From: Peptococcaceae bacterium
GTDB taxonomy: Bacteria > Bacillota > Desulfitobacteriia > Desulfitobacteriales > Syntrophobotulaceae
Length of the DNA stretch: 56,843 nucleotides
Assembly (NCBI GenBank): GCA_012520405.1
Contig: JAAYOJ010000003.1
Span: 1-56,843, forward strand
Reading direction: 5' to 3'
Below are positions 1-56,843 of this stretch, piece after piece (positions within the stretch are counted from its first letter, which is position 1; every line of letters starts with the position of its first letter). The notes below the pieces were generated by a model. That model was not told the origin of the DNA and ran no database searches. It was given only the letters and a program-made list of their open reading frames with translations. The translations under genes and the position numbers were made by a program.

Positions 1-300
1 TATTTTGGTTTAAGCAAAGTATCAGCCCAAACTGCAGGAACCGCCACACTAATACTTATAGGTGCGCTTCTTACCGGCTTGGGAGTGTATGATAACATTG
101 TTAGATTTGGGGGAGCCGGAGGGATAGTTCCGGTGACTGGTTTTGCCAATTCTATGGTTTCACCGGCGCTGGAATATAAAAGAGAAGGATATGTATTTGG
201 AGTGGGCGGCAAGCTTTTTACCGTGGCCGGCCCGATATTAGTCTACGGTATTGCCAGTTCAATCCTTGTAGGGATTATATATGTGCTGCTCAGGCTCTAA
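1..300 (+). CDS. spoVAC: Stage V sporulation protein AC (SpoVAC), 3' part only
   Basis: The gene is open from the first base of the window, so its start lies upstream. The visible 99 codons are hydrophobic and carry the glycine-rich signature RFGGAGGIVPVTGF that SpoVAC shares with SpoVAE. At least two membrane segments are visible, one at the window edge and one at the C-terminus. SpoVAC is an inner-membrane component of the spore channel that moves Ca-dipicolinic acid into the forespore and out at germination; it has been described as a mechanosensitive channel. It is followed by spoVAD and spoVAE in the usual order, which confirms the assignment. Expression in the forespore (SigG) is expected from the family; its promoter is outside the window. 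Confidence 0.93.
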   Translation, partial: YFGLSKVSAQTAGTATLILIGALLTGLGVYDNIVRFGGAGGIVPVTGFANSMVSPALEYKREGYVFGVGGKLFTVAGPILVYGIASSILVGIIYVLLRL

Positions 301-405
301 GTCTAATCCAAGTCATTCCGGCAAAATAGATAAAATTGATCATGTTATTTTTTATAAAACAAGTAGCGTGATATTAAGAATATGGAATAAATGGAGATGA
401 CAGAA

Positions 406-1416
406 TTGGGATCAAAAAGAGTAGGGAACCAAAGTATTGTTTTCCAAAACCCTCCTTTTATTCTGGCCGGATATAATATTGTCGGACCGAAAGAAGGAGA
501 AGGTCCTTTAAAGGCCAGTTACGATCAAATTATGAATGATACCTACAACGGTGAAAAGTCCTGGGAAAAAACTGAAGCCAAGATGTTAGAGACAGTGTTA
601 AGGGGAGCTGCCGATAAAGCGAAAGTAACTGTAGACTCTGTGGAATTTATTTTAGCCGGGGACCTTCTGAATCAAATTATTTCATCTAGTTTTGCTGCCA
701 GGCAGTTAGGGATTCCTTTTGTCGGCTTATACGGCGCCTGTTCCACGATGGCTCTATCTACGGCGCTAGGTGCTATGTTCATTGAAGGAGGATTTGCCAG
801 CCAAGTGTTATGTGCTGCTTCCAGCCATCATGATACGGCTGAGAGACAGTATCGGATGCCAACTGAACAAGGCAATCAGCGGGCAATGTATGCTCAGTGG
901 ACTGTGACCGGGGCAGGCGCCCTTCTGCTTGCTGACAGCGGGACAGGCCCTAGAGTTACGTCAGCTACCCTAGGCCGGGTAATAGACTTAGGGACAACGG
1001 ACACCAATAACATGGGGGCAGCTATGGCGCCGGCAGTTGCAGATACAATTTTAAACCATTTTCAAGATTTAAACAGAGAACCGGATTATTACGATCTCAT
1101 TGTCACCGGAGATCTAGGGACAGTTGGTTTGCAGTTGCTAAAGGAAATTCTAAAAAAAAGTAATCTTCCCATGGGTAAAAACCTCTCAGACTGCGGTATT
1201 ATGGTCTTTAGCCCCAAACAGGATACACATGCCGGAGGAAGCGGTTGCGGCTGTTCGGCGGTTGTTTTAAGCGGTCATATTTTAAACCAAATTAATAGCG
1301 GTGAATTAAAAAAAGTTCTGCTTATTGGCAGCGGTTCTTTGCATAGCCCTACTTCAGCTCTCCAGGGGGAAACTATTCCGGCTATAGGGCATGCTGTGAC
1401 TATTGAAATGATTTAA
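406..1416 (+). CDS. spoVAD: Stage V sporulation protein AD (SpoVAD)
   Basis: This is a thiolase-fold protein of about 336 residues that binds dipicolinic acid on the SpoVA channel. Recognisable family motifs are VGPKEGEGPL near the N-terminus, GLYGACSTMALS around the thiolase-like cysteine, and an AGGSGCGCSA stretch near the C-terminus. Three starts are possible. ATG 391 and ATG 397 have no ribosome-binding site, while TTG 406 sits 9 nt after GGAG and gives an N-terminus of the usual SpoVAD length, so I place the start at 406 (391 remains possible). It lies 105 nt after spoVAC and 30 nt before spoVAE and is surely in the same operon. Confidence 0.93.
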   Translation: MGSKRVGNQSIVFQNPPFILAGYNIVGPKEGEGPLKASYDQIMNDTYNGEKSWEKTEAKMLETVLRGAADKAKVTVDSVEFILAGDLLNQIISSSFAARQLGIPFVGLYGACSTMALSTALGAMFIEGGFASQVLCAASSHHDTAERQYRMPTEQGNQRAMYAQWTVTGAGALLLADSGTGPRVTSATLGRVIDLGTTDTNNMGAAMAPAVADTILNHFQDLNREPDYYDLIVTGDLGTVGLQLLKEILKKSNLPMGKNLSDCGIMVFSPKQDTHAGGSGCGCSAVVLSGHILNQINSGELKKVLLIGSGSLHSPTSALQGETIPAIGHAVTIEMI

Positions 1417-1446
1417 CAGCATTTTACTAATCTAAGAGGTGAAAAT

Positions 1447-1809
1447 ATGTTTGCCAATATTATTCCTGCCTTTATCGTCGGCGGGCTGATCTGTGTAGTA
1501 GGACAGCTGTTTATGGATTTGACCAAAGCTAATATCCAGCCTGCCCATGTTCTGGTGAGCTTTGTTACTGTGGGAGTTGTGCTTGGAGGTCTTGGACTTT
1601 ACGAGCCGCTGGTCAGAATCGGCGGGGCAGGTGCAACCGTCCCTTTATCAGGATTTGGCTATACTTTAGCCAAAGGAGCGATGGAAGGGGCTCAAAGCAG
1701 CGGTTTGTTGGGTGCTTTTTCCGGCGGTGTGGAAGCTGCCGCAGTCGGAATCGCCGCCGCGATTATCTTTGGATATTTGACGGCTTTAGTATTTAATCCG
1801 AAAGGTTGA
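1447..1809 (+). CDS. spoVAE: Stage V sporulation protein AE (SpoVAE, membrane form)
   Basis: A 120-residue, very hydrophobic protein with the RIGGAGATVPLSGFG motif that parallels the one in SpoVAC. It has membrane segments near residues 4-22, 35-52 and 95-115. It is the third core subunit of the SpoVA dipicolinic acid channel and corresponds to the SpoVAEb type. The start ATG is preceded by AGAGGTG at good distance. Its stop codon lies a few bases before the start of the next gene, indicating translational coupling with spoVAF. Confidence 0.93.
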   Translation: MFANIIPAFIVGGLICVVGQLFMDLTKANIQPAHVLVSFVTVGVVLGGLGLYEPLVRIGGAGATVPLSGFGYTLAKGAMEGAQSSGLLGAFSGGVEAAAVGIAAAIIFGYLTALVFNPKG

Positions 1810-1814
1810 TAAGA

Positions 1815-3326
1815 ATGGCATTAACAGCAGAGACCACAATGAGTGTTTCTAAAACATATCAAGAAAATATTGATTATTTAAACTCCAAGCTGGGGGTTCC
1901 GGATAGTTTTGATATTGTACTTCGCGAAATGACCGTGGGGGGCAAAAAACTGGCTATTTACTCCGTAAACGGAATGGTTAACCGTCCGGCAAGTAACATT
2001 ATACTTGACACCTTTGTGGAAATGGAAAAAGCTGATTTGGTAGTAAACGCTTTAGAAAAATTGGTAAAGTTTAAAATTGTGGACTTGCAAGTTTCAGAAG
2101 TAGAGGCCATGGACGAAGTAATTTACTTCCTCTTGTCCGGTACAATGGTCATTATCGTCGAGGGTAAAAATCAAGCAATTATTATTGACCTCCGGAGCTA
2201 TCCTGCCCGTCAGCCTGAAGAACCCGATGTCGAAAGAGTGACCAGGGGCTCCAGAGACGGGTTTACGGAGACTTTGGTTTTTAACACTATTCTTATCCGC
2301 AGACGTTTAAGAGATCCAGGATTAAGGATGAAATTGGTTCAAACCGGTAGCCGTTCCAGAACAGATGTCTGCATTGCTTATATTGAGGATATTACAAATC
2401 CTGATATGGTAAAGTATATTGAACGTGAACTTAAAAACATAAGTATAGATGGTATTCCTATGGCGGAAAAAAGCGTGGAAGAGTTTATTCTGGGAAGTAA
2501 GTTCTGGAACCCCTTTCCCAGGGTTAGATATACGGAAAGGCCGGATGTGGCAGCCATGCATTTACTGGAAGGCAATGTGCTGATTATGGTTGATACTTCC
2601 CCCAGTGTGATTATCGCTCCCTGCACTTTCTGGCATCATGTCCAACACGCCGAGGAATACCGGCAGGAACCTGTGGTAGGAGCTTATCTGCGCTGGGTTA
2701 GATTTATAGCCATTTTCCTTTCCGTTTTTTTGCTGCCAACCTGGCTGGCAGCAGCTTTAAATCCTCATCTTCTGCCGGAGGCCTTAAGGTTTATCGGGGT
2801 AAGTGAACCCGCTAAAATCCCTTTATTATTCCAGGCCCTGATTGGAGAAATAGCAATCGATATGCTGAGAATGGCGGCCATTCATACTCCCACCCCCTTG
2901 GCCACTGCCCTTGGCTTAATTGCCGTATTTATGCTGGGGGACATTGCTATCGCCGTAGGCCTTTTTACCAGCGAAGTTGTTCTGTACTTAGCCATTTCTG
3001 CCGTCGGAACATTTGCTACGCCAAGTTATGAATTATCCCAGGCCAATAGGCTAGCTAGGATATTTTTGCTTCTAATGGCCGGCTTGTTTAACTTCTGGGG
3101 CTTGGGCATTGGTATTCTTCTGTTATTTTTCCTGTTATGGAGAACGAATTCCTTCGGAGTACCCTATCTCTGGCCGCTTATTCCTTTAGATTATAAGGCC
3201 CTGAAAACAATAATCGTCAGGCATCCTGTGCCCATTCATAATTTGAGACCAAGTATTTTCAAACCCTTGGATAGGGTGAGGCAGCCCAAGGAAAGACCGA
3301 CCAGGGAAAGACCTAATCCTTCCTAA
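1815..3326 (+). CDS. spoVAF: SpoVAF-like spore germination protein (GerA family)
   Basis: A 503-residue GerA/SpoVAF-family membrane protein. The N-terminal half (about 1-270) is the soluble GerA-A type domain, with family phrases such as GSRDGFTETLVFN and RRRLRDPGL; the C-terminal half has several membrane helices and ends in a basic, proline-containing tail. SpoVAF is thought to act at the spore inner membrane with the SpoVA channel during germination. A TTG at 1806 would overlap the spoVAE stop, but ATG 1815 is the more natural start, with AAGG upstream. It is the last gene of the operon, and its 3' end overlaps a convergent gene by 14 nt. Confidence 0.9.
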   Translation: MALTAETTMSVSKTYQENIDYLNSKLGVPDSFDIVLREMTVGGKKLAIYSVNGMVNRPASNIILDTFVEMEKADLVVNALEKLVKFKIVDLQVSEVEAMDEVIYFLLSGTMVIIVEGKNQAIIIDLRSYPARQPEEPDVERVTRGSRDGFTETLVFNTILIRRRLRDPGLRMKLVQTGSRSRTDVCIAYIEDITNPDMVKYIERELKNISIDGIPMAEKSVEEFILGSKFWNPFPRVRYTERPDVAAMHLLEGNVLIMVDTSPSVIIAPCTFWHHVQHAEEYRQEPVVGAYLRWVRFIAIFLSVFLLPTWLAAALNPHLLPEALRFIGVSEPAKIPLLFQALIGEIAIDMLRMAAIHTPTPLATALGLIAVFMLGDIAIAVGLFTSEVVLYLAISAVGTFATPSYELSQANRLARIFLLLMAGLFNFWGLGIGILLLFFLLWRTNSFGVPYLWPLIPLDYKALKTIIVRHPVPIHNLRPSIFKPLDRVRQPKERPTRERPNPS

Positions 3327-3645
3327 AGCTTTTTTGGGGACGAACAAAAATCAAGTCCAAGGAAACAAGAATCAAGATGGAAATTAAAATTATTTCCAGG
3401 CGATTATTATAAGGAGTGTCCGGTACAATCCAAACAAAAGGTTGACTTGGCAAATTATGATTGCCGGACATAGCGGTTAAGGAAGGCTGGAAGATGGGGA
3501 CGATAAAAGTCTGCCTAGTAGTCGGTGGCATGGCAAAAGTTCTTGCTGATTTGGTGTAAGTAGGAGAATAAGGTGAGGGTAATAGAGAATTAGCCCTGGA
3601 GGGAATTGGTCTTCCACCATGAGTTGCAAAAAGGGACCTGTTCAT
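3313..3645 (-). CDS. Hypothetical Pro/Ser/Thr-rich protein with one C-terminal membrane helix
   Basis: I do not recognise the family. The 110-residue product has a polar region rich in proline, serine and threonine (about residues 1-80), then one hydrophobic helix (IILISILILVSLDLIFV, about 85-101) and a short basic tail, so it looks tail-anchored with the N-terminus in the cytoplasm; the opposite orientation is possible. The start is unusually well supported for such a small protein: AAAGGAGGATAATAG directly precedes ATG. It is convergent with spoVAF and overlaps its last 14 nt. A role in the spore is only suggested by position. Confidence 0.7.
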   Translation of the reverse strand: MNRSLFATHGGRPIPSRANSLLPSPYSPTYTKSARTFAMPPTTRQTFIVPIFQPSLTAMSGNHNLPSQPFVWIVPDTPYNNRLEIILISILILVSLDLIFVRPQKSFRKD

Positions 3646-3795
3646 CTATTATCCTCCTTTCTTGTTCATAGGGAATTTATCGCCAGCCATTTGGATAATA
3701 ATGGAAACCTAGATTATTATATTACCGTTTTTGTGATCTTGACACAAAATTTCAGCCTAAGGCAGATAAAGAAAAGGCTTCAGGGTTACCGCATA

Positions 3796-3824
3796 TTGTT
3801 AATATAAGAGCTATAATTTATAAT
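3796..3824 (+). promoter_or_regulatory. Sigma-A-type promoter for the 91-residue membrane protein gene
   Basis: TTGTTA (3796-3801) and TATAAT (3819-3824) are separated by exactly 17 nt, about 45 nt before the start codon at 3870. The surrounding 3646-3869 gap holds nothing else I can name. Confidence 0.6.
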
Positions 3825-3840
3825 AAAGTAAAAATACTTT
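3825..3840. repeat. Perfect inverted repeat at the predicted transcription start (putative operator)
   Basis: AAAGTA and TACTTT form perfect 6-bp arms around AAAA, immediately downstream of the -10 box. A transcription start would fall inside it. It could be a repressor site or a short hairpin at the mRNA 5' end. Confidence 0.4.
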
Positions 3841-3869
3841 GCTGCTAATCCTTTAAGTGAGGTGTTATT

Positions 3870-4145
3870 ATGATCATCGGCTTTGGTTTCGGCAGCCCGT
3901 TAACGGCCTTGCTTATGCTCATTGTTACGGGGTTTTTGTCTTATTCTATTTTTAAAGCACTTAAAGGGAGGCGGGACGAAAGGGAGAGATATCCCGGACA
4001 GCACTATTTAGAAGATAAGGAAGAATTAAAAAATAAAAAGCGGGAGTTTTATTATGAACAAAGGCAAAGGGCCTGGGATATGATGCGGGAATACAATCTA
4101 ACGGATGAGGAAATCGAAAAAAGGGTTGAAGATGAGTTTCGTTAA
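3870..4145 (+). CDS. Hypothetical small membrane protein with charged C-terminal helix
   Basis: A 91-residue protein with one membrane helix at about residues 8-30, followed by a strongly charged, probably helical or coiled-coil cytoplasmic tail (RRDERERYPGQ, EELKNKKREFYYEQRQR). The start ATG has GAGGTG upstream and a good promoter lies 46 nt before it. A hairpin terminator follows the stop, so it is monocistronic. I do not recognise the family and assign no function. Confidence 0.75.
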   Translation: MIIGFGFGSPLTALLMLIVTGFLSYSIFKALKGRRDERERYPGQHYLEDKEELKNKKREFYYEQRQRAWDMMREYNLTDEEIEKRVEDEFR

Positions 4146-4147
4146 TC

Positions 4148-4178
4148 AAAAGGTCAAGACTAAGAACTTGACTTTTTC
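4148..4178 (+). terminator. Rho-independent terminator
   Basis: AAAGGTCAAG pairs with CTTGACTTTT across an 8-nt loop, and the pairing arm runs into a T tract. It directly follows the 91-residue membrane protein gene. Confidence 0.7.
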
Positions 4179-4219
4179 TAATTAATCCAAGCAACAATTA
4201 TTCAAAGCTGAAAAATAAT

Positions 4220-4248
4220 TTTCCAATTTTGTTTTTTCTTATTATAAT
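4220..4248 (+). promoter_or_regulatory. Probable promoter for the 122-residue protein gene
   Basis: TATAAT at 4243-4248 with a weak -35 (TTTCCA, 4220-4225) at 17 nt spacing. TTTCCAAT (4220-4227) and ATTGGAAA (4251-4258) are perfect 8-bp inverted arms that bracket the -10 box. Confidence 0.45.
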
Positions 4249-4298
4249 ATATTGGAAATACTATTTAGAATTTTTATAGCAGACAGGGAGGATTATTA

Positions 4299-4667
4299 AT
4301 GGAAGAAAAAATGGCCAAGCTAAAAGAATATCTTCAAATGGAAACAGAAATTCCTTTTGAAGAGTTCAAAGAATACTACACTGGCGTAATTAACTTGCTA
4401 AATAAGGAATACAACGAGATGGATCAAGCGAAATGTCTTCAGGCCAGATATATCTGCACCATTGTGCAGGCCAATGCCGAGAGCAGGGCTACAAGAAGCA
4501 AAGCAAACAGCAAGGCTTTCAAAAAAATGGCTGCCAAATGTGCTTTCTGGGTGGAGGCAATTGACTATCGCCTGCAAAAGAAAGAAGGATTAACCAGAAG
4601 CTTTATTGAGACCGCCATGAGTGAAATTAATAGAAGTATGGAAGAACCGGCCGGAGTACAAGAGTGA
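4299..4667 (+). CDS. Hypothetical soluble helical protein
   Basis: A 122-residue cytoplasmic protein, mostly helical and charged, without signal peptide or membrane helix. Two cysteines (in KCLQARYICTI) and one near KCAFW are the only notable residues. The start ATG has a strong GGGAGG ribosome-binding site. It has its own probable promoter and lies 50 nt before the DHH/nucleotidyltransferase gene, so the two may be cotranscribed. I do not recognise the family. Confidence 0.75.
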   Translation: MEEKMAKLKEYLQMETEIPFEEFKEYYTGVINLLNKEYNEMDQAKCLQARYICTIVQANAESRATRSKANSKAFKKMAAKCAFWVEAIDYRLQKKEGLTRSFIETAMSEINRSMEEPAGVQE

Positions 4668-4717
4668 ATTAGGCAGCGGGAAAAATAAATCCAACGGTTT
4701 AAATAATAGGAGTAAAA

Positions 4718-7294
4718 ATGAAGATTATACTTTCTCACCGCTATCAGGATTTTGATGCTTTGGCATCTATGGTTGCTGCGCAAAGGCTTTGGCCGGATGC
4801 GGTTTTGGTGATAGAAAGCATTTCCGGTTCGGCAGTCCAGGATTTTCTTGCTTTGGCCAAGGAACAGCTGCCCTATATCCGCTTGAAAGATATTGAGCCG
4901 GATAAGGTTCAGGAAATCATCCTGGTAGATACTTACGATCTGCAAAGAGCAGTAAGTAACCGAAAAGTATTAGAAAAATTAAAAAATGCCAAGTTAAAAA
5001 TTTTTGACCATCACCCATACAATGGGCCTAAGCATGAAAATATAAGCATTCAAACAGTTGGGGCCTGTACCACAATTTTGGTGGAGATGATTGTCAGCAG
5101 GGGAATTAAAATCAGCAGTTTTGATGCTACTCTTATGGCCTTAGGAATTTACGATGATACAGGCAGTCTGCTGTTTGAAAGCACCACGTCCCGTGACCTT
5201 TTAGCAGCGGCTTTTCTTTTGGAGCAAGGGGCCCAACTTGGAGTTATTTCCGATTATTTGCGTCGGCCGCTAACACGGGAACAAATGGATATTTTTCAAC
5301 AATTGCTGGATAATGGTCAGACTGAGAAATTCAATGGCACACCGGTTTATATATCTTACGCGGAATCCAATATGTATAGCGGAGGCCTGGCTCTTTTGGC
5401 TCATCGCCTTGGTGAGATTGAAAGTGCTGCTGTTTGGTTTATTGTGGTCAAAATGGAAGACCGAATTTATATCGTGGGCCGATCGCGAGGGGATAGTTTG
5501 CCGGTTAATAAGATTATGCAAGCTTTTGGCGGTGCAGGACATAATAAAGCGGCCTCAGCCGTTGTCAAACAGGGAGATATTGATTTCGTTCTGACCCAGC
5601 TAAAAAATGAGATTCGCTCCAGAGTAACGAAAGCTTATCCTATCAAGGATATTATGAGTTTTCCGGTAAAAACCGTATCCCCGGATACCAGTATGGCTGA
5701 GGTTGGGGAATTGCTTTTAAAGTATGGACATACCGGGGTGCCTGTGGTTGATAACAAGGAGCAACTAAAGGGGGTAATTTCTCGCCGAGATGTGGATAAA
5801 GCCTTGAAACATGGGTTGAATCATGCGCCGGTTAAAGGATTTATGGCCAGGGATGTAGTGACTGTGAATCCCGACCAAAGCTGGGAAGAGGCTCATGCTT
5901 TAATGGTTACCCATGATATCGGCAGATTACCCGTTGTCAATGACAGTCAGCTGGTCGGGATTGTTTCCAGATCGGATATTCTCAGTTTGCTTTACCGTAG
6001 CGTGGTTCCGGTCTCCAGTCAACTGGAAGAGCAAAGAAGTGCCGCCAGAAGAGAACAGACTTTAAACCAAATAAAAAAGATGCCGGCAGAGCAGCAGGCT
6101 CTTTTGGCTAAAATTAAAAAAGTTGCGGACAGTTGTACTTCCGCTGTCTATTTAGTTGGAGGTTTCGTACGCGACCTGTTTCTGGGAATGCCAACCAAGG
6201 ATTTAGATATTGTGGTTGAGGGTAACGGAATTAAGTTTGCCAAGAGTTTAAGCCTTGAATTAAAGCCTTGCAAACTTGTCCTTCATGAACCCTTTGGCAC
6301 AGCTAGCTTGCAGTTTACTGACGGAACTCATATTGATATTGCCAGTACAAGAAGAGAAAATTACGATTTCCCAGGGGCTTTGCCTGTGGTAGAAACCTCC
6401 TCTCTGAAGGAGGATTTGTTTCGTCGAGATTTCACTATCAATGCTCTCGCTATGTGTTTAAACCGGGAGAGCTACGGCCAAGTGATTGACTATTATGGTG
6501 GTTTGCGTGATTTGAAACAGGGTGAAATCCGTTTTTTGCATAATTTGAGCTTTATAGATGATCCTACCCGTATTTTGAGGGCCGTGCGCTTTGCCGGTAG
6601 GTATAATTTTAAGCTGGCTAAAGTAACTGGGGATGCCATAACCACAGCTTTGGAAGCAGATGTATTTTCCCAAGTGAGCCCGGAAAGATTCACTGAGGAA
6701 TTACTGCTTATCTATACCGAGCGGAATTACCAAGCCATGGGCCTTAAACTCTTGCAGACCGGTGTTTTAACAAACTGGTTTAAGGTTGATTTGCCTTGGA
6801 GTTTTACTGAGCAACAAAACGTCGGACCTTGGCCGTTGGAGAAGCGTTGGCTGGTTAGTATTAAGAATTTCCGTAGCGAACAAATAGAAACTATTATCGA
6901 GCGCTTATCATTAAGTAGAAGTATGTTGAAAATTACTACAGAGTATGGGCAAACAAAGGAAAAGTTGCAGCAATACCTTGAAGAAACGGATCAAATTCAA
7001 GCCCTGGATGCTGTTGAACTTGATAAAATTCTTTTTGGTGTTCCGGTCGTGATTCGTGATGTCCTGGCCTTGGACAACCAATTTGCAACCGCCCTTAAAC
7101 GTTATATAATAGCATTATCGGGAGTAGATATGAAAACTACCGGCAGTGATTTAATAAGACTTGGCCTTAAAGAGGGGCCGGAAATTGGCCTTGTTTTGCA
7201 GGAGATTAGAAATCTTTGGCTTAGAGGGCAAATCAAGACCAGAGAAGAAGAAATACAATACCTACAAGAAATTATTCATTCCAGAAAAAAATAA
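4718..7294 (+). CDS. DHH phosphoesterase-CBS-CBS-tRNA nucleotidyltransferase (poly(A) polymerase family) fusion
   Basis: An 858-residue fusion. Residues 1-310 are a DHH/DHHA1 phosphoesterase like nanoRNase/oligoribonuclease, with FDHHPYNG, GIYDDTGSL and GGAGHNKAAS. Residues 310-430 are a CBS pair. From about 460 there is a class II nucleotidyltransferase head, with LVGGFVRDLFLG, the DLDIVVEG metal site, RRDFTINALA and RILRAVRFAGRYNF, then a helical tRNA-binding tail. The family adds A (or CCA) to tRNA 3' ends. The DHH half could trim or proofread ends, which is inference. Whether it adds CCA or only A cannot be told from sequence. The short gap to trpS (13 nt) suggests a joint transcript. Confidence 0.9.
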   Translation: MKIILSHRYQDFDALASMVAAQRLWPDAVLVIESISGSAVQDFLALAKEQLPYIRLKDIEPDKVQEIILVDTYDLQRAVSNRKVLEKLKNAKLKIFDHHPYNGPKHENISIQTVGACTTILVEMIVSRGIKISSFDATLMALGIYDDTGSLLFESTTSRDLLAAAFLLEQGAQLGVISDYLRRPLTREQMDIFQQLLDNGQTEKFNGTPVYISYAESNMYSGGLALLAHRLGEIESAAVWFIVVKMEDRIYIVGRSRGDSLPVNKIMQAFGGAGHNKAASAVVKQGDIDFVLTQLKNEIRSRVTKAYPIKDIMSFPVKTVSPDTSMAEVGELLLKYGHTGVPVVDNKEQLKGVISRRDVDKALKHGLNHAPVKGFMARDVVTVNPDQSWEEAHALMVTHDIGRLPVVNDSQLVGIVSRSDILSLLYRSVVPVSSQLEEQRSAARREQTLNQIKKMPAEQQALLAKIKKVADSCTSAVYLVGGFVRDLFLGMPTKDLDIVVEGNGIKFAKSLSLELKPCKLVLHEPFGTASLQFTDGTHIDIASTRRENYDFPGALPVVETSSLKEDLFRRDFTINALAMCLNRESYGQVIDYYGGLRDLKQGEIRFLHNLSFIDDPTRILRAVRFAGRYNFKLAKVTGDAITTALEADVFSQVSPERFTEELLLIYTERNYQAMGLKLLQTGVLTNWFKVDLPWSFTEQQNVGPWPLEKRWLVSIKNFRSEQIETIIERLSLSRSMLKITTEYGQTKEKLQQYLEETDQIQALDAVELDKILFGVPVVIRDVLALDNQFATALKRYIIALSGVDMKTTGSDLIRLGLKEGPEIGLVLQEIRNLWLRGQIKTREEEIQYLQEIIHSRKK

Positions 7295-7307
7295 AGGAGA
7301 TATTACT

Positions 7308-8282
7308 TTGAAAAAAAGAATTTTTAGTGGTATGCGACCCACTGGTTCGCTTCATATCGGACATTTAAGCGTTTTGCAAAATTGGGTAAAACTTCAGGAT
7401 GAGTATGAGTGCTTTTTTGGAGTTGTAGACTGGCATGCCTTAACCACAGGTTATGAAGATAAGCTGAATCTTAAGGAGTTAACCAAAGAAATGGCCCTGG
7501 ATTGGCTTAGTGTAGGGCTTGATCCCCAAAAATGTGCTATTTTTGCCCAGTCTCAAGTAAAAGAACATGCCGAATTGCATTTATTGCTTTCTATGTTTAC
7601 GCCTATCTCCTGGTTGGAAAGGGTTCCGACCTATAAAGATCAAATTCAGCAACTTGGTTCAGAAGGCAAGGATTTGCATACTTATGGTTTTTTAGGTTAC
7701 CCACTGTTAATGGCGGCAGATATTCTAGTTTATAAAGCTGCAGTTGTCCCGGTAGGGGAAGATCAGATACCCCATATAGAATTTTGCCGGGAAATTGCTC
7801 GCCGATTTAATCACTTGTTTGATAAAGTTTTTCCCGAACCCAAGGAATTAATCGGCGAGGTCCCGCTGTTGCCTGGTGTGGATGGGCGCAAAATGAGTAA
7901 AAGTTATAATAATGCTATTTCACTTACAGCTTCTCCTGATGAGATTGGTTTTAGAGTTAGGCAGATGGTTACCGATCCCCAGAGAATCCGCAAAGATGAT
8001 CCGGGCCATCCCGAAGTATGCGTAGTTTACAAATTCCATAAAATTTACAGTCCTGATGTAACTACAATAGAACAGGAATGCAGGGAAGGTAAAATTGGTT
8101 GTGTAGCCTGTAAGAAATATTTAGCTGAAAACATTGATAAAGTTCTGGCCCCTTGCCGAGAACGACGTCAAATGTGGGCATCGGAAGATAAGGTTGAACA
8201 GGTGCTGGCTGAAGGAGCTGAAAAAGCACGGGCTGTTGCCGGCCAAACCTTGGACGAAGTCCGAAAAGTGATGGGTTTTTAA
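7308..8282 (+). CDS. trpS: Tryptophanyl-tRNA synthetase
   Basis: A class Ic aminoacyl-tRNA synthetase of 324 residues that charges tRNA-Trp. The HIGH motif is at residues 16-19 and KMSKS at 195-199. The open frame extends further upstream, but the real start is TTG 7308, preceded by AAAGGAGA and giving the normal N-terminus KKRIFSGMRPTG. There is no T-box leader between this gene and the preceding one, so it appears to be expressed from the upstream operon. Its stop overlaps the scpA start by one base. Confidence 0.96.
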   Translation: MKKRIFSGMRPTGSLHIGHLSVLQNWVKLQDEYECFFGVVDWHALTTGYEDKLNLKELTKEMALDWLSVGLDPQKCAIFAQSQVKEHAELHLLLSMFTPISWLERVPTYKDQIQQLGSEGKDLHTYGFLGYPLLMAADILVYKAAVVPVGEDQIPHIEFCREIARRFNHLFDKVFPEPKELIGEVPLLPGVDGRKMSKSYNNAISLTASPDEIGFRVRQMVTDPQRIRKDDPGHPEVCVVYKFHKIYSPDVTTIEQECREGKIGCVACKKYLAENIDKVLAPCRERRQMWASEDKVEQVLAEGAEKARAVAGQTLDEVRKVMGF

Positions 8283-9055
8283 TGGCAGCACTTAAATCCG
8301 CAACTTATATTGAGCTCCCGGTTTTTCAGGGGCCGTTAGATTTGCTTTTGCATTTAATTCAGCAAAACAAAGTTGACATTTACGATATTCCTATTGCCCT
8401 GATTGCCGATCAGTTTGTTGGGACGGTCCGAAAAATGGAAGAACTGGATATGGAGATAACTTCCGAGTTTCTGGTACTGGCCGCCCAGCTGCTTTACCTT
8501 AAATCTCGCCATCTCCTGCCCAAGCCGCAAAAAACCGAAGAGGATATTGGGCAGGAAGAAGAGATGAAACAGGACCTGATTGACAGGTTGATTACCTATA
8601 AAGCTTTTAAGGAAGCAGCCAGTTTTTTAGGTTCCAAAGTAGAGTCTTCAGGCCATAGATATTTCCGGGAGATCGACCTTGAGGATATTTATTCCCGCAT
8701 GCCCCGCTCCAATCCTTTACAGGGGGTCGATATGGATGATCTCTGGCGAGCTTTTCAAGCTGTGCTTGTAAGAGTGGAAAAAGGTGAAGACATCCAATAT
8801 GTGCAGCCGGAAGAGATTTCACTGGAAGTTATGACTAAAGATATTATCCGTCGGATGATTATTCATCCCCGAGGAATGAAATTCACTCAGCTGCTGAGAC
8901 ATAAAACAAGAATAGAAGTTGTGGTTGCTTTTTTGTCAATTTTGGAATTGTTAAAAGAAGGCAGAATTAGGGCGGAACAAACCGGAAAAGATAGTGATAT
9001 ATTTGTAGTTCCTACCGAAAAAGCTTGGGATTTTAATAACGAGGTGCCAGTCTAA
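8282..9055 (+). CDS. scpA: Segregation and condensation protein A
   Basis: A 257-residue kleisin subunit of the SMC-ScpAB condensin. The N-terminal domain has the family phrase FQGPLDLLLHLIQQNKVDIYD, and the C-terminal winged helix ends at about residue 245. ScpA bridges SMC heads and binds ScpB. The start ATG overlaps the trpS stop (TAATG) and the stop overlaps the scpB start in the same way, indicating translational coupling and fixed subunit ratios. Confidence 0.96.
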   Translation: MAALKSATYIELPVFQGPLDLLLHLIQQNKVDIYDIPIALIADQFVGTVRKMEELDMEITSEFLVLAAQLLYLKSRHLLPKPQKTEEDIGQEEEMKQDLIDRLITYKAFKEAASFLGSKVESSGHRYFREIDLEDIYSRMPRSNPLQGVDMDDLWRAFQAVLVRVEKGEDIQYVQPEEISLEVMTKDIIRRMIIHPRGMKFTQLLRHKTRIEVVVAFLSILELLKEGRIRAEQTGKDSDIFVVPTEKAWDFNNEVPV

Positions 9056-9600
9056 TGCTGTTTGCTGATCAGGAAATGGCCGCCTTGGAGGCTTTGTTGT
9101 TCGTAGCCAAAGAGCCTCTGAGTATATCTAAGTTGGCTGATATTCTGGAGATTTCAGAGCAAGGTGTTGTCGAACTTCTTGAGGGTCTGCGAGAAAGATA
9201 TGAAAGTAAGGACAGCGGCCTAACTATAGTAGAGATTGATAATTGTTTCCGGTTAGGAACCAAGCCGGAAATGGCTTCTTATATAGAAACTCTCTACAAG
9301 CAGCCTGTTCAGATCTTATCCAATGCTGCTTTAGAAGTACTTTCTATTATTGCTTACCGCCAGCCTATTACCCGGGGGGAGATAGACTTTATAAGGGGAG
9401 TTCAGTCCGACAGATCTTTGGCGACCCTGGTTGAAAGAGGCCTGGTGCAAGAAGTCGGCCGTAAAGACAGTCCGGGAAGGCCGATTCTATATGGTACCAC
9501 AGAGCATTTCTTACTCCATTTCGGGCTAAAGTCACTGGACGAACTGCCCAAATTGGATATTTATCAAGAAGATGGGGAGGAAATGAAGAAAGGCAGCTAA
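9055..9600 (+). CDS. scpB: Segregation and condensation protein B
   Basis: A 181-residue protein with two winged-helix domains. The second carries the conserved ALEVLSIIAYRQPITRGEI and GRKDSPGRPILYGTT. It dimerises and binds ScpA in the chromosome-organising SMC complex. Overlapping TAATG with scpA shows coupling. It is the last gene before the lysine riboswitch leader. I see no clear terminator directly after it, so some read-through into the leader is possible. Confidence 0.96.
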   Translation: MLFADQEMAALEALLFVAKEPLSISKLADILEISEQGVVELLEGLRERYESKDSGLTIVEIDNCFRLGTKPEMASYIETLYKQPVQILSNAALEVLSIIAYRQPITRGEIDFIRGVQSDRSLATLVERGLVQEVGRKDSPGRPILYGTTEHFLLHFGLKSLDELPKLDIYQEDGEEMKKGS

Positions 9601-9612
9601 CAGGCTATGTGG

Positions 9613-9646
9613 TTGAAGTTGTTAAGTAAATATGGTAGTATAAAAT
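9613..9646 (+). promoter_or_regulatory. Promoter of the lysA leader
   Basis: Two overlapping good candidates: TTGAAG (9613-9618) with TAGTAT (9636-9641) at 17 nt, or TTGTTA (9619-9624) with TAAAAT (9641-9646) at 16 nt. Either would start transcription just before the riboswitch aptamer. Confidence 0.6.
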
Positions 9647-9661
9647 ATAATTTTTCATAAA

Positions 9662-9834
9662 CAGGGTAGAGGCGCGGTTATTAGGAGTAGGTGTTGGGAG
9701 ACGGCAGTCTGTGAACAGCATCCAAGGGATTAGCCGCCGAAGTATAAATCTTTGCCGAAGATTTATACTGGGCTCAGGCTGGAAAGAGTCTGAGACTGTC
9801 GTCCTGGTAGGATGAAGCGCTATCCGGGAACCAA
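9662..9834 (+). promoter_or_regulatory. Lysine riboswitch (L box) aptamer
   Basis: The leader shows the L-box core: GTAGAGGCGC near the 5' side, an AGTAGG turn, the conserved GCCGCCGAAG, a long stem-loop with arms AGTATAAATCTT and AAGATTTATACT, a GGCTGGAAAGAG region and the closing GAAGCGCTATCC. P1 forms between GGGTAG (9664-9669) and CTATCC (9820-9825). Lysine binding would stabilise P1. The downstream gene is lysA, the last step of lysine synthesis, which matches the expected control. Assignment is by pattern, not by a covariance search. Confidence 0.93.
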
Positions 9835-9881
9835 AAAATTTTACTGGTTTATGTTTTTCTTAATACCAGGATTATAGAATT

Positions 9882-9912
9882 TACGGTTTACGGGTAGAAC
9901 CGTATTTTTTTT
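9882..9912 (+). terminator. Riboswitch expression platform: intrinsic terminator
   Basis: ACGGTT pairs with AACCGT, followed by T8. The loop sequence CGGGTAG (9891-9897) is complementary to CTATCCG (9820-9826), the 3' strand of the aptamer P1. Without lysine the P1 strand can pair here and block the terminator; with lysine P1 holds that strand and termination occurs. Confidence 0.85.
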
Positions 9913-9988
9913 AGGCCGTTTTATGTTCATATTTTAATACCGAAGCCAGCGTTATATTAAGCCGGTGATAACTTTAGGAGGTAACACA

Positions 9989-11242
9989 ATGACTAAGAAA
10001 TCATTGCCCTTTTCCGCAGACCAGCTAGAACAAATTGCCGAGGAGTTTGGAACCCCGTTTCATATTTATGATCAAAAGGCGATTATAGATAATGTCAGAG
10101 CCCTGAAGGCAGCTTTTGCTTGGGCACCGGGGTTTAAAGAGTACTTTGCCGTAAAAGCGACCCCCAATCCTTATATTCTGAAAACCTTAGCCGCTGAAGG
10201 GATCGGAGCGGATTGCAGTTCACTGCCCGAGCTTATTTTGGCTGAGAGAGTGGGCCTGGTAGGAGAAGAAATCGTATTTTCATCCAATGATACTCCGGCC
10301 CAGGAGTATATAAAAGCCAAAGAATTGGGTGCTATCATCAATCTTGATGATATCAGCCATATAGATTTCCTGGATCGTGTAGCCGGAATGCCGGAAATGA
10401 TCTGTTTCAGGTATAATCCTGGTCCTCTTCGCCAGGAGGGCAATTCCATTATCGGCAAGCCCGAGGATGCTAAATACGGGGTAGCCAAAGATCAAATATT
10501 TGACTGCTATCTGAAGGCTCAAAAATTAGGAGCTAAACGTTTTGGGCTTCATACCATGGTGATATCGAACGAACTTGATCCTGATTATTTCGTGGAAACA
10601 GCTCGCATGATGTTTGAACTGGCTGTCGAATTGAAACGCCGGGCGAATATTAGAGTTGAGTTTATTGATCTCGGCGGCGGCATAGGTATTCCTTACCGCC
10701 CGGAACAAGAAGCGGTTGATCTGAACTATCTGGGCCGGGAAATTGAAAAAGTATACAACAAAATTCTTGTGCCTGCCGGCTTGCATCCTTTAAAAGTGGC
10801 CATGGAATGTGGCAGAATGATTACCGGCCCCTATGGTTATCTGGTAACCAGGGTTCTTCATAAAAAGGAAATCTATAAGGACTACATCGGGGTTGATGCC
10901 TGTATGGCTGATCTCATGCGTCCGGGTATGTACGGTGCTTATCACCATATAACAGTTAGCGGCAAAGAAAATGCTCCCTGTGACCATATGTATGATGTCA
11001 CCGGCAGCTTGTGCGAAAATAACGATAAATTCGCCATTGACAGAAAGCTCCCAGGAATCGAGATCGGAGATCTACTTGTGATTCATGATACCGGAGCCCA
11101 TGGGCATGCTATGGGTTTCAATTATAACGGCAAGTTAAGATCCAAAGAGCTACTGCTTAAAACTGACGGGACAGTTGAAATGATTCGCCGGGCTGAAACT
11201 ATTGAAGACTATTTTGCAACCTTGGATTTTTCTAGATTATAA
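9989..11242 (+). CDS. lysA: Diaminopimelate decarboxylase
   Basis: A 417-residue fold III PLP enzyme that converts meso-diaminopimelate to L-lysine. The PLP lysine is K56 in YFAVKATPNP; the phosphate-binding glycine stretch is LGGGIGIPYRPEQE, and the second-subunit segment is DVTGSLCENNDKF. The start is ATG 9989, which has AGGAGG at ideal distance; a more upstream GTG has no ribosome-binding site. It is regulated by the lysine riboswitch just upstream. No other lysine pathway gene is adjacent. The 3' end overlaps the convergent yihY-like gene by 34 nt with no terminator between. Confidence 0.95.
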   Translation: MTKKSLPFSADQLEQIAEEFGTPFHIYDQKAIIDNVRALKAAFAWAPGFKEYFAVKATPNPYILKTLAAEGIGADCSSLPELILAERVGLVGEEIVFSSNDTPAQEYIKAKELGAIINLDDISHIDFLDRVAGMPEMICFRYNPGPLRQEGNSIIGKPEDAKYGVAKDQIFDCYLKAQKLGAKRFGLHTMVISNELDPDYFVETARMMFELAVELKRRANIRVEFIDLGGGIGIPYRPEQEAVDLNYLGREIEKVYNKILVPAGLHPLKVAMECGRMITGPYGYLVTRVLHKKEIYKDYIGVDACMADLMRPGMYGAYHHITVSGKENAPCDHMYDVTGSLCENNDKFAIDRKLPGIEIGDLLVIHDTGAHGHAMGFNYNGKLRSKELLLKTDGTVEMIRRAETIEDYFATLDFSRL

Positions 11243-12003
11243 TGCTCTATTAATACAGCGTTCAGGGCGCATCCCAGAAGAAGGACTTCACAGCTCCAGT
11301 AAAGCCATAGCAAAAGAATCATGATGCCGCCCAAGCTCCCATAAACCAGGGAGTAGCTATTAAAATGTCTAAAGTAAAGGGAAAAGCCCAAAGTAAGCAA
11401 CAGCCAACCTACGGAGGAAAACAGGGACCCTGGTAGGATCAGATTTAAGGAATATTGGGCGTTGGTTGCTATGCGGTTAAAAAGGACAATGGCAAAAACA
11501 AGGAATAAAAATAAGACTATAAAAGACATTTTGGAGAAAATAACACTTGAAGATTTTCCGCTGAGATTAATTAACAAAGAGATAATTAGAGTTAAAGAGA
11601 TTGTAAATAGCACTACCAGCGAACTTAAGATTAATTTTATAAAACCTTGTTCTTCTGCTACACCATAAGCCTTTCTCATACCACGCAGCAAGGCCTTAAT
11701 TCCGTTCGTGGAGGCCCAGATTGCCCCCAACATACCAAAGGATAAAAGTGTAGGGTTATGGGTGGAGAAAATTTCGTAAACAATATTTTCCACTATTTGC
11801 AAGGCCTCAGCAGGTAGAAGGTATTCTAATTCGTTAAATATTTTTTCACTGCTGAGTTCGGCAAAACCGGCCAAAGTAAAAAAAAAGATCAATAACGGAA
11901 AAAAGGACAGCAACAAATAGTATGTTACCTGTCCTCCCAAAGCCATCAGTTCGTTTTTATTCACTAACCCCCAATAACTTCTAATGAATTGTTGCCATTT
12001 CAA
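11209..12003 (-). CDS. YihY/BrkB-family membrane protein
   Basis: A 264-residue protein with about six membrane helices and the family phrases GGQVTYYLLLSFFPLLIFF and the ATNGIKALLRGMRKAYGV segment. The family is widespread, once annotated as ribonuclease BN; its real function is unclear, with transport or envelope roles suggested. A GTG at 12012 lies directly on GGGGAG, so TTG 12003, 8 nt after GGGGAG, is the better start. It is the last gene of a minus-strand cluster after the DUF421 and DUF4363 genes. Confidence 0.88.
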   Translation of the reverse strand: MKWQQFIRSYWGLVNKNELMALGGQVTYYLLLSFFPLLIFFFTLAGFAELSSEKIFNELEYLLPAEALQIVENIVYEIFSTHNPTLLSFGMLGAIWASTNGIKALLRGMRKAYGVAEEQGFIKLILSSLVVLFTISLTLIISLLINLSGKSSSVIFSKMSFIVLFLFLVFAIVLFNRIATNAQYSLNLILPGSLFSSVGWLLLTLGFSLYFRHFNSYSLVYGSLGGIMILLLWLYWSCEVLLLGCALNAVLIEHYNLEKSKVAK

Positions 12004-12022
12004 ATAATTCACTCCCCAAACT

Positions 12023-12403
12023 TTAGAAGATATTGATGATTCTTAAGCTTTCCGTTTCGGGGATATCCTTAAGAAGAGTTATTAATGTATCAAGTTCCGC
12101 CAGAGAAAAGGATTTTTCTTGGTAATAAACCAGCCGATTTAACCTCTGATAACTGATTTCTACATTATTTAAAACATTGTGGTTTACAACAAGAGCCCAC
12201 CATCGCTTGGCTTCTTGCCAGCTCTCATAATTGTTATTAATTATTTGGGAGGCCTTGTCCCATTCATCCGTTTCAATAAGAGTACTTACCTGCTCAAGAC
12301 TTTCTTCTATTATGCCGGCAGTTACGTTCACCTTGTGGCTTACCAGGATGGCAGAACCAAAAAGTATAATGAACCCTAACACAATCACGAGTGTAGCACG
12401 CAT
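12023..12403 (-). CDS. DUF4363 family protein
   Basis: A 126-residue protein with one N-terminal membrane helix or uncleaved signal (about residues 3-24) and a helical extracytoplasmic domain containing EWDKASQIINNNYESWQEAKRW cut by WW residues, typical of DUF4363. Function is unknown. In Clostridia it is commonly found next to a DUF421 protein, as here (45 nt downstream of it), so the two may form a membrane complex. It lies 19 nt before the YihY-like gene, consistent with a three-gene operon. Confidence 0.8.
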   Translation of the reverse strand: MRATLVIVLGFIILFGSAILVSHKVNVTAGIIEESLEQVSTLIETDEWDKASQIINNNYESWQEAKRWWALVVNHNVLNNVEISYQRLNRLVYYQEKSFSLAELDTLITLLKDIPETESLRIINIF

Positions 12404-12448
12404 ATATTTTCACCCCATACTGGTTTTGAATTTAGACTTATTAAATAC

Positions 12449-13123
12449 TTATTTTGACTTGGCTTGGACATAAAGCTGGCCCTTGCCGTCAACGCTGGCT
12501 ATTAGCACTTGACGGTAATCTTTAATGCCTGCTTTTTTCAGTTCTTGCATTAGCCAAGCCTCTGTGACGTTGGCGTGGGGGAAATTTTTGTCTTGCAAAA
12601 TCCCGTCCATAATAAGCGTAGATGCTAAATTTTCACTCGGAAGTTGAAGGTTTAAATCTTCAGGAGTGGCCGGACGTTTCATGACCTTAGGAATAACGCT
12701 TAAATCACCGTTGGTTTCTAAAATAGCGTATTCCACATCGGCAATATTAGGCATGTCTTTAGCTCGCAACTGCTCCATTAGGTCGCTTATACTATAGCGC
12801 AGTCTCCGCAATTCACTTTCCAAGATGTGACCTTTATTGATAAGCAGGGTAGGGGTCCCGCAAATAAATGCTCTGGCTTTTTCACTTTTCAGGGTTATTT
12901 GTGAAATTGTGACACCTAATAAGAACAATACTAAAACCGGCAGTAAGCCTGAAATCAGGGGAATCGCTACATCCTCGCTAGGGACTGCGGCCAGTTCGGA
13001 GATCATTAAAATTATAACTAACTCAAATGGCTGAAGCTGAGCAATTTGCCTTTTACCCATTAACCGCAGTACTAACACAACTATCAAATACAGAATAGTC
13101 GTGCGAAAAATACCTGCTAACAA
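12449..13123 (-). CDS. DUF421 (YetF/YcaP family) membrane protein
   Basis: A 224-residue protein with three N-terminal membrane helices and a C-terminal soluble DUF421 domain; typical phrases are RLMGKRQIAQLQPFELV and the region around INKGHILESELRRLRYS. The start is TTG 13123, placed 7 nt after GGAAAGGAGC; the open frame extends 40 codons further but has no suitable start there. DUF421 proteins are common in spore formers, and a DUF421/DUF1657 protein on mobile spoVA elements affects spore heat resistance. Whether this copy is spore-related is unknown. Confidence 0.88.
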   Translation of the reverse strand: MLAGIFRTTILYLIVVLVLRLMGKRQIAQLQPFELVIILMISELAAVPSEDVAIPLISGLLPVLVLFLLGVTISQITLKSEKARAFICGTPTLLINKGHILESELRRLRYSISDLMEQLRAKDMPNIADVEYAILETNGDLSVIPKVMKRPATPEDLNLQLPSENLASTLIMDGILQDKNFPHANVTEAWLMQELKKAGIKDYRQVLIASVDGKGQLYVQAKSK

Positions 13124-13299
13124 TTTACAGCTCCTTTCCATAATGCTAAATTTATTCTTTCCCTGGAAAAATAAATTATTCGCCCAAGAAATTGGAAATA
13201 GAAGTATAGCTAATCTTCCCAAGAACAATGTTTTAGTATACAATAAATAAAACGAATAAACTCGGAATTTATATTTTTTTGGTGATAGGGGGAGAATTC

Positions 13300-14409
13300 G
13301 TGTTCGAGAATGACATACTTGTTGCTGGGGCGGATCCCGGTTTTGGTGCCATTAAACTTGATGTTGGCGATAAAAAGATTTTATTCCCGGCAGTAATTTG
13401 TAACGGGAATGAAAGGATTTTCTCAACTCTTGGCGGTGTAAAGGAAGTAGAAGGCAGTGATCTTGAAAAGCAAATAGCTTCCTTGGATGTTATTGTTAAA
13501 AACAACTCCACAGGGGTAGAGAGGCATTTTTTCATGGGCAGTCTGGCCGAAAGTCTTAACCCTAAAGAAGCTCATTATTGCTGGGATGAGGATAAATCCA
13601 CCGATGAAGAAGCGATGTCCCTTCTTATTGCCGGGTTGGCGTTAGCCCAGCCTTATCCCAAGACCAATATTTATTTAGGAACAGGAGTACCCGTAAAATA
13701 TTTTGCTCCTCTTAAAGATAAATATGAAGCTGAATTAAAGGGTTCATTTTCCGTAACCTTTCTCTCCGGTCCCTTTAAAGGACAAGTCCGCAGTATGAAT
13801 ATTCTTAGATCAAGAGTATTGCCCCAAAGTTACGGCGTGTTTATTAAGGAGACTCTGAACGAGGACAGTACGCCCAAAGATCCTAAATTGTTTGCCGGTT
13901 ACGTAGTGGTTATCGATCCGGGCTTTAGGACTACGGATATTGCTACTTTTCATGACGGTATTATGCTTGACCCACCTAACTCTTTCAGTTTGGAAAAAGG
14001 ACTGCAGTGGGTTTATGCCGGGGTAGCCGAAAAACTGAAGGAAATGACCATGGATCACACCAATCCCATTGAAACTGACGATAAAGAACTGGACAAAATA
14101 TTCAGAGTAAATAAGGGGCTATATCCCTGGAGCAATGGTGCAATCGACCTTAATCCTATAAAGAATAAAATGCTCGCTCAATTAGGGGCGGATATTTCCA
14201 GAGAAATTAATAAAATCTTAAAGCCCCTGGCCGGAAGGATTCATACTATTCTAGTCGGTGGCAAAGTCGGGGAAATGGTGTATGATTATCTTACCCTTGA
14301 TAATAAAGTGTTGATTGAGGATCCCCAATTCGGCAATGCAACGGGATTTCGTATTATGGCAGCTAACTTGGTAAATAATTTAACAAGGAAAGTATCTGTT
14401 GATAAATGA
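13300..14409 (+). CDS. ParM/StbA-like actin-family ATPase
   Basis: A 369-residue actin-fold protein. The phosphate-1 loop is at residues 12-19 (DPGFGAIK), the phosphate-2 loop at about 206-213 (DPGFRTTD) and the adenosine motif in TILVGGKVGEM. These fit the ParM/Alp branch rather than MreB or FtsA. The start is GTG 13300, 5 nt after GGGGGAG; an upstream TTG has no ribosome-binding site. The stop overlaps the next start by 4 nt (ATGA), and that gene encodes a ribbon-helix-helix-like protein, the arrangement of parM-parR. It is probably a filament-forming DNA-segregation motor or a chromosomal relative with another cargo. Confidence 0.85.
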   Translation: MFENDILVAGADPGFGAIKLDVGDKKILFPAVICNGNERIFSTLGGVKEVEGSDLEKQIASLDVIVKNNSTGVERHFFMGSLAESLNPKEAHYCWDEDKSTDEEAMSLLIAGLALAQPYPKTNIYLGTGVPVKYFAPLKDKYEAELKGSFSVTFLSGPFKGQVRSMNILRSRVLPQSYGVFIKETLNEDSTPKDPKLFAGYVVVIDPGFRTTDIATFHDGIMLDPPNSFSLEKGLQWVYAGVAEKLKEMTMDHTNPIETDDKELDKIFRVNKGLYPWSNGAIDLNPIKNKMLAQLGADISREINKILKPLAGRIHTILVGGKVGEMVYDYLTLDNKVLIEDPQFGNATGFRIMAANLVNNLTRKVSVDK

Positions 14410-15011
14410 AAACTTCAGGATATTTAGTGCTGTATATATCTGAAAATGATGACTTTGAGCTGTGGCGGGCCTTATGCCAGTTTACGCCCGAGGAAAGAGC
14501 ATCTGTGGTGAAAACTGCGCTTAAAAAAGCATTGCTGGAAGAATACTCTAGCCAGTCAGCGTCAAGACAGCTTTCTCCTGACCATGAATCTCCCTCTGCG
14601 GTTCGAAATCCGCTTAAGTCAGGAGCAGATATTTCTGGAGATATTACACCCAAGTCCGTTTTCGGGTTTACTGCTCCTAAGTCCCTGGCTCAAAGTTCGG
14701 TCACTCCGGTTCCGGAAGCTCCCAGTCCTGAGATTGCCGGGGCGGTAGCCTCTTACCCAATTAATGATTTAATTTTAGATGACCTGGGAACTGAGCTTAT
14801 CGACCCCCAAATCAATGAGGATTTAACAAGCTCCGAACTTACTGATCTCAATGATCTAAGCATTTTCATACAATCAGAGGAATCTCCGGATAAAAACTCT
14901 ATTCCGGGTCTTAATTTTCTCCTGACCAATGTTATTGGGGAAGAAGACGATGAAACTGTGGTTGAATATATTAGAAAAATGAGAGCGAGCAATGACGAGG
15001 ACGCCGGGTGA
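14406..15011 (+). CDS. ParR-like ribbon-helix-helix protein with long acidic, disordered tail
   Basis: A 201-residue protein. Residues 1-45 look like a ParR-type ribbon-helix-helix: a short strand (YLVLYIS), then helices in ALCQFTPEERASVVKTALKKAL, matching the pattern of ParR around its P-x-x-ER-S segment. Residues 50-120 are Pro/Ser-rich and probably disordered; residues 120-201 are acidic (EEDDETVVEYIRKMR). In ParR the C-terminus contacts ParM filaments. Coupling by ATGA overlap with the actin gene supports a partner role. Similarity is by eye and the family is not certain. A terminator follows. Confidence 0.65.
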   Translation: MKTSGYLVLYISENDDFELWRALCQFTPEERASVVKTALKKALLEEYSSQSASRQLSPDHESPSAVRNPLKSGADISGDITPKSVFGFTAPKSLAQSSVTPVPEAPSPEIAGAVASYPINDLILDDLGTELIDPQINEDLTSSELTDLNDLSIFIQSEESPDKNSIPGLNFLLTNVIGEEDDETVVEYIRKMRASNDEDAG

Positions 15012-15060
15012 GATATCTAATTTGCTATATAATATTTCAAATAGAAAACTGGACATATAG

Positions 15061-15098
15061 AAAAATGTCGCTTTCAATTAGGGCGGCATTTTGTTTTT
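15061..15098 (+). terminator. Rho-independent terminator after the actin/ParR-like pair
   Basis: AAAATGTCGC and GCGGCATTTT form a 10-bp stem with one G-U pair, followed by GTTTTT. Confidence 0.8.
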
Positions 15099-15217
15099 CG
15101 CTTTATTTTTTATACAATATCCTTAGTCTCTAACTTAATAGTATAATTGCACTTTAGGCATTAAAAAAGTTTGGCCAATTGGCTTTAACTAGGGGAGTAT
15201 GTTTTGGCCTGTAAGGA

Positions 15218-17761
15218 GTGATTTTTCTGATTAAGCAGAAATTCGACGTAACCGGGATGACTTGCTCCGCCTGTTCAGCCCATGTTGAAAGAACTGTAAG
15301 TAACCTTGAGGGGGTACAAACGGTCAGTGTTAACCTCTTACAAAACAGCATGAGCGTGGAATATGATGAGCAGGCTCTTGATAATAATTCGATTATCAAA
15401 GCGGTTCAAGAGGCCGGGTATAATGCTTTTGTCTCTTCCGGCAAGACCCCAGCAACCGCTATTACAGGCGGGGCTGCCGCTGCTGGCGCTATACCCGCTT
15501 CTAATCCTGCGGAACAAGAAATTCGGCAAATGAAAAAACGTCTGTTTGTTTCCATACTTTTTTCAGTTCCGCTTTTGTATGTTGCTATGGGTCATATGCT
15601 CGGCCTGCCGCTACATAGCCTGCTCTTAGGACCTGAAAATGCCCTTAGCTTTGCTTTTACTCAATTTCTGCTGGTTTTACCGATAGCCATTGTCAATAAT
15701 AAGTATTTTCTAGTCGGTTTCAGAAGCTTATTTAAGCGGGCTCCCAATATGGATTCCCTCATAGCTATCGGCTCGGCGGCGGCCTTAGTCTATGGAGTTT
15801 TCGCTATCTACAGAATCGGCTACGGCCTGGGGCATATGGACTTAAGCTTAGCCGAGCATTATGCTAAGGATTTGTATTTCGAGTCAGCGGGAATAATCCT
15901 GACTTTAATCACCCTGGGCAAATATCTGGAAGCCAGAGCCAAGGGAAAAACTTCCGAGGCAATCAAGAGGCTGATAAACTTAGCTCCCCAAACAGCGCTG
16001 GTAATCAGAGATAATATAGAAAGTGAGATACCGGTGGAAGAAGTCCGGGTAGGGGACATTCTTATTGTTAAACCGGGGGGGACGATTCCCGTTGATGGCA
16101 TTATTGTGGAAGGCAATTCCTCAGTGGATGAATCAGCCCTGACGGGGGAAAGCATGCCGGTAGACAAAAAAACAGGGGATAGGGTGACCGGAGCCAGTAT
16201 TAATATAGCGGGGACTTTTAAATTTGAGGCCTTAAAGGTCGGAGATGATACCACCCTGGCTCAGATTATCCGTTTGGTGGAAGAAGCAGCCTCTTCTAAA
16301 GCACCCATCTCCAAGCTGGCGGACCGTATCAGTAGTTATTTTGTTCCGACTGTGATCGTGATCGCTCTATTGGCAACTACGATCTGGCTGCTTAGGGGCT
16401 ACCCCTTTGAATTTGCTTTTTCCATCGGTATAGCCGTATTGGTTATCTCTTGTCCCTGCGCCTTAGGGCTCGCCACTCCTACTGCAATTATGGTGGGTAC
16501 AGGGCGAGGTGCGGAGAAAGGAATCCTGATAAAATCGGCAGAGGCCCTGGAAATTGCGCACCAGATTCAAACCGTAGTTTTAGATAAGACCGGGACGATA
16601 ACCGAGGGTAAACCGCGAGTAACTGACCTTATAATAGACAGTGGAGTAGCGGATCTTGAGGATAAGGAGCTTATGCGGCTTGCCGCTTCCTTGGAAAAAT
16701 CTTCAGAGCATCCTCTGGCTAAGGCTATTGTGGAAGAGGCAGAGCGTTTGGAACTACAGCTTTATCCGGTAGAAGATTTCCTGGCAATACCGGGCAGGGG
16801 AATTGAAGCTATACTTAATAATAAAAAATACTTAGCCGGAAACTTGAACCTGATGACTGAAAACAAGATCCCAATCGGAAACTTAGCGGCTAAAGCAAAC
16901 AGTCTGGCTGAGGAAGGCAAAACGCCTCTCTTCTTTGCCGATCAGGACAAGATCTTAGGGATTATTGCCGTGGCTGATGTGGTGAAAGCTACCAGTAAGG
17001 CTGCCTTAGATAGCTTTGCCAAGATGGGAATTGAGGCCATTATGCTCACGGGGGACAACAAAAAAACCGCCGAGGCGATCCGCCGCCAACTAAATATCGA
17101 CAGAACAATTGCCGAGCTTATGCCCCAGGATAAAGAACGGGAAATTCGTAATATCCAGGAGAGCGGCCGGAAAGTGGCCATGATTGGGGATGGTATTAAC
17201 GATGCTCCGGCACTGACCAGAGCTGATATCGGGATAGCTATAGGGGCCGGAACTGATATAGCGATTGAGTCTGCCGACATTGTATTAATGAGAAGCGACC
17301 TGTTGGATGCTACTGCCGCCATTCAGCTGAGTAAAGCAGTAGTCAGAAACATTAAACAAAATCTGTTCTGGGCTTTATTTTATAATACCTTAGGCATACC
17401 TTTAGCTGCCGGTATTTTTTATCCTTTGCTCGGCTGGAAGTTAAGCCCGATGTTTGCGGCAGCGGCTATGAGTTTAAGCTCGGTATGCGTGGTTTCCAAT
17501 GCTTTGAGATTAAAGATGTTTAAGACTGAAAATATATATCAAGGAGGGATGACCATGCAGAAAACTATGACTATTGAAGGAATGAGCTGTTTGCATTGTT
17601 CCGGACGAGTGGAAAGAGCTCTAAACGCTTTGGAGGGTGTACAGGCAGTAGTAGACTTGGAAAAAAAGACTGCCCGCATTACTTTGGAGAGGGAAATCAG
17701 TGATGAGCTACTGAAAAATGCCGTTACAGACGCAGGTTATGAGGTGGTAGAGTTGCGCTAA
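15218..17761 (+). CDS. copA: Copper-exporting P1B-type ATPase with a C-terminal CopZ-like domain
   Basis: An 847-residue P1B ATPase. An N-terminal heavy-metal domain has CSAC (C16/C19); the transmembrane CPC is at 412-414, the phosphorylation site DKTGT starts at D456, and SSEHPLAKA and GDGINDAPA are present. It exports Cu(I). A second heavy-metal domain with CLHC (C791/C794) forms the C-terminus, which is unusual. The start is uncertain: GTG 15218 overlaps the AAGGAG ribosome-binding site, whereas CTG 15227 sits 8 nt after it and fits the usual N-terminus. A terminator lies upstream and another downstream, so the gene is monocistronic. Confidence 0.93.
17555..17761 (+). CDS. copZ: Copper chaperone CopZ, nested in frame at the 3' end of copA
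   Basis: The last 68 codons of the ATPase frame have exactly the length and sequence of a free CopZ ([18 protein letters not shown], copper-binding CxxC). An ideal ribosome-binding site, AAGGAGGG (17541-17548), lies 6 nt before ATG 17555. The same DNA can therefore give a C-terminal domain of CopA and, by internal initiation, a free copper chaperone. I infer both products; the sequence only shows the site. Confidence 0.7.
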
Positions 17762-17770
17762 AGAGTGCCT

Positions 17771-17812
17771 TAAGGGTTTATGCTTAATGAGCATGAATCC
17801 TTTTTCTTTTCA
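17771..17812 (+). terminator. Rho-independent terminator after copA
   Basis: AAGGGTTTATGCT and AGCATGAATCCTT form a stem of 13 positions with few mismatches, a 5-nt loop, then TTTCTTTT. Confidence 0.85.
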
Positions 17813-17959
17813 TATACATAAAAAAATACGAATGCGCTTAAAAATTTTCCTTTTAAAAAAGGGAAGAGGAACTAGATGGAGAATTTTCCACAGGAATGTA
17901 ACTTTTTTCACTATTTGCCCTTTAGTTTATGGATGCATATATAGAGGAGGTGGCTGCCG

Positions 17960-20900
17960 ATGAACACCGGCACTAACATCCAGGGTCTTAGGAGAAGAAA
18001 ATGGCAGGCCGTAATCAGTATAGCTATAGTTGTAGCCTTACTGGCTGGAATATTCTGGGGCATGGGCGGCACGGGCTTGTTTCTCAAGCCGGCCCAAGCC
18101 GCTGAAGTCAACATTGTAGCTTTAAATTCAGACCGCCTGGGAATTGAAATCGATACAGAGTTTTTACTGTCCAGCAATCAGCCCTTGGCTAAAAATGAAG
18201 TCCAGGAAGCCTTAAAAATTGAGCCTCAATTTGACTATAGTCTGGATAAAATGGATGGGGGAAAGAAATATAAAATTATTCCGCTTGCCAAGTTGGACCC
18301 TAATAAGATTTATACTTTGTCTTATGATCAGGATGGAAGCGGCAGAGAAAATATGAGCTGGGCTTTTCAGACTAAGAGCAAATTCCATGTTGTCCGTTCT
18401 TTGCCCGCTAATCAAACGACCAATGTGCCAATAAATACCGGGATAGAGATCACCTTCTCCCATGATAACTTTGACCTTAATACTGCAAAAGACTATTTTA
18501 GCATTTCGCCTCAGGTCAAAGGTAGTTGGGAAAAACACAAAAAAACTCTGGTGTTTGTACCGGATAAACTGGAGCCGGCCACAATTTACCAAGTTGTGTT
18601 GCAGAAAGATTTGGCCCTTAAGGGGACCAAGGAAACCTTAGCCCAAGAATATGCCTTTAGCTTTGAAACCGCCCCTCTGCAGCAGGAAACAGAATCATTT
18701 GTTCTGAGCCTGGATACCGCTCTGACTGAATTTTCCACTACTGAAAAGCCGGTATTTCCTGTTCATTTCTATGGTGGAGACGTTAAGGCCGGCGAGCTAG
18801 CGGTTCACATCGATCTTTACCGCTATCCCGGTTATCAGGAATTTAAAAAATCTCTTGGACAGAGGGATAAAATCCCCAGATGGTCCTATCTGGCTTGGAA
18901 TCAATATCAAGAAGAGTTGAACCCGGCCTATAAAATAGCCGGCTATGACACCAAACTCCTAAGCGCCGACACTTATACCCATTATCTTGCTTTTCCCCAA
19001 ACGCTGCAGCCTGGCTATTACGCGGCAGAGTTCTCAGTGAAGGACTGTGTGCGCCAAGTCTGGTTCCAGGTCAGCGACCTGGCGGTCTATTTATCCCAGG
19101 GAACAGAAAAGAGCTTGTTTTGGGCTCACAATCTCCAAACAAAATCTCCCGCTGCCGGTGTGGAAGTAGTAGTAGAAAGTAAGGGCCTGGTGCAAAAAGG
19201 GGATGATACAGGGGTTGTCCTGGTTGATGCTAACTTATTCAGTGACCAGAAAGATTATGCCCTAGTCAGAAGTGCCGATCTGGAAACCCTGGTTCCCCTG
19301 GAGAGCAGGGAGAATTGGATGCAAACAACGGGGAAACCCCAGGCCATGGATTATTGGAAATACTTCTACCTGGACCGGGAGCTTTATAAGCCGGGCGATA
19401 CAGTTAATTTTTGGGGAGTAGTCTCGGCCAGGGGTAAGGATACCCCACCCATACAAGAAGTCATTCTTGAACTTTGGGGTACGGACGGTCCTTACTATGA
19501 AGGGGCCCAAGCTGCTCCAATTCAGACCCAAAGGATAAATATTCAGGATAAAATTTTTACCGGGCAGATAAAGCTGCCGATTTTAAAGCCAGGCTATTAT
19601 TATCTGCAAATTAAAGCCGATGGCGATATTGTTCTTATCTCCAGAGGATTTTCCGTGGAGACTTATCAAAAACCATCCTACAAATTATCACTGACCCAGG
19701 ATAAAAGAGCTGTCTTCAGAGGAGATAAAGTAAACTTCCTGGCTAATACTTCTTTCTTTGAAGGTACTCCGGTGCCTGATCTTAAACTGGATTATTTCTG
19801 TGGGGATAAAAGCGGTACAGTTACAACCAATCAGTATGGGGAAGCAGAAATTTCCTGCACAGGATATTTGCATAATGAGCATTACAACCCCTATGGATAT
19901 GTTTCCCTAGGCGTAAACGCTCTTCTGCCGGAGGCCGGAGAAATATTTTGCTCGGGAGAATTTTATGTCTTCCAGAGCCAAGTTTACCTGACAGGCCAAG
20001 CTCAAGCTACTGCCGATGGCTATACCCTTGAAGCTAAATTATTCAATGTTGATTTGACAGCTATTAACAACGGCCATCCTATAGCTGAGGAACATTTTTT
20101 AAAGGGACCGGTAGTCCAGAGCAGGATTAAAGCAAGTCTTTACCAGGAAATCTGGACGCCGGTGGAAACAGGCAGGCATTACGATTTTATCAGCAAGCAA
20201 GTAGTGCCAACTTATTATTATGAATATTCTACTAAACACCTAGAAGATTTCGAACTGACCACTGACGCTGACGGTGCGGTAAAATACAGCGGGCAGGTAG
20301 ATAATGCTAAAAACAGCTATTATCTTGAGCTTACAGCCCAAGACTCCCATGGACGCCAGTTTATACGGCGAATTCAGATAGGCGGCCTAAGCAGATCCGA
20401 CCCGAATTACCAGTACTACTACCTGCAGAACCAAACTGGAAAAGATGGATTTAAGCCGGGGGAAGAAGTTGAAGTCACTTTGATGGTCAACGACCAACAA
20501 CTACTTACCTCCGCCGGGAGTATACTCTATTACCGCGGCCAAAGCTTTATTGAGTCTTATCAGGTATCCAACAGTTCGCAGTACGGATTTTCCTTTATCA
20601 CTCAGCATATTCCCAATGTTAATGTCGGCGCGATTTATTTCGACGGTCTTAACTATTACGAGGCTTCCCCGCTGGCGGTGGGTTTTGATCGGAAAACAAA
20701 AGCGCTGGATGTTAAAATTCATACGGATAAAAGCGCCTACCGTCCCGGGGAAAAGGTTAAACTAGATGTTCAGGTCACTGATGCCAATCGTAAACCGGTT
20801 AAGGATGCTTCGATTAACCTTAACCTGGTTGATGAAGCTCTTTTCAGTTTACGGGATCAAAATGTCAATTTCCTTAACTCCCTGTACGGGGATTACTATT

Positions 20901-22840
20901 ATCTCTTTCAACGTAGCTGGAGGTCACACGATCATCCCTTTTACAGGGGAGGAGCGGAGCAAGGAGGGGAAGGAGCGGGAGAGCGCCAAGATTTCAGGGA
21001 TACGGTCCTGTTTGCCACGCTTCAAACCGATAGCCGGGGTCAGGCCGCAGTAGAGTTTGAACTGCCCGATAACCTTACTTCCTGGCGCGTCACTTACCAT
21101 GCCTTCACTAGTAACCTTGAGGCCGGAAGCGGTACAGTGCACATCCCGGTAAAACTGCCGTTTTTTATGGAAATAATCCACAATCCGATTTATCTGGCGG
21201 GTGATTCCCCAGTGGTGATGCTTCGCTCATTCGGGGAAAAACTCACGGACGGGCAGGAAATATCCTATAATCTCAGACTTACAGATCCTAACGGGGTGGA
21301 GCAGACTTATATGCTAAAAGGAAGGGCTTTTCAGTCCGTGGACTTAAAGCTTCCGGTTTTGCAAGAAGGAAAGTATACCCTTCATGCTGTAGCCCAAGGT
21401 GACAAGCTACAAGACAGCATTATTAAGGAATTTACAGTCCGGCAATCATTTCAGGAAAGAACTGTGACCAGGCAGGAACTTTTGACAGATAATATTAAGA
21501 TTATGGGTTCCCCTAAGCAGCCCACAGATCTGATTTTCTGCGATTATGAGAAAAGCCAGTACCTTCGAGGCCTGTATCAGCTGGCCTGGAATAACGGCAG
21601 CCGTTTGGAACAAGCTCTGGCTGCCCATGAGGCCGGAAGGCTTCTAAATCAATACTTCCCGGATGAAGGGTATATTTCTCGAGAAGACCAGGATTCTCTT
21701 CTTAGCTACCAGCAGCCCGACGGTGGGCTCAGCATTCTGCCTTATGCCGAGAGCGAACTGGGCTTGAGTGCCATGGTAGCTGTCAATAGTCCGGAAGTCT
21801 TTGACAGCCATGCTTTAGCAGGTTACTTTTATAGCATTCTGGAGAGCCAAAAAGAAGATGACAGGAGTTTAGCTCTTTTGGGTTTAGCAGCGCTTAAACA
21901 GCCCGTACTTCTGCAAATCAATGACTACCTGCAAGAACCGAATCTAGAACCCGAAGTCAAGATCAATTTGGCCCTGGCCCTCTTGGAAATCGGAGACGGG
22001 GCTTATGCCGAGAAAGTGTACCGGGAGCTTAGGCAGGACTATGCCGAAGACCTTGGGGCTGTGACCAGGATTAAGGTGGCCGGCGATCAGGACGACATCG
22101 TGACAGCTACTAGCCAGATGGCTATGTTGGCGGCCCGCCTGGATCAGCCTGAAAAACACGAACTCTATCAGTACCTGCTGGAAAACCCCGGTCAAGATAT
22201 CCTCAACACGGTGGAACAAGTTCAAATCCTTAAATACAATTTAAAATACATGAAGAACTCTCCCGTAAGCTTTACTTATAACTTAAACGGTTCTCAGGTC
22301 ACTAAAACTTTGCAGGGCCAAGAGACCTTTAAACTCACCTTGCTACCCGCAGATATACCAAAAATCAGCTTTAATTCAATTGAAGGTAAGGTCGGGGTCA
22401 TAACCAAGTATGCAGAAGCCTTCAAGGCCGGGAAAAAAGGGCTAGCTACCGATCTTGAACTCAGTCGCCATTACATGGTTAACGGCCAGACAACCAAGAA
22501 CATTAATCGCACAGATCTGGTCAAAGTAGTGATCAACTACAATATTGGGGATAGGGCACCTAACGGGATTTATGAAGTGGTGGATGTCCTGCCGACAGGC
22601 TTAAGCTACATCTCTCGTCCCTATGAATACAAGGAAAAACCTGATGTTTACTGGAATTATCCTTCGGAAGTCAAGGGCCAGAAACTGACCTTCTTGGTTA
22701 GTAAAGACCGGCACCAGATCACTTATTTGGCCCGAGTGAATTCGCCGGGCGAGTTTATCTGTGAAGCCCCGCTTTTAAGTAATATCAAAAATAGCACGGT
22801 TTATACCGGCGGCAGCCAGGATAGGATTGTGATTAAATAA
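17960..22840 (+). CDS. Alpha-2-macroglobulin family protein lacking the thioester cysteine
   Basis: A 1626-residue, membrane-anchored or exported protein: basic N-terminus, one hydrophobic helix (about 17-40) ending PAQAAE, then many beta-sandwich MG domains. A Gly/Glu-rich bait-like segment lies at about 995-1012 and is followed by the typical FATLQTDSRGQAAVEF and LPDNLTSWRVTYHAF. The helical toroid domain starts near 1200. At the usual GCxEQ thioester site it reads GSRLEQ (1213-1218), so the reactive cysteine is missing. Family members trap proteases; a thioester-less form would have to rely on conformational trapping or a structural role. GGAGGTGG precedes the ATG. Its stop overlaps the next start (TAATG). 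Confidence 0.9.
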   Translation: MNTGTNIQGLRRRKWQAVISIAIVVALLAGIFWGMGGTGLFLKPAQAAEVNIVALNSDRLGIEIDTEFLLSSNQPLAKNEVQEALKIEPQFDYSLDKMDGGKKYKIIPLAKLDPNKIYTLSYDQDGSGRENMSWAFQTKSKFHVVRSLPANQTTNVPINTGIEITFSHDNFDLNTAKDYFSISPQVKGSWEKHKKTLVFVPDKLEPATIYQVVLQKDLALKGTKETLAQEYAFSFETAPLQQETESFVLSLDTALTEFSTTEKPVFPVHFYGGDVKAGELAVHIDLYRYPGYQEFKKSLGQRDKIPRWSYLAWNQYQEELNPAYKIAGYDTKLLSADTYTHYLAFPQTLQPGYYAAEFSVKDCVRQVWFQVSDLAVYLSQGTEKSLFWAHNLQTKSPAAGVEVVVESKGLVQKGDDTGVVLVDANLFSDQKDYALVRSADLETLVPLESRENWMQTTGKPQAMDYWKYFYLDRELYKPGDTVNFWGVVSARGKDTPPIQEVILELWGTDGPYYEGAQAAPIQTQRINIQDKIFTGQIKLPILKPGYYYLQIKADGDIVLISRGFSVETYQKPSYKLSLTQDKRAVFRGDKVNFLANTSFFEGTPVPDLKLDYFCGDKSGTVTTNQYGEAEISCTGYLHNEHYNPYGYVSLGVNALLPEAGEIFCSGEFYVFQSQVYLTGQAQATADGYTLEAKLFNVDLTAINNGHPIAEEHFLKGPVVQSRIKASLYQEIWTPVETGRHYDFISKQVVPTYYYEYSTKHLEDFELTTDADGAVKYSGQVDNAKNSYYLELTAQDSHGRQFIRRIQIGGLSRSDPNYQYYYLQNQTGKDGFKPGEEVEVTLMVNDQQLLTSAGSILYYRGQSFIESYQVSNSSQYGFSFITQHIPNVNVGAIYFDGLNYYEASPLAVGFDRKTKALDVKIHTDKSAYRPGEKVKLDVQVTDANRKPVKDASINLNLVDEALFSLRDQNVNFLNSLYGDYYYLFQRSWRSHDHPFYRGGAEQGGEGAGERQDFRDTVLFATLQTDSRGQAAVEFELPDNLTSWRVTYHAFTSNLEAGSGTVHIPVKLPFFMEIIHNPIYLAGDSPVVMLRSFGEKLTDGQEISYNLRLTDPNGVEQTYMLKGRAFQSVDLKLPVLQEGKYTLHAVAQGDKLQDSIIKEFTVRQSFQERTVTRQELLTDNIKIMGSPKQPTDLIFCDYEKSQYLRGLYQLAWNNGSRLEQALAAHEAGRLLNQYFPDEGYISREDQDSLLSYQQPDGGLSILPYAESELGLSAMVAVNSPEVFDSHALAGYFYSILESQKEDDRSLALLGLAALKQPVLLQINDYLQEPNLEPEVKINLALALLEIGDGAYAEKVYRELRQDYAEDLGAVTRIKVAGDQDDIVTATSQMAMLAARLDQPEKHELYQYLLENPGQDILNTVEQVQILKYNLKYMKNSPVSFTYNLNGSQVTKTLQGQETFKLTLLPADIPKISFNSIEGKVGVITKYAEAFKAGKKGLATDLELSRHYMVNGQTTKNINRTDLVKVVINYNIGDRAPNGIYEVVDVLPTGLSYISRPYEYKEKPDVYWNYPSEVKGQKLTFLVSKDRHQITYLARVNSPGEFICEAPLLSNIKNSTVYTGGSQDRIVIK

Positions 22841-23763
22841 TGTCTAAATTTTCAGCTTTAAAATCGGGCTACTGTCTATTCCTGCTAGCCGTTCTTTTGC
22901 TGAGCTGCGCCCTGTCAGCGGCCGGATGTGGTCCGCTAGGGGACAAGAAAGATGCCAAAATTGAAGCTGATGCCAAATTTGTCCCCAGCCACCCCAGTTT
23001 TATAACTGCTCAGGAACTTCATTCCTACCTTTCATTACCAAAAGAAAAGAAATATGAGCTAAACGGGCAGATTGTAAGTGCCGTAGTACCGCATCACCTG
23101 GTGGCAGGCCGACTCATTGCGGGAGTAATGGAAGAATTAGCTGCTCAGGAACCTGCCCTGCTAGTGATAGTCGGCCCCAACCATGCCAATAAGGGAGGCC
23201 GGATTATTACCGGCTATAACGCCTGGCAGACACCTTACGGGATGGTGGCGGTGGATCAGGACGCAGCTTCCTGCCTTCTTAAGACAGGAACGGCCGTAAT
23301 AAATGAGGAGGTTCTTGCCAGTGAGCATTCTATTGGAGCTCTAGTTCCCTTTGTCCGCTATTTTTTGCCGCAGGCAAAAATTGTGCCGGTCATTTTACAT
23401 CACAGTGTAAGCCTAGCGGAAGTGAAGCAGCTTTTACAAGCCCTTGAAGCTTACTTGGATCACGATGCCGTTCTCATCTCTTCCGTTGATTTTTCCCATT
23501 ATTTGACCCGTCACGAAGCCCAGGCCAAGGATCGAGAGACTATGCGGTATATGCAAAATTTCGATTATTTAACCCTTATGCGCTTGGGTAACGATTATTT
23601 GGATTCCCCGGCAGCGCTTGCGGCTGCCTTTCTTAGAGCCCAAGGCAAAGGGATTAATGATTTTACGATTTTGGAGAATACAAACTCGGGCCTTCTCTTG
23701 CAAAATGACTTTATAGAGACTACCAGTTATTTTACCCTGGTGTTTACGGAACAAGCTAAGTAA
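22840..23763 (+). CDS. MEMO-family lipoprotein (AmmeMemoRadiSam system protein B-like)
   Basis: A 307-residue lipoprotein with signal peptide and lipobox LSAAGC (C30), then a MEMO/LigB-like dioxygenase fold. Conserved histidine motifs are VVPHHL (H85/H86), VGPNH (H115), SEHSIGALVPF and SSVDFSHY. The third metal ligand of MEMO proteins, a cysteine near the C-terminus, seems replaced (TNSG), so it may bind metal differently. No AmmeMemo radical SAM or AMMECR1 gene is adjacent. It is translationally coupled to the alpha-2-macroglobulin gene, suggesting a joint surface role. Confidence 0.85.
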   Translation: MSKFSALKSGYCLFLLAVLLLSCALSAAGCGPLGDKKDAKIEADAKFVPSHPSFITAQELHSYLSLPKEKKYELNGQIVSAVVPHHLVAGRLIAGVMEELAAQEPALLVIVGPNHANKGGRIITGYNAWQTPYGMVAVDQDAASCLLKTGTAVINEEVLASEHSIGALVPFVRYFLPQAKIVPVILHHSVSLAEVKQLLQALEAYLDHDAVLISSVDFSHYLTRHEAQAKDRETMRYMQNFDYLTLMRLGNDYLDSPAALAAAFLRAQGKGINDFTILENTNSGLLLQNDFIETTSYFTLVFTEQAK

Positions 23764-23807
23764 GAACTATGGTATTTTTTCAATAAATTGAGCATACAAG
23801 TATTGAT

Positions 23808-23838
23808 GATCTTGAGCTTCTGGCTCAGGATTTTTTTA
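23808..23838 (+). terminator. Rho-independent terminator after the A2M-MEMO operon
   Basis: ATCTTGAGC pairs with GCTCAGGAT across a 5-nt loop, followed by T7. Confidence 0.85.
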
Positions 23839-23863
23839 TGTGTTAAAAACTAAAAAATAATTA

Positions 23864-23881
23864 TTAGTATAGACATACTAA
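23864..23881. repeat. Perfect inverted repeat over the -35 box of the restriction operon (putative operator)
   Basis: TTAGTAT and ATACTAA are perfect 7-bp arms around AGAC. The dyad covers the TAGACA -35 element (23870-23875), so a protein bound here would block RNA polymerase. Confidence 0.6.
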
Positions 23882-23898
23882 AATATTCGTGGTACACT
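23870..23898 (+). promoter_or_regulatory. Promoter of the type I restriction-modification operon
   Basis: TAGACA (23870-23875) and TACACT (23893-23898) at 17 nt spacing, 47 nt before the first start codon and after a terminator. Confidence 0.65.
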
Positions 23899-23944
23899 AC
23901 TACCAAAAGAGTAATTTCCATAATTAGTTAGGAAGGGGAGTAGC

Positions 23945-25528
23945 GTGAACCCATCAATAGATATCTTTATTAACTTATTTGTTAAACGTGGCATTACCTC
24001 CCGAGAACAATTGTTGAACGAAATGTTACGCGTCAAACTTACAGCGCGAGCGGTTAAATCACAGGGGAAAACTCCGCAAGATGGAGAGCAACTTTTCCAA
24101 TTGATGAAGCAATCTACTGAAAGTACAATCCTGGGATACTTTCCGGGCGACAGAGATTTCTTTTCTTCTGTTTATAAGAGTGCCCAAGAAATTGATCTTA
24201 TTGAGTATACACTTAAACTATTCCAAAATGACCGCTTGGGACAGATATTTTCTCCGGCATATTTGACAGAATATGTTTGTAGCCAGATAGACGATGAAGA
24301 TGCTCAGTCCATACTTATTGCCGAAGCGGAAAAAAGCCTGGCGGGTCTCAAAGGTTTGGTAGAGAAGCATTCTTTAAGTAAAATAACCCTCGCCACCTCC
24401 AATGTACTTATGTTTATGCTTCTTAAGCTTGGATTTGAAGGATTTAAGAACATCACTATTCTTAATCAGTCCATATATCAGGGGCTGCTTATGGATACCC
24501 GTTTTGACTTTATCTATTCATTACCTGATTTTGGCGGCAAGATTGAAACCGTTGACCATAGCTTTATGTCCTCAAAACCGGATATTGCGGCAACCCAGAA
24601 CTTGCTTGGGCATTTATCCGACAGGGGGGTGCTGGTGACTGTACTGCCTGCTAAGATTACATTTGCCGGCGGTTCGGAAGCAAAACTGCGTGAGCATATC
24701 ATGACTAACTATCAATTGGAGGGTATTTACAGTCTTCCCGAAGGTACTTTTAAGCCCTATACTGCCATAAAAACCTATTTAATCAAAATTGGTACTGCCA
24801 AAAAAGAAAATGTGAGCGTGGGAAGTTTAGGCTATGATAATGGCCTTTATGTCGATAAAGTAAAGCTAGTGAAGACCAAAAAAATGGCTTCAAACAAGGA
24901 TTGGAGGATTGAACTCATACTCTCGGATGATGATGAGAATATCAGAAAGTATAAGACCTCAACTCTCGAAAGAGTTAAACTCCATGAAATAGCAGAGATT
25001 TTCAGGGGAAAATCAATCCTCAAAAAAGATATTAAACCTGGAAAAATTCTGGTGCTAAATATTTCAAACCTTACCGATACCGGTATTAATTATTCCAATA
25101 TGGACAGTATCGCTGAAGAAGAACGAAAAATCAAAAGATATGAACTTATAGACGGTGATGTAGTCCTATCCTGCAGGGGCTCGGCAATTAAAACGGGTGT
25201 ATATCGTAAACAAGAAAGTGTCGTTATCGCCTCGGCCAATGTTATTGTAATCAGACCTAAAAGCAAGGTTTTAAGTGATTACCTTAAGATATTCTTTGAA
25301 AGTCCTGTCGGAACAGCACTTATAAAAAGCTTTCAGCGAGGGACAAGCATTATAAATATTAATCATACTGACATTAAGGAAATGGAAATACCGCTGCTGA
25401 GTAAAGAAGAGCAAAAAGAACTGGTGGAAAAATATATAAAGGAAGTTGAGTTATATAGAGAGACTGTGGCCAGGGCGGAAAAACGTTATCTGGCAGAAAA
25501 GGAAAAAATTTATAATAGGTTAGTGTGA
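23945..25528 (+). CDS. Degenerate N6-methyltransferase domain fused to a single HsdS-type target-recognition domain
   Basis: A 527-residue protein heading the restriction operon. Residues about 90-290 follow the layout of Hsd[14 protein letters not shown] matches the F-x-TP segment, YSLPDFGGK stands where HsdM has NPPF, and the following stretch aligns by eye with the HsdM region after NPPF. No AdoMet motif I and no NPPY/F are present, so it should be catalytically dead. Residues about 335-527 are one HsdS-like TRD plus a coiled-coil helix ([27 protein letters not shown]). Start GTG 23945 with GGAAGGGGAG. It may act as an alternative half-specificity or regulatory subunit, which is inference. 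Confidence 0.8.
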
Positions 25529-25544
25529 GGAGGATAAACAAAAG

Positions 25545-27134
25545 ATGGCAACGGTAAATTTAGGATTTGAAAACAATTTATGGGAAATGGCAGATAAACT
25601 GCGTGGCAATATTGAGGCTTCGGAATACAAGCATGTTGTATTGGGACTTATTTTCCTGAAATACATATCCGACGCTTTTGAGGAAAGATATAACGAACTG
25701 CTTGAAGAAGGTGAAGGATTTGAGGAAGATATTGATGCATACACTGAAGAAAATGTTTTTTTCGTACCTAAGGAAGCCCGTTGGGAGTATATAAAAGCAA
25801 ATGCCAAGCAGCCAACGATCGGACAGATTATCGATGAAGCCATGATCGCTATTGAAAAGGAAAACGCCACCCTTAAAGGAGTACTGCCGAAAAACTATGC
25901 CCGTCCGGAAATAGATAAGACAAAACTTGGTGAACTTATCGACCTCTTTTCCTTTAAAGTTGGTGATAAGGAAGCAAGAGCAAAAGATGTTCTTGGTAGG
26001 GTTTATGAATACTTCCTTGGAAAGTTCGGTTCGTCGGAAGGAGAATTTTACACCCCACCATCTATTGTAAAGCTACTTGTTGAAATGATTGAACCCTATA
26101 GAGGAAGGGTTTATGACCCCTGCTGCGGGTCCGGCGGCATGTTTGTGCAAAGCCAAAGATTCGTTGAAGAACACAGCGGCAGAAAGGATGACATCCATAT
26201 TTTTGGACAAGAATACACTGCTACCACCTGGCGGCTTTGTAAAATGAATCTTGCTATCAGGGGTATTGACGGAAACCTTGGTGAACGGGATGCGGATACT
26301 TTTTCTAACGATCTCCACAAAATGTTGAAGGCGGATTATATATTGGCCAATCCTCCCTTTAATATTAAGGATTGGGGAGCTAACAGGTTGGCCGGTGATG
26401 TTCGTTGGAAATATGGTATGCCCCCTGTGGGAAACGCCAACTATGCCTGGATACAGCACATTATTTCCAAGCTCTCCCCAAATGGGGTAGCGGGCTTTGT
26501 TATGGCCAATGGCTCGATGTCTACCAATACAAGCAGTGAAGCGGAAATAAGGAAGAATATAATCGAAGACAAATTGGTGGATTGCATTATTACCCTGCCG
26601 TCAAATCTTTTCTATAATGTAACCATTCCTGCTTGCCTGTGGTTTTTAACAAGGAATAAAAAATCCGGAGGACGAGATCGCAGCAATGAAATTCTCTTTA
26701 TTGATGCCCGCAAGATGGGTACCATGATTGACCGCAAGCACAGGGAACTTGATTATGAGACAGAAATAAAATATATTGCCGATACTTATCGTAATTGGAA
26801 AAAAACAATTCCCCTGCCGGCTGAAATCGATAACGAACTGGACATGGTGGCTGAGACCCAGGCAGCCTATGAAATTGAAAAACTTAAAGAGAAAGAAAGA
26901 TATCGGGATATAAAAGGATTCTGCAAATCGGCTACCTTGGATGAAGTACGCTCCCATGAATATATTCTCACCCCCGGCAGATATGTAGGGATTGAAGAAC
27001 AGCCCGATGACGGGGAACCTTTTGAGGAAAAGATGACCAGGCTCACCGATGAGCTGGCTGAGATGTTTGCCAAGCGCAAGTCTCTGGAGGAGGAAATCCG
27101 CAAAAGACTGGGGGTGATCGGGTATGAGTTTTAA
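25545..27134 (+). CDS. hsdM: Type I restriction-modification methyltransferase subunit
   Basis: A 529-residue HsdM. It has the N-terminal helical HsdM_N domain ([12 protein letters not shown]), [16 protein letters not shown], AdoMet motif I in DPCCGSGGM and the catalytic NPPF at 269-272. It methylates N6 of adenine in the sequence set by HsdS. AGGAGG precedes ATG 25545, and its 3' end overlaps the rhuM-like gene by 11 nt. All catalytic motifs look intact. Confidence 0.96.
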
Positions 27135-28152
27135 AAATAATTCCGAAATATTGATGTACCAGACTGAAGACGGGAAAACGAAGATTGAAGTCAGAATGGA
27201 GGATGAGACAGTTTGGCTTTCATTGAATCAGATGGCCGAACTCTTCCAAAGGGATAAGTCTGTAATATCGTGCCATATTAAAAATGTTTTTACTGAAGGC
27301 GAATTAGATAGAAAATCAGTTGTTGCAAATTTTGCAACAACTGCGGCAGATGGAAAAACCTATAATGTGGAATATTTCAACCTGGATGTTATAATCTCCG
27401 TCGGCTACCGTGTTAAATCCCACAGGGGTACACAGTTCAGAATCTGGGCTACTCAAAGATTGAGGGAATATATAATCAAGGGCTTTACCATGAATGATGA
27501 TCTGCTGAAAAAAGCGGGCGGAGGCAATTATTTTGAAGAGCTTTTGGAGCGCATCCGGGATATTCGCTCCAGCGAAAAAGTTTTTTATCGTAAGATTTTA
27601 GATATTTATGCCACCAGTATTGACTATTCACCTAATGCAGCCATTTCACAACAGTTTTTTCAAACGGTCCAGAATAAAATGCACTGGGCGGCCCATGGGC
27701 ATACTGCGGCAGAAATTGTTTATCTGAGAGCCGATGGTTCCAAGCCTTATATGGGAATGACCAACTTTACCGGTTCTAGACCCACCAAGGCAGAATCTCA
27801 GATTGCTAAAAACTATCTTACAGAGGATGAATTGGCGGTATTAAACCGCATCGTCAACGCTTATATCGAATTTGCTGAACTTCAGGCCATGCGCAGAAAG
27901 CCCATGTACATGACCGACTGGGTAAGTAAATTAGACGAGTTCCTTAAAATGAGCGACAGTGAGATTCTTACGCACGCAGGTAAAATCAGCCACCAACAAG
28001 CCGCTAAAAAGGCAATAGAAGAGTATGACAAGTATAAGGAACGGACCAAAAATGAACTTTCCGAGGTGGAAAAGCATTTTTTAGAGAGTATAGATAAGAC
28101 TGTAAAGAAGCTGAAAGGGAAGAAGGACGGTGTCGGGGGTGATGGGAAGTGA
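27124..28152 (+). CDS. RhuM family protein within the restriction operon
   Basis: A 342-residue RhuM-family protein; the N-terminal KilA-N/Bro-like part has [18 protein letters not shown] and [17 protein letters not shown], and the C-terminus is helical and lysine-rich. The family was named for a Salmonella pathogenicity-island gene and is often found between hsdM and hsdS in type I systems; its role is unknown, perhaps DNA binding or control of restriction. It overlaps hsdM at its start and hsdS (GTGA) at its end, so it is translated as part of the operon. Confidence 0.9.
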
Positions 28153-29339
28153 GTGTTGATGGATGGAGAGAGGTAAGGCTTGGGGATGTGTGTGAAAGTG
28201 TGTCAAATACACATTCTTTTGGAAAGTCCGAGTTGATATTCCTAAATACGTCTGATGTTTATGAAGGCTCAATTTTGCATAATAAATATTCTCCTGTTGC
28301 GAATATGCCTGGCCAAGCCAAGAAAAGCATAAAAAAGGGAGATATTCTGTATAGCGAAATAAGGCCCAAAAATAGAAGGTACGCTATGGTCAATTTTGAT
28401 GCTTCAGATTATGTTGTATCAACTAAATTTATGGTTATTAGAAGTAAGGGCTTAATCGATAATAAATTCTTATATTTATATCTTACGTCAGATGAGGTTC
28501 TGGAAACTTTACAACAAGTGGCTGAAGCACGCTCTGGGACGTTTCCGCAAATTACTTTTACTCAAGTAGCAGAGTTGAATGTAAGTCTTCCTCCATTACC
28601 AGAGCAAAAGGCGATCGTCGCCACACTATCTGCCCTTGACGATATGATCGAGCTTAACAACCAAATTAACAAAACCCTTGAGGAAATGGCGCAGGCCATC
28701 TTTAAATCCTGGTTTGTGGATTTTGAGCCGTTTAAGGATGGGGAGTTTGAGAAAAGCGAACTGGGGCCGATACCGAAGGGGTGGAAAGCTGGAAGGTTAG
28801 GAGATATTGTCGATATTTTTGATTCGAAAAGGGTTCCCCTTTCGAGCCGACAAAGAAGTGTTATGGAAAAGAAGTATCCATATTATGGAGCCGCCACATT
28901 GATGGACTATGTTGATGACTATATTTTTGAAGGTGTTCATGTTTTACTAGGCGAGGATGGCACGGTGATGGATGAGAAGGGCTATCCCATTTTGCAATAT
29001 GTGTGGGGTAAATTCTGGGTAAATAACCATGCCCATGTTTTGAAAGGCAAGGGTATTTTCTCTGATGAGTACTTATATATGCTTCTTAAAAATACGAATG
29101 TAGCAAGCATCGTGACAGGAGCTGTGCAGCCAAAAATCAATCAGGGTAATCTTATTGGATTAAAAGTTATAATCCCCCCGGATGATGCAGTGAAGCAATA
29201 TAATGAAATAGTTAAGGATATTTTTGCTTGTTTGAGATCTAATGATGATGAACAAAGAGTGCTGATGTCATTGCGCGACACTCTCCTCCCCAAACTAATG
29301 AGTGGCGAAATAAGAGTACCAGTTGAAGAGGTTGTGTGA
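28149..29339 (+). CDS. hsdS: Type I restriction-modification specificity subunit
   Basis: A 396-residue HsdS with two target-recognition domains (about 1-150 and 210-350), each followed by a conserved coiled-coil helix (PPLPEQKAIVATLSALDDMI and the similar LMSLRDTLLPKLMSGE end, each family-typical). The two TRDs read the two halves of a bipartite site. The start GTG overlaps the rhuM stop by 4 nt. Both TRDs appear complete and no inverted hsdS copy is nearby that could allow shuffling, apart from the single TRD encoded in the first gene of the operon. Confidence 0.94.
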   Translation: MSVDGWREVRLGDVCESVSNTHSFGKSELIFLNTSDVYEGSILHNKYSPVANMPGQAKKSIKKGDILYSEIRPKNRRYAMVNFDASDYVVSTKFMVIRSKGLIDNKFLYLYLTSDEVLETLQQVAEARSGTFPQITFTQVAELNVSLPPLPEQKAIVATLSALDDMIELNNQINKTLEEMAQAIFKSWFVDFEPFKDGEFEKSELGPIPKGWKAGRLGDIVDIFDSKRVPLSSRQRSVMEKKYPYYGAATLMDYVDDYIFEGVHVLLGEDGTVMDEKGYPILQYVWGKFWVNNHAHVLKGKGIFSDEYLYMLLKNTNVASIVTGAVQPKINQGNLIGLKVIIPPDDAVKQYNEIVKDIFACLRSNDDEQRVLMSLRDTLLPKLMSGEIRVPVEEVV

Positions 29340-29368
29340 AATCTAAGTGATAGAAAGGAGGATGCCTT

Positions 29369-32300
29369 ATGCCTAGCCATAATATATATGAGGACGAGCT
29401 GGAGCAGGCGACCTTGGAATGGTTTGAAGAACTGGGCTATGAAATTGCCTTTGCTCCGGATATCTCTCCGGGCGGGGATTATCCTGAACGTTCCGACTAT
29501 TCCGATGTAATACTGGGAGAACGTCTGAAGGACGCCTTAAAGCGTATTAATCCGGATTTACCCCAGGAAGCTCTGGATGATGCCCTGCATCAAATTCTTG
29601 TGCCCCTTAATCCCGCCCTAATAGATAACAATCGTCTTTTTCAGAAGATGGTCACCGACGGGGTGAATGCTAGCTTTAGGGCCGATGAGGGCAGAATAGT
29701 CAGCAAGCAGGTCAAGGTTTTTGACTACGAGAAAGTAGAGAATAATGATTTTTTGGTTGTGAACCAATTTACCGTGATCGAAAGCAGGATTGAAAAACGT
29801 CCCGATCTGGTGGTATTTGTCAACGGCATTCCCCTTGTGGTCCTCGAACTTAAAAACTTGGCCAACGAGGACGTGGAAATATCCGATGCCTATAATCAGA
29901 TCCAAAACAATATAAGCACCATCCCATTACTCTTTACTTATAATTCTTTTGCGGTTATATCCGATGGGGTAAATGCCAGGGTAGGTACAATCACGGCCAA
30001 TGAAGACTGGTTTATGGTGTGGCGTACTATTGATGGAGAGGAGCTTGCCCCTGCAGGCCGTCCCCAGCTTGAAGTCTTAATCAAGGGTATGTTTGAAAAG
30101 GAACGTCTGCTGGATATTATTAAGAATTTTATATTATTCCAAACAGACGGAAAAGACACCTATAAAATTCTGGCCGGTTATCATCAATATCATGCTGTCA
30201 ACAAGGCAGTTGAAAGCACTATAAGAGCCGCCATCACTGAGGGGGATCGCAAAGCCGGTGTTGTTTGGCATACCCAGGGCAGCGGTAAAAGTCTTTCCAT
30301 GGTTTTCTATGTAGGCAAGCTTGTTCTGGCGCAAGAACTCAATAACCCGACAATTGTAGTGATTACCGACCGTAACGACCTTGATGACCAGTTGTTTTCT
30401 ACTTTTGCTAAATCAAAAGATTTATTACGTCAGGAGCCGGTGCAAGCTCTGGACAGAGCAGATCTTCGCAGACTCTTGGCGAGAGAATCGGGAGGCATAA
30501 TCTTCACCACCATACATAAATTTGCTCCTGAAGAAAAAGGGGACAGTGTAGCTGTTCTTACAGATCGGGAAAACGTTATTGTTATTGCTGATGAAGCCCA
30601 TAGAAGTCAGTACGGATTTGCAGCGGAAATTGTCAAAGGCGATACCGAAGCTGAGGTCAAATACGGCTATGCCAAATATATGCGGGATGCCCTTCCTAAT
30701 GCATCTTATATCGGCTTTACCGGTACGCCCATATCCCTTGTGGATAAGGATACCAGGGCAGTATTCGGCGACTATATCGATATTTATGATATGACCAGAG
30801 CAGTGGAAGACGGTACCACAGTGCGTATTTTCTATGAAAGCCGGATTGCCAAACTGGAACTACCGGATGAACTAAAGCCCGCTATTGACAGTGAATATGA
30901 AGAAATCACTGAATACCAGGAGTATACCCAAAAAGAAAAGCTCAAGTCCAAATGGTCAAGGCTTGAAGCTATCGTGGGAGCCGAGCAGCGAGTAAAAGCG
31001 ATCGCCAAAGATATTGTGGAGCATTTTGAGAAGCGGCTCGCCGCCCAGGAAAAAGAAGCGGGCAAAGGGATGATCGTAACCATGTCCCGCCGGATTGCGG
31101 TAGACCTTTATAAAGCCATTGTAGAATTGCGTCCGGACTGGCACTCTGACGATGTGGAAAAAGGCGTCATTAAGGTAGTCATGACCGGAAGCTCATCAGA
31201 TCCTAAAGAATGGCAGCCTTTCATCGGCACAAAGGCTACCCGGGACAGAATAGCCAAGCGCATGAAGGATAATGAGGATGAGCTGAAGCTGGTCATAGTA
31301 CGTGATATGTGGTTGACCGGTTTCGATGTTCCCAGCATGCACACCATGTATATTGACAAACCCATGCAAGGACATAATCTAATGCAGGCTATTGCCCGCG
31401 TTAACCGGGTGTTTGGGGAGAAGCAGGGCGGCTTGATTGTAGATTATATCGGCCTTGCCGAAAACCTGAAAAACGCCCTTAAGGATTATACCGAAAGCGA
31501 CCGGGAACAGACCGGTGTTGATACAGAACTGGCAGTAGCAGTACTCCTTGAAAAATATGAATTGATTAAGGAATTGCTCCATGGCCATGATTATCAGAAA
31601 TTTTTTACCGGCTCTGCTTCAGACAGAATGGGCGCCATTGTCGAAACCATCGACTACATTATAGGGCTGCGTGAGGAAGGCAAAAACAATTACCTTAAGC
31701 TGGTCAGCGAACTTTCCAAAGCTTATTCCCTTTGTGCTACTACCGATCCTGCTGAAAAATTAAATCTGGAAATAGGTTTCCATAAAGCAGTTAAATCCGG
31801 GATTATTAAGCTCATTCCCGAAGATTCCAAAAAGAAAACTGCTGCGGAAGTCGAGGCCCAGCTTAACCAGCTTATCTCTAAATCCATTACCAGCAATGAG
31901 GTTATCGATGTTTTGGATGCTGTTGGGCTAAATAAGCCGAATATCGCTATACTGTCCGACGATTTTTTGGAGGAAGTGCGCAACATGAAGCAGCGCAATC
32001 TTGCTGTTGAGCTCCTCAATAGGCTGCTCAAAGGCAAGGTCAAGACTTTTTCCAAGCGAAATCTGATTCAGTCCAGAAAGTTTTCAGAGCTTTTAGAAAA
32101 TGCTATCAGAAAATACCAGAACCGCACTATTGAAACCACCCAAGTTATTATGGAACTTATCCAGCTGGCTAAAGAAATCAATGAAGCCCATAAGCGTGGA
32201 GAAAAAACCGGTCTTACTGAAGATGAACTGGCCTTTTACGATGCTCTTGCCGAAAATGAGTCTGCCAAAGAGCTAATGGGTGACGAGATCCTAAAGCAAA

Positions 32301-32584
32301 TAGCTAAGGATTTGACGGAGGCCATACGCAAAAACTTAAGCATTGACTGGTCTATTCGGGCCAGTGTCCAGGCTAAAATGAAAATGGTCATAAAAAGGCT
32401 GCTTAAACGTTACGGCTACCCGCCGGATAAAACGCCTAAGGCTGTGGAAACAGTAATGGAGCAAGCTAAGCTTATGTGCCAAAACGAGAGTTCAGCTATT
32501 AAGTATCAGTACCGGCTTGCTAAAGAAGAAGTGCCAAAAGTGGCGGATGAAAGAGGAATTTCAAATTATGAGACTAATACTTAA
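29369..32584 (+). CDS. hsdR: Type I restriction-modification endonuclease/translocase subunit
   Basis: A 1071-residue HsdR. The N-terminal nuclease domain has [10 protein letters not shown] and VLELKN (PD-(D/E)xK). Walker A is QGSGKS (303-308), the DEAH box starts at D408 ([10 protein letters not shown]), and [16 protein letters not shown] and QAIARVNR are later helicase motifs. A helical C-terminal domain binds the HsdM/HsdS core. It translocates and cuts DNA lacking methylation. AAAGGAGG precedes the ATG. It ends the operon and is intact. Confidence 0.96.
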
Positions 32585-32642
32585 TTAAGAACATGCAATA
32601 ACTTAAATTTTATAATTATTGTTTATTATCAAGGAGGTACAT

Positions 32643-33476
32643 ATGGGCTATTCAATATTCCAAGAAACCATGGTGGATATGACCTACCAAGAAATCGAGC
32701 AGGCCGCGGCCAGGAAACTACCGGTGTTGTTTCCAACTGCTGTTATTGAAGAGCATGGGCCGCATTTGCCTTTAGGGGTGGATACCTATTTGTCTTACAA
32801 TCAAAGCAGGCTGGTTAAAAAAGGCTTGCAGGCTTTAGGAATAGATTCTGTGATTGCCCCGCCATATTATTGGGGAATTAATGTTGCTTCTGATGGGTTT
32901 GCCGGCTCCTTTAGCGTCAAACCCGAGACTATGACTGCAGTCTTGTGTGATTCCTTGGAATGCCTGAATAAATGGGGGTTTGACAAGATACTTATCCTTA
33001 ACTTCCATGGGGATTTCAAGCATAATTCCGCAATCTTAGAGGCTGCCCGGAAAGCCTATGAAGAACTTGATATCGGAGCCTATTTTCTTGCTTCGGAAAC
33101 ATTTTTACAAAGGGCAGGTCTTACTGAACAGAAACCCTATGTTCTTGTCCATACCGGCAGCTACTCCGGTCATAAGAATAAAGAGTTACCGCCTGAATAC
33201 TTGGATATTCATGCCGGGAGTCTGGAAACCAGTCTTATGTTTAAGGATTTCCCTGATCTGGTAAACACTGAGCTGGCTAAATCCCTACCTTCTTCAATGA
33301 CCACTATGCAGGGGTTAAAAATCTGGTCTCAAGGTGGAGATAAAGCTAAGGAAATTACTCCCCAGGGTTACCTAGGCCACCCGGCAGAATTCAGCCTGGA
33401 AGAAGCGGCTCTTTACAATGAGCAACTCATAGCCACTGTTCCCCAAATTATCAAGGATTTTTTGGACCGGAACTAA
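32643..33476 (+). CDS. Creatininase-family amidohydrolase
   Basis: A 277-residue metal-dependent hydrolase. Metal ligands are visible in EEHGPHLPLGVDT, LILNFHGDFKHN and the DIHAGSLETS segment. The family includes creatininase, FAPy deformylase and MftE; the substrate here is unknown, as no pathway genes are adjacent. The start is ATG 32643 with AAGGAGG; an earlier in-frame codon at 32619 has none. It is convergent with the L,D-transpeptidase gene, only 6 nt apart. Confidence 0.88.
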   Translation: MGYSIFQETMVDMTYQEIEQAAARKLPVLFPTAVIEEHGPHLPLGVDTYLSYNQSRLVKKGLQALGIDSVIAPPYYWGINVASDGFAGSFSVKPETMTAVLCDSLECLNKWGFDKILILNFHGDFKHNSAILEAARKAYEELDIGAYFLASETFLQRAGLTEQKPYVLVHTGSYSGHKNKELPPEYLDIHAGSLETSLMFKDFPDLVNTELAKSLPSSMTTMQGLKIWSQGGDKAKEITPQGYLGHPAEFSLEEAALYNEQLIATVPQIIKDFLDRN

Positions 33477-33482
33477 GTTTCC

Positions 33483-33818
33483 TTAGGGTTTAATAGTAAC
33501 TTTAGTCCCCACGGGTATTTTATTGGCGAGCTCAATAATATCTTTGTTGTGCATTCTAAGACATCCTTTAGAGATCGCTTTGCCGATAGACTGTGGATTA
33601 TTGGTGCCATGAATACCATAATGGGGTTTGCTCAAACCTAGCCATCGCGCCCCAAAGGGCCCTCCGGGGTTATTTGCTTTATTGATAATTGTGAATACCC
33701 CGGTGGGCGTGGCAGTAGCAGCCTTGCCAATGCCAACCGGATATGTTTTGATGGTTTGGCCGTTATCTAATAAATACAGTTGGCGCCTGCTTAAAGATAC
33801 CATAATGGAATAGGCCAT
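33483..33818 (-). CDS. L,D-transpeptidase (YkuD domain), minimal form
   Basis: A 111-residue protein consisting almost only of a YkuD catalytic domain, with HGTNNPQSIG (H70) and SKGCLRMHN (catalytic C86). It would form 3-3 cross-links or attach proteins to peptidoglycan. There is no signal peptide and no LysM or other anchor, which is odd for an enzyme that works outside; similar short forms in spore formers may act in spore-coat or cortex maturation (inference). AAGGGGTGAT precedes the ATG. Confidence 0.88.
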   Translation of the reverse strand: MAYSIMVSLSRRQLYLLDNGQTIKTYPVGIGKAATATPTGVFTIINKANNPGGPFGARWLGLSKPHYGIHGTNNPQSIGKAISKGCLRMHNKDIIELANKIPVGTKVTIKP

Positions 33819-34004
33819 ATCATCACCCCTTGAATAGTATATTCCCGGGACGAGAAAGCGGTTTACCCGATAAATCCTTTCCCTAATGGGCGGCAGAGTT
33901 CACTTAAACGGCTGATGCATGACATTTTTTATATAAAATACGTAGTATAGGGATAGAAAACTTATTTACATGTATTTTGATTTATGGAAAATGGCGGGTG
34001 GAAG

Positions 34005-35723
34005 ATGAAATTGGCGTTTTATGTAGTTCTCATTGTTTTTTTGCTGGCCAACGTCACCAAGATTACTGTTTTTAATCTGATTATCACAGGCCGAAGGCAA
34101 TTCAGCTTCTTATTATATAAATTTATCTATACCCTCATTCTTACTTTTGGGTTCAAACTCTGCTTGGCCTGGTATTACCCGGTGGGAATGGGAGTTTACT
34201 ACCTTCTGGAAGTTTTATTTATTTATGTTGGCATTTCCTATTTTAACTTTTATCATTACGTCCTCCATATTCGACAGAGTCTTAAGCTAATCCGGGAATC
34301 CTTGGAGCTGGTTCGATATAGGTCGGTTCCCAGGAGTTTTAACCAGCTTCTCGCTCTGATTGATTTACCCTTATTGATTGCCCTCTTAGTGTTAAACCAT
34401 CAAAGTCAGCTAACTGTTATTCCAACAAGCTTACCGGCTATATTTTTAGTCTCTATGCTTCTGGTTCTAATGTTTGAGCTCAGCCATGCCCGGCGGGGAA
34501 AATCGCTGTTGCAATTGGTTAAGGTCTATCCGCAGAGCGAATTGGAGCTGGTAGCCAACTATGGAACCCTAGTCAATATGTTGCTTGATTTTTGTCTTTT
34601 CTTTAAAAAACAGAAAATCAGGGCTCAATTTGATTACGGCAGGCCAAGAATAATTGAAGGCGGGAAAAAACTTCAGTCTGAACCAGGGCTGAACTCCGAT
34701 AATCGGCCGAATATAATCGCTATTCAAGCGGAATCTTTGGATGCTAACGCCGTAAACTTACATTACCAAGGAAGTCCGGTTATGCCTTACCTTTATTCCC
34801 TAAGAAATAAGAGCATCTATTATCCCTATATGATGAACTACCATAAAGCAGGGGGTACTTCCGATGCGGAATTCTCCATTATAAACAGCGTCGAGCCCTT
34901 AAGTAATTACCCTTCTATTAAATTAACGGCCTACAACAACCCAAACTCTTTTGTCAAGATCTTAGCTGCTAACGGTTACCACACGGCTGTATTTCATGGT
35001 AATGAAGGTAGTTATTACCATCGCCATAAAGCTTTTGCCAGTATGGGTTTCGCTAGATTCTATGACCTGAAAAAAATGGGACTTAATCATGTCGGCTGGG
35101 GCGCACCAGACCATGAACTATATGCTTTTATATTGGAAGAAACGAAGAAACAGGCCGAACCCTTTTTCTATTATGTTATCACTATGAGTAATCACTGCCG
35201 ATTCACGAATGTACTCAACTATTACCGGCATAAAGCTTTTGATACCATCAAAAACAAAGAACGTAAGCTTTATTACAATTCCTTGTCCTATGTAGATGAG
35301 ACAACGCATTCTTTTGTGGATAAGATTAGAGTTTTGACCGAAGAAAAAGACAGGGAGGAAGGAAAACAGGCTGCCAGAGAAACCTATATTTTGTTTTTTG
35401 GGGATCATACCCCCGGTTTGAAAAAGAAAATCTATCGCGAAGCAGCTCTGGAAATAGAAAACAGGCACCTGGAATTTGTGCCTTTCTATATTCTTAGTCC
35501 GGACGGTAGGGTTTACCAAGAAGCTAAAAAAGCGGCTTCTTTTCTGGACATTGGGCCAACAATTCTCGACTTGGCCCGGATTGATACGCTATACACAACT
35601 TATGGGGAAAGTCTATTGCCGCCCCATAATATTTCGGCCAAGATTCCCTATAGGGGTTATTGGTTTGACCGGGAACAACTCTATCAAAAGATAAAGAATT
35701 ATGGGAAACAAAATCAAAATTGA
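34005..35723 (+). CDS. LTA synthase-family sulfatase (phosphoglycerol transferase)
   Basis: A 572-residue protein with about five N-terminal membrane helices and an extracytoplasmic alkaline-phosphatase/sulfatase domain. Active-site features of LtaS are AIQAESLD for a metal site, the catalytic threonine in AGGTSDAEFS, and FFGDHTPG for further ligands. It would polymerise or transfer glycerol phosphate from phosphatidylglycerol to a lipid or surface glycan. ATG 34005 follows GGGTGGAA and starts directly at the first helix; ATG 33984 adds 7 residues and is less likely. Its stop is 15 nt before the permease gene. Confidence 0.9.
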   Translation: MKLAFYVVLIVFLLANVTKITVFNLIITGRRQFSFLLYKFIYTLILTFGFKLCLAWYYPVGMGVYYLLEVLFIYVGISYFNFYHYVLHIRQSLKLIRESLELVRYRSVPRSFNQLLALIDLPLLIALLVLNHQSQLTVIPTSLPAIFLVSMLLVLMFELSHARRGKSLLQLVKVYPQSELELVANYGTLVNMLLDFCLFFKKQKIRAQFDYGRPRIIEGGKKLQSEPGLNSDNRPNIIAIQAESLDANAVNLHYQGSPVMPYLYSLRNKSIYYPYMMNYHKAGGTSDAEFSIINSVEPLSNYPSIKLTAYNNPNSFVKILAANGYHTAVFHGNEGSYYHRHKAFASMGFARFYDLKKMGLNHVGWGAPDHELYAFILEETKKQAEPFFYYVITMSNHCRFTNVLNYYRHKAFDTIKNKERKLYYNSLSYVDETTHSFVDKIRVLTEEKDREEGKQAARETYILFFGDHTPGLKKKIYREAALEIENRHLEFVPFYILSPDGRVYQEAKKAASFLDIGPTILDLARIDTLYTTYGESLLPPHNISAKIPYRGYWFDREQLYQKIKNYGKQNQN

Positions 35724-35738
35724 ATTGAGGTGAGCTAA

Positions 35739-37049
35739 TTGTCGCCGACGAAAATCAAATATGGAATAGATGATAGGCCCCCTATACTACAGTTAATCGC
35801 TTTTAGTATTCAGTGGCTGGCCATAACTGTTCCGACTTTAATTATCGTGGGTAAAGTTGTAGCAGGTATTCATTTCGATAGTTCAGGAGAGCAAATTACA
35901 TATTTGCAAAAGCTGTTTTTTGTGGCAGGCATTTCTTTGTTTTTACAAGTTCTTGTTGGTCATCGTATGCCTCTGGTCATCGGCCCGGCTACAGTCTTGC
36001 TTATTGGCATAGCCTCGGCAACAGGCAGCAGCTATGCTGTAGTGTATACCTCAATCCTAATTGGAGGGGCAGCGCTGGCCATAATAAGTATTACAGGGTT
36101 ATTTGCCCGGCTCAGAACTCTTTTTACACCCCGAGTAGTTGCCACTATTCTAGTATTAATTGCTTTTACTCTTACTCCCATGATTCTAAACCTTATAACT
36201 TCTTCTAGCGAAAAAGTCAGTGCTTTTAGCAACCTAATATTTTCCTTCCTCTTTGTATTGGCTTTGTTTCTGGTTAACAAATATCTAAAGGGTATTTGGA
36301 AATCAACATTAATTCTTTGGGCTACGGTTTTGGGAAGCTTTATTTACATCTTACTGTTTAAAAGCAGTTATTCATTAGCGGCGGGGACCCCATTTTTGGC
36401 CGGTTTTTTTGACAGCATATCTTTTTCTTTTGACCTTAATGCCGGTGTCCTGCTCTCCTTTTTCATCTGCTTTTTAGCCCTCTCCATCAACGATTTAGGA
36501 TCCATTCAGTCCGTTGGTGAAATACTTAAACCAGATGATATGCCAAAGCGAGTTACCAGAGGAATTACGCTTACAGGAATACTTAACGTCTTGTCCGGTG
36601 TTTTCGGGGTTGTTGGGCCCGTGAACTATTCTTTAAGTCCCGGGGTTATTGCCTCTACAGGGGTTGCTTCCAGGTTTACGCTTGTTCCTACCGCGCTGGC
36701 CCTTCTGGGATTGTCATTTCTGCCTAAAATTATTGCTCTGATGGGCAGTATACCTTCGGCAGTAATTGGCACGGTGTTAATATATATAATGTGTTCCCAA
36801 ATTGCTGCCGGGCTTTTAGTTGCTTTTAACACCAAAGAGGGTTTTAGCTTTGAAAGCGGCCTGATTATGGGTTTACCGATCATGCTGAGTATAATTACTT
36901 CCTATCTACCTCAAAGTGTTATAGGTACTTTTCCGCTATCTTTGAGACCAATAATCGGGAATGGCTTTGTGGTTGGTGTGCTTGCAGTATTGATTATGGA
37001 ACATGTTATATACCGAAAAAAAGAAAGCCCTAACAGCCTTGCTAAATAA
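35739..37049 (+). CDS. NCS2-family nucleobase permease (uracil/xanthine type)
   Basis: A 436-residue polytopic protein with about 12-14 helices and NCS2 signatures (RPPILQLIAFSIQW, the SINDLGSIQSVGE segment in the helix 8 region and GVVGPVNYSLSPGVI). It should import a nucleobase by proton symport; substrate cannot be read from sequence. The start TTG follows TTGAGGTGAG. It lies just after the LTA synthase-like gene without terminator, although no functional link is evident. Confidence 0.85.
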   Translation: MSPTKIKYGIDDRPPILQLIAFSIQWLAITVPTLIIVGKVVAGIHFDSSGEQITYLQKLFFVAGISLFLQVLVGHRMPLVIGPATVLLIGIASATGSSYAVVYTSILIGGAALAIISITGLFARLRTLFTPRVVATILVLIAFTLTPMILNLITSSSEKVSAFSNLIFSFLFVLALFLVNKYLKGIWKSTLILWATVLGSFIYILLFKSSYSLAAGTPFLAGFFDSISFSFDLNAGVLLSFFICFLALSINDLGSIQSVGEILKPDDMPKRVTRGITLTGILNVLSGVFGVVGPVNYSLSPGVIASTGVASRFTLVPTALALLGLSFLPKIIALMGSIPSAVIGTVLIYIMCSQIAAGLLVAFNTKEGFSFESGLIMGLPIMLSIITSYLPQSVIGTFPLSLRPIIGNGFVVGVLAVLIMEHVIYRKKESPNSLAK

Positions 37050-37108
37050 ATCAATATTAACAATTAAAGAATATAAGAAGGGTTTGGCCATAAAACAAAA
37101 GAAAGAGA

Positions 37109-37621
37109 ATGCCTATGCCAAGGAAACTAGTAGAACATACAATTGCCCCTTTTTTTGATGCTAACTCCAGAATTCTTATTCTAGGAACTATGCCATCTCC
37201 CAAATCCCGGGAAGCAGGATTTTATTATGGTCACCCTCAGAACCGTTTTTGGCGAGTACTGGCGGAAGTCCTGGCTGAAAAGCTGCCGAATACAATTGAA
37301 GAGAAAAAACTTATGCTCAAGACTCATCGCATTGCTTTATGGGATGTGCTAAAAACATGTGAAATCCGAGGTGCGGACGATAACAGTATCCGCAATCCTA
37401 TTGTCAATGATATTCAAAGCATTTTGTCCCGGAGTGCTATACAAGGGATTTATACTACGGGAAAAAAGGCTACCTCACTTTACAACAAATACTGTTATGC
37501 TAAGACGGGAATGGAAGCGGTTTACCTTCCTTCCACCAGCCCGGCCAATTGTGCCAGGTATAGCTATGAAGATCTTGTAAAGGCTTATCGGACTATTCTT
37601 GACCATCTAAACAGCGTTTAG
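37109..37621 (+). CDS. DNA-deoxyinosine glycosylase (hypoxanthine/uracil-DNA glycosylase family)
   Basis: A 170-residue member of the uracil-DNA glycosylase superfamily, family 6-like. The active-site loop is GTMPSPKSREAGFYYGHP, followed by QNRFWRVL, and the second loop is LPSTSPAN. It removes deaminated bases, mainly hypoxanthine, from DNA. ATG 37109 or 37115 may be the start, with a weak GAAAGAGA site. It stands between unrelated transport genes. Confidence 0.88.
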   Translation: MPMPRKLVEHTIAPFFDANSRILILGTMPSPKSREAGFYYGHPQNRFWRVLAEVLAEKLPNTIEEKKLMLKTHRIALWDVLKTCEIRGADDNSIRNPIVNDIQSILSRSAIQGIYTTGKKATSLYNKYCYAKTGMEAVYLPSTSPANCARYSYEDLVKAYRTILDHLNSV

Positions 37622-37662
37622 GAAAGGAATTGTTTTGAGGAAGAGGGGAGGCTGAAGGAAAT

Positions 37663-38469
37663 ATGAATTATTGGTTTGCTTTTGTTTTGACTTTGCTGGC
37701 CGGACTTTCTACCGGAATAGGCAGCGTACTGGTTTTTCTTACTAAAAGAGACAACACTAAATTCCTTTCAATTGCTTTGGGTTTTTCTGCAGGTGTCATG
37801 ATTTATGTTTCCATGGTTGAAATTCTTCAGGAAGCAAAGGTAACGTTAATTCAAGCCATGGGCGAGGTAAACGGTTCTTGGTTAGCGGTTGGGGCTTTTT
37901 TTGGCGGTATTATTTTGATTGCCGTGATTGACAGGCTGGTACCTTCGGAAGAAAACCCCCATGAAGTATGCAGCACTACAGAACTAAAGGGCATACACTC
38001 TTCCCCGACGGAACAAACCAAACTCATGCGGATGGGGGTTTTTACGGCTTTAGCCGTAGCCATCCATAATTTTCCGGAAGGATTGGCTACCTTTATTGCC
38101 GCCTTGCAGGATCCAAAATTAGGTGTTGTTATTGCCGTAGCCGTAGCTATTCATAATATCCCAGAGGGAATTGCCGTGGGGGTTCCTATTTATTACGCTA
38201 CAGGAGACAAAAAGAAAGCCTTTCGACTTTCTTTTCTTTCGGGGTTATCTGAACCCTTAGGAGCATTAATCGGCCTGCTCTTACTCTATCGGTTCTTAAA
38301 TGATGTGGTTTTCGGGGTACTTTTTGCGACAGTGGCCGGCATTATGGTCTTTATTTCCTTGGACGAATTATTACCAATGGCCAGGGAGTACGGGAAAGCT
38401 CATTTGGCGATTTATGGTTTAATCGCGGGTATGATGGTTATGGCGCTCAGTTTGTTGCTGTTTATTTAA
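37663..38469 (+). CDS. zupT: ZIP-family metal transporter (ZupT)
   Basis: A 268-residue protein with eight predicted helices. Metal-binding helices IV and V carry [10 protein letters not shown] and [10 protein letters not shown], as in ZupT. It imports zinc and other divalent metals. A charged loop near residues 95-120 follows helix III. GGGGAGGCTGAAGG precedes the ATG at some distance. The last 51 nt overlap the convergent polysaccharide deacetylase gene. Confidence 0.93.
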
Positions 38470-39708
38470 AGTGTATCTTTCTAAAAGGGCTTTTTTACTA
38501 ATCCAGACGATTTTCGGCCTTTGGCCAAGGCTAGCGGTTTTTCTAGCCTGGTCGGAAGGGTGATAAATCCGCATAATAATTTTTTGCAGCCAGCCAATGA
38601 GCTGGCCACCGCGGTTGGGGTATTCCTGGACGTTGAAGCCGAAAGGCTTGACACCGCGGTTTATCATGGTGATCCCTAGGTAGACCTTAATATTCTGATG
38701 TTCGGGATGGGTGGAAATATAATTAATTAAGGCCGGAAACGAGCGACGAGCCAGCTTGATAGCTCTGAGGCTTGTTTTTTGGGAGTCCGTACCCACGGCT
38801 TGAAAACGGATATTGTCAAAATGAATTTCACCTACAATATCTCCTTTAGTAGCCACGACTTTATCTTCTTCGATCAAATCCGGACCATTATAGCGGGTTA
38901 AACAAAGACGGAACAGATTGTTATCGTCTATTCTTTTAATATCAAAAATCTTGGCATAAAGATGTTCCCACTTTTCCCAGATCCGAAAAACGAGTTTTCG
39001 GCGCCAAGACCAGTTAGGAAAAGATAAGGGTACAATAGGCAGTTTGCGGTCTTTTCTGATGCGGGCACATAATTCATCGAGACAGGCTAAAGTGTTTTCG
39101 GGGGCACCCGGCTCGCCGCCGCTATCATGGAGTAGGATAATGGTGCCTTCTTGGGCACGCTTTACTATTCTGTCTGCTATCTGGTGGGGCATTCTTTTCG
39201 CTTGCCAATCAAAGCCATGAGCGTTCCATACTACTATTTTTTTACCTCTGCTTAGGCTCCAGAAGTATAAAACTAAATTGCATCCTCCCCAAGGAGGCCT
39301 GATATATTCAGGTTCTTGCCCGGTAATGTTTTTAATGCTTTCTATTCCTTTATCCCATAGTTTCCAGCTTGTCCAAGGTGAAAGCAACCAAGCATGACGA
39401 TGTATATAATTATGGCAGCCAATAATATGACCCTCGTCTCGAATTTGTTTGACAAGGGCAGGATATTTTTCTGCTTTTTCTCCCACCAGGAAAAAACAGG
39501 CTTTTATCTTTTGCCGAGCGAGGATTTCCAGCAGGCGCGGTGTATAACGAGGATCAGGCCCATCATCAAAGGTAAAGGAAACGCCAGGAGAAAACTGGCG
39601 TTTATGGGAACCAATCCCCAGGAAATGAAGAAATAATTCCGGCATGAGAAAATAGACGCATATTAATAGAAAAATGAACAAAGATATATAAAGCAGGGTG
39701 GTATTCAT
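38419..39708 (-). CDS. Polysaccharide deacetylase (NodB domain) with C-terminal YkoP-like domain
   Basis: A 429-residue protein: N-terminal membrane helix (about 5-27), then a NodB deacetylase with TFDDGPD (46-52), GCHNYIHRH metal histidines, RPPWGG and ILLHDSGG. It should remove N-acetyl or other acyl groups from an envelope glycan. Residues about 230-429 form an extra domain that I compare from memory with B. subtilis YkoP. The upstream gene is a MGDG-type glycosyltransferase, so the two may build or modify the same glycolipid. The 3' end overlaps zupT by 51 nt. Confidence 0.88.
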
Positions 39709-39746
39709 TTTGGATCATTCTCCTTAGCAGTGCTGCCAGAGGGATT

Positions 39747-40895
39747 TTAGCTAGAATTGCCGGAAAGGGTGATTTTTTCTGAATAATGTTTAGGAAACAC
39801 AGGTAATTGTATAATTATTTCCATCAATTTTTGCCAGGCAGGGCACTCGATTTGATTATAATAGGATTCAATTCTATTATGCCACATGGTTTGTTCATTT
39901 TCATTATAGAAAAATTCATCAAGCTGGCGGGGTATGGATGTTTTGGGATCCAAAAGATAAATAAGCCTCTGTTTGAGCAGATATTGTTTATTAATTTCTT
40001 CCTGGCCCGGCAGACAAGAATGGGTAAAGATAGGAAGCCTTTTACAAAGGGCTTCACTTAAGGTTACGCCTCCAGGTTTGGTTATAATGGCGTGGGCTTG
40101 ATTGTAGAGGGTATTCATGGTATCCCGGGAGGAAATATAGGATAAAGGCTTTATATTGCTTTTCTTTAAAGAGGCTATTTCCTTATAAAGCTTATTATTT
40201 TTGCCACAGAGAACAGAGTAAACATAATTATCATCTTCATGCAAATTCTCTACTAGGTTCTCAATATCTCCTAAACCTCCGTTGCCACCTGAGATTAATA
40301 TTCTATAGGGAGGATGAGGCGGGAAGGAGTCTCTGGGCTGGAAACATTCATCAATGGGGATTCCGGTTACAAAAATATTGGCACTATTAATATTATGGTT
40401 ATTTATTAGCTGAGAGCGGATTTCTTGGTTAGGTACAAAGTGATAATCAATTCCCTCCAGGCCCCATAATTTATTAATGAAAAAGTCGGTATAAACGTTA
40501 ATGACCGGAGGGGTAGAAATCCCGGAAAGCCGAAGTCTACTGATAAGAAAAGAAGGGAAGGCCTGAGTGCAAACAATTAAATCAGGCTGCTCTTCATTAA
40601 TAAGTACTTTCATCTTGTCTAAGAATTTAGTTTCATACCAATTAAAATGCTTGGAAGATTTTGTAGGATACACAAAATGACGGTATAGTAGCTCAAAGGA
40701 TTGGGGGGCATGATCAATCCATGTTAGGTAAGTTATGCGAAAAGCTTTTTCCAATAGTTTATCGGCGTAACTAAAGAAATCAATTTTCCGGCATTCAATA
40801 TTTGCAATTCTCTGCTCAAGAGAACGTATCAAAGCGTCGGCCACTGTATGATGGCCGGTATTTATTTGCAGAAAAGGCAAAAACAATACTTTCAC
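39747..40895 (-). CDS. MGDG synthase-family glycosyltransferase
   Basis: A 382-residue GT28-type enzyme of the monogalactosyldiacylglycerol synthase/UgtP family. The N-terminal NTGHHTVADAL motif matches the G-GH-x-x-A signature that binds diacylglycerol, and the C-terminal sugar-nucleotide region has ISGGNGGLG and AIITKPGGVTLSEAL. It would glycosylate a lipid at the membrane. The start GTG 40895 has AAGGAAG. It precedes the deacetylase gene by 38 nt, so the pair forms an operon. Confidence 0.88.
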   Translation of the reverse strand: MKVLFLPFLQINTGHHTVADALIRSLEQRIANIECRKIDFFSYADKLLEKAFRITYLTWIDHAPQSFELLYRHFVYPTKSSKHFNWYETKFLDKMKVLINEEQPDLIVCTQAFPSFLISRLRLSGISTPPVINVYTDFFINKLWGLEGIDYHFVPNQEIRSQLINNHNINSANIFVTGIPIDECFQPRDSFPPHPPYRILISGGNGGLGDIENLVENLHEDDNYVYSVLCGKNNKLYKEIASLKKSNIKPLSYISSRDTMNTLYNQAHAIITKPGGVTLSEALCKRLPIFTHSCLPGQEEINKQYLLKQRLIYLLDPKTSIPRQLDEFFYNENEQTMWHNRIESYYNQIECPAWQKLMEIIIQLPVFPKHYSEKITLSGNSS

Positions 40896-41000
40896 ATTGA
40901 CTTCCTTCTTTCGAATCCGATATTACTTGTCCTTTCTTCTTTGTACTCCTGGTTTTTTCATAATTAATTTTAAAATATTTAAGTTTAAAGAACAAGTAGC

Positions 41001-41030
41001 TTGGTTATGGCTTAATAACCCTTATATATA
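41001..41030 (+). promoter_or_regulatory. Possible promoter with internal inverted repeat
   Basis: TTGGTT (41001-41006) and TATATA (41025-41030) at 18 nt. GGTTAT and ATAACC (41003-41020) form perfect 6-bp arms around GGCTTA inside the spacer. Confidence 0.35.
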
Positions 41031-41122
41031 TTTTAACCATATTATTGCCAAATACTTCTCGTTTAGATAAAAAGTATACGGTAAATAATGTTTTATACCA
41101 AAAGAAATTTGGGAGTGTAGGA

Positions 41123-41701
41123 ATGATCAAGAAAAAGAACAAATTAACAAGATATACCACCATGATTGCCACAGTTGCCTCAACTGTATTGGCAATAACG
41201 GCCTTAATCACAGTATATATTACAATATCTGCCTGGAAAGAGGAGAGAGAAGCAAATCGGCCTTATTTCACCTTTCAAGACTCACCTGAGGTTGTTGATC
41301 ATGAATCGCCGGAGTTTGAAATTAAATTTACTAATGTCGGCGAACATCCTGCTATCGGACTCTGGAGCAAATCAATTGTAATTAATGCGGACTTAAAAAC
41401 CAAGCCAATTGCTATAAATGAATACGCCTTAGTAAATGATATTCCTAAAAATGCGTCCGCAACCCTGGTAATTGAATCAGATATTCTAAAAAAACAAGCT
41501 GCCGAGGGAACTGTGCCCCCAATTTTTGTGGTTATTGTTTTAAGATATGAAGATCCTATTATTGATGAGCAATTTGAACAGGTTCTTTATATAAAATGGA
41601 ACGGTATGGAAGATGGAAAGTTATTGGTTACAACCCATGCAGAGGAGGAGGAAAAACAAAAAATCAATAACTATTTGAAACGGCATAAAATCAATTTATA
41701 G
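41123..41701 (+). CDS. Hypothetical single-pass membrane protein with extracytoplasmic beta-rich domain
   Basis: A 192-residue protein; basic N-terminus, one membrane helix (about 15-37), then a mainly beta domain ending in a charged helix. I do not recognise the family. ATG 41123 follows GGGAG at 7 nt, whereas the more upstream in-frame TTG 41045 has none. It lies 35 nt before the ABC ATPase gene and may belong to the same operon, standing where a substrate-binding protein would normally be. Confidence 0.7.
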   Translation: MIKKKNKLTRYTTMIATVASTVLAITALITVYITISAWKEEREANRPYFTFQDSPEVVDHESPEFEIKFTNVGEHPAIGLWSKSIVINADLKTKPIAINEYALVNDIPKNASATLVIESDILKKQAAEGTVPPIFVVIVLRYEDPIIDEQFEQVLYIKWNGMEDGKLLVTTHAEEEEKQKINNYLKRHKINL

Positions 41702-41736
41702 ACCTGGCCTATTCCCGGGGAGGAATAGGGGAGATA

Positions 41737-42546
41737 ATGTCGAATACGGAAGAAAGTAGTTTAGATAGCAAGAAAGAGCTGGATGATTATAACATGATTG
41801 AATTTTCGGATTGTAGTCTATATTACCATCAAGAAAATACAAAATTATTGGTATACGACAAGTTTAATTTGTCAATCAATAAAGGTGAAAGCGTTGTTTT
41901 GATTGGCCCTTCAGGTTGTGGAAAAAGCACTCTTTTGTATTTGTTAGCCGGTCTATTAAAACCAAGTGCCGGTCAAGTAATTGTCCAGGGGCAAAAGATA
42001 GATAAGCCCCGTCAATCAACGGGGTTTATTTTGCAGGATTACGGACTGTTTCCCTGGCTTAATGTAGTTGATAATATAGGTCTGGGGCTAAAAATACGGG
42101 GTATACATAAAAAAGATAGAGAATCAGTAATTAATAAAATTCTGGAGGAAATGGGACTGACGTCATTTGCAAGGCATTACCCCGGGCAATTAAGTGGTGG
42201 TCAGCGTCAAAGAGTAGCTTTGGCCAGAGTCCTTACCCTTAAGCCTGATTTACTGCTGATGGATGAACCCTTGTCCTCTTTGGATGCCTTAACCAGGGAA
42301 CGTCTCCAAAACCTTTTGTTGGAAATCCAACAGAGGGAGCAATTGACTACGGTTCTGGTAACTCACGATATTGAAGAGGCTATTTTTTTGGGGAGCAGAA
42401 TAATTGTTTTGGCAGGAGAATTGCCCACCCGAATAATCGCTGATCTATCTAATCCTATGGTGGGGACTGAGAATTTTCGAACAACGGACAACTTTTTTAA
42501 ATTAGGCGTTAAAGTCCGCGGCCTTTTGGAAGGAGGCCGGATCTAA
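41737..42546 (+). CDS. ABC transporter ATPase, nitrate/sulfonate/taurine type
   Basis: A 269-residue ATPase of the SsuB/TauB/NrtD group. Walker A is GPSGCGKST, the signature LSGGQRQRVALARVL, and Walker B LLLMDEPLSSLD. The ATG follows GGGGAGATA. The gene ends just before the permease gene. The unusually long N-terminus (about 20 charged residues) is odd. The substrate may be a sulfonate, nitrate or thiamine precursor and cannot be fixed without a binding protein. Confidence 0.9.
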   Translation: MSNTEESSLDSKKELDDYNMIEFSDCSLYYHQENTKLLVYDKFNLSINKGESVVLIGPSGCGKSTLLYLLAGLLKPSAGQVIVQGQKIDKPRQSTGFILQDYGLFPWLNVVDNIGLGLKIRGIHKKDRESVINKILEEMGLTSFARHYPGQLSGGQRQRVALARVLTLKPDLLLMDEPLSSLDALTRERLQNLLLEIQQREQLTTVLVTHDIEEAIFLGSRIIVLAGELPTRIIADLSNPMVGTENFRTTDNFFKLGVKVRGLLEGGRI

Positions 42547-42547
42547 A

Positions 42548-43312
42548 ATGAAATTACAGAAGGCGTTGCGGACAAGCAAAGGCTACCTAGGAGCATTCTT
42601 GTTCTTAATTATATTCTGGCACTTAGCAGCAATTTTTATCAATTTGCCTATCCTGCCGACTCCCGGGAAAGCTTTGGCAGCTAGCTGGAGGCTTTTGCAA
42701 GGTGAACTAACAGGGCATTTATTGATCAGCAGCTATCGAGTACTGGTTTCCTTGCTTATTTCCTTCCTGCTGGGAGTACCCTTAGGCCTGTGGATGGGCT
42801 ACTCCTCCCGCGCCGATAGATTACTGGCCCCAATAGTTTATTTAACTTATCCCATTCCTAAAATCGTGTTTCTGCCTTTAATTCTCCTGTTTTTGGGCTT
42901 AGGAGATGTTTCCAAAATATTTTTGCTAACCTTGATTGTCTTTTATCAAATTTTAGTAACCACCAGAGATGCAGTCCGTAAGATTTCTGTGGAAACTATA
43001 GATTCCCTTCGTTCTTTAGGGGGAACGAAGACGCAAATATATAAATATGTTTTATGGCCTGCTTCTCTACCGGATGTTTTGACCGCTTTGCGTATTAGTA
43101 CGGGAACAGCGATCGCGGTTCTGTTCTTTGCGGAATCCTTTGCCACGACCAAAGGTTTAGGCTATTTTATTATGGATGCCTGGGCCCGCTCAGCGCCGGA
43201 TGAAATGTTTGCGGGCATACTGATAATGGGTGTTTTGGGTGTGGTGTTATTCTTAGCGGTTGATGTTCTGGAGTATGTATTCTGCAGATGGCAAAAGCTA
43301 AAAAAGCAATAG
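42548..43312 (+). CDS. ABC transporter permease, SsuC/TauC type
   Basis: A 254-residue permease with about six helices and the EAA loop (SLRSLGGTKTQIYKYVLWPAS). The family moves sulfonates, taurine, nitrate or pyrimidine precursors. Start ATG follows GGAAGGAGG. It lies one base after the ATPase gene. No periplasmic-binding-type lipoprotein is in the cluster. Confidence 0.9.
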   Translation: MKLQKALRTSKGYLGAFLFLIIFWHLAAIFINLPILPTPGKALAASWRLLQGELTGHLLISSYRVLVSLLISFLLGVPLGLWMGYSSRADRLLAPIVYLTYPIPKIVFLPLILLFLGLGDVSKIFLLTLIVFYQILVTTRDAVRKISVETIDSLRSLGGTKTQIYKYVLWPASLPDVLTALRISTGTAIAVLFFAESFATTKGLGYFIMDAWARSAPDEMFAGILIMGVLGVVLFLAVDVLEYVFCRWQKLKKQ

Positions 43313-43466
43313 GGCGGTGCTAATTGGGGGTTTGCTATTTTTGTAAAATCTACTATACTAAGAAAGTAAACTACTGGCATAAGGATTGCTTTAAACAAGA
43401 TGTTGGGTTTGAAGCGATTTTTAATTCTATAACTCTTAAATAATTTTATATTAGGGGGTAACCAAA

Positions 43467-45209
43467 ATAGATACTTCTAATATTTCATCTAATTTTATTC
43501 ATAATATCATTCGGGAAGACTTAAAAATGAACAAGTATGGCGGCAGAGTACATACCCGTTTTCCGCCCGAGCCCAACGGTTATCTTCATATCGGGCATGC
43601 CAAATCTATTTGCTTAAACTTTGGGACGGCTGAAGAATTCGAAGGTTTGTGTAATCTTAGATTTGATGATACCAATCCTGCTAAAGAGGAAACGGAATTT
43701 GTAGAATCCATCAAAGAGGATGTACGTTGGCTTGGTTTTACATGGGAGGACAGGCTGTTTTATGCTTCAGATTATTTTGATCAACTCTATGAATTTGCCG
43801 TCCAGCTTATAAAACAAGGCAAGGCCTATGTATGTGATTTGACGGCGGAGGAAATAAGAGAGTATCGTGGAACCCTTACTGAGCCCGGGAAAGAAAGTCC
43901 CTACCGTAACCGTTCGATTGAAGAAAACCTTGATCTTTTTACCAGAATGAAAAACGGCGAGTTTCCCGACGGGGCCAAAGTTTTAAGAGCTAAGATTGAT
44001 ATGGCTTCTCCTAATCTTAATATGCGGGATCCTATAATATATAGGATTATGCATGAGCACCATCATCGTACAGGAGATAAATGGTGTATTTATCCTATGT
44101 ATGATTTTGCTCATCCCTTATCGGATGCTATTGAAAATATTACTCATTCTATCTGCACTTTAGAATTTGAGGACCACAGGCCTTTATATGATTGGTTTGT
44201 GGATAACCTAATTACAGGTGATAAACCGAGGCAGTATGAGTTTGCGCGTTTGAATTTAACCAATACCATTACCAGCAAGCGTAAGCTGCGCCGGCTGGTT
44301 GAAGAGGGTTATGTCCAAGGATGGGACGACCCCAGAATGCCCACGCTTGCGGGATACCGCCGCCGAGGATATACGCCGGAATCAATCCATGATTTTTGTA
44401 ATAGGATTGGAGTGGCCAAAGCCAATAGTACGGTAGATATTGCTTTGTTGGAACATTGTTTAAGAGAAGATTTAAATCTTAAAGCGCCAAGAGTAATGGC
44501 GGTTTTGGATCCGCTTAAGGTAGTGATTACTAATTATCCTGAAGGACAAATAGAAAAACTAGAGGCCGAAAACAATCCGCAAGACCCTGAAGCCGGTTAT
44601 CGTCAGGTTACCTTCTCGCGCACCTTGTTTATTGAACGGGAAGACTTTATGGAGAATCCTCCCAAAAAATATTTTCGCCTTTCCCCGGGTAAAGAGGTGA
44701 GGCTTAAACATGCCTATATCATTAAATGTGAACATGTAGTAAAAGATGAAGAGGGCAGGATTATTGAAATACAATGTACTTATGATCCTGATACTAAGAG
44801 CGGCGGTCCGGCCGCCGGCAGAAAAGTAAAAGGAACTCTTCATTGGGTATCAGAAGCTGAAGCCCTTGATGCTGAAGTACGTCTCTATGATTATTTATTC
44901 ATGGATGATGAATCTCAAGATAACCAAGACAGCGAAGATGAGCTTGAAGATGGGTTTGAGGATGAACTAAATCAGAATAATGAAGAGGACGATGATTTCC
45001 TAAGTAAGCTCAATCCCCATTCTTTAAAGATTCTTAAGAATTGTAAAGTTGAACCATTATTACAGGACGCTTTACCCGGCAGTAAATTTCAATTTCTCCG
45101 TCAAGGATATTTCTGTGCTGACCTCAAGGACCATAGTCCCCAAACTCCGGTTTTTAATAGAATAGTCGGCCTAAGGGACAGCTGGGCGAAAGCAAAACGG
45201 AATAGTTAG
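43467..45209 (+). CDS. glnS: Glutaminyl-tRNA synthetase, apparently initiated at AUA
   Basis: A class Ib synthetase; from ATA 43467 the product is 580 residues. HIGH is at residues 41-44 and the KMSKS-like loop is TITSKRKL. The first canonical start, ATG 43527, would cut off [13 protein letters not shown], which matches the conserved N-terminus of GlnRS (E. coli has NFIRQIIDEDL). No ATG, GTG or TTG exists in frame between the TAG at 43452 and 43527, while AGGGGG (43453-43458) sits 8 nt before ATA 43467. An acidic insert (about residues 478-512) lies in the anticodon-binding part. A genome with GlnRS charges tRNA-Gln directly. Confidence 0.92.
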
Positions 45210-45263
45210 GAGCTGTCTCCTGACTTCCGACTTCTGCTATGATGTTTTAGGAGCAATTAAGTA

Positions 45264-46169
45264 ATGTCAAATGAGAAAAAAGGAATATCTGCAATATTTA
45301 CTTCGCTTTTAATTTGGGGATTCCTCCCTATTTATTGGAAGCAAATTGTCAATGTTACCCCGGTTCAGATTTTAGCCAATCGTATTATATGGTCCTTTGT
45401 ATTTGTCTTTGTGATTATACTTTTGCAAAGAAGATGGCAAGAATTCTTTTCCCTAAAAAGAGATAAAAATGTGCTCTACCTGATTATAAGTGGATTTGTA
45501 ATCAGCCTGAACTGGGGCACTTTTATTTATGCTGTAAATACAGGGCATATCGTGGACGCTAGTTTAGGTTATTATATTAATCCTTTACTAACGATTTTAT
45601 TAGGTGCCATAGTTCTTAAGGAAAAACTAACAGGATTACAAATTATGGCGGTTGCTTTGGCTGCCGGCGGCGTGGCAGTAATAACTTTGAGTTATGGAAG
45701 TGTTCCCTATATTGCAATTATCCTGGCCGTTTCTTTCTCTACTTATAGCTTATTAAAAAGAATGGTTAAAACCGAAGTTGTTATGGGCCTGGCGGCGGAA
45801 ACCTTTGCAGTTTTGCCCCTCGCAGCCGGCTTTTTGATCTATTTACATTTAAACGGTCAGCCGGTGTATGGGCATCTGGGCCTAGCTGAGCTGCTCTTTT
45901 TACTTGGCAGCGGTATAGCTACTGCCGTACCCTTATTGCTTTTTTCCTATGGAACTAAAATCATATCCTTAACCACGGTAGGCTTTCTACAGTATTTATC
46001 ACCCACAATAAGTCTCTTTCTGGGCATTTTCTTATATCATGAACCTTTTACCTTCATAGAAGGTATAACATTTTTATTGATTTGGGCAGCCTTAATCATT
46101 TATTCCATTTCCCAAGTGAAGGAATATTCCAAACACAAAAAAATTGAAGAAGGAGGAACGGTCGGATGA
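45264..46169 (+). CDS. rarD: RarD (EamA-family transporter)
   Basis: A 301-residue protein with ten predicted helices in two EamA repeats and the RarD phrase SLLIWGFLPIYWKQ near the N-terminus. RarD proteins were named for chloramphenicol sensitivity; the substrate is unknown. A weak AGGAGCAA site precedes the ATG. Its end overlaps panE by 4 nt (ATGA), so the two are coupled. Confidence 0.9.
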   Translation: MSNEKKGISAIFTSLLIWGFLPIYWKQIVNVTPVQILANRIIWSFVFVFVIILLQRRWQEFFSLKRDKNVLYLIISGFVISLNWGTFIYAVNTGHIVDASLGYYINPLLTILLGAIVLKEKLTGLQIMAVALAAGGVAVITLSYGSVPYIAIILAVSFSTYSLLKRMVKTEVVMGLAAETFAVLPLAAGFLIYLHLNGQPVYGHLGLAELLFLLGSGIATAVPLLLFSYGTKIISLTTVGFLQYLSPTISLFLGIFLYHEPFTFIEGITFLLIWAALIIYSISQVKEYSKHKKIEEGGTVG

Positions 46170-47116
46170 AAATTTTAGTCGTAGGTTTAGGTGCCTTGGG
46201 AACGGTGTATTCCTGTCTGCTTAGTAAAGCCGGTCACGAAGTTTATGGGTTTGCCAGGGAAAATTCTTGTGATATTGTAAATAACAATGGTGTCAAGGTG
46301 TTTGGTATTTGGGGAGAGCATCATGCTTATTTAAAAAAGACAGTATCCGATCTTTCCTTGTTAAAAGAAATAGACTGGGATATGGTAATTGTTACCGTTA
46401 AGTCTTTTCAAAACGCCGATGTGCTTCCGGAATTAAAAGATCTGATTAAGGAACAAACTTACTTGTGCTTGCTGCAGAATGGCTATGGTAATTACGACCT
46501 AGCCTCTCTCTATGTGCCCAAGGAAAATATAATTGTGGGACGAGTAATTTTTGGAGCTGAAACTTTGGATAGGGCAATATCAAAAGTAACTGTCTGTGCT
46601 GATAACGTTATGCTCGGTTCTCCGGAAAATCTTATCCCAATAAATATTCTGGAAAAGTTCGCCGCTTTGTTTGACAAGGCTTTAATTCCGACCAAATCTA
46701 CGGACAGGATAATGGAATATGTATGGGCCAAAATTATTTATAATTCAGCTTTGAATCCCTTAGGGGCTTTATTTGAGGTGCCCTATGGGGACCTGGCATC
46801 TAATGAACATACCAGAGCTATGATGAATGAGATTATTAAGGAGATCTTTATTTTATTAGATCGCATGGGGCAAAAAACAATGTGGCCCGACAAGGAAAGC
46901 TACTATGAAGCCTTTTACGGTCAGTTGGTTCCGGTTACAGCTGCTCATCATGCTTCCATGCTACAGGATATTGAACGGGGACGCAAAACGGAAATTGAAG
47001 CTTTAAACGGGGCTGTTGCTCGTTTGGCTAAGGAATATGGTATCCAGGCACCAATGAATGAGTTTTTGACTAAGATAATAAAAGCTAAAGAAAGCTTAAG
47101 ATTTAAAGATCATTAA
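46166..47116 (+). CDS. panE: 2-dehydropantoate 2-reductase (ketopantoate reductase)
   Basis: A 316-residue NADPH-dependent enzyme of the ApbA/PanE family. The nucleotide-binding motif is GLGALGTVYSCLLSKAG at residues 7-23; VKSFQ and QNGYGN are the conserved substrate region, and the C-terminal all-helical domain carries a lysine in WAKIIYNSALNP. It reduces ketopantoate on the way to pantothenate and CoA. No other pan gene is adjacent. AAGGAGGAAC lies inside the rarD end. Confidence 0.88.
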   Translation: MKILVVGLGALGTVYSCLLSKAGHEVYGFARENSCDIVNNNGVKVFGIWGEHHAYLKKTVSDLSLLKEIDWDMVIVTVKSFQNADVLPELKDLIKEQTYLCLLQNGYGNYDLASLYVPKENIIVGRVIFGAETLDRAISKVTVCADNVMLGSPENLIPINILEKFAALFDKALIPTKSTDRIMEYVWAKIIYNSALNPLGALFEVPYGDLASNEHTRAMMNEIIKEIFILLDRMGQKTMWPDKESYYEAFYGQLVPVTAAHHASMLQDIERGRKTEIEALNGAVARLAKEYGIQAPMNEFLTKIIKAKESLRFKDH

Positions 47117-47156
47117 ACTTTTCCCAACTATACTTCAACAGGAGAAAGAAAATGCT

Positions 47157-47753
47157 ATGAGTATTAGTGATAAACTGGTTAAACAAATTGAATTTATTAA
47201 GGAAATAGACAAACTAAAAACGATCTGCCGTCAATCCGTAATAGCCGACGGCAGCAGGGAAGAAAACGATGCCGAACATTCCTGGCATTTAGCGGTAATG
47301 GCTATGGTTTTACATGAGTATGCCAATGATCCCCAACTTGATCTTTTAAAAGTTATCAAAATGGTGCTTATTCACGATATAGTGGAGATCGATGCCGGTG
47401 ATACTTTTATTTATGATGTGGAGGGTAATTCAAGTAAATTGGAACGGGAGGAAAAGGCGGCTCGCAGGATATTTGGAATTTTGCCTAAGGAACAGGAGGA
47501 AGAGTTCTTAAGCCTCTGGCGAGAGTTTGAAGCTCAACAAACAGCGGAAGCAAAATTTGCTGCCGTAATGGATAGGCTGGAACCATTACTTTTAAACTCC
47601 TTAACTAAGGGCCATACCTGGAACAAATATGGTATTAAAAGCAACTCTGTCTTGGAGAAAAACCTACATGTTAAAGAAGGTTCAGTAGAAATCTGGCATT
47701 ATATCAATGATTTAATCGAGGACTGTATAGAGAAGGGGATTTTAGAACGATAA
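47157..47753 (+). CDS. HD-domain phosphohydrolase (YfbR-like)
   Basis: A 198-residue HD protein. Metal-binding residues are in DAEHSWHLA (H41), LIHDIVEID (H73, D74) and a later aspartate in AAVMDRLEP. The layout fits 5'-deoxynucleotidase YfbR-like proteins, which dephosphorylate dNMPs. The start ATG follows AGGAGAAAGAAAATGCT. A bidirectional terminator follows. Confidence 0.88.
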   Translation: MSISDKLVKQIEFIKEIDKLKTICRQSVIADGSREENDAEHSWHLAVMAMVLHEYANDPQLDLLKVIKMVLIHDIVEIDAGDTFIYDVEGNSSKLEREEKAARRIFGILPKEQEEEFLSLWREFEAQQTAEAKFAAVMDRLEPLLLNSLTKGHTWNKYGIKSNSVLEKNLHVKEGSVEIWHYINDLIEDCIEKGILER

Positions 47754-47794
47754 ATGCAAGGTAAGCCATGAGAAAATATCAAATCGAAATAAGC

Positions 47795-47826
47795 AAGAAG
47801 CATTCCGATTAAGGAATGCTTCTTTG
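47795..47826. terminator. Bidirectional terminator between the HD gene and the SASP gene
   Basis: AAGAAGCATTCC and GGAATGCTTCTT form a perfect 12-bp stem with a 6-nt loop; T-rich on both strands, serving two convergent genes. Confidence 0.85.
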
Positions 47827-47864
47827 CTGCGTATACTAAAGCTACTGAATTTTCTTTAAAACAG

Positions 47865-48071
47865 TTAGATCCTCTGACCGCTTTTCAGTTGCTGCTCAGC
47901 AAACTGAACCATACGCTTGGTCATGTAACCGCCAACAGTTCCGTTTTCACGGGAAGTACGGTCTCCACCAAGGGTTGCACCAAGTTCATTGGCAATTTCG
48001 TATTTCAGTTGCTCTAAACCATTTCTGGCTCCTTGTACTGCAGGTTGATTTGAATTTCTTTCACCAGGCAT
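47865..48071 (-). CDS. Alpha/beta-type small acid-soluble spore protein
   Basis: A 68-residue SASP with the family blocks LEQLKYEIANELG (including the GPR protease region) and the C-terminal GGYMTKRMVQFAEQQL. These proteins coat and protect spore DNA and feed outgrowth. The open frame extends further upstream, but the true start is ATG 48071, which has AAGGAGGGAAAACGAC before it. SigG control is expected, though I could not find a convincing SigG promoter by eye. Confidence 0.96.
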   Translation of the reverse strand: MPGERNSNQPAVQGARNGLEQLKYEIANELGATLGGDRTSRENGTVGGYMTKRMVQFAEQQLKSGQRI

Positions 48072-48275
48072 GTCGTTTTCCCTCCTTGAAAATTTAATAT
48101 TCTTATTTTGGGAGTCGATCTTATTATTTGCCTTAATATCATTATTACTCAGGTAATTGTTGTATCTTAGATACGAAACAACCAAATATGGAATTTTTTA
48201 AGGTTTGAAAGGAAAGAATATTTTTATCAAAAAACATTTATTTTACATCAGTATTTTAAGCGTGTCAACAAGAAT
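48072..48275. other. Intergenic region between SASP and rplY genes
   Basis: About 400 nt separate the SASP start from the L25 start. It holds the divergent regulatory regions. A palindrome-like GTATC-TTA-GATAC lies near 48167-48179, upstream of the SASP gene. I see no further gene here. Confidence 0.5.
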
Positions 48276-48304
48276 TTGCTTTTTTCTTCGTCATGTGCTA
48301 TAAT
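48276..48304 (+). promoter_or_regulatory. Sigma-A-type promoter of the L25/Ctc gene
   Basis: TTGCTT (48276-48281) and TATAAT (48299-48304) at 17 nt. A start near 48311 leaves a leader of about 155 nt before the start codon. Confidence 0.7.
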
Positions 48305-48466
48305 ATTCCCACAACCGTATTTCATTTCCAGTGCAATCAACCTTGCAGGCAGAAAAGAGATCGGGCTTTTTTATATCTCTTTCAATAATTTCGAGAGTAG
48401 GCGAGAAAGGAGCTTCAAAGAATACTTGGAAATGAAGAAAAATCATAACAAGTGAAAGGAGCTAAT

Positions 48467-49072
48467 ATGTCTATTTTAGTAGGAGAAAAACGTGATTTAA
48501 ATATAAGAGCTAAACATCTTAGAAATGAAGGGATTATTCCAGGGGTTTTGTATGGGAAAAGTCTTGATGAATCTATTAGTCTTCAGTTTCCCCAAAAAGA
48601 AGTCCTGGCATTTCTAAAATTCAATTCTAAAGGTAGCATAGTGGAGTTGCAGGTAGGAGAAGAAAGACATGCAGCTCTGTTAAAGGAAATTACTTACACT
48701 CCCGTCACCAGAAATATTGAACATTTAAGCTTTCAAACCTTGGTAAAAGGAGAAAAAGTTTCAAATACGGCAGCAATTGTGCTTATTAATAGAGAAGAAG
48801 TTAAAGAAGGAGTAATTCAACAGACTTTATCTGAGATTTCTTATAGAGCTCTTCCTTCGGAATTGATTGAAAGAATTGAAATTGATGTTAAAGATATGAA
48901 ACCGGGTGACAGCATCTTAGTTTCTGATCTCGATATAGCAAAAAATGAAGCTATTGAAATAAGAAATCCGCTTGATAGTTTAATTGTATCCGTTTTGGAA
49001 CCCAAGGTAAGCGTAGATGAGGAAATAGGGGAGCCGGAAGAAAGCGAAGGCGACAATCAAGAACAAGCATAA
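48467..49072 (+). CDS. rplY: Ribosomal protein L25 / general stress protein Ctc
   Basis: A 201-residue long-form L25 (TL5/Ctc). The N-terminal 5S rRNA-binding domain has the typical IIPGVLYGK; the C-terminal domain (about 95-185) is the TL5 extension, ending in an acidic tail. Binds 5S rRNA in the 50S subunit. The start is ATG 48467 with GAAAGGAGC; the frame also holds an ATG 15 nt upstream without such spacing. It is followed by a DUF4416 gene. Confidence 0.95.
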   Translation: MSILVGEKRDLNIRAKHLRNEGIIPGVLYGKSLDESISLQFPQKEVLAFLKFNSKGSIVELQVGEERHAALLKEITYTPVTRNIEHLSFQTLVKGEKVSNTAAIVLINREEVKEGVIQQTLSEISYRALPSELIERIEIDVKDMKPGDSILVSDLDIAKNEAIEIRNPLDSLIVSVLEPKVSVDEEIGEPEESEGDNQEQA

Positions 49073-49109
49073 ACACCTGAAGTCATGAAAGCTTACGGAT
49101 GTGATAACC

Positions 49110-49640
49110 ATGGGAACAGTGGGATCTTTTCCGCCTGAGAAATTGATTGTCGGTCTACTTTTTTGCGACCAAGGCTTGGCAGGAATCGTAGAAAAAAAGC
49201 TGGAGTCATTATTTGGAAGAATAGATTGCCGGTCTTCCATATATAGGTTTTCAGATATCTCAACTTATTACGATGCTGAAATGGGAGGCAAGGTAAACAA
49301 GTGTTTTTTTAGCTTCGAAGCTTGTGTCGATCCTTCGAGGCTTGTGGAAATCAAATTATTAACTAACGATATGGAAAAAGAGTATTCCAGACAGGGGCTT
49401 AGAAATATAAATCTCGATCCGGGTTTGATGAGCCATGGCAGGTTAACCTTGGCTACCACCAAAAATGCTCCACACAGGTTACCTCTCTACAGCGGAATAT
49501 ATGCAGAGATAACCCTATTTTTCGCAAGAAAAGATTGGCAATCCCTACCTTGGACATATACGGATTTTAGAACTGACGTAACGAAGTCTTTTTTACGTGA
49601 AGTTCGAACGATTTATCTTAAACAACGACAAAGCAAGTAA
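49110..49640 (+). CDS. DUF4416 family protein
   Basis: A 176-residue soluble protein with the family phrases KLIVGLLF, YYDAEMGG and NLDPGLMSHGRLTLATTKN. The function is unknown. ATG 49110 with GGATGTGA upstream is the preferred start over GTG 49101. It lies 37 nt after rplY and 26 nt before the sigma factor gene, so the three may be cotranscribed. A role tied to stress or sporulation is only suggested by these neighbours. Confidence 0.85.
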   Translation: MGTVGSFPPEKLIVGLLFCDQGLAGIVEKKLESLFGRIDCRSSIYRFSDISTYYDAEMGGKVNKCFFSFEACVDPSRLVEIKLLTNDMEKEYSRQGLRNINLDPGLMSHGRLTLATTKNAPHRLPLYSGIYAEITLFFARKDWQSLPWTYTDFRTDVTKSFLREVRTIYLKQRQSK

Positions 49641-49666
49641 GTTATTCTTAGGAAGGAACAAACAGC

Positions 49667-50536
49667 ATGGAGATTACTGGTCCAAGTAAAACTGCAAATT
49701 CTTCCATTAGTGGTATTGATCCGATTAAAGAATATTTAACTGTTGCGGGAGAGGCACCGCTTCTGACCAAAGAACAGGAAATAGAATTAGCCAAAAGAAT
49801 AGAAGCTGGGGATGAAGAAGCACGTGAAGAAATGATCTGTTCCAATCTTCGCCTGGTAGTTAGTATTGCCAAGCGCTACACTAATACAAATTTTCTTTCT
49901 TTTCTTGATTTGATTCAAGAGGGGAATCTGGGACTTATCAAAGCCGTAGAACGCTATGATTACAGAATGGGATACCGTTTTTCGACTTATGCCACATGGT
50001 GGATACGTCAGGCAATCACTCGTGGGGTGGCAGATACAGATCGTACAATACGGCTACCGGTGCATATGGGGGAAACCGTCCGCAAAATTATTCGTACCGC
50101 TAACCAAATGGAACAACAGGGATTTAAGTTCGATACAAAAAAGATAGCCGAAAAACTTGAATTATCGGAAACAAAGGTTGAGGACGCTTTGCGTTTTTCG
50201 GGCCATCCTATTTCTTTAGAAACGCCGATAAGCGATGATAACACCAGCGTGTTTGGTGATTTTCTTGAAGACGATGATACCGTATCCCCAGAGGAAAATG
50301 CCATGGAAGTCTCGCTGCAAATGGAATTGGCAAAGCAATTGCAAGCCCTTAGCGAGCGAGAACGGAAAGTACTGGAACTCCGTTTTGGGCTTTATCAAGG
50401 TAGGCGGCATACGCTAGAAGAGGTGGGCAACTATTTCGGAGTGACCCGCGAGCGTATTCGTCAAATTGAGTCCAAAGCACTTCGAAAGTTGCGGCGTCCT
50501 AATCACAGCAAATATCTAAAGGATTTCGTGCTTTAA
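49667..50536 (+). CDS. Sigma-70 factor without region 1.1 (SigA-like, probably group 2)
   Basis: A 289-residue sigma factor. Region 1.2 (DPIKEYLTVAGEAPLLT), region 2 (NLRLVVSIAKRY, FLDLIQEGNLGLIKAVERYDY, GYRFSTYATWWIRQAI), region 3 and region 4.2 (TLEEVGNYFGVTRERIRQIE) are all complete and close to SigA. The N-terminal region 1.1 is missing and TDRTIRLP replaces the QARTIRIP of SigA, so it is probably an alternative, RpoS/HrdB-like factor that reads -10/-35 boxes similar to SigA ones. No dnaG gene is adjacent. AGGAAGGAAC precedes the ATG. Confidence 0.9.
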   Translation: MEITGPSKTANSSISGIDPIKEYLTVAGEAPLLTKEQEIELAKRIEAGDEEAREEMICSNLRLVVSIAKRYTNTNFLSFLDLIQEGNLGLIKAVERYDYRMGYRFSTYATWWIRQAITRGVADTDRTIRLPVHMGETVRKIIRTANQMEQQGFKFDTKKIAEKLELSETKVEDALRFSGHPISLETPISDDNTSVFGDFLEDDDTVSPEENAMEVSLQMELAKQLQALSERERKVLELRFGLYQGRRHTLEEVGNYFGVTRERIRQIESKALRKLRRPNHSKYLKDFVL

Positions 50537-50550
50537 TCTTATGACTAAAG

Positions 50551-50590
50551 GGGCTGTGTGAAATTAAGATTTCACACAGCTCTTTGTTGT
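50551..50590 (+). terminator. Rho-independent terminator after the sigma factor gene
   Basis: GCTGTGTGAAAT and ATTTCACACAGC form a perfect 12-bp stem with loop TAAG, followed by TCTTTGTTGTT. Confidence 0.9.
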
Positions 50591-50727
50591 TAAGAATGCT
50601 AGTTTATAAAGAAAATGTTTAAGTCCTGCGAACTATTAAGTTATAATAATAGAAAAGCTAAAAATCCTTAAATATGTGCCAGAAAATTTAAAAGCAAAAA
50701 ATAAAACTAAATTATCGGAGACAGTTA

Positions 50728-51294
50728 ATGCAGGACTTATCCAAGAAAGTATTATTATTGAATATTATGCTCACCCAGGCTATACTGCTTGTGATTGCCA
50801 TAGCAATTAAGTTCTTTTGGGCTCAACATCTTTCCCTGAATTTATTATTGGAAATAAGGATCACCCCCGGCATTATTGCGGTTTTATTACTCGGAATTTT
50901 GCTCTTGCTCTTTTTGCAGCTTTTATTTTATAAATATGTTCCCCGACATGAATTAGCGGAGGAACTTAACCGCATGCTGATGGAAAAGTTCTCCCTATCC
51001 GAACTCTGCTTTATATTTTTTACGGGAGCCCTGATCGAAGAATTCTTATTTCGCTTTTTGCTGCAATCCTTGTTAGGAATTACACTCACCAGTCTTATTT
51101 TTGCTTTAATTCATGTAAGATATATTTCAAAAAAGTATATGTTATTAGAAGTATTCCTTCTGAGTGTTATTCTTGGCATTATTTTTGAAGCAACCTCAAT
51201 GTTTTATGTTCCGGTTGTTTGTCATTTTGTGCTTAATATTTTGACAGCCCTGCTCATTAAAAAAGGATTTATTACCCTTGACCCCAAAGTTTAA
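50728..51294 (+). CDS. CPBP-family intramembrane metalloprotease
   Basis: A 188-residue protein with about six helices. Abi/CPBP motifs are present: EEFLFR (E104, E105, R109), FALIHVRY (H129) and a third HFVLN near the C-terminus. Members cleave CAAX-like or other membrane peptides; some give bacteriocin self-immunity. No bacteriocin gene is nearby. A weak GGAGACAG site precedes the ATG. Confidence 0.88.
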   Translation: MQDLSKKVLLLNIMLTQAILLVIAIAIKFFWAQHLSLNLLLEIRITPGIIAVLLLGILLLLFLQLLFYKYVPRHELAEELNRMLMEKFSLSELCFIFFTGALIEEFLFRFLLQSLLGITLTSLIFALIHVRYISKKYMLLEVFLLSVILGIIFEATSMFYVPVVCHFVLNILTALLIKKGFITLDPKV

Positions 51295-51365
51295 TTAATT
51301 TATGCATGTTGATATAATTGCTGTAAAGGTTTCGCTATAATAGGTAAAAAAGAGGGTGCAAATTC

Positions 51366-51902
51366 TTGGCCGATCTTTGGAATTTATTTATTGCTTTTTT
51401 GAGAGCCAGCAACCTTGGCTTCGGTGGCGGTCCAGCTATAATCCCATTAATTCAGGCCGAAGCGGTGGACAGATATCAGTGGTTAACTAATTCTCAGTTT
51501 GCTGATGTCATAGCTGTTACAAATGCCCTTCCCGGCCCTATAGGAACCAAAATCGCTGCTTACATAGGCTACCAGGTTGCTTCCTGGCCGGGTGTTATCG
51601 TGGCTCTAACAGCGACGATTCTGCCTACGGTTTTGCTATTAATTTTTTTGGGTACTTTACTGGCTAAATACGCTAATTCCCAAGCACTGCAAGCAATGCT
51701 GACCGGTGTGAAGCCTATTATTACTGCTCTCCTTCTTATTGTTGCCTATCAAATGGCGGTTGATGCTTTTCACATCACTCAAGCTATAGATTATATTACT
51801 ATCGTTATCGCTGCCGCAGCAGCCGTAGCCTTATATTTGTTTAAGATTCACCCTAGTATTTTAATCCTGTCCTCTTTAGTTTTAGGGTATTTTATTTTTT
51901 AA
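51366..51902 (+). CDS. Chromate transporter, first half-size subunit
   Basis: A 178-residue short-chain CHR protein with the FGGGPAIIPLIQAEAV signature near residue 20 and about five helices. Pairs of short CHR proteins form a full ChrA-like unit for chromate efflux; the real substrate may differ. TTG start after AGAGGGTGC. The second half-gene follows 13 nt downstream. Confidence 0.9.
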   Translation: MADLWNLFIAFLRASNLGFGGGPAIIPLIQAEAVDRYQWLTNSQFADVIAVTNALPGPIGTKIAAYIGYQVASWPGVIVALTATILPTVLLLIFLGTLLAKYANSQALQAMLTGVKPIITALLLIVAYQMAVDAFHITQAIDYITIVIAAAAAVALYLFKIHPSILILSSLVLGYFIF

Positions 51903-51915
51903 TAGAGTAGGTTTG

Positions 51916-52458
51916 ATGCAGGTGAAAACTATTTGGGATCTTTTTCTTGCATTTTTGCGAGCCAGCAATTTTGCTTTCGGTGGGGGAGCATCTGCTATCC
52001 CGTTAGTCAGAAGGGAAGTAGTAACTAAATATCAGTGGCTTACCAATGATGAGTTTGCTAATTATCTGGCCATGGCTAATTCTCTGCCGGCTCCTATCCT
52101 TACCAAGTTAGCCGGCATGATTGGTTTTAAAGTTAAAGGCTGGTTGGGGGCGCTGGTCGCTATTTTGGGTGCTATATTGCCCACCACGCTTATAGTAGTC
52201 GCTTTAGGAGGGCTAATTCTCAAATATGCTCAGTCCCCTGCCTTGGAGGCTATGCTGAAAGGAGTAAGACCCGTAGTGGCAGTTCTATTGCTGCAAACAG
52301 CAATTGAAATAGGGAAGGATTCCTTGGTGCACAAAGCCACTTGGGTAATGGGGATTGCAGCGCTGATAATTATGTTCTTTTGGCCCATTATACATCCGGC
52401 TTTTTTGGTCCTCGCTTCCATGCTTTTGGGCTATATTTTATTTAGAAAAAAGAACTAA
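51916..52458 (+). CDS. Chromate transporter, second half-size subunit
   Basis: A 180-residue partner of the preceding gene, with FGGGASAIPLVRREVV near residue 22. The two proteins are similar but not identical and probably insert in opposite orientation. ATG 51916 is chosen over the TTG directly before it. Expressed with the first half. Confidence 0.9.
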   Translation: MQVKTIWDLFLAFLRASNFAFGGGASAIPLVRREVVTKYQWLTNDEFANYLAMANSLPAPILTKLAGMIGFKVKGWLGALVAILGAILPTTLIVVALGGLILKYAQSPALEAMLKGVRPVVAVLLLQTAIEIGKDSLVHKATWVMGIAALIIMFFWPIIHPAFLVLASMLLGYILFRKKN

Positions 52459-52519
52459 TAAGATTATGATAAAAACAGGAATCAGAAATTGGCCGTGTTT
52501 GGCGTCATAATAAGCAAAG

Positions 52520-52535
52520 CTAATTATATAATTAG
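52520..52535. repeat. Perfect 16-bp palindrome upstream of the ECF sigma gene
   Basis: CTAATTATATAATTAG is an uninterrupted perfect dyad, about 90 nt before the ECF sigma start. It is adjacent to a block of 12-bp repeats and may be a repressor or activator site. Confidence 0.55.
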
Positions 52536-52581
52536 GCAAATAACTCGGCAAATAACTAAACCAATAACTAAATCAATAAAT
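52535..52581. repeat. Four imperfect 12-bp tandem repeats
   Basis: Units based on CAAATAACT end at 52545, 52557, 52569 and 52581, an exact 12-nt period. The first two share GGCAAATAACT, the third reads CCAATAACT and the fourth TCAATAAAT. They lie directly after the palindrome and before the ECF sigma gene. Confidence 0.65.
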
Positions 52582-52626
52582 ATGCTTTATTGTCCTGTTA
52601 AAGGGGGGACTTGAGGAGTGAACGAG

Positions 52627-53121
52627 GTGTCGTTCGATCAGATTTATGAAGAGCTTTTTCCTGCCGTTTATCGCTATGTTTGCTTGCGGATTCCCGCTTC
52701 GGATATTGAAGATGTTACAGCGGAAATTATGGCCAAAGTATGGAAGTCACTTTCCGGCTTCGAAGGCCGAAGCTCGTTAAAATCTTGGGCCTTGCGGATA
52801 GCAGCAAACTACATTGCTGATTTCTATCGTCGCCGAAAGAAAGTCGAAATTATACCGCTAACAGAAGAACTGGAGAGCTCATCCGAAAGCCGGGATTACG
52901 GTGATGATTTGGCAACGGTTTTGTCGGTCAGCAATACCTTAGCTCAATTAACCGAGCCCCAGGTTGCTGTTATTCAACTTAGACTGATTGAAGGATTCAG
53001 TTCTTCCGAAACAGCCTCTATTTTGGGGATTACACAACAAGCTGTGGATAGTCTTTTGTATCGGGCTAAAAAGAGTTTCCGCAACATTTACAACACGGAA
53101 ATGGCTGGAGGTGAGTGTTGA
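52627..53121 (+). CDS. ECF-type RNA polymerase sigma factor
   Basis: A 164-residue ECF sigma. Region 2 has FPAVYRYVCLRI and DIEDVTAEIMAKVWKS, region 4 has LTEPQVAVIQLRLIEGFSSSETASILGI followed by SLLYRAKKSF. GTG 52627 lies 8 nt after GAGGAG and is preferred over GTG 52618, which touches it. Its stop overlaps the next start (TGATG), and that gene encodes a two-helix membrane protein likely to control it. ECF factors usually transcribe their own operon; a recognisable ECF promoter is not obvious here. Confidence 0.92.
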   Translation: MSFDQIYEELFPAVYRYVCLRIPASDIEDVTAEIMAKVWKSLSGFEGRSSLKSWALRIAANYIADFYRRRKKVEIIPLTEELESSSESRDYGDDLATVLSVSNTLAQLTEPQVAVIQLRLIEGFSSSETASILGITQQAVDSLLYRAKKSFRNIYNTEMAGGEC

Positions 53122-54341
53122 TGAGGAAAGATAAAATTACAACCTTATGGGAAAAAGACGGTGATTTAATGCGGATACAAAACTTTTTTAAGTGTATAAA
53201 CCCCAGTGATAATCTGAAAGACAGGATTAAGCAAAAGGCCTTGAACAAGATTTCAGTTCCAGACAATTCGCCTGTGGCATTAATTCCCAAAACCATACAA
53301 GAGAATGAGGAAAAAACTCGCCTGAAAAAAGTGATTAGCATTTTTAAAAATAAAAAGCGGGTAATAAGAATTACCTCTGCCGCCGCTGTGCTCGTTTTAG
53401 CAGTCTATCTGGGGACTTCTGGCCTGCTCATCGTGGGTAATGCTGCAAAGGAAGACAGTGTAGCCTTAAATAGCCCATTTAGAGGGGGAGAAATGAGACA
53501 GAGCCAAGCTGCTGATACAGCTGCTGGGGCCGAGCCTTCTTCTATGGAGTCTTCCTATACCATGGATGGTTCTCTAGCAGGAGGGTCTGAGAAACAATTT
53601 GCTCAAGAAACACCACTTTCCGGGGCGGTTGGGGAAGAAAACGTGATAGGACAGAAACTGATTTATACTATGGATGTAACCATTAAAACCAGTGATGTTG
53701 CCGCAACTATGGAAAAAGTTCAGGAAAAAGTAAAATCCCTTGGCGGCTATATTGTAGACTCTAATATTAATAATGATTCATACCAGGTTACCGCTCATAT
53801 TACCATGAAAGTCCCGGGCAAGGAATTTGACAGCATTAAAGGGGATCTTTCGCAATTTGGTCATGTTGAGAACCAACACCTGTATACAAACGATGTTTCC
53901 AAGGAATACTTTGATACGGAAACCAGGTTAAAATCCTGGGAGGCCCAGGAACAAAGATATTTGGAGATATTGCAGCAAGCCAATACTGTTGAAGATATTC
54001 TGCGTATTGAAGATTACCTGAATAATGTTCGAATTCAAATTGAAAGTTTAAAAGGTCAGCTTAAATATTGGGACAATCAGGTTGATTATTCTACAATCCA
54101 TATGAATATTTATCCTCAGCAAAGCGATATCGCCGTAAAAGATCCTTGGCAGCCGGTATCAATTAAAAACACACTGATTGCTGCTAAAAATGCCCTGATA
54201 AAATCCATCAGTTTTATCTGGAATGCTTTAAACTACGTGATAGTGTTTATCGGTTATGCTTTGCCGGTAATTATCATTCTTGCTCTAATCTGGATCGGAT
54301 GGATTTTGACTAGGAGATATAGAAAAAATAATAATCAATAA
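53121..54341 (+). CDS. DUF4349 membrane protein, putative anti-sigma factor or output of the ECF sigma
   Basis: A 406-residue protein: cytoplasmic N-terminus (about 1-70), membrane helix (about 75-95), a Ser/Gly/Ala-rich linker, a DUF4349 domain (about 170-330) with a helical hairpin (YFDTETRLKSWEAQEQRY), and a C-terminal membrane helix with basic end. The layout (sigma gene followed by a coupled membrane protein with a cytoplasmic N-terminus) is that of an anti-sigma factor, but the zinc anti-sigma HxxxCxxC motif is absent. GGAGGTGA precedes ATG 53121. Confidence 0.85.
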   Translation: MRKDKITTLWEKDGDLMRIQNFFKCINPSDNLKDRIKQKALNKISVPDNSPVALIPKTIQENEEKTRLKKVISIFKNKKRVIRITSAAAVLVLAVYLGTSGLLIVGNAAKEDSVALNSPFRGGEMRQSQAADTAAGAEPSSMESSYTMDGSLAGGSEKQFAQETPLSGAVGEENVIGQKLIYTMDVTIKTSDVAATMEKVQEKVKSLGGYIVDSNINNDSYQVTAHITMKVPGKEFDSIKGDLSQFGHVENQHLYTNDVSKEYFDTETRLKSWEAQEQRYLEILQQANTVEDILRIEDYLNNVRIQIESLKGQLKYWDNQVDYSTIHMNIYPQQSDIAVKDPWQPVSIKNTLIAAKNALIKSISFIWNALNYVIVFIGYALPVIIILALIWIGWILTRRYRKNNNQ

Positions 54342-54355
54342 TATTACGGAATAAT

Positions 54356-54386
54356 AAAGGGGCGCCTAAAAAGCGCCCTTTTGTTA
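54356..54386. terminator. Bidirectional terminator
   Basis: GGGCGC and GCGCCC with loop CTAAAAA, TTTTGTTATTTT on the plus side and a T-rich run on the minus side. It separates the convergent DUF4349 and ABC_sub_bind genes. Confidence 0.85.
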
Positions 54387-55373
54387 TTTTAGGGTAGGCA
54401 TAAGAGTATCAGGTATAGCGATGTTCAGGAGACGGGCGGTAGATTTGTTAATAATAATCTCAAATTCTTGTGGGTTTTCAACGGCCATGGTTTCCGGGCA
54501 GGAGCCTTGCAAAATTTTTATAGCCATTTGGCCGGTTTGCCAGCCCAGGCGTTCATAGTCAATACTGATAGAAGCCAATCCGCCGGCATTAACAAAGCTT
54601 TTTTGTCCTGCAAATAGCGGAATTTTATTCTGATTGGCAGCCTGGGCTAAGGCGGGGGCGGCCGAGATTACAGTTTCATCGTTAGGGACATAAATAACAT
54701 CAACCCTGCCGGTCAGGGAGTTGACGGCCTGAGGCACTTCGGAGCCGGTGCCAACTGTGGCTTCTACAAGACTCAGATTAAGGACCTTAGCTGTTTCCAG
54801 GGCCTTGTTCAGTTGAGACTGAGAAATTGCTTCTTGATCATTATAGATTATTCCAATACACTTAGCTCCAGGAACTAATTTTTTGATAAGAGAGAATTGT
54901 TGTTGAATCGGATTCATATCCGTAGTTCCGGTTACATTGGTTTGGGGTTGGTCAAGATGTTTTACCAGTCGGACCGCTATAGGGTCGGACACAGCAGTAA
55001 ATAAAATTGGAATATCTGTTGTTTCTCGAGCTATGGCCACTGCTGAAGGCGTAGCTAGAGCCAGAATCAGATCATACCTTTTGGATGCAAATTCCTGGGC
55101 AATGCTTTGGAGAGTATCTTGGTTATTACGGGCATTGCGATAATCTATGATTAGATTTTGTCCTTGAATATAACCGCTGGCCTGGAGCATATCCATGAAT
55201 CCTTTTCTGGCAGCATTCAGATTTTGGTCTTCCGCGATCTGAATAATGCCGATATTAAATTTATTCGGAGGAGAAATTCCCGCTTCGCCGCTTGTCGCAA
55301 TAGAATTGCCGCATCCTGATATTGTTATAGTCAAGACCAAAATGAGGAATTTAACCTTAGGTCTGAAGCGCAT
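54384..55373 (-). CDS. ABC transporter substrate-binding lipoprotein (ABC_sub_bind family)
   Basis: A 329-residue lipoprotein with lipobox ITISGC (C21) and two Rossmann-like lobes of the ABC_sub_bind family (FNIGIIQIAED, VTGTTDMNPIQQQFSLIKKLVPG). Relatives (TrpX/YtrF group) bind aromatic amino acids or other small ligands and usually sit with a permease and an ATPase, which are absent here. The GAGAGGTGGGCTG stretch precedes the ATG. It is an orphan under its own promoter. Confidence 0.9.
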   Translation of the reverse strand: MRFRPKVKFLILVLTITISGCGNSIATSGEAGISPPNKFNIGIIQIAEDQNLNAARKGFMDMLQASGYIQGQNLIIDYRNARNNQDTLQSIAQEFASKRYDLILALATPSAVAIARETTDIPILFTAVSDPIAVRLVKHLDQPQTNVTGTTDMNPIQQQFSLIKKLVPGAKCIGIIYNDQEAISQSQLNKALETAKVLNLSLVEATVGTGSEVPQAVNSLTGRVDVIYVPNDETVISAAPALAQAANQNKIPLFAGQKSFVNAGGLASISIDYERLGWQTGQMAIKILQGSCPETMAVENPQEFEIIINKSTARLLNIAIPDTLMPTLK

Positions 55374-55415
55374 CAGCCCACCTCTCCTTCCTTAATATGG
55401 TAAATCAATTTATAT

Positions 55416-55443
55416 GTTATAGTGCTGAGAAAAAACTTGTCAA
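55416..55443 (-). promoter_or_regulatory. Promoter of the ABC_sub_bind lipoprotein gene
   Basis: On the minus strand, a perfect -35 TTGACA (55438-55443) and -10 TATAAC (55416-55421) with 16 nt between, about 43 nt before the start codon. Confidence 0.65.
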
Positions 55444-55589
55444 CAGAATAATGTCAGCTGATTTTAAAGATAAAGTCGAGATTATGAGGATCCTGGGGAG
55501 AATAGAGAGAATATCGTGATAATAACTAATGAAAATAGAATTATAGTTCATATATCCAGTAAAAATAATTGTTTAGGCAGGTAATAATA

Positions 55590-56519
55590 ATGAAAGCTTA
55601 TGAAAAGTGGCTCGCCATCGTCAATCCCTTTTCGGCCAATGGCCGTACCCGTGAAAACTGGGCTCGCTACTGGCAAGAGGCCAAGCTGATGGGGATAGAT
55701 TTAGAATACTGTCTTACTTCTTGTCAGGGTGATGGTATTAAATTAACAAAACAAGGGATACAACAAGGTTACAAAAAGTTTATTGCTGTTGGCGGTGATG
55801 GCACGGTCAATGAAGTTGTTAATGGTCTTATGGCCGAGGGCCGGATGGCTTCCGAGGATCTTGAATTAGCGGTATTTGGGCTGGGAACAGGCAGTGATTT
55901 TATACGTTCTTTTCAAGGAGATATTAATGTTAATAATTTTATAAACTCTCTTCAAACAAGGAATACCCGTAAAATAGACCTTGGGAAAGTGATTTTTCAA
56001 AACTCCTCGGGGCAACAGGATAGCCGCTATTTTATTAATGCTTCCAATATAGGTTTTGGCGCTGAAGTAGTCAATGAAGCTAATATGAATAGTAAGGTCT
56101 TAGGCAGTAAACTAACCTATATTGCCAGAGTACTGACAACCTTATTGCGATATAAGAACACTGAAGTTTCGCTGCTGGTGGATAATGAATTAAAGATAGA
56201 AGGCCGCTTTTGCGGAATCATGGTATGTAACGGAAAGTATATTGGGGGAGGAATGAAAATTGCTCCTGATGCTGATTTAAGGGACGGTTTGTTTGACCTG
56301 GTGGTGATTAAGGATATATCCGCATTATACTTGCTTTCACGAATTCCTTTAATCTATTCGGGTAAACATATCAACTTGCCCGCAGTTGATATTTACCGTT
56401 GTCAATCTCTTAAAATTGAAACTCCAGAACATTCCTTGCTGGAAATAGACGGCGAGATTCCGGGTACTTTACCATCAGCTTATTACCTTTTGCCACAATG
56501 CTTGACTATGAGGGGCTGA
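55590..56519 (+). CDS. Diacylglycerol/lipid kinase (DagK family)
   Basis: A 309-residue kinase of the DgkB/YegS family. The N-terminal NPFSANGRT and the nucleotide-binding VGGDGTVNEVVNGL are complete; GLGTGSDFIRSF follows, and the C-terminal beta domain ends in EIDGEIPG. It phosphorylates diacylglycerol, likely recycling the lipid released by LTA synthase-type enzymes such as that at 34 kb (inference). ATG 55590 with GGCAGG is preferred over the upstream TTG 55569. Confidence 0.92.
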   Translation: MKAYEKWLAIVNPFSANGRTRENWARYWQEAKLMGIDLEYCLTSCQGDGIKLTKQGIQQGYKKFIAVGGDGTVNEVVNGLMAEGRMASEDLELAVFGLGTGSDFIRSFQGDINVNNFINSLQTRNTRKIDLGKVIFQNSSGQQDSRYFINASNIGFGAEVVNEANMNSKVLGSKLTYIARVLTTLLRYKNTEVSLLVDNELKIEGRFCGIMVCNGKYIGGGMKIAPDADLRDGLFDLVVIKDISALYLLSRIPLIYSGKHINLPAVDIYRCQSLKIETPEHSLLEIDGEIPGTLPSAYYLLPQCLTMRG

Positions 56520-56605
56520 ACTAAAAGTAGAAGGAATATAAAATTTTTAAGCTAAGGTCAGGAATGGTTAAAGTCAGGAAAAGACAAATAGGCATTTGAC
56601 CAATA

Positions 56606-56634
56606 TTGACCTTAATATTATTCTAGACTATAAT
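56606..56634 (+). promoter_or_regulatory. Promoter of the DnaJ-domain gene
   Basis: TTGACC (56606-56611) and TATAAT (56629-56634) at 17 nt. A second TTGACC lies 10 nt further upstream. No CIRCE element is visible. Confidence 0.75.
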
Positions 56635-56701
56635 ATACTCAAAGGTAAATTATGGTCTGAAACAGAAAACAATCCATTAAAGTGTACAGAGGTGATCGAA
56701 T

Positions 56702-56843
56702 TTGGATTTTAAGGATTATTACAAAATATTAGGCGTCTCTCCGGATGCAGATATAAAAAATATCAAGAAAGTATACCAGAAGTTGGCTAAAAAATATCAT
56801 CCAGATCTTAACCCTGGCAATAAGGAAGCAGAAGAAAAATTCA
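56702..56843 (+). CDS. DnaJ-domain protein (5' part)
   Basis: The gene runs off the window end; 47 codons are visible. They form most of a J domain: [15 protein letters not shown], then the basic helix and the HPD motif in [11 protein letters not shown] that stimulates DnaK ATPase. Start TTG 56702 follows GAGGTGA at 6 nt. It could be DnaJ itself or a CbpA-like relative; the visible part cannot decide. Confidence 0.85.

Follow-up and report, generated by a model that had tools for sequence, protein, structure and literature searches.

Partition systems built on the actin-like protein ParM are best known from plasmids, where the centromere parC usually consists of direct repeats upstream of parM (PMC5016525 and PMC9426499, in the parts available) and where the tail of ParR binds a hydrophobic pocket of ParM (PMC5016525, likewise). 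The closest described relatives of the locus studied here are chromosomal. According to the accessible part of PMC12270681, Dh-cParM1 of Desulfitobacterium hafniense assembles into filaments, single and doubled, when given ATP or GTP, is conserved in five of six Desulfitobacterium species and is followed by a conserved cParR, whose protein yield was too low for study, while no plasmids are reported for the genus. The same text leaves Dh-cParM1 without a known function, proposes an "indispensable function" for it, and demonstrates a cparC for Clostridium botulinum, with none described there for Dh-cParMR-1. Our literature search returned no further paper on ParM proteins encoded by chromosomes of this order. 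For sister organisms the core of the finding is already published, and the pair described below is a further case of the known cParMR-1 type, found in a stretch of 56,843 nucleotides (the window), which is the entire contig C216 of a Peptococcaceae genome.

Gene pair and operon signals

The parM gene lies on the forward strand at positions 13300 to 14409 (GTG at 13300, TGA at 14407-14409) and encodes an actin-like ATPase of 369 aa; the open reading frame listing gives TTG 13279 as the start, but the orthologues align from GTG 13300. The partner gene (parR-like, cParR1; 201 aa, ATG start) follows on the same strand at 14406 to 15011, a delimitation based on the overlap, an alignment of 34 partners and structural models. 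The two genes share an ATGA at 14406-14409, just where a sequence-only reading of this DNA had seen an overlap between an actin-fold gene and its partner.

ParM is an orthologue of D. hafniense Dh-cParM1: a phmmer search of the PDB aligned residues 1-366 of 369 with 8x1i (Dh-cParM1, E 4.5e-193). Further PDB matches to 6izr and 6ixw place it within the ParM-type actin fold, and it matched ALP_N in Pfam (E 3.4e-17) and phrog_691, a "partition protein", in PHROGs (E 9.4e-33). The actin-like proteins PRTRC_D and FcmB were rejected as identities, the scores against the curated NCBIfam models being 29.0 bits (cut-off 214.8) and 27.4 bits (cut-off 300).

A promoter-like site (TTCCCA-N17-TACAAT, 13216-13244, forward strand) precedes parM, and a terminator-like hairpin followed by a T run (15062-15092, forward strand) comes after the partner gene; both are consensus matches, and the terminator pattern matched twice where shuffled sequences averaged 2.3 matches. 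Given these two signals, parM and its partner look like a short operon of their own. Of the 51 cParM1 loci, 36 have the pattern TTNNCA-N17-TAYAAT no further than 150 bp from the start, compared with 0.2% of shuffled stretches, and the spacer between the hexamers, which may hold a small operator, is strongly conserved inside each family. By its sequence the promoter is of the vegetative type, and we infer vegetative expression and a vegetative role. The parM promoter region is present as a single copy, since a search of its own genome returned only itself.

Chromosomal setting

TrpS, ScpA, ScpB and LysA, named by eye from their translations, are found in the window, together with SpoVAD, GerA and a GltX-type tRNA synthetase identified by Pfam. 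The window holds 43 open reading frames of at least 140 aa, and among the 25 scanned with Pfam (the pair and 23 neighbours) no replication or transposase family was present, in agreement with the earlier observation that replication genes and mobile elements are missing and that the neighbours are chromosomal. In ten relatives with a single-contig chromosome, parM sits on that chromosome, at no fixed distance from dnaA: on the path to the point opposite dnaA, its position ranges from 0.34 to 0.93. The sequence-only reading had named a plasmid contig as the result that would overturn it; the chromosomal neighbours and the chromosomal location in relatives rule this out.

Several other features of the window deserve mention. 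A lysine riboswitch (Rfam RF00168, 111.8 bits) is found at 9659-9830, ahead of a lysA-like gene at 9965. Next to each other lie the genes of a copper-type P-ATPase (15218-17761), which has two HMA domains, and of an alpha-2-macroglobulin-like protein of 1626 aa (17960-22840, Pfam) that includes a bacterial Ig-like domain. A type I restriction-modification locus (23945-32584) contains separate HsdM, HsdS and HsdR and an extra 527-aa open reading frame that joins N6_Mtase and Methylase_S domains.

Distribution, conservation and loss

A set of 100 genomes, including the source genome, was searched, and 72 genomes of the order were used for co-occurrence counts. Some ParM match was obtained in 64 of the 100, with 53 full-length orthologues at 73-98% identity (100% in the source genome itself). 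An intact orthologue is present in 53 of the 72 genomes of the order: by family, in 24 of 25 (f1), 29 of 45 (f2; 29 of 44 within the 72) and none of three (f3). The f2 orthologues are 73-78% identical to the window ParM, and matches further afield are 25-29% identical. Named counterparts belong to Peptococcaceae, Gracilibacter, Gracilibacteraceae, Candidatus Dichloromethanomonas, Desulfosporosinus, Desulfitobacterium and Paradesulfitobacterium. Conservation of the pair on the chromosomes of relatives, which the sequence-only reading had proposed to check, is seen both in these counts and in the ten single-contig chromosomes.

The surroundings are family-specific. At most f1 loci the pair comes after trpS-scpA-scpB-lysA-BrkB-DUF4363-yetF, and at most f2 loci it adjoins cobT/cobU/cobS and asnB (BrkB, DUF4363 and YetF were assigned by Pfam, the remaining genes by eye from their sequences). 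Over 17 f1 loci, the coverage-weighted mean identity of ParM to the window protein is 83.7%, higher than that of all seven named neighbours compared, namely LysA (75.1%, 16 loci), ScpB (70.2%, 14), ScpA (68.8%, 14), TrpS (66.6%, 14), YetF (56.6%, 17), BrkB (48.3%, 17) and DUF4363 (43.0%, 16). The partner averages 34.8% at the same 17 loci.

The best plasmid relatives of ParM are about 25% identical to it and the phage relatives 22-30%, which makes a recent capture very unlikely. Thus, of the earlier suggestion of a captured plasmid module, a capture in ancient history is still plausible, and a recent one is contradicted by these identities and by the neighbourhoods conserved in two families.

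The pair has also disappeared from several lineages. Two f2 genomes keep remnants within an intact conserved neighbourhood: in G054 (L115, about 9898-10500) an internal deletion begins near codon 65 of ParM and runs on into the partner, and in G061 (L116) only about the last 35 ParM codons are left. Other near-complete genomes are without the pair (e.g., G033, G035, G057 and G069). Because of these remnants and absences the pair is dispensable in some lineages, which speaks against the indispensable function put forward in the accessible part of PMC12270681.

Anatomy of the partner

The partner is divided into three parts, all encoded on the forward strand: a predicted ribbon-helix-helix (RHH) domain (residues 1-53, 14406-14564), a variable and apparently disordered linker (residues 49-165, 14550-14900), delimited by alignment, AF2 and composition, and a conserved tail (residues 166-201, 14901-15008) with the motif IGEEDDE. 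In the alignment of 34 partners the first 50 and about the last 35 residues are conserved, and the linker varies in both length and sequence. The AF2 model of the full partner has two helices near the N-terminus (residues 17-24 and 28-53) and two near the C-terminus (169-176 and 183-196), with low confidence in between; modelling of the N-terminal domain alone (30 sequences) gave the same two N-terminal helices with a mean pLDDT of 85.

Searches with the window partner against Pfam, NCBIfam, PHROGs and the PDB gave nothing notable, the 34 partners returned scattered weak matches in Pfam, and the only PDB match of the partner profile, 2k1o, was non-significant (E 0.59). By structure, Foldseek with the full model found no match at E of 10 or below. 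The ParR of plasmid pB171 (2jd3) was the sole chain found with the full model by VIA (Z 3.9, rmsd 3.1, 49 residues aligned; a weak score) and the best match of the N-terminal domain (Foldseek E 1.2; VIA Z 4.9, rmsd 2.7, 49 aligned, the next row scoring 3.0; again weak scores). These scores would say little individually, but ParR came first in both searches, and the N-terminus is modelled as an RHH like that of plasmid ParR, as the sequence-only reading had guessed from the first residues.

That reading had also described the rest of the partner as Pro/Ser-rich and then acidic. The composition agrees with this (35% Pro+Ser in residues 48-118; 28% Asp+Glu and a net charge of -12 in residues 119-165); what had been taken for an acidic tail, however, is a linker that ends in a conserved helical hairpin. 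This hairpin is amphipathic (residues about 166-196), and its motif, IG.E-acidic-D-E, is present in 34 of 34 partners and in 48 of a wider set of 52, where L102 departs from it in a single letter and the other three exceptions are truncated at the end of a contig; five partners of the wider set carry it twice. By analogy with the plasmid ParR tail that binds the ParM pocket (PMC5016525, in the part available), the hairpin is probably a ParM-binding hook.

Some lineages have additions to the linker. In genus g5, very long linkers rich in Ala, Pro and Glu, with an FAKYTWGYRY segment present twice, are seen in the partners of L081 (382 aa) and L112 (358 aa), and f2 partners such as L139 and L152 have a second short conserved patch, approximately FSLExLF, in mid-linker.

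The ribbon, defined here as the nine residues ahead of the first partner helix and in an RHH normally the strand that contacts DNA, has neither Lys nor Arg in 31 of the 34 aligned partners. Within the first 20 residues, the 34 cParR1 have a mean of 0.44 Lys+Arg versus 3.33 in nine distant ParR-like partners, a comparison whose P value ignores relatedness and whose 34 rows omit g5 and most of g16. The reference proteins come from ten distant ParM loci with a candidate partner (L113, L114, L118, L119 and L159-L164), from which nine were chosen by eye: L159 was left out because the protein downstream does not resemble an RHH, and at L162 the choice fell on the second open reading frame downstream, which does. 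In the set of 52, the exceptions within the first 20 residues are L081 and L106 of g5 and L093 of g16, with two to three Lys/Arg (three in L093), and two g16 partners (L097 and L100) have a Ser/Thr/Asn-bearing ribbon. The ribbon composition suggests that DNA contact by the partner is weak or lost in most lineages.

Search for a centromere

A k-mer test for direct repeats beside the window parM gave z values of 0.0 upstream and 2.0 downstream, showing no parC-like repeats next to the operon, and within 250 bp upstream (51 cParM1 loci) or downstream (49 loci) no repeat array is common to the loci. Values of z of at least 3 were obtained upstream only at L081 and L083 and downstream only at L086 and L105; those repeats are read as local duplications, since they are absent in the near relatives tested (L106, L111, L112; L085; L088; L090). 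The same test recovered the positive controls, with z of 12.4 for a second ParMR cassette of G031 and 11.0 for L119, a distant ParM locus; an Alicyclobacillus phage cassette reached 40.3 when a simpler shuffle was used. The downstream repeat flagged at L118 reads by eye as coding low complexity and was not used as a control.

In a period scan of the neighbourhoods, up to about 10 kb on each side, none of the cParM1 loci showed an array with a period of 10, 11 or 22 above threshold; the sensitivity is limited, as the controls L113 and L164 pass and L119, L163, L161 and L118 fall below threshold. Values of at least 0.58 were reached at L063, L077, L078, L081, L087 and L091, with periods of 9, 12, 15, 17, 18, 21 and 24. 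Both tests agree with the sequence-only reading, which had noted the lack of an iteron array, in that no recognisable local centromere array is present. They would overlook a centromere whose repeats are few or imperfect, and for one C. perfringens ParR a site as short as two imperfect 8-bp repeats is reported (PMC9426499, in the part available).

Two of the control loci are of interest in themselves. The second cassette of G031 (L113:1100-1246) has at least ten 11-bp iterons upstream, resembling a textbook parC, and in Alicyclobacillus phage KKP_3916 (L164, upstream of 1489) a dense array of repeats of about 11 bp lies ahead of a ParM-like gene annotated as hypothetical.

Sporulation, MreB and ParB

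Among the 72 genomes, the pair and SpoIVA occur together in 48, the pair only in five, SpoIVA only in 17 and neither in two. Four of the five genomes with the pair only belong to genus g5 and have Spo0A without SpoIVA and SpoVAD; these drafts are 83-95% complete, and the same absence in all four is consistent. In the fifth, G023, which has Spo0A and SpoVAD, an assembly gap may explain the missing SpoIVA. Pair and sporulation each occur without the other and are thus uncoupled both ways, and a forespore role is not supported. Since MreB is present in all 72 genomes and ParB in 46 of 46 good genomes, the pair replaces neither of the two, and a replacement of MreB, considered as a candidate role, is not supported.

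Possible functions

The reading that we favour, with a probability of roughly 0.6, is that of a long-domesticated chromosomal cParMR-1 of the Desulfitobacterium type that probably does not act as a local iteron-clustered segrosome. Expressed from a small operon of its own with a vegetative-type promoter, ParM would polymerise with ATP or GTP, as others have shown for the D. hafniense orthologue (PMC12270681, in the part available). The partner would dimerise through its RHH domain, and the C-terminal hairpin, on a long flexible acidic linker, could reach the end of a ParM filament, so that the partner would tether or regulate filament ends via a small or distant site, or via something that is not DNA. 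A local iteron-clustered segrosome is improbable because no recognisable repeated centromere lies beside the operon and because the ribbon is without basic residues in most species. On this reading the pair is neither a plasmid-maintenance cassette nor a sporulation device.

A rival explanation, which we hold to be possible but short of an even chance, is an auxiliary role in chromosome segregation: the partner would bind the chromosome at some distance from the operon, at a site that is short or dispersed, and chromosomal DNA would be pushed or pulled by ParM filaments beside ParABS. The ParR-like fold and the joint persistence of the two genes on chromosomes are in line with this, the universal ParB of the good genomes would make the pair a supplement, and the accessible part of PMC12270681 suggests that filaments push the chromosome, provided that cParR and cparC are functional; however, no site was found, the ribbon lacks basic residues in most species, the distance to dnaA varies, and the pair has been lost naturally. 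The RHH might instead be a dimeriser only, with the filament positioning another structure or being itself the product, a reading we consider rather unlikely. It would account for the hydrophobic, acidic ribbon, free of Lys/Arg in nearly all aligned partners, for the missing local array and for the combination of a drifting linker with a ParM more strongly constrained than the genes around it. The C. botulinum chromosomal ParR is indeed described as a depolymerising factor in the available part of PMC12270681, although there the same protein binds DNA too, and neither a cargo candidate nor a partner gene constant in the neighbourhood across both families is at hand, and the few polar or basic ribbons (L081, L093, L106, L097 and L100) fit poorly. 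The more specific proposal that most lineages gave up centromere and DNA contact and kept the RHH as dimeriser together with the ParM hook, so that the filaments of vegetative cells throughout the order now position or regulate a cargo other than DNA, is, at this point, tentative and on the doubtful side.

The remaining alternatives are of much lower probability. A partition module that still serves plasmids or mobile elements in trans from the chromosome would explain the family resemblance to ParMRC, and mobile elements with ParM and iterons do exist in related hosts, but the lack of a close plasmid or phage relative, the conservation in two families within fixed neighbourhoods and a Desulfitobacterium without reported plasmids (PMC12270681, in the part available) make it improbable. 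Least probable, to the point of being nearly dismissed, is an actin system confined to the forespore that would move DNA or membrane as spores form, the example that the sequence-only reading had brought up. The presence of spoVAD and gerA inside the window, and of gerABC-like genes (named by eye) near the pair in several f2 loci, would favour it; the intact pair in the four g5 genomes that have Spo0A without SpoIVA and SpoVAD, its absence in intact form from 17 of 65 SpoIVA-positive genomes, and the vegetative-type promoter all count against it.

For a family in which one chromosomal ParM is proven to polymerise, the data offer several handles: a conserved tail, a non-basic ribbon, natural losses and the prediction that the pair is independent of sporulation. 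Should the cargo prove not to be DNA, this would be a plasmid segregation motor turned into a cell cytoskeleton.

Comparison with known systems

The nearest known system is Dh-cParM1/Dh-cParR1 (PDB 8x1i), also chromosomal, whose ParM is orthologous over the whole length and is directly followed by the partner, for which the available part of PMC12270681 likewise gives an RHH by AlphaFold. The window pair, in contrast, comes from another family of the order and another neighbourhood, with a different linker and ribbon, and is known from its sequence alone, whereas filaments of Dh-cParM1 have been seen experimentally (PMC12270681, same part). With the type II plasmid ParMRC systems (R1, pB171 and pSK41) it shares an actin-like ParM and an RHH ParR, including the fold match to pB171; unlike them it is chromosomal, has a long linker, no parC-like array was found for it, and in most of its relatives the ribbon has no basic residues. 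The second cassette of G031 has a ParM about 41% identical and a partner ending in a similar acidic helical motif, but differs by its upstream 11-bp iterons (at least ten) and a ribbon bearing Lys, Arg and Asn. Finally, Cb-cParCMR of Clostridium botulinum is also a chromosomal ParM-ParR pair, which, unlike the present one, has a cparC bound by its ParR and is confined to some strains, as described in the accessible part of PMC12270681.

Follow-up and report, generated by a model that had tools for sequence, protein, structure and literature searches.

A pseudo-methyltransferase fused to a single target-recognition domain as a probable autoregulator of a type I restriction-modification operon

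The window (the whole stretch of DNA analysed here, 56,843 nucleotides) carries a type I restriction-modification (R-M) operon headed by a gene in which a methyltransferase-like domain is fused to a single target-recognition domain, or TRD (23945..25528, + strand; 527 aa, GTG start). We find that the methyltransferase domain is dead, that the TRD is conserved, and that a conserved site lies on the predicted promoter and is associated with the gene. We consider it likely that the fusion protein is a pseudoenzyme acting as a dimeric autoregulator, probably a repressor, of the operon it heads; the restriction system appears to have built a regulator out of duplicated parts of its own, the methyltransferase and the specificity unit. 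This bears on the old question of how expression of a type I system is timed such that the DNA of a new host is methylated before cutting sets in. The best-known answer, restriction alleviation, works by proteolysis of HsdR; descriptions of transcriptional regulators of type I systems, RptR among them, are recent.

Architecture of the fusion protein and its family

The fusion gene is immediately preceded by a ribosome-binding-site-like stretch, GGAAGGGGAG. Its product consists of a helical N-terminal region (residues 1-105), a methyltransferase-like part (106-330), a TRD (~338-470) and a C-terminal helix of 40 residues (487-526). Pfam matches are confined to a partial N6_Mtase (residues 174-296, 2.9e-9) and one Methylase_S domain (residues 341-495, 6.7e-13), and no helix-turn-helix (HTH) or other regulator family was matched. 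Alignment against real HsdMs reveals that AdoMet motif I (DPCCGSGG) is deleted, with nine columns missing, and that catalytic motif IV reads LPDF (residues 193-196) in place of NPPF. These results bear out a preliminary description of the gene, which had proposed an HsdM-like N-terminal part without motif I, a replacement of NPPF, and a C-terminal part made of a single TRD and a helix. The structure prediction that it had suggested as a check agrees with this layout: a confident AlphaFold2 model (16 family members as input; pLDDT 86, pTM 0.71) combines a Rossmann-like methyltransferase fold with the TRD and the long C-terminal helix.

As for the features of an active HsdM, the N6-methyltransferase fold is present (best Foldseek matches 7eew, a type I methyltransferase, and CamA; E 1e-21 to 1e-17), while motif I (DPxxGSGG) and motif IV (N/D-P-P-F/Y) are both absent. 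An HsdS is recognised by two TRDs with conserved helices between them and by diversification of its TRDs among homologous systems; the fusion protein has one Methylase_S stretch and a TRD that has not diversified. By the tested features it is neither HsdM nor HsdS.

Relatives that are full-length or nearly so share 35-84% identity with the fusion protein and come from several genera, in about 20 genomes and contigs. Strong matches occur in 7 of 83 genomes of the class, the window's own counted, and in 9 of 398 across the phylum at E <= 1e-30; none was found in the phage collection. In every aligned member of the window's family motif I is deleted, the region carrying instead a conserved ILITEAEKHL-type stretch, and motif IV is broken, reading LPxF, VPNF and similar. 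The gene evolves under strong purifying selection, with dN/dS of ~0.17, 0.12 and 0.09 in three close pairs and similar values (0.12-0.18) for the methyltransferase-like part. Since the same lesions recur across genera and dN/dS is ~0.1-0.2, the gene is not a decayed copy, and both chance and a decaying pseudogene are ruled out. One fusion protein, on a contig labelled "Deltaproteobacteria MAG" (L005:10001-10951), looks near-identical to its Acetivibrio straminisolvens counterpart (L002) across the portion present, which reflects either recent transfer or a binning error.

The TRDs that set the restriction target in type I HsdS proteins diversify for that very reason. In fact, the two HsdS TRDs from these same operons show mean identities of only 23% and 24% across 11 core loci, whereas the fusion protein's TRD, at 71% in the same loci, is its most conserved part. 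A TRD that stays constant should have a target that cannot vary, and we therefore conclude that this TRD probably recognises a single, unchanging DNA sequence. Direct reading of the two sequences showed no recognisable counterpart, in the C-terminal tail of the fusion protein, of the HsdS central region, which is 84% conserved in these operons.

The nearest solved relative of the TRD (here residues 332-515 of the fusion protein) is Esub1 (PDB 8VSQ, 8VSR), with 29-30% identity, a target TM-score of 0.86-0.88 and an rmsd of 2.3-2.8 Å in a comparison that takes in the linker before the TRD. The likeness lies in the TRD fold; the difference is that the Esub1 structure holds the TRD part only. In 8VSR, Esub1 is co-crystallised with 'Prx', in our reading paratox, a protein of streptococcal phages. 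Binding of such a TRD by a phage protein would fit counter-defence; our search for literature on Esub1 found no paper.

Operon context and an operator-like palindrome

Behind the fusion gene lie hsdM (25545..27134; Pfam N6_Mtase 6.2e-103, HsdM_N 3.4e-28), rhuM, an optional member of the operon (27124..28152; PF13310 7.4e-112), an hsdS with two TRDs (28149..29339; PF01420 in two stretches, 1.5e-45) and hsdR (29369..32584; TIGR00348 3.1e-188, with PF11867, PF18766 and PF04313). All four genes are complete and lie on the + strand with short gaps or overlaps, and HsdM retains motifs I (DPCCGSGG) and IV (NPPF). The complete downstream set of hsdM, rhuM, hsdS and hsdR described earlier is thus confirmed.

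In most loci the fusion gene likewise heads an hsdM-(rhuM)-hsdS-hsdR operon, and its pairwise protein divergence tracks that of HsdR (r = 0.97) and HsdM (r = 0.77). In a remote branch (L048, L054, L104, L105, L107) it stands ahead of two hsdM genes. Two loci have no adjoining hsdM: in L047 the fusion gene is followed by ABC transporter genes, and in L053 by an unidentified ORF, a KilA-N gene and an hsdR fragment. The rhuM slot is apparently exchangeable, being occupied by RhuM, Bro-N, KilA-N or nothing (27124-28152 in the window; L045:15077-16039; L051:13456-14337; L053:3571-4455). The first HsdM of L048 (8035-10452) is an 805-aa protein with an ADP-ribosylglycohydrolase domain at its N terminus (PF03747, 5e-36); a second HsdM comes next, and this pair recurs in the viral-collection contigs L104, L105 and L107. 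In L106 (2335-5873) the genes lying between the fusion gene and hsdM are an unknown ORF, one whose product matches SAD/SRA weakly, and one for a Schlafen group 3 helicase-domain protein.

The genome that holds the window carries another type I hsdM (68-70% identical), within which its contig terminates (L084, contig C7). Directly upstream, in place of a fusion gene, is a gene for a 197-aa HTH_3 protein (L084:1821-2414), and the slot ahead of hsdM therefore looks as if it were a regulator slot.

The one element common to the regions upstream of the fusion genes is an inverted repeat, TTTAGTAT-N4-ATACTAAA, kept in nearly all loci with the gene. In the window it reads ATTAGTAT-AGAC-ATACTAAA (that is, ATTAGTATAGACATACTAAA; 23863..23882, + strand) and no other position in the 2.54 Mb draft genome matches the consensus with 1 mismatch or fewer. 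When 12 class A loci are aligned on the palindrome, its arms hold 1.67 bits/position versus 0.14 in the 80 upstream bases and 0.21-0.24 downstream. A sigma-A promoter predicted by consensus match alone (23870..23898, + strand; -35 TAGACA, 17 nt, extended -10 TACACT) has its -35 box inside the palindrome, and class A relatives share this geometry, often with TTGACA-N18-TATAAT. Further upstream, a consensus scan marks a terminator-like hairpin and T run (23808..23832, + strand), of a kind about equally frequent in shuffles of the region, which would separate the operon from the upstream gene.

The site varies among loci in sequence and in position. The remote branch carries a symmetric variant, TTTGGTAT-N4-ATACCAAA, in which both arms are changed, and L044 is the single exception to conservation, with a degenerate site and a spacer one base longer. 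L049, L050, L103 and the remote branch have the site upstream of the predicted -35 box and centred near -58 to -62; the -35 box starts 32-36 nt after the start of the site in L049, L050, L048 and L054, and the same layout is seen in the sequences of L103 and L105-L107. In L106 the site stands ~330 bases upstream of the fusion gene, before a short reading frame that seems to precede it. Three relatives have extended palindrome arms of at least 16 bp (L046:8100-8160, L049:6200-6255, L052:11105-11160). These outer arms are palindromic within each locus and differ in sequence between loci, and they may stem from template-switch correction or from extra selection for symmetry.

A search of 398 genomes from the phylum for the exact pattern finds the site in eight, and six of these have the fusion gene with the site directly upstream. 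The two other matches (L088, L089) lie in regions without any of these genes, and we take them as unrelated or chance. The site is kept in L047 and L053 although no hsdM adjoins the gene there, and it is absent, at <=3 mismatches, from six type I loci without the fusion gene (L082-L087), whose HsdMs share 53-73% identity with the window's and which include one that has RhuM as well (L085). As a test of prediction, the site was found upstream of the fusion gene in all five newly fetched viral-collection contigs; four of these are independent, the neighbouring genes of L104 matching those of L048 at 100%. Palindromy as such is weak evidence, in that shuffled sequences often match 7-8 bp repeats and the control locus L082 has a strong unrelated one, and the case therefore rests on the conserved sequence. 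A genome-wide regulon left no sign: at <=3 mismatches the window's own genome holds 36 matches to the site and 44 to a reversed control pattern.

The fusion gene thus shows two features of the autoregulator class (C proteins, RptR, M.SsoII), lying near the promoter of an R-M operon in most loci and being accompanied from locus to locus by a conserved operator-like site. Among the three roles put forward in the preliminary description, the regulator is favoured by this co-occurrence of palindrome and gene. The tie between site and TRD is one of association, and a host factor could bind the site.

Proposed mode of action and its alternatives

From these data we infer binding of the site by the fusion protein, its dimerisation, repression as the direction of control, and a physiological purpose, as follows. 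A type I methyltransferase, made of an M domain and half an HsdS, would have lost AdoMet binding and catalysis and kept sequence-specific DNA recognition. Because an M domain with one TRD and a long helix should pair like a half-HsdS, a symmetric bipartite target is to be expected; two copies would pair via the long helices at their C termini, in the manner of half-HsdS proteins, and the dimer would bind TTTAGTAT-N4-ATACTAAA (core AGTA-N6-TACT) at its own promoter. Bound there, the dimer would lie over the -35 box in the window and in most relatives, and since the site covers this box a block to RNA polymerase is expected. The outcome would be negative autoregulation of the entire hsdM-rhuM-hsdS-hsdR operon, with a burst of expression on entry into a new cell and a low steady level thereafter.

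The alternative that survives best, while unlikely, is that the protein binds the same palindrome and raises transcription, as an activator or dual regulator, at least where the site lies near -60. The position of the site upstream of -35 in L049, L050, L048 and L054, a layout shared by L103 and L105-L107, is indeed typical of class I activators. However, the predicted promoters are already near consensus, with 10-11 of 12 positions matching in those loci and 12 of 12 in several loci of class A, and the site of most loci extends over the -35 box, a position at which a bound dimer would obstruct polymerase. Repression thus remains our preferred direction overall, and at the loci with a site near -60 (L049, L050, L103 and the remote branch) the protein could activate, or repress by another route.

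We also regard as improbable that the dead M domain serves in sensing, by binding methylated or hemimethylated operator DNA, or a host ligand, such that the operon follows the modification state. Folds derived from methyltransferases, together with TRDs, could read base methylation, and several more distant proteins (L055, L057, L090, L108-L110) retain a motif I-like stretch beside a broken motif IV and might bind AdoMet. In the window's family, however, motif I is deleted and AdoMet binding is unlikely. Moreover, HsdS targets presumably vary, given TRDs of 23-24% identity, whereas the site is constant, which makes a target shared with HsdS unlikely.

The two other roles suggested in the preliminary description fare poorly. 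It is very doubtful that the fusion protein supplies an alternative half-specificity, joining HsdM (and HsdR) on a second target, or competes with HsdS. The protein does consist, in its C-terminal part, of one TRD and a helix, and half-HsdS proteins, natural or engineered, form active enzymes on symmetric sites; however, either role would predict a variable TRD, whereas the TRD observed is conserved and it is the HsdS specificity domains that diversify. The conserved HsdS central region is not recognisable in the tail, the fusion protein carries its own dead M domain, and the gene persists in L047 and L053 without an adjoining hsdM.

That the palindrome is instead bound by RhuM or a host regulator, the fusion protein having an unrelated role, is similarly hard to credit: the RhuM, Bro-N and KilA-N genes of these operons may encode DNA-binding proteins, but the site is present where RhuM is undetected (L045, L049, L053, L103), is absent upstream of the RhuM-containing type I operon without a fusion gene (L085), which together disfavour RhuM, and changes its sequence in step with the branch of the fusion protein.

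Known systems and a wider family

C proteins are small HTH autoregulators of type II R-M operons. They share with the fusion protein the transcriptional autoregulation of an R-M operon that we propose for it, and differ in that the fusion protein matches no HTH family; they are also treated in PMC12255303. By analogy, the closest functional counterpart would be RptR (RMS-proximal transcriptional repressor), which belongs to type I R-M islands; this four-helix protein of 9 kDa recognises TAGCTA repeats of 6 bp at the -10 box (PMC12255303). Similarly to the fusion gene, rptR is the first gene of a type I operon and is conserved together with its site, and RptR represses its own promoter (PMC12255303). 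In contrast, the fusion protein is a 527-aa derivative of a methyltransferase and half-HsdS, and its site, a bipartite palindrome of 20 bp, falls either on the -35 box or upstream of it.

M.SsoII is a methyltransferase that regulates its own R-M system as a dimer on a regulatory site (PMC6100179, PMC3978073). It is, however, an active cytosine-5 enzyme with a separate N-terminal regulatory region, whereas the fusion protein is dead and its TRD would read the operator. The pairing of single-TRD units has precedents in EcoR124INT, a half-HsdS with the symmetric bipartite site GAAN7TTC (PMC2877798), whose geometry resembles AGTA-N6-TACT, and in M.AhdI, which is M2S2 (PMC2878638); unlike the fusion protein, both work with active M subunits and methylate. 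In the literature searched, which took in few subscription papers, we found neither a dead type I M-TRD fusion acting as regulator nor a methyltransferase-derived type I regulator. If our reading is true, HsdS-type TRDs can act as the DNA-binding domains of transcription factors, and genes annotated 'N-6 DNA methylase' would be reclassified, their products being probably unable to methylate.

Proteins of 600-650 aa annotated 'N-6 DNA methylase' and carrying one TRD also precede hsdM/hsdS on plasmids of Lactococcus, Lactobacillus and Salimicrobium, and in L108 and L110. In all seven longer relatives inspected motif IV is broken and a motif I-like stretch is kept. The Lactococcus locus has a TTAGTAT-N5-ATACTAA palindrome near the start codon and a similar one ~140 bases further upstream; in a de novo palindrome test by shuffling, which covered the wider superfamily, only L057 and L109 gave a clear positive, and we regard these palindromes as suggestive. 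As a tentative proposal, the window's family may be a branch of a large, unrecognised superfamily of head-of-operon M-TRD pseudoenzymes acting as TRD-based transcription factors, with members in these three genera and other Bacillota, among which AdoMet-binding versions would be sensors of cofactor or modification. Were this so, the specificity machinery of restriction enzymes would have been the source of the regulators that control them. The Lactococcus plasmid type I locus (L057:10723-14050) further holds a tyrosine recombinase and two extra hsdS pieces, one of them inverted, possibly a specificity-switching cassette.
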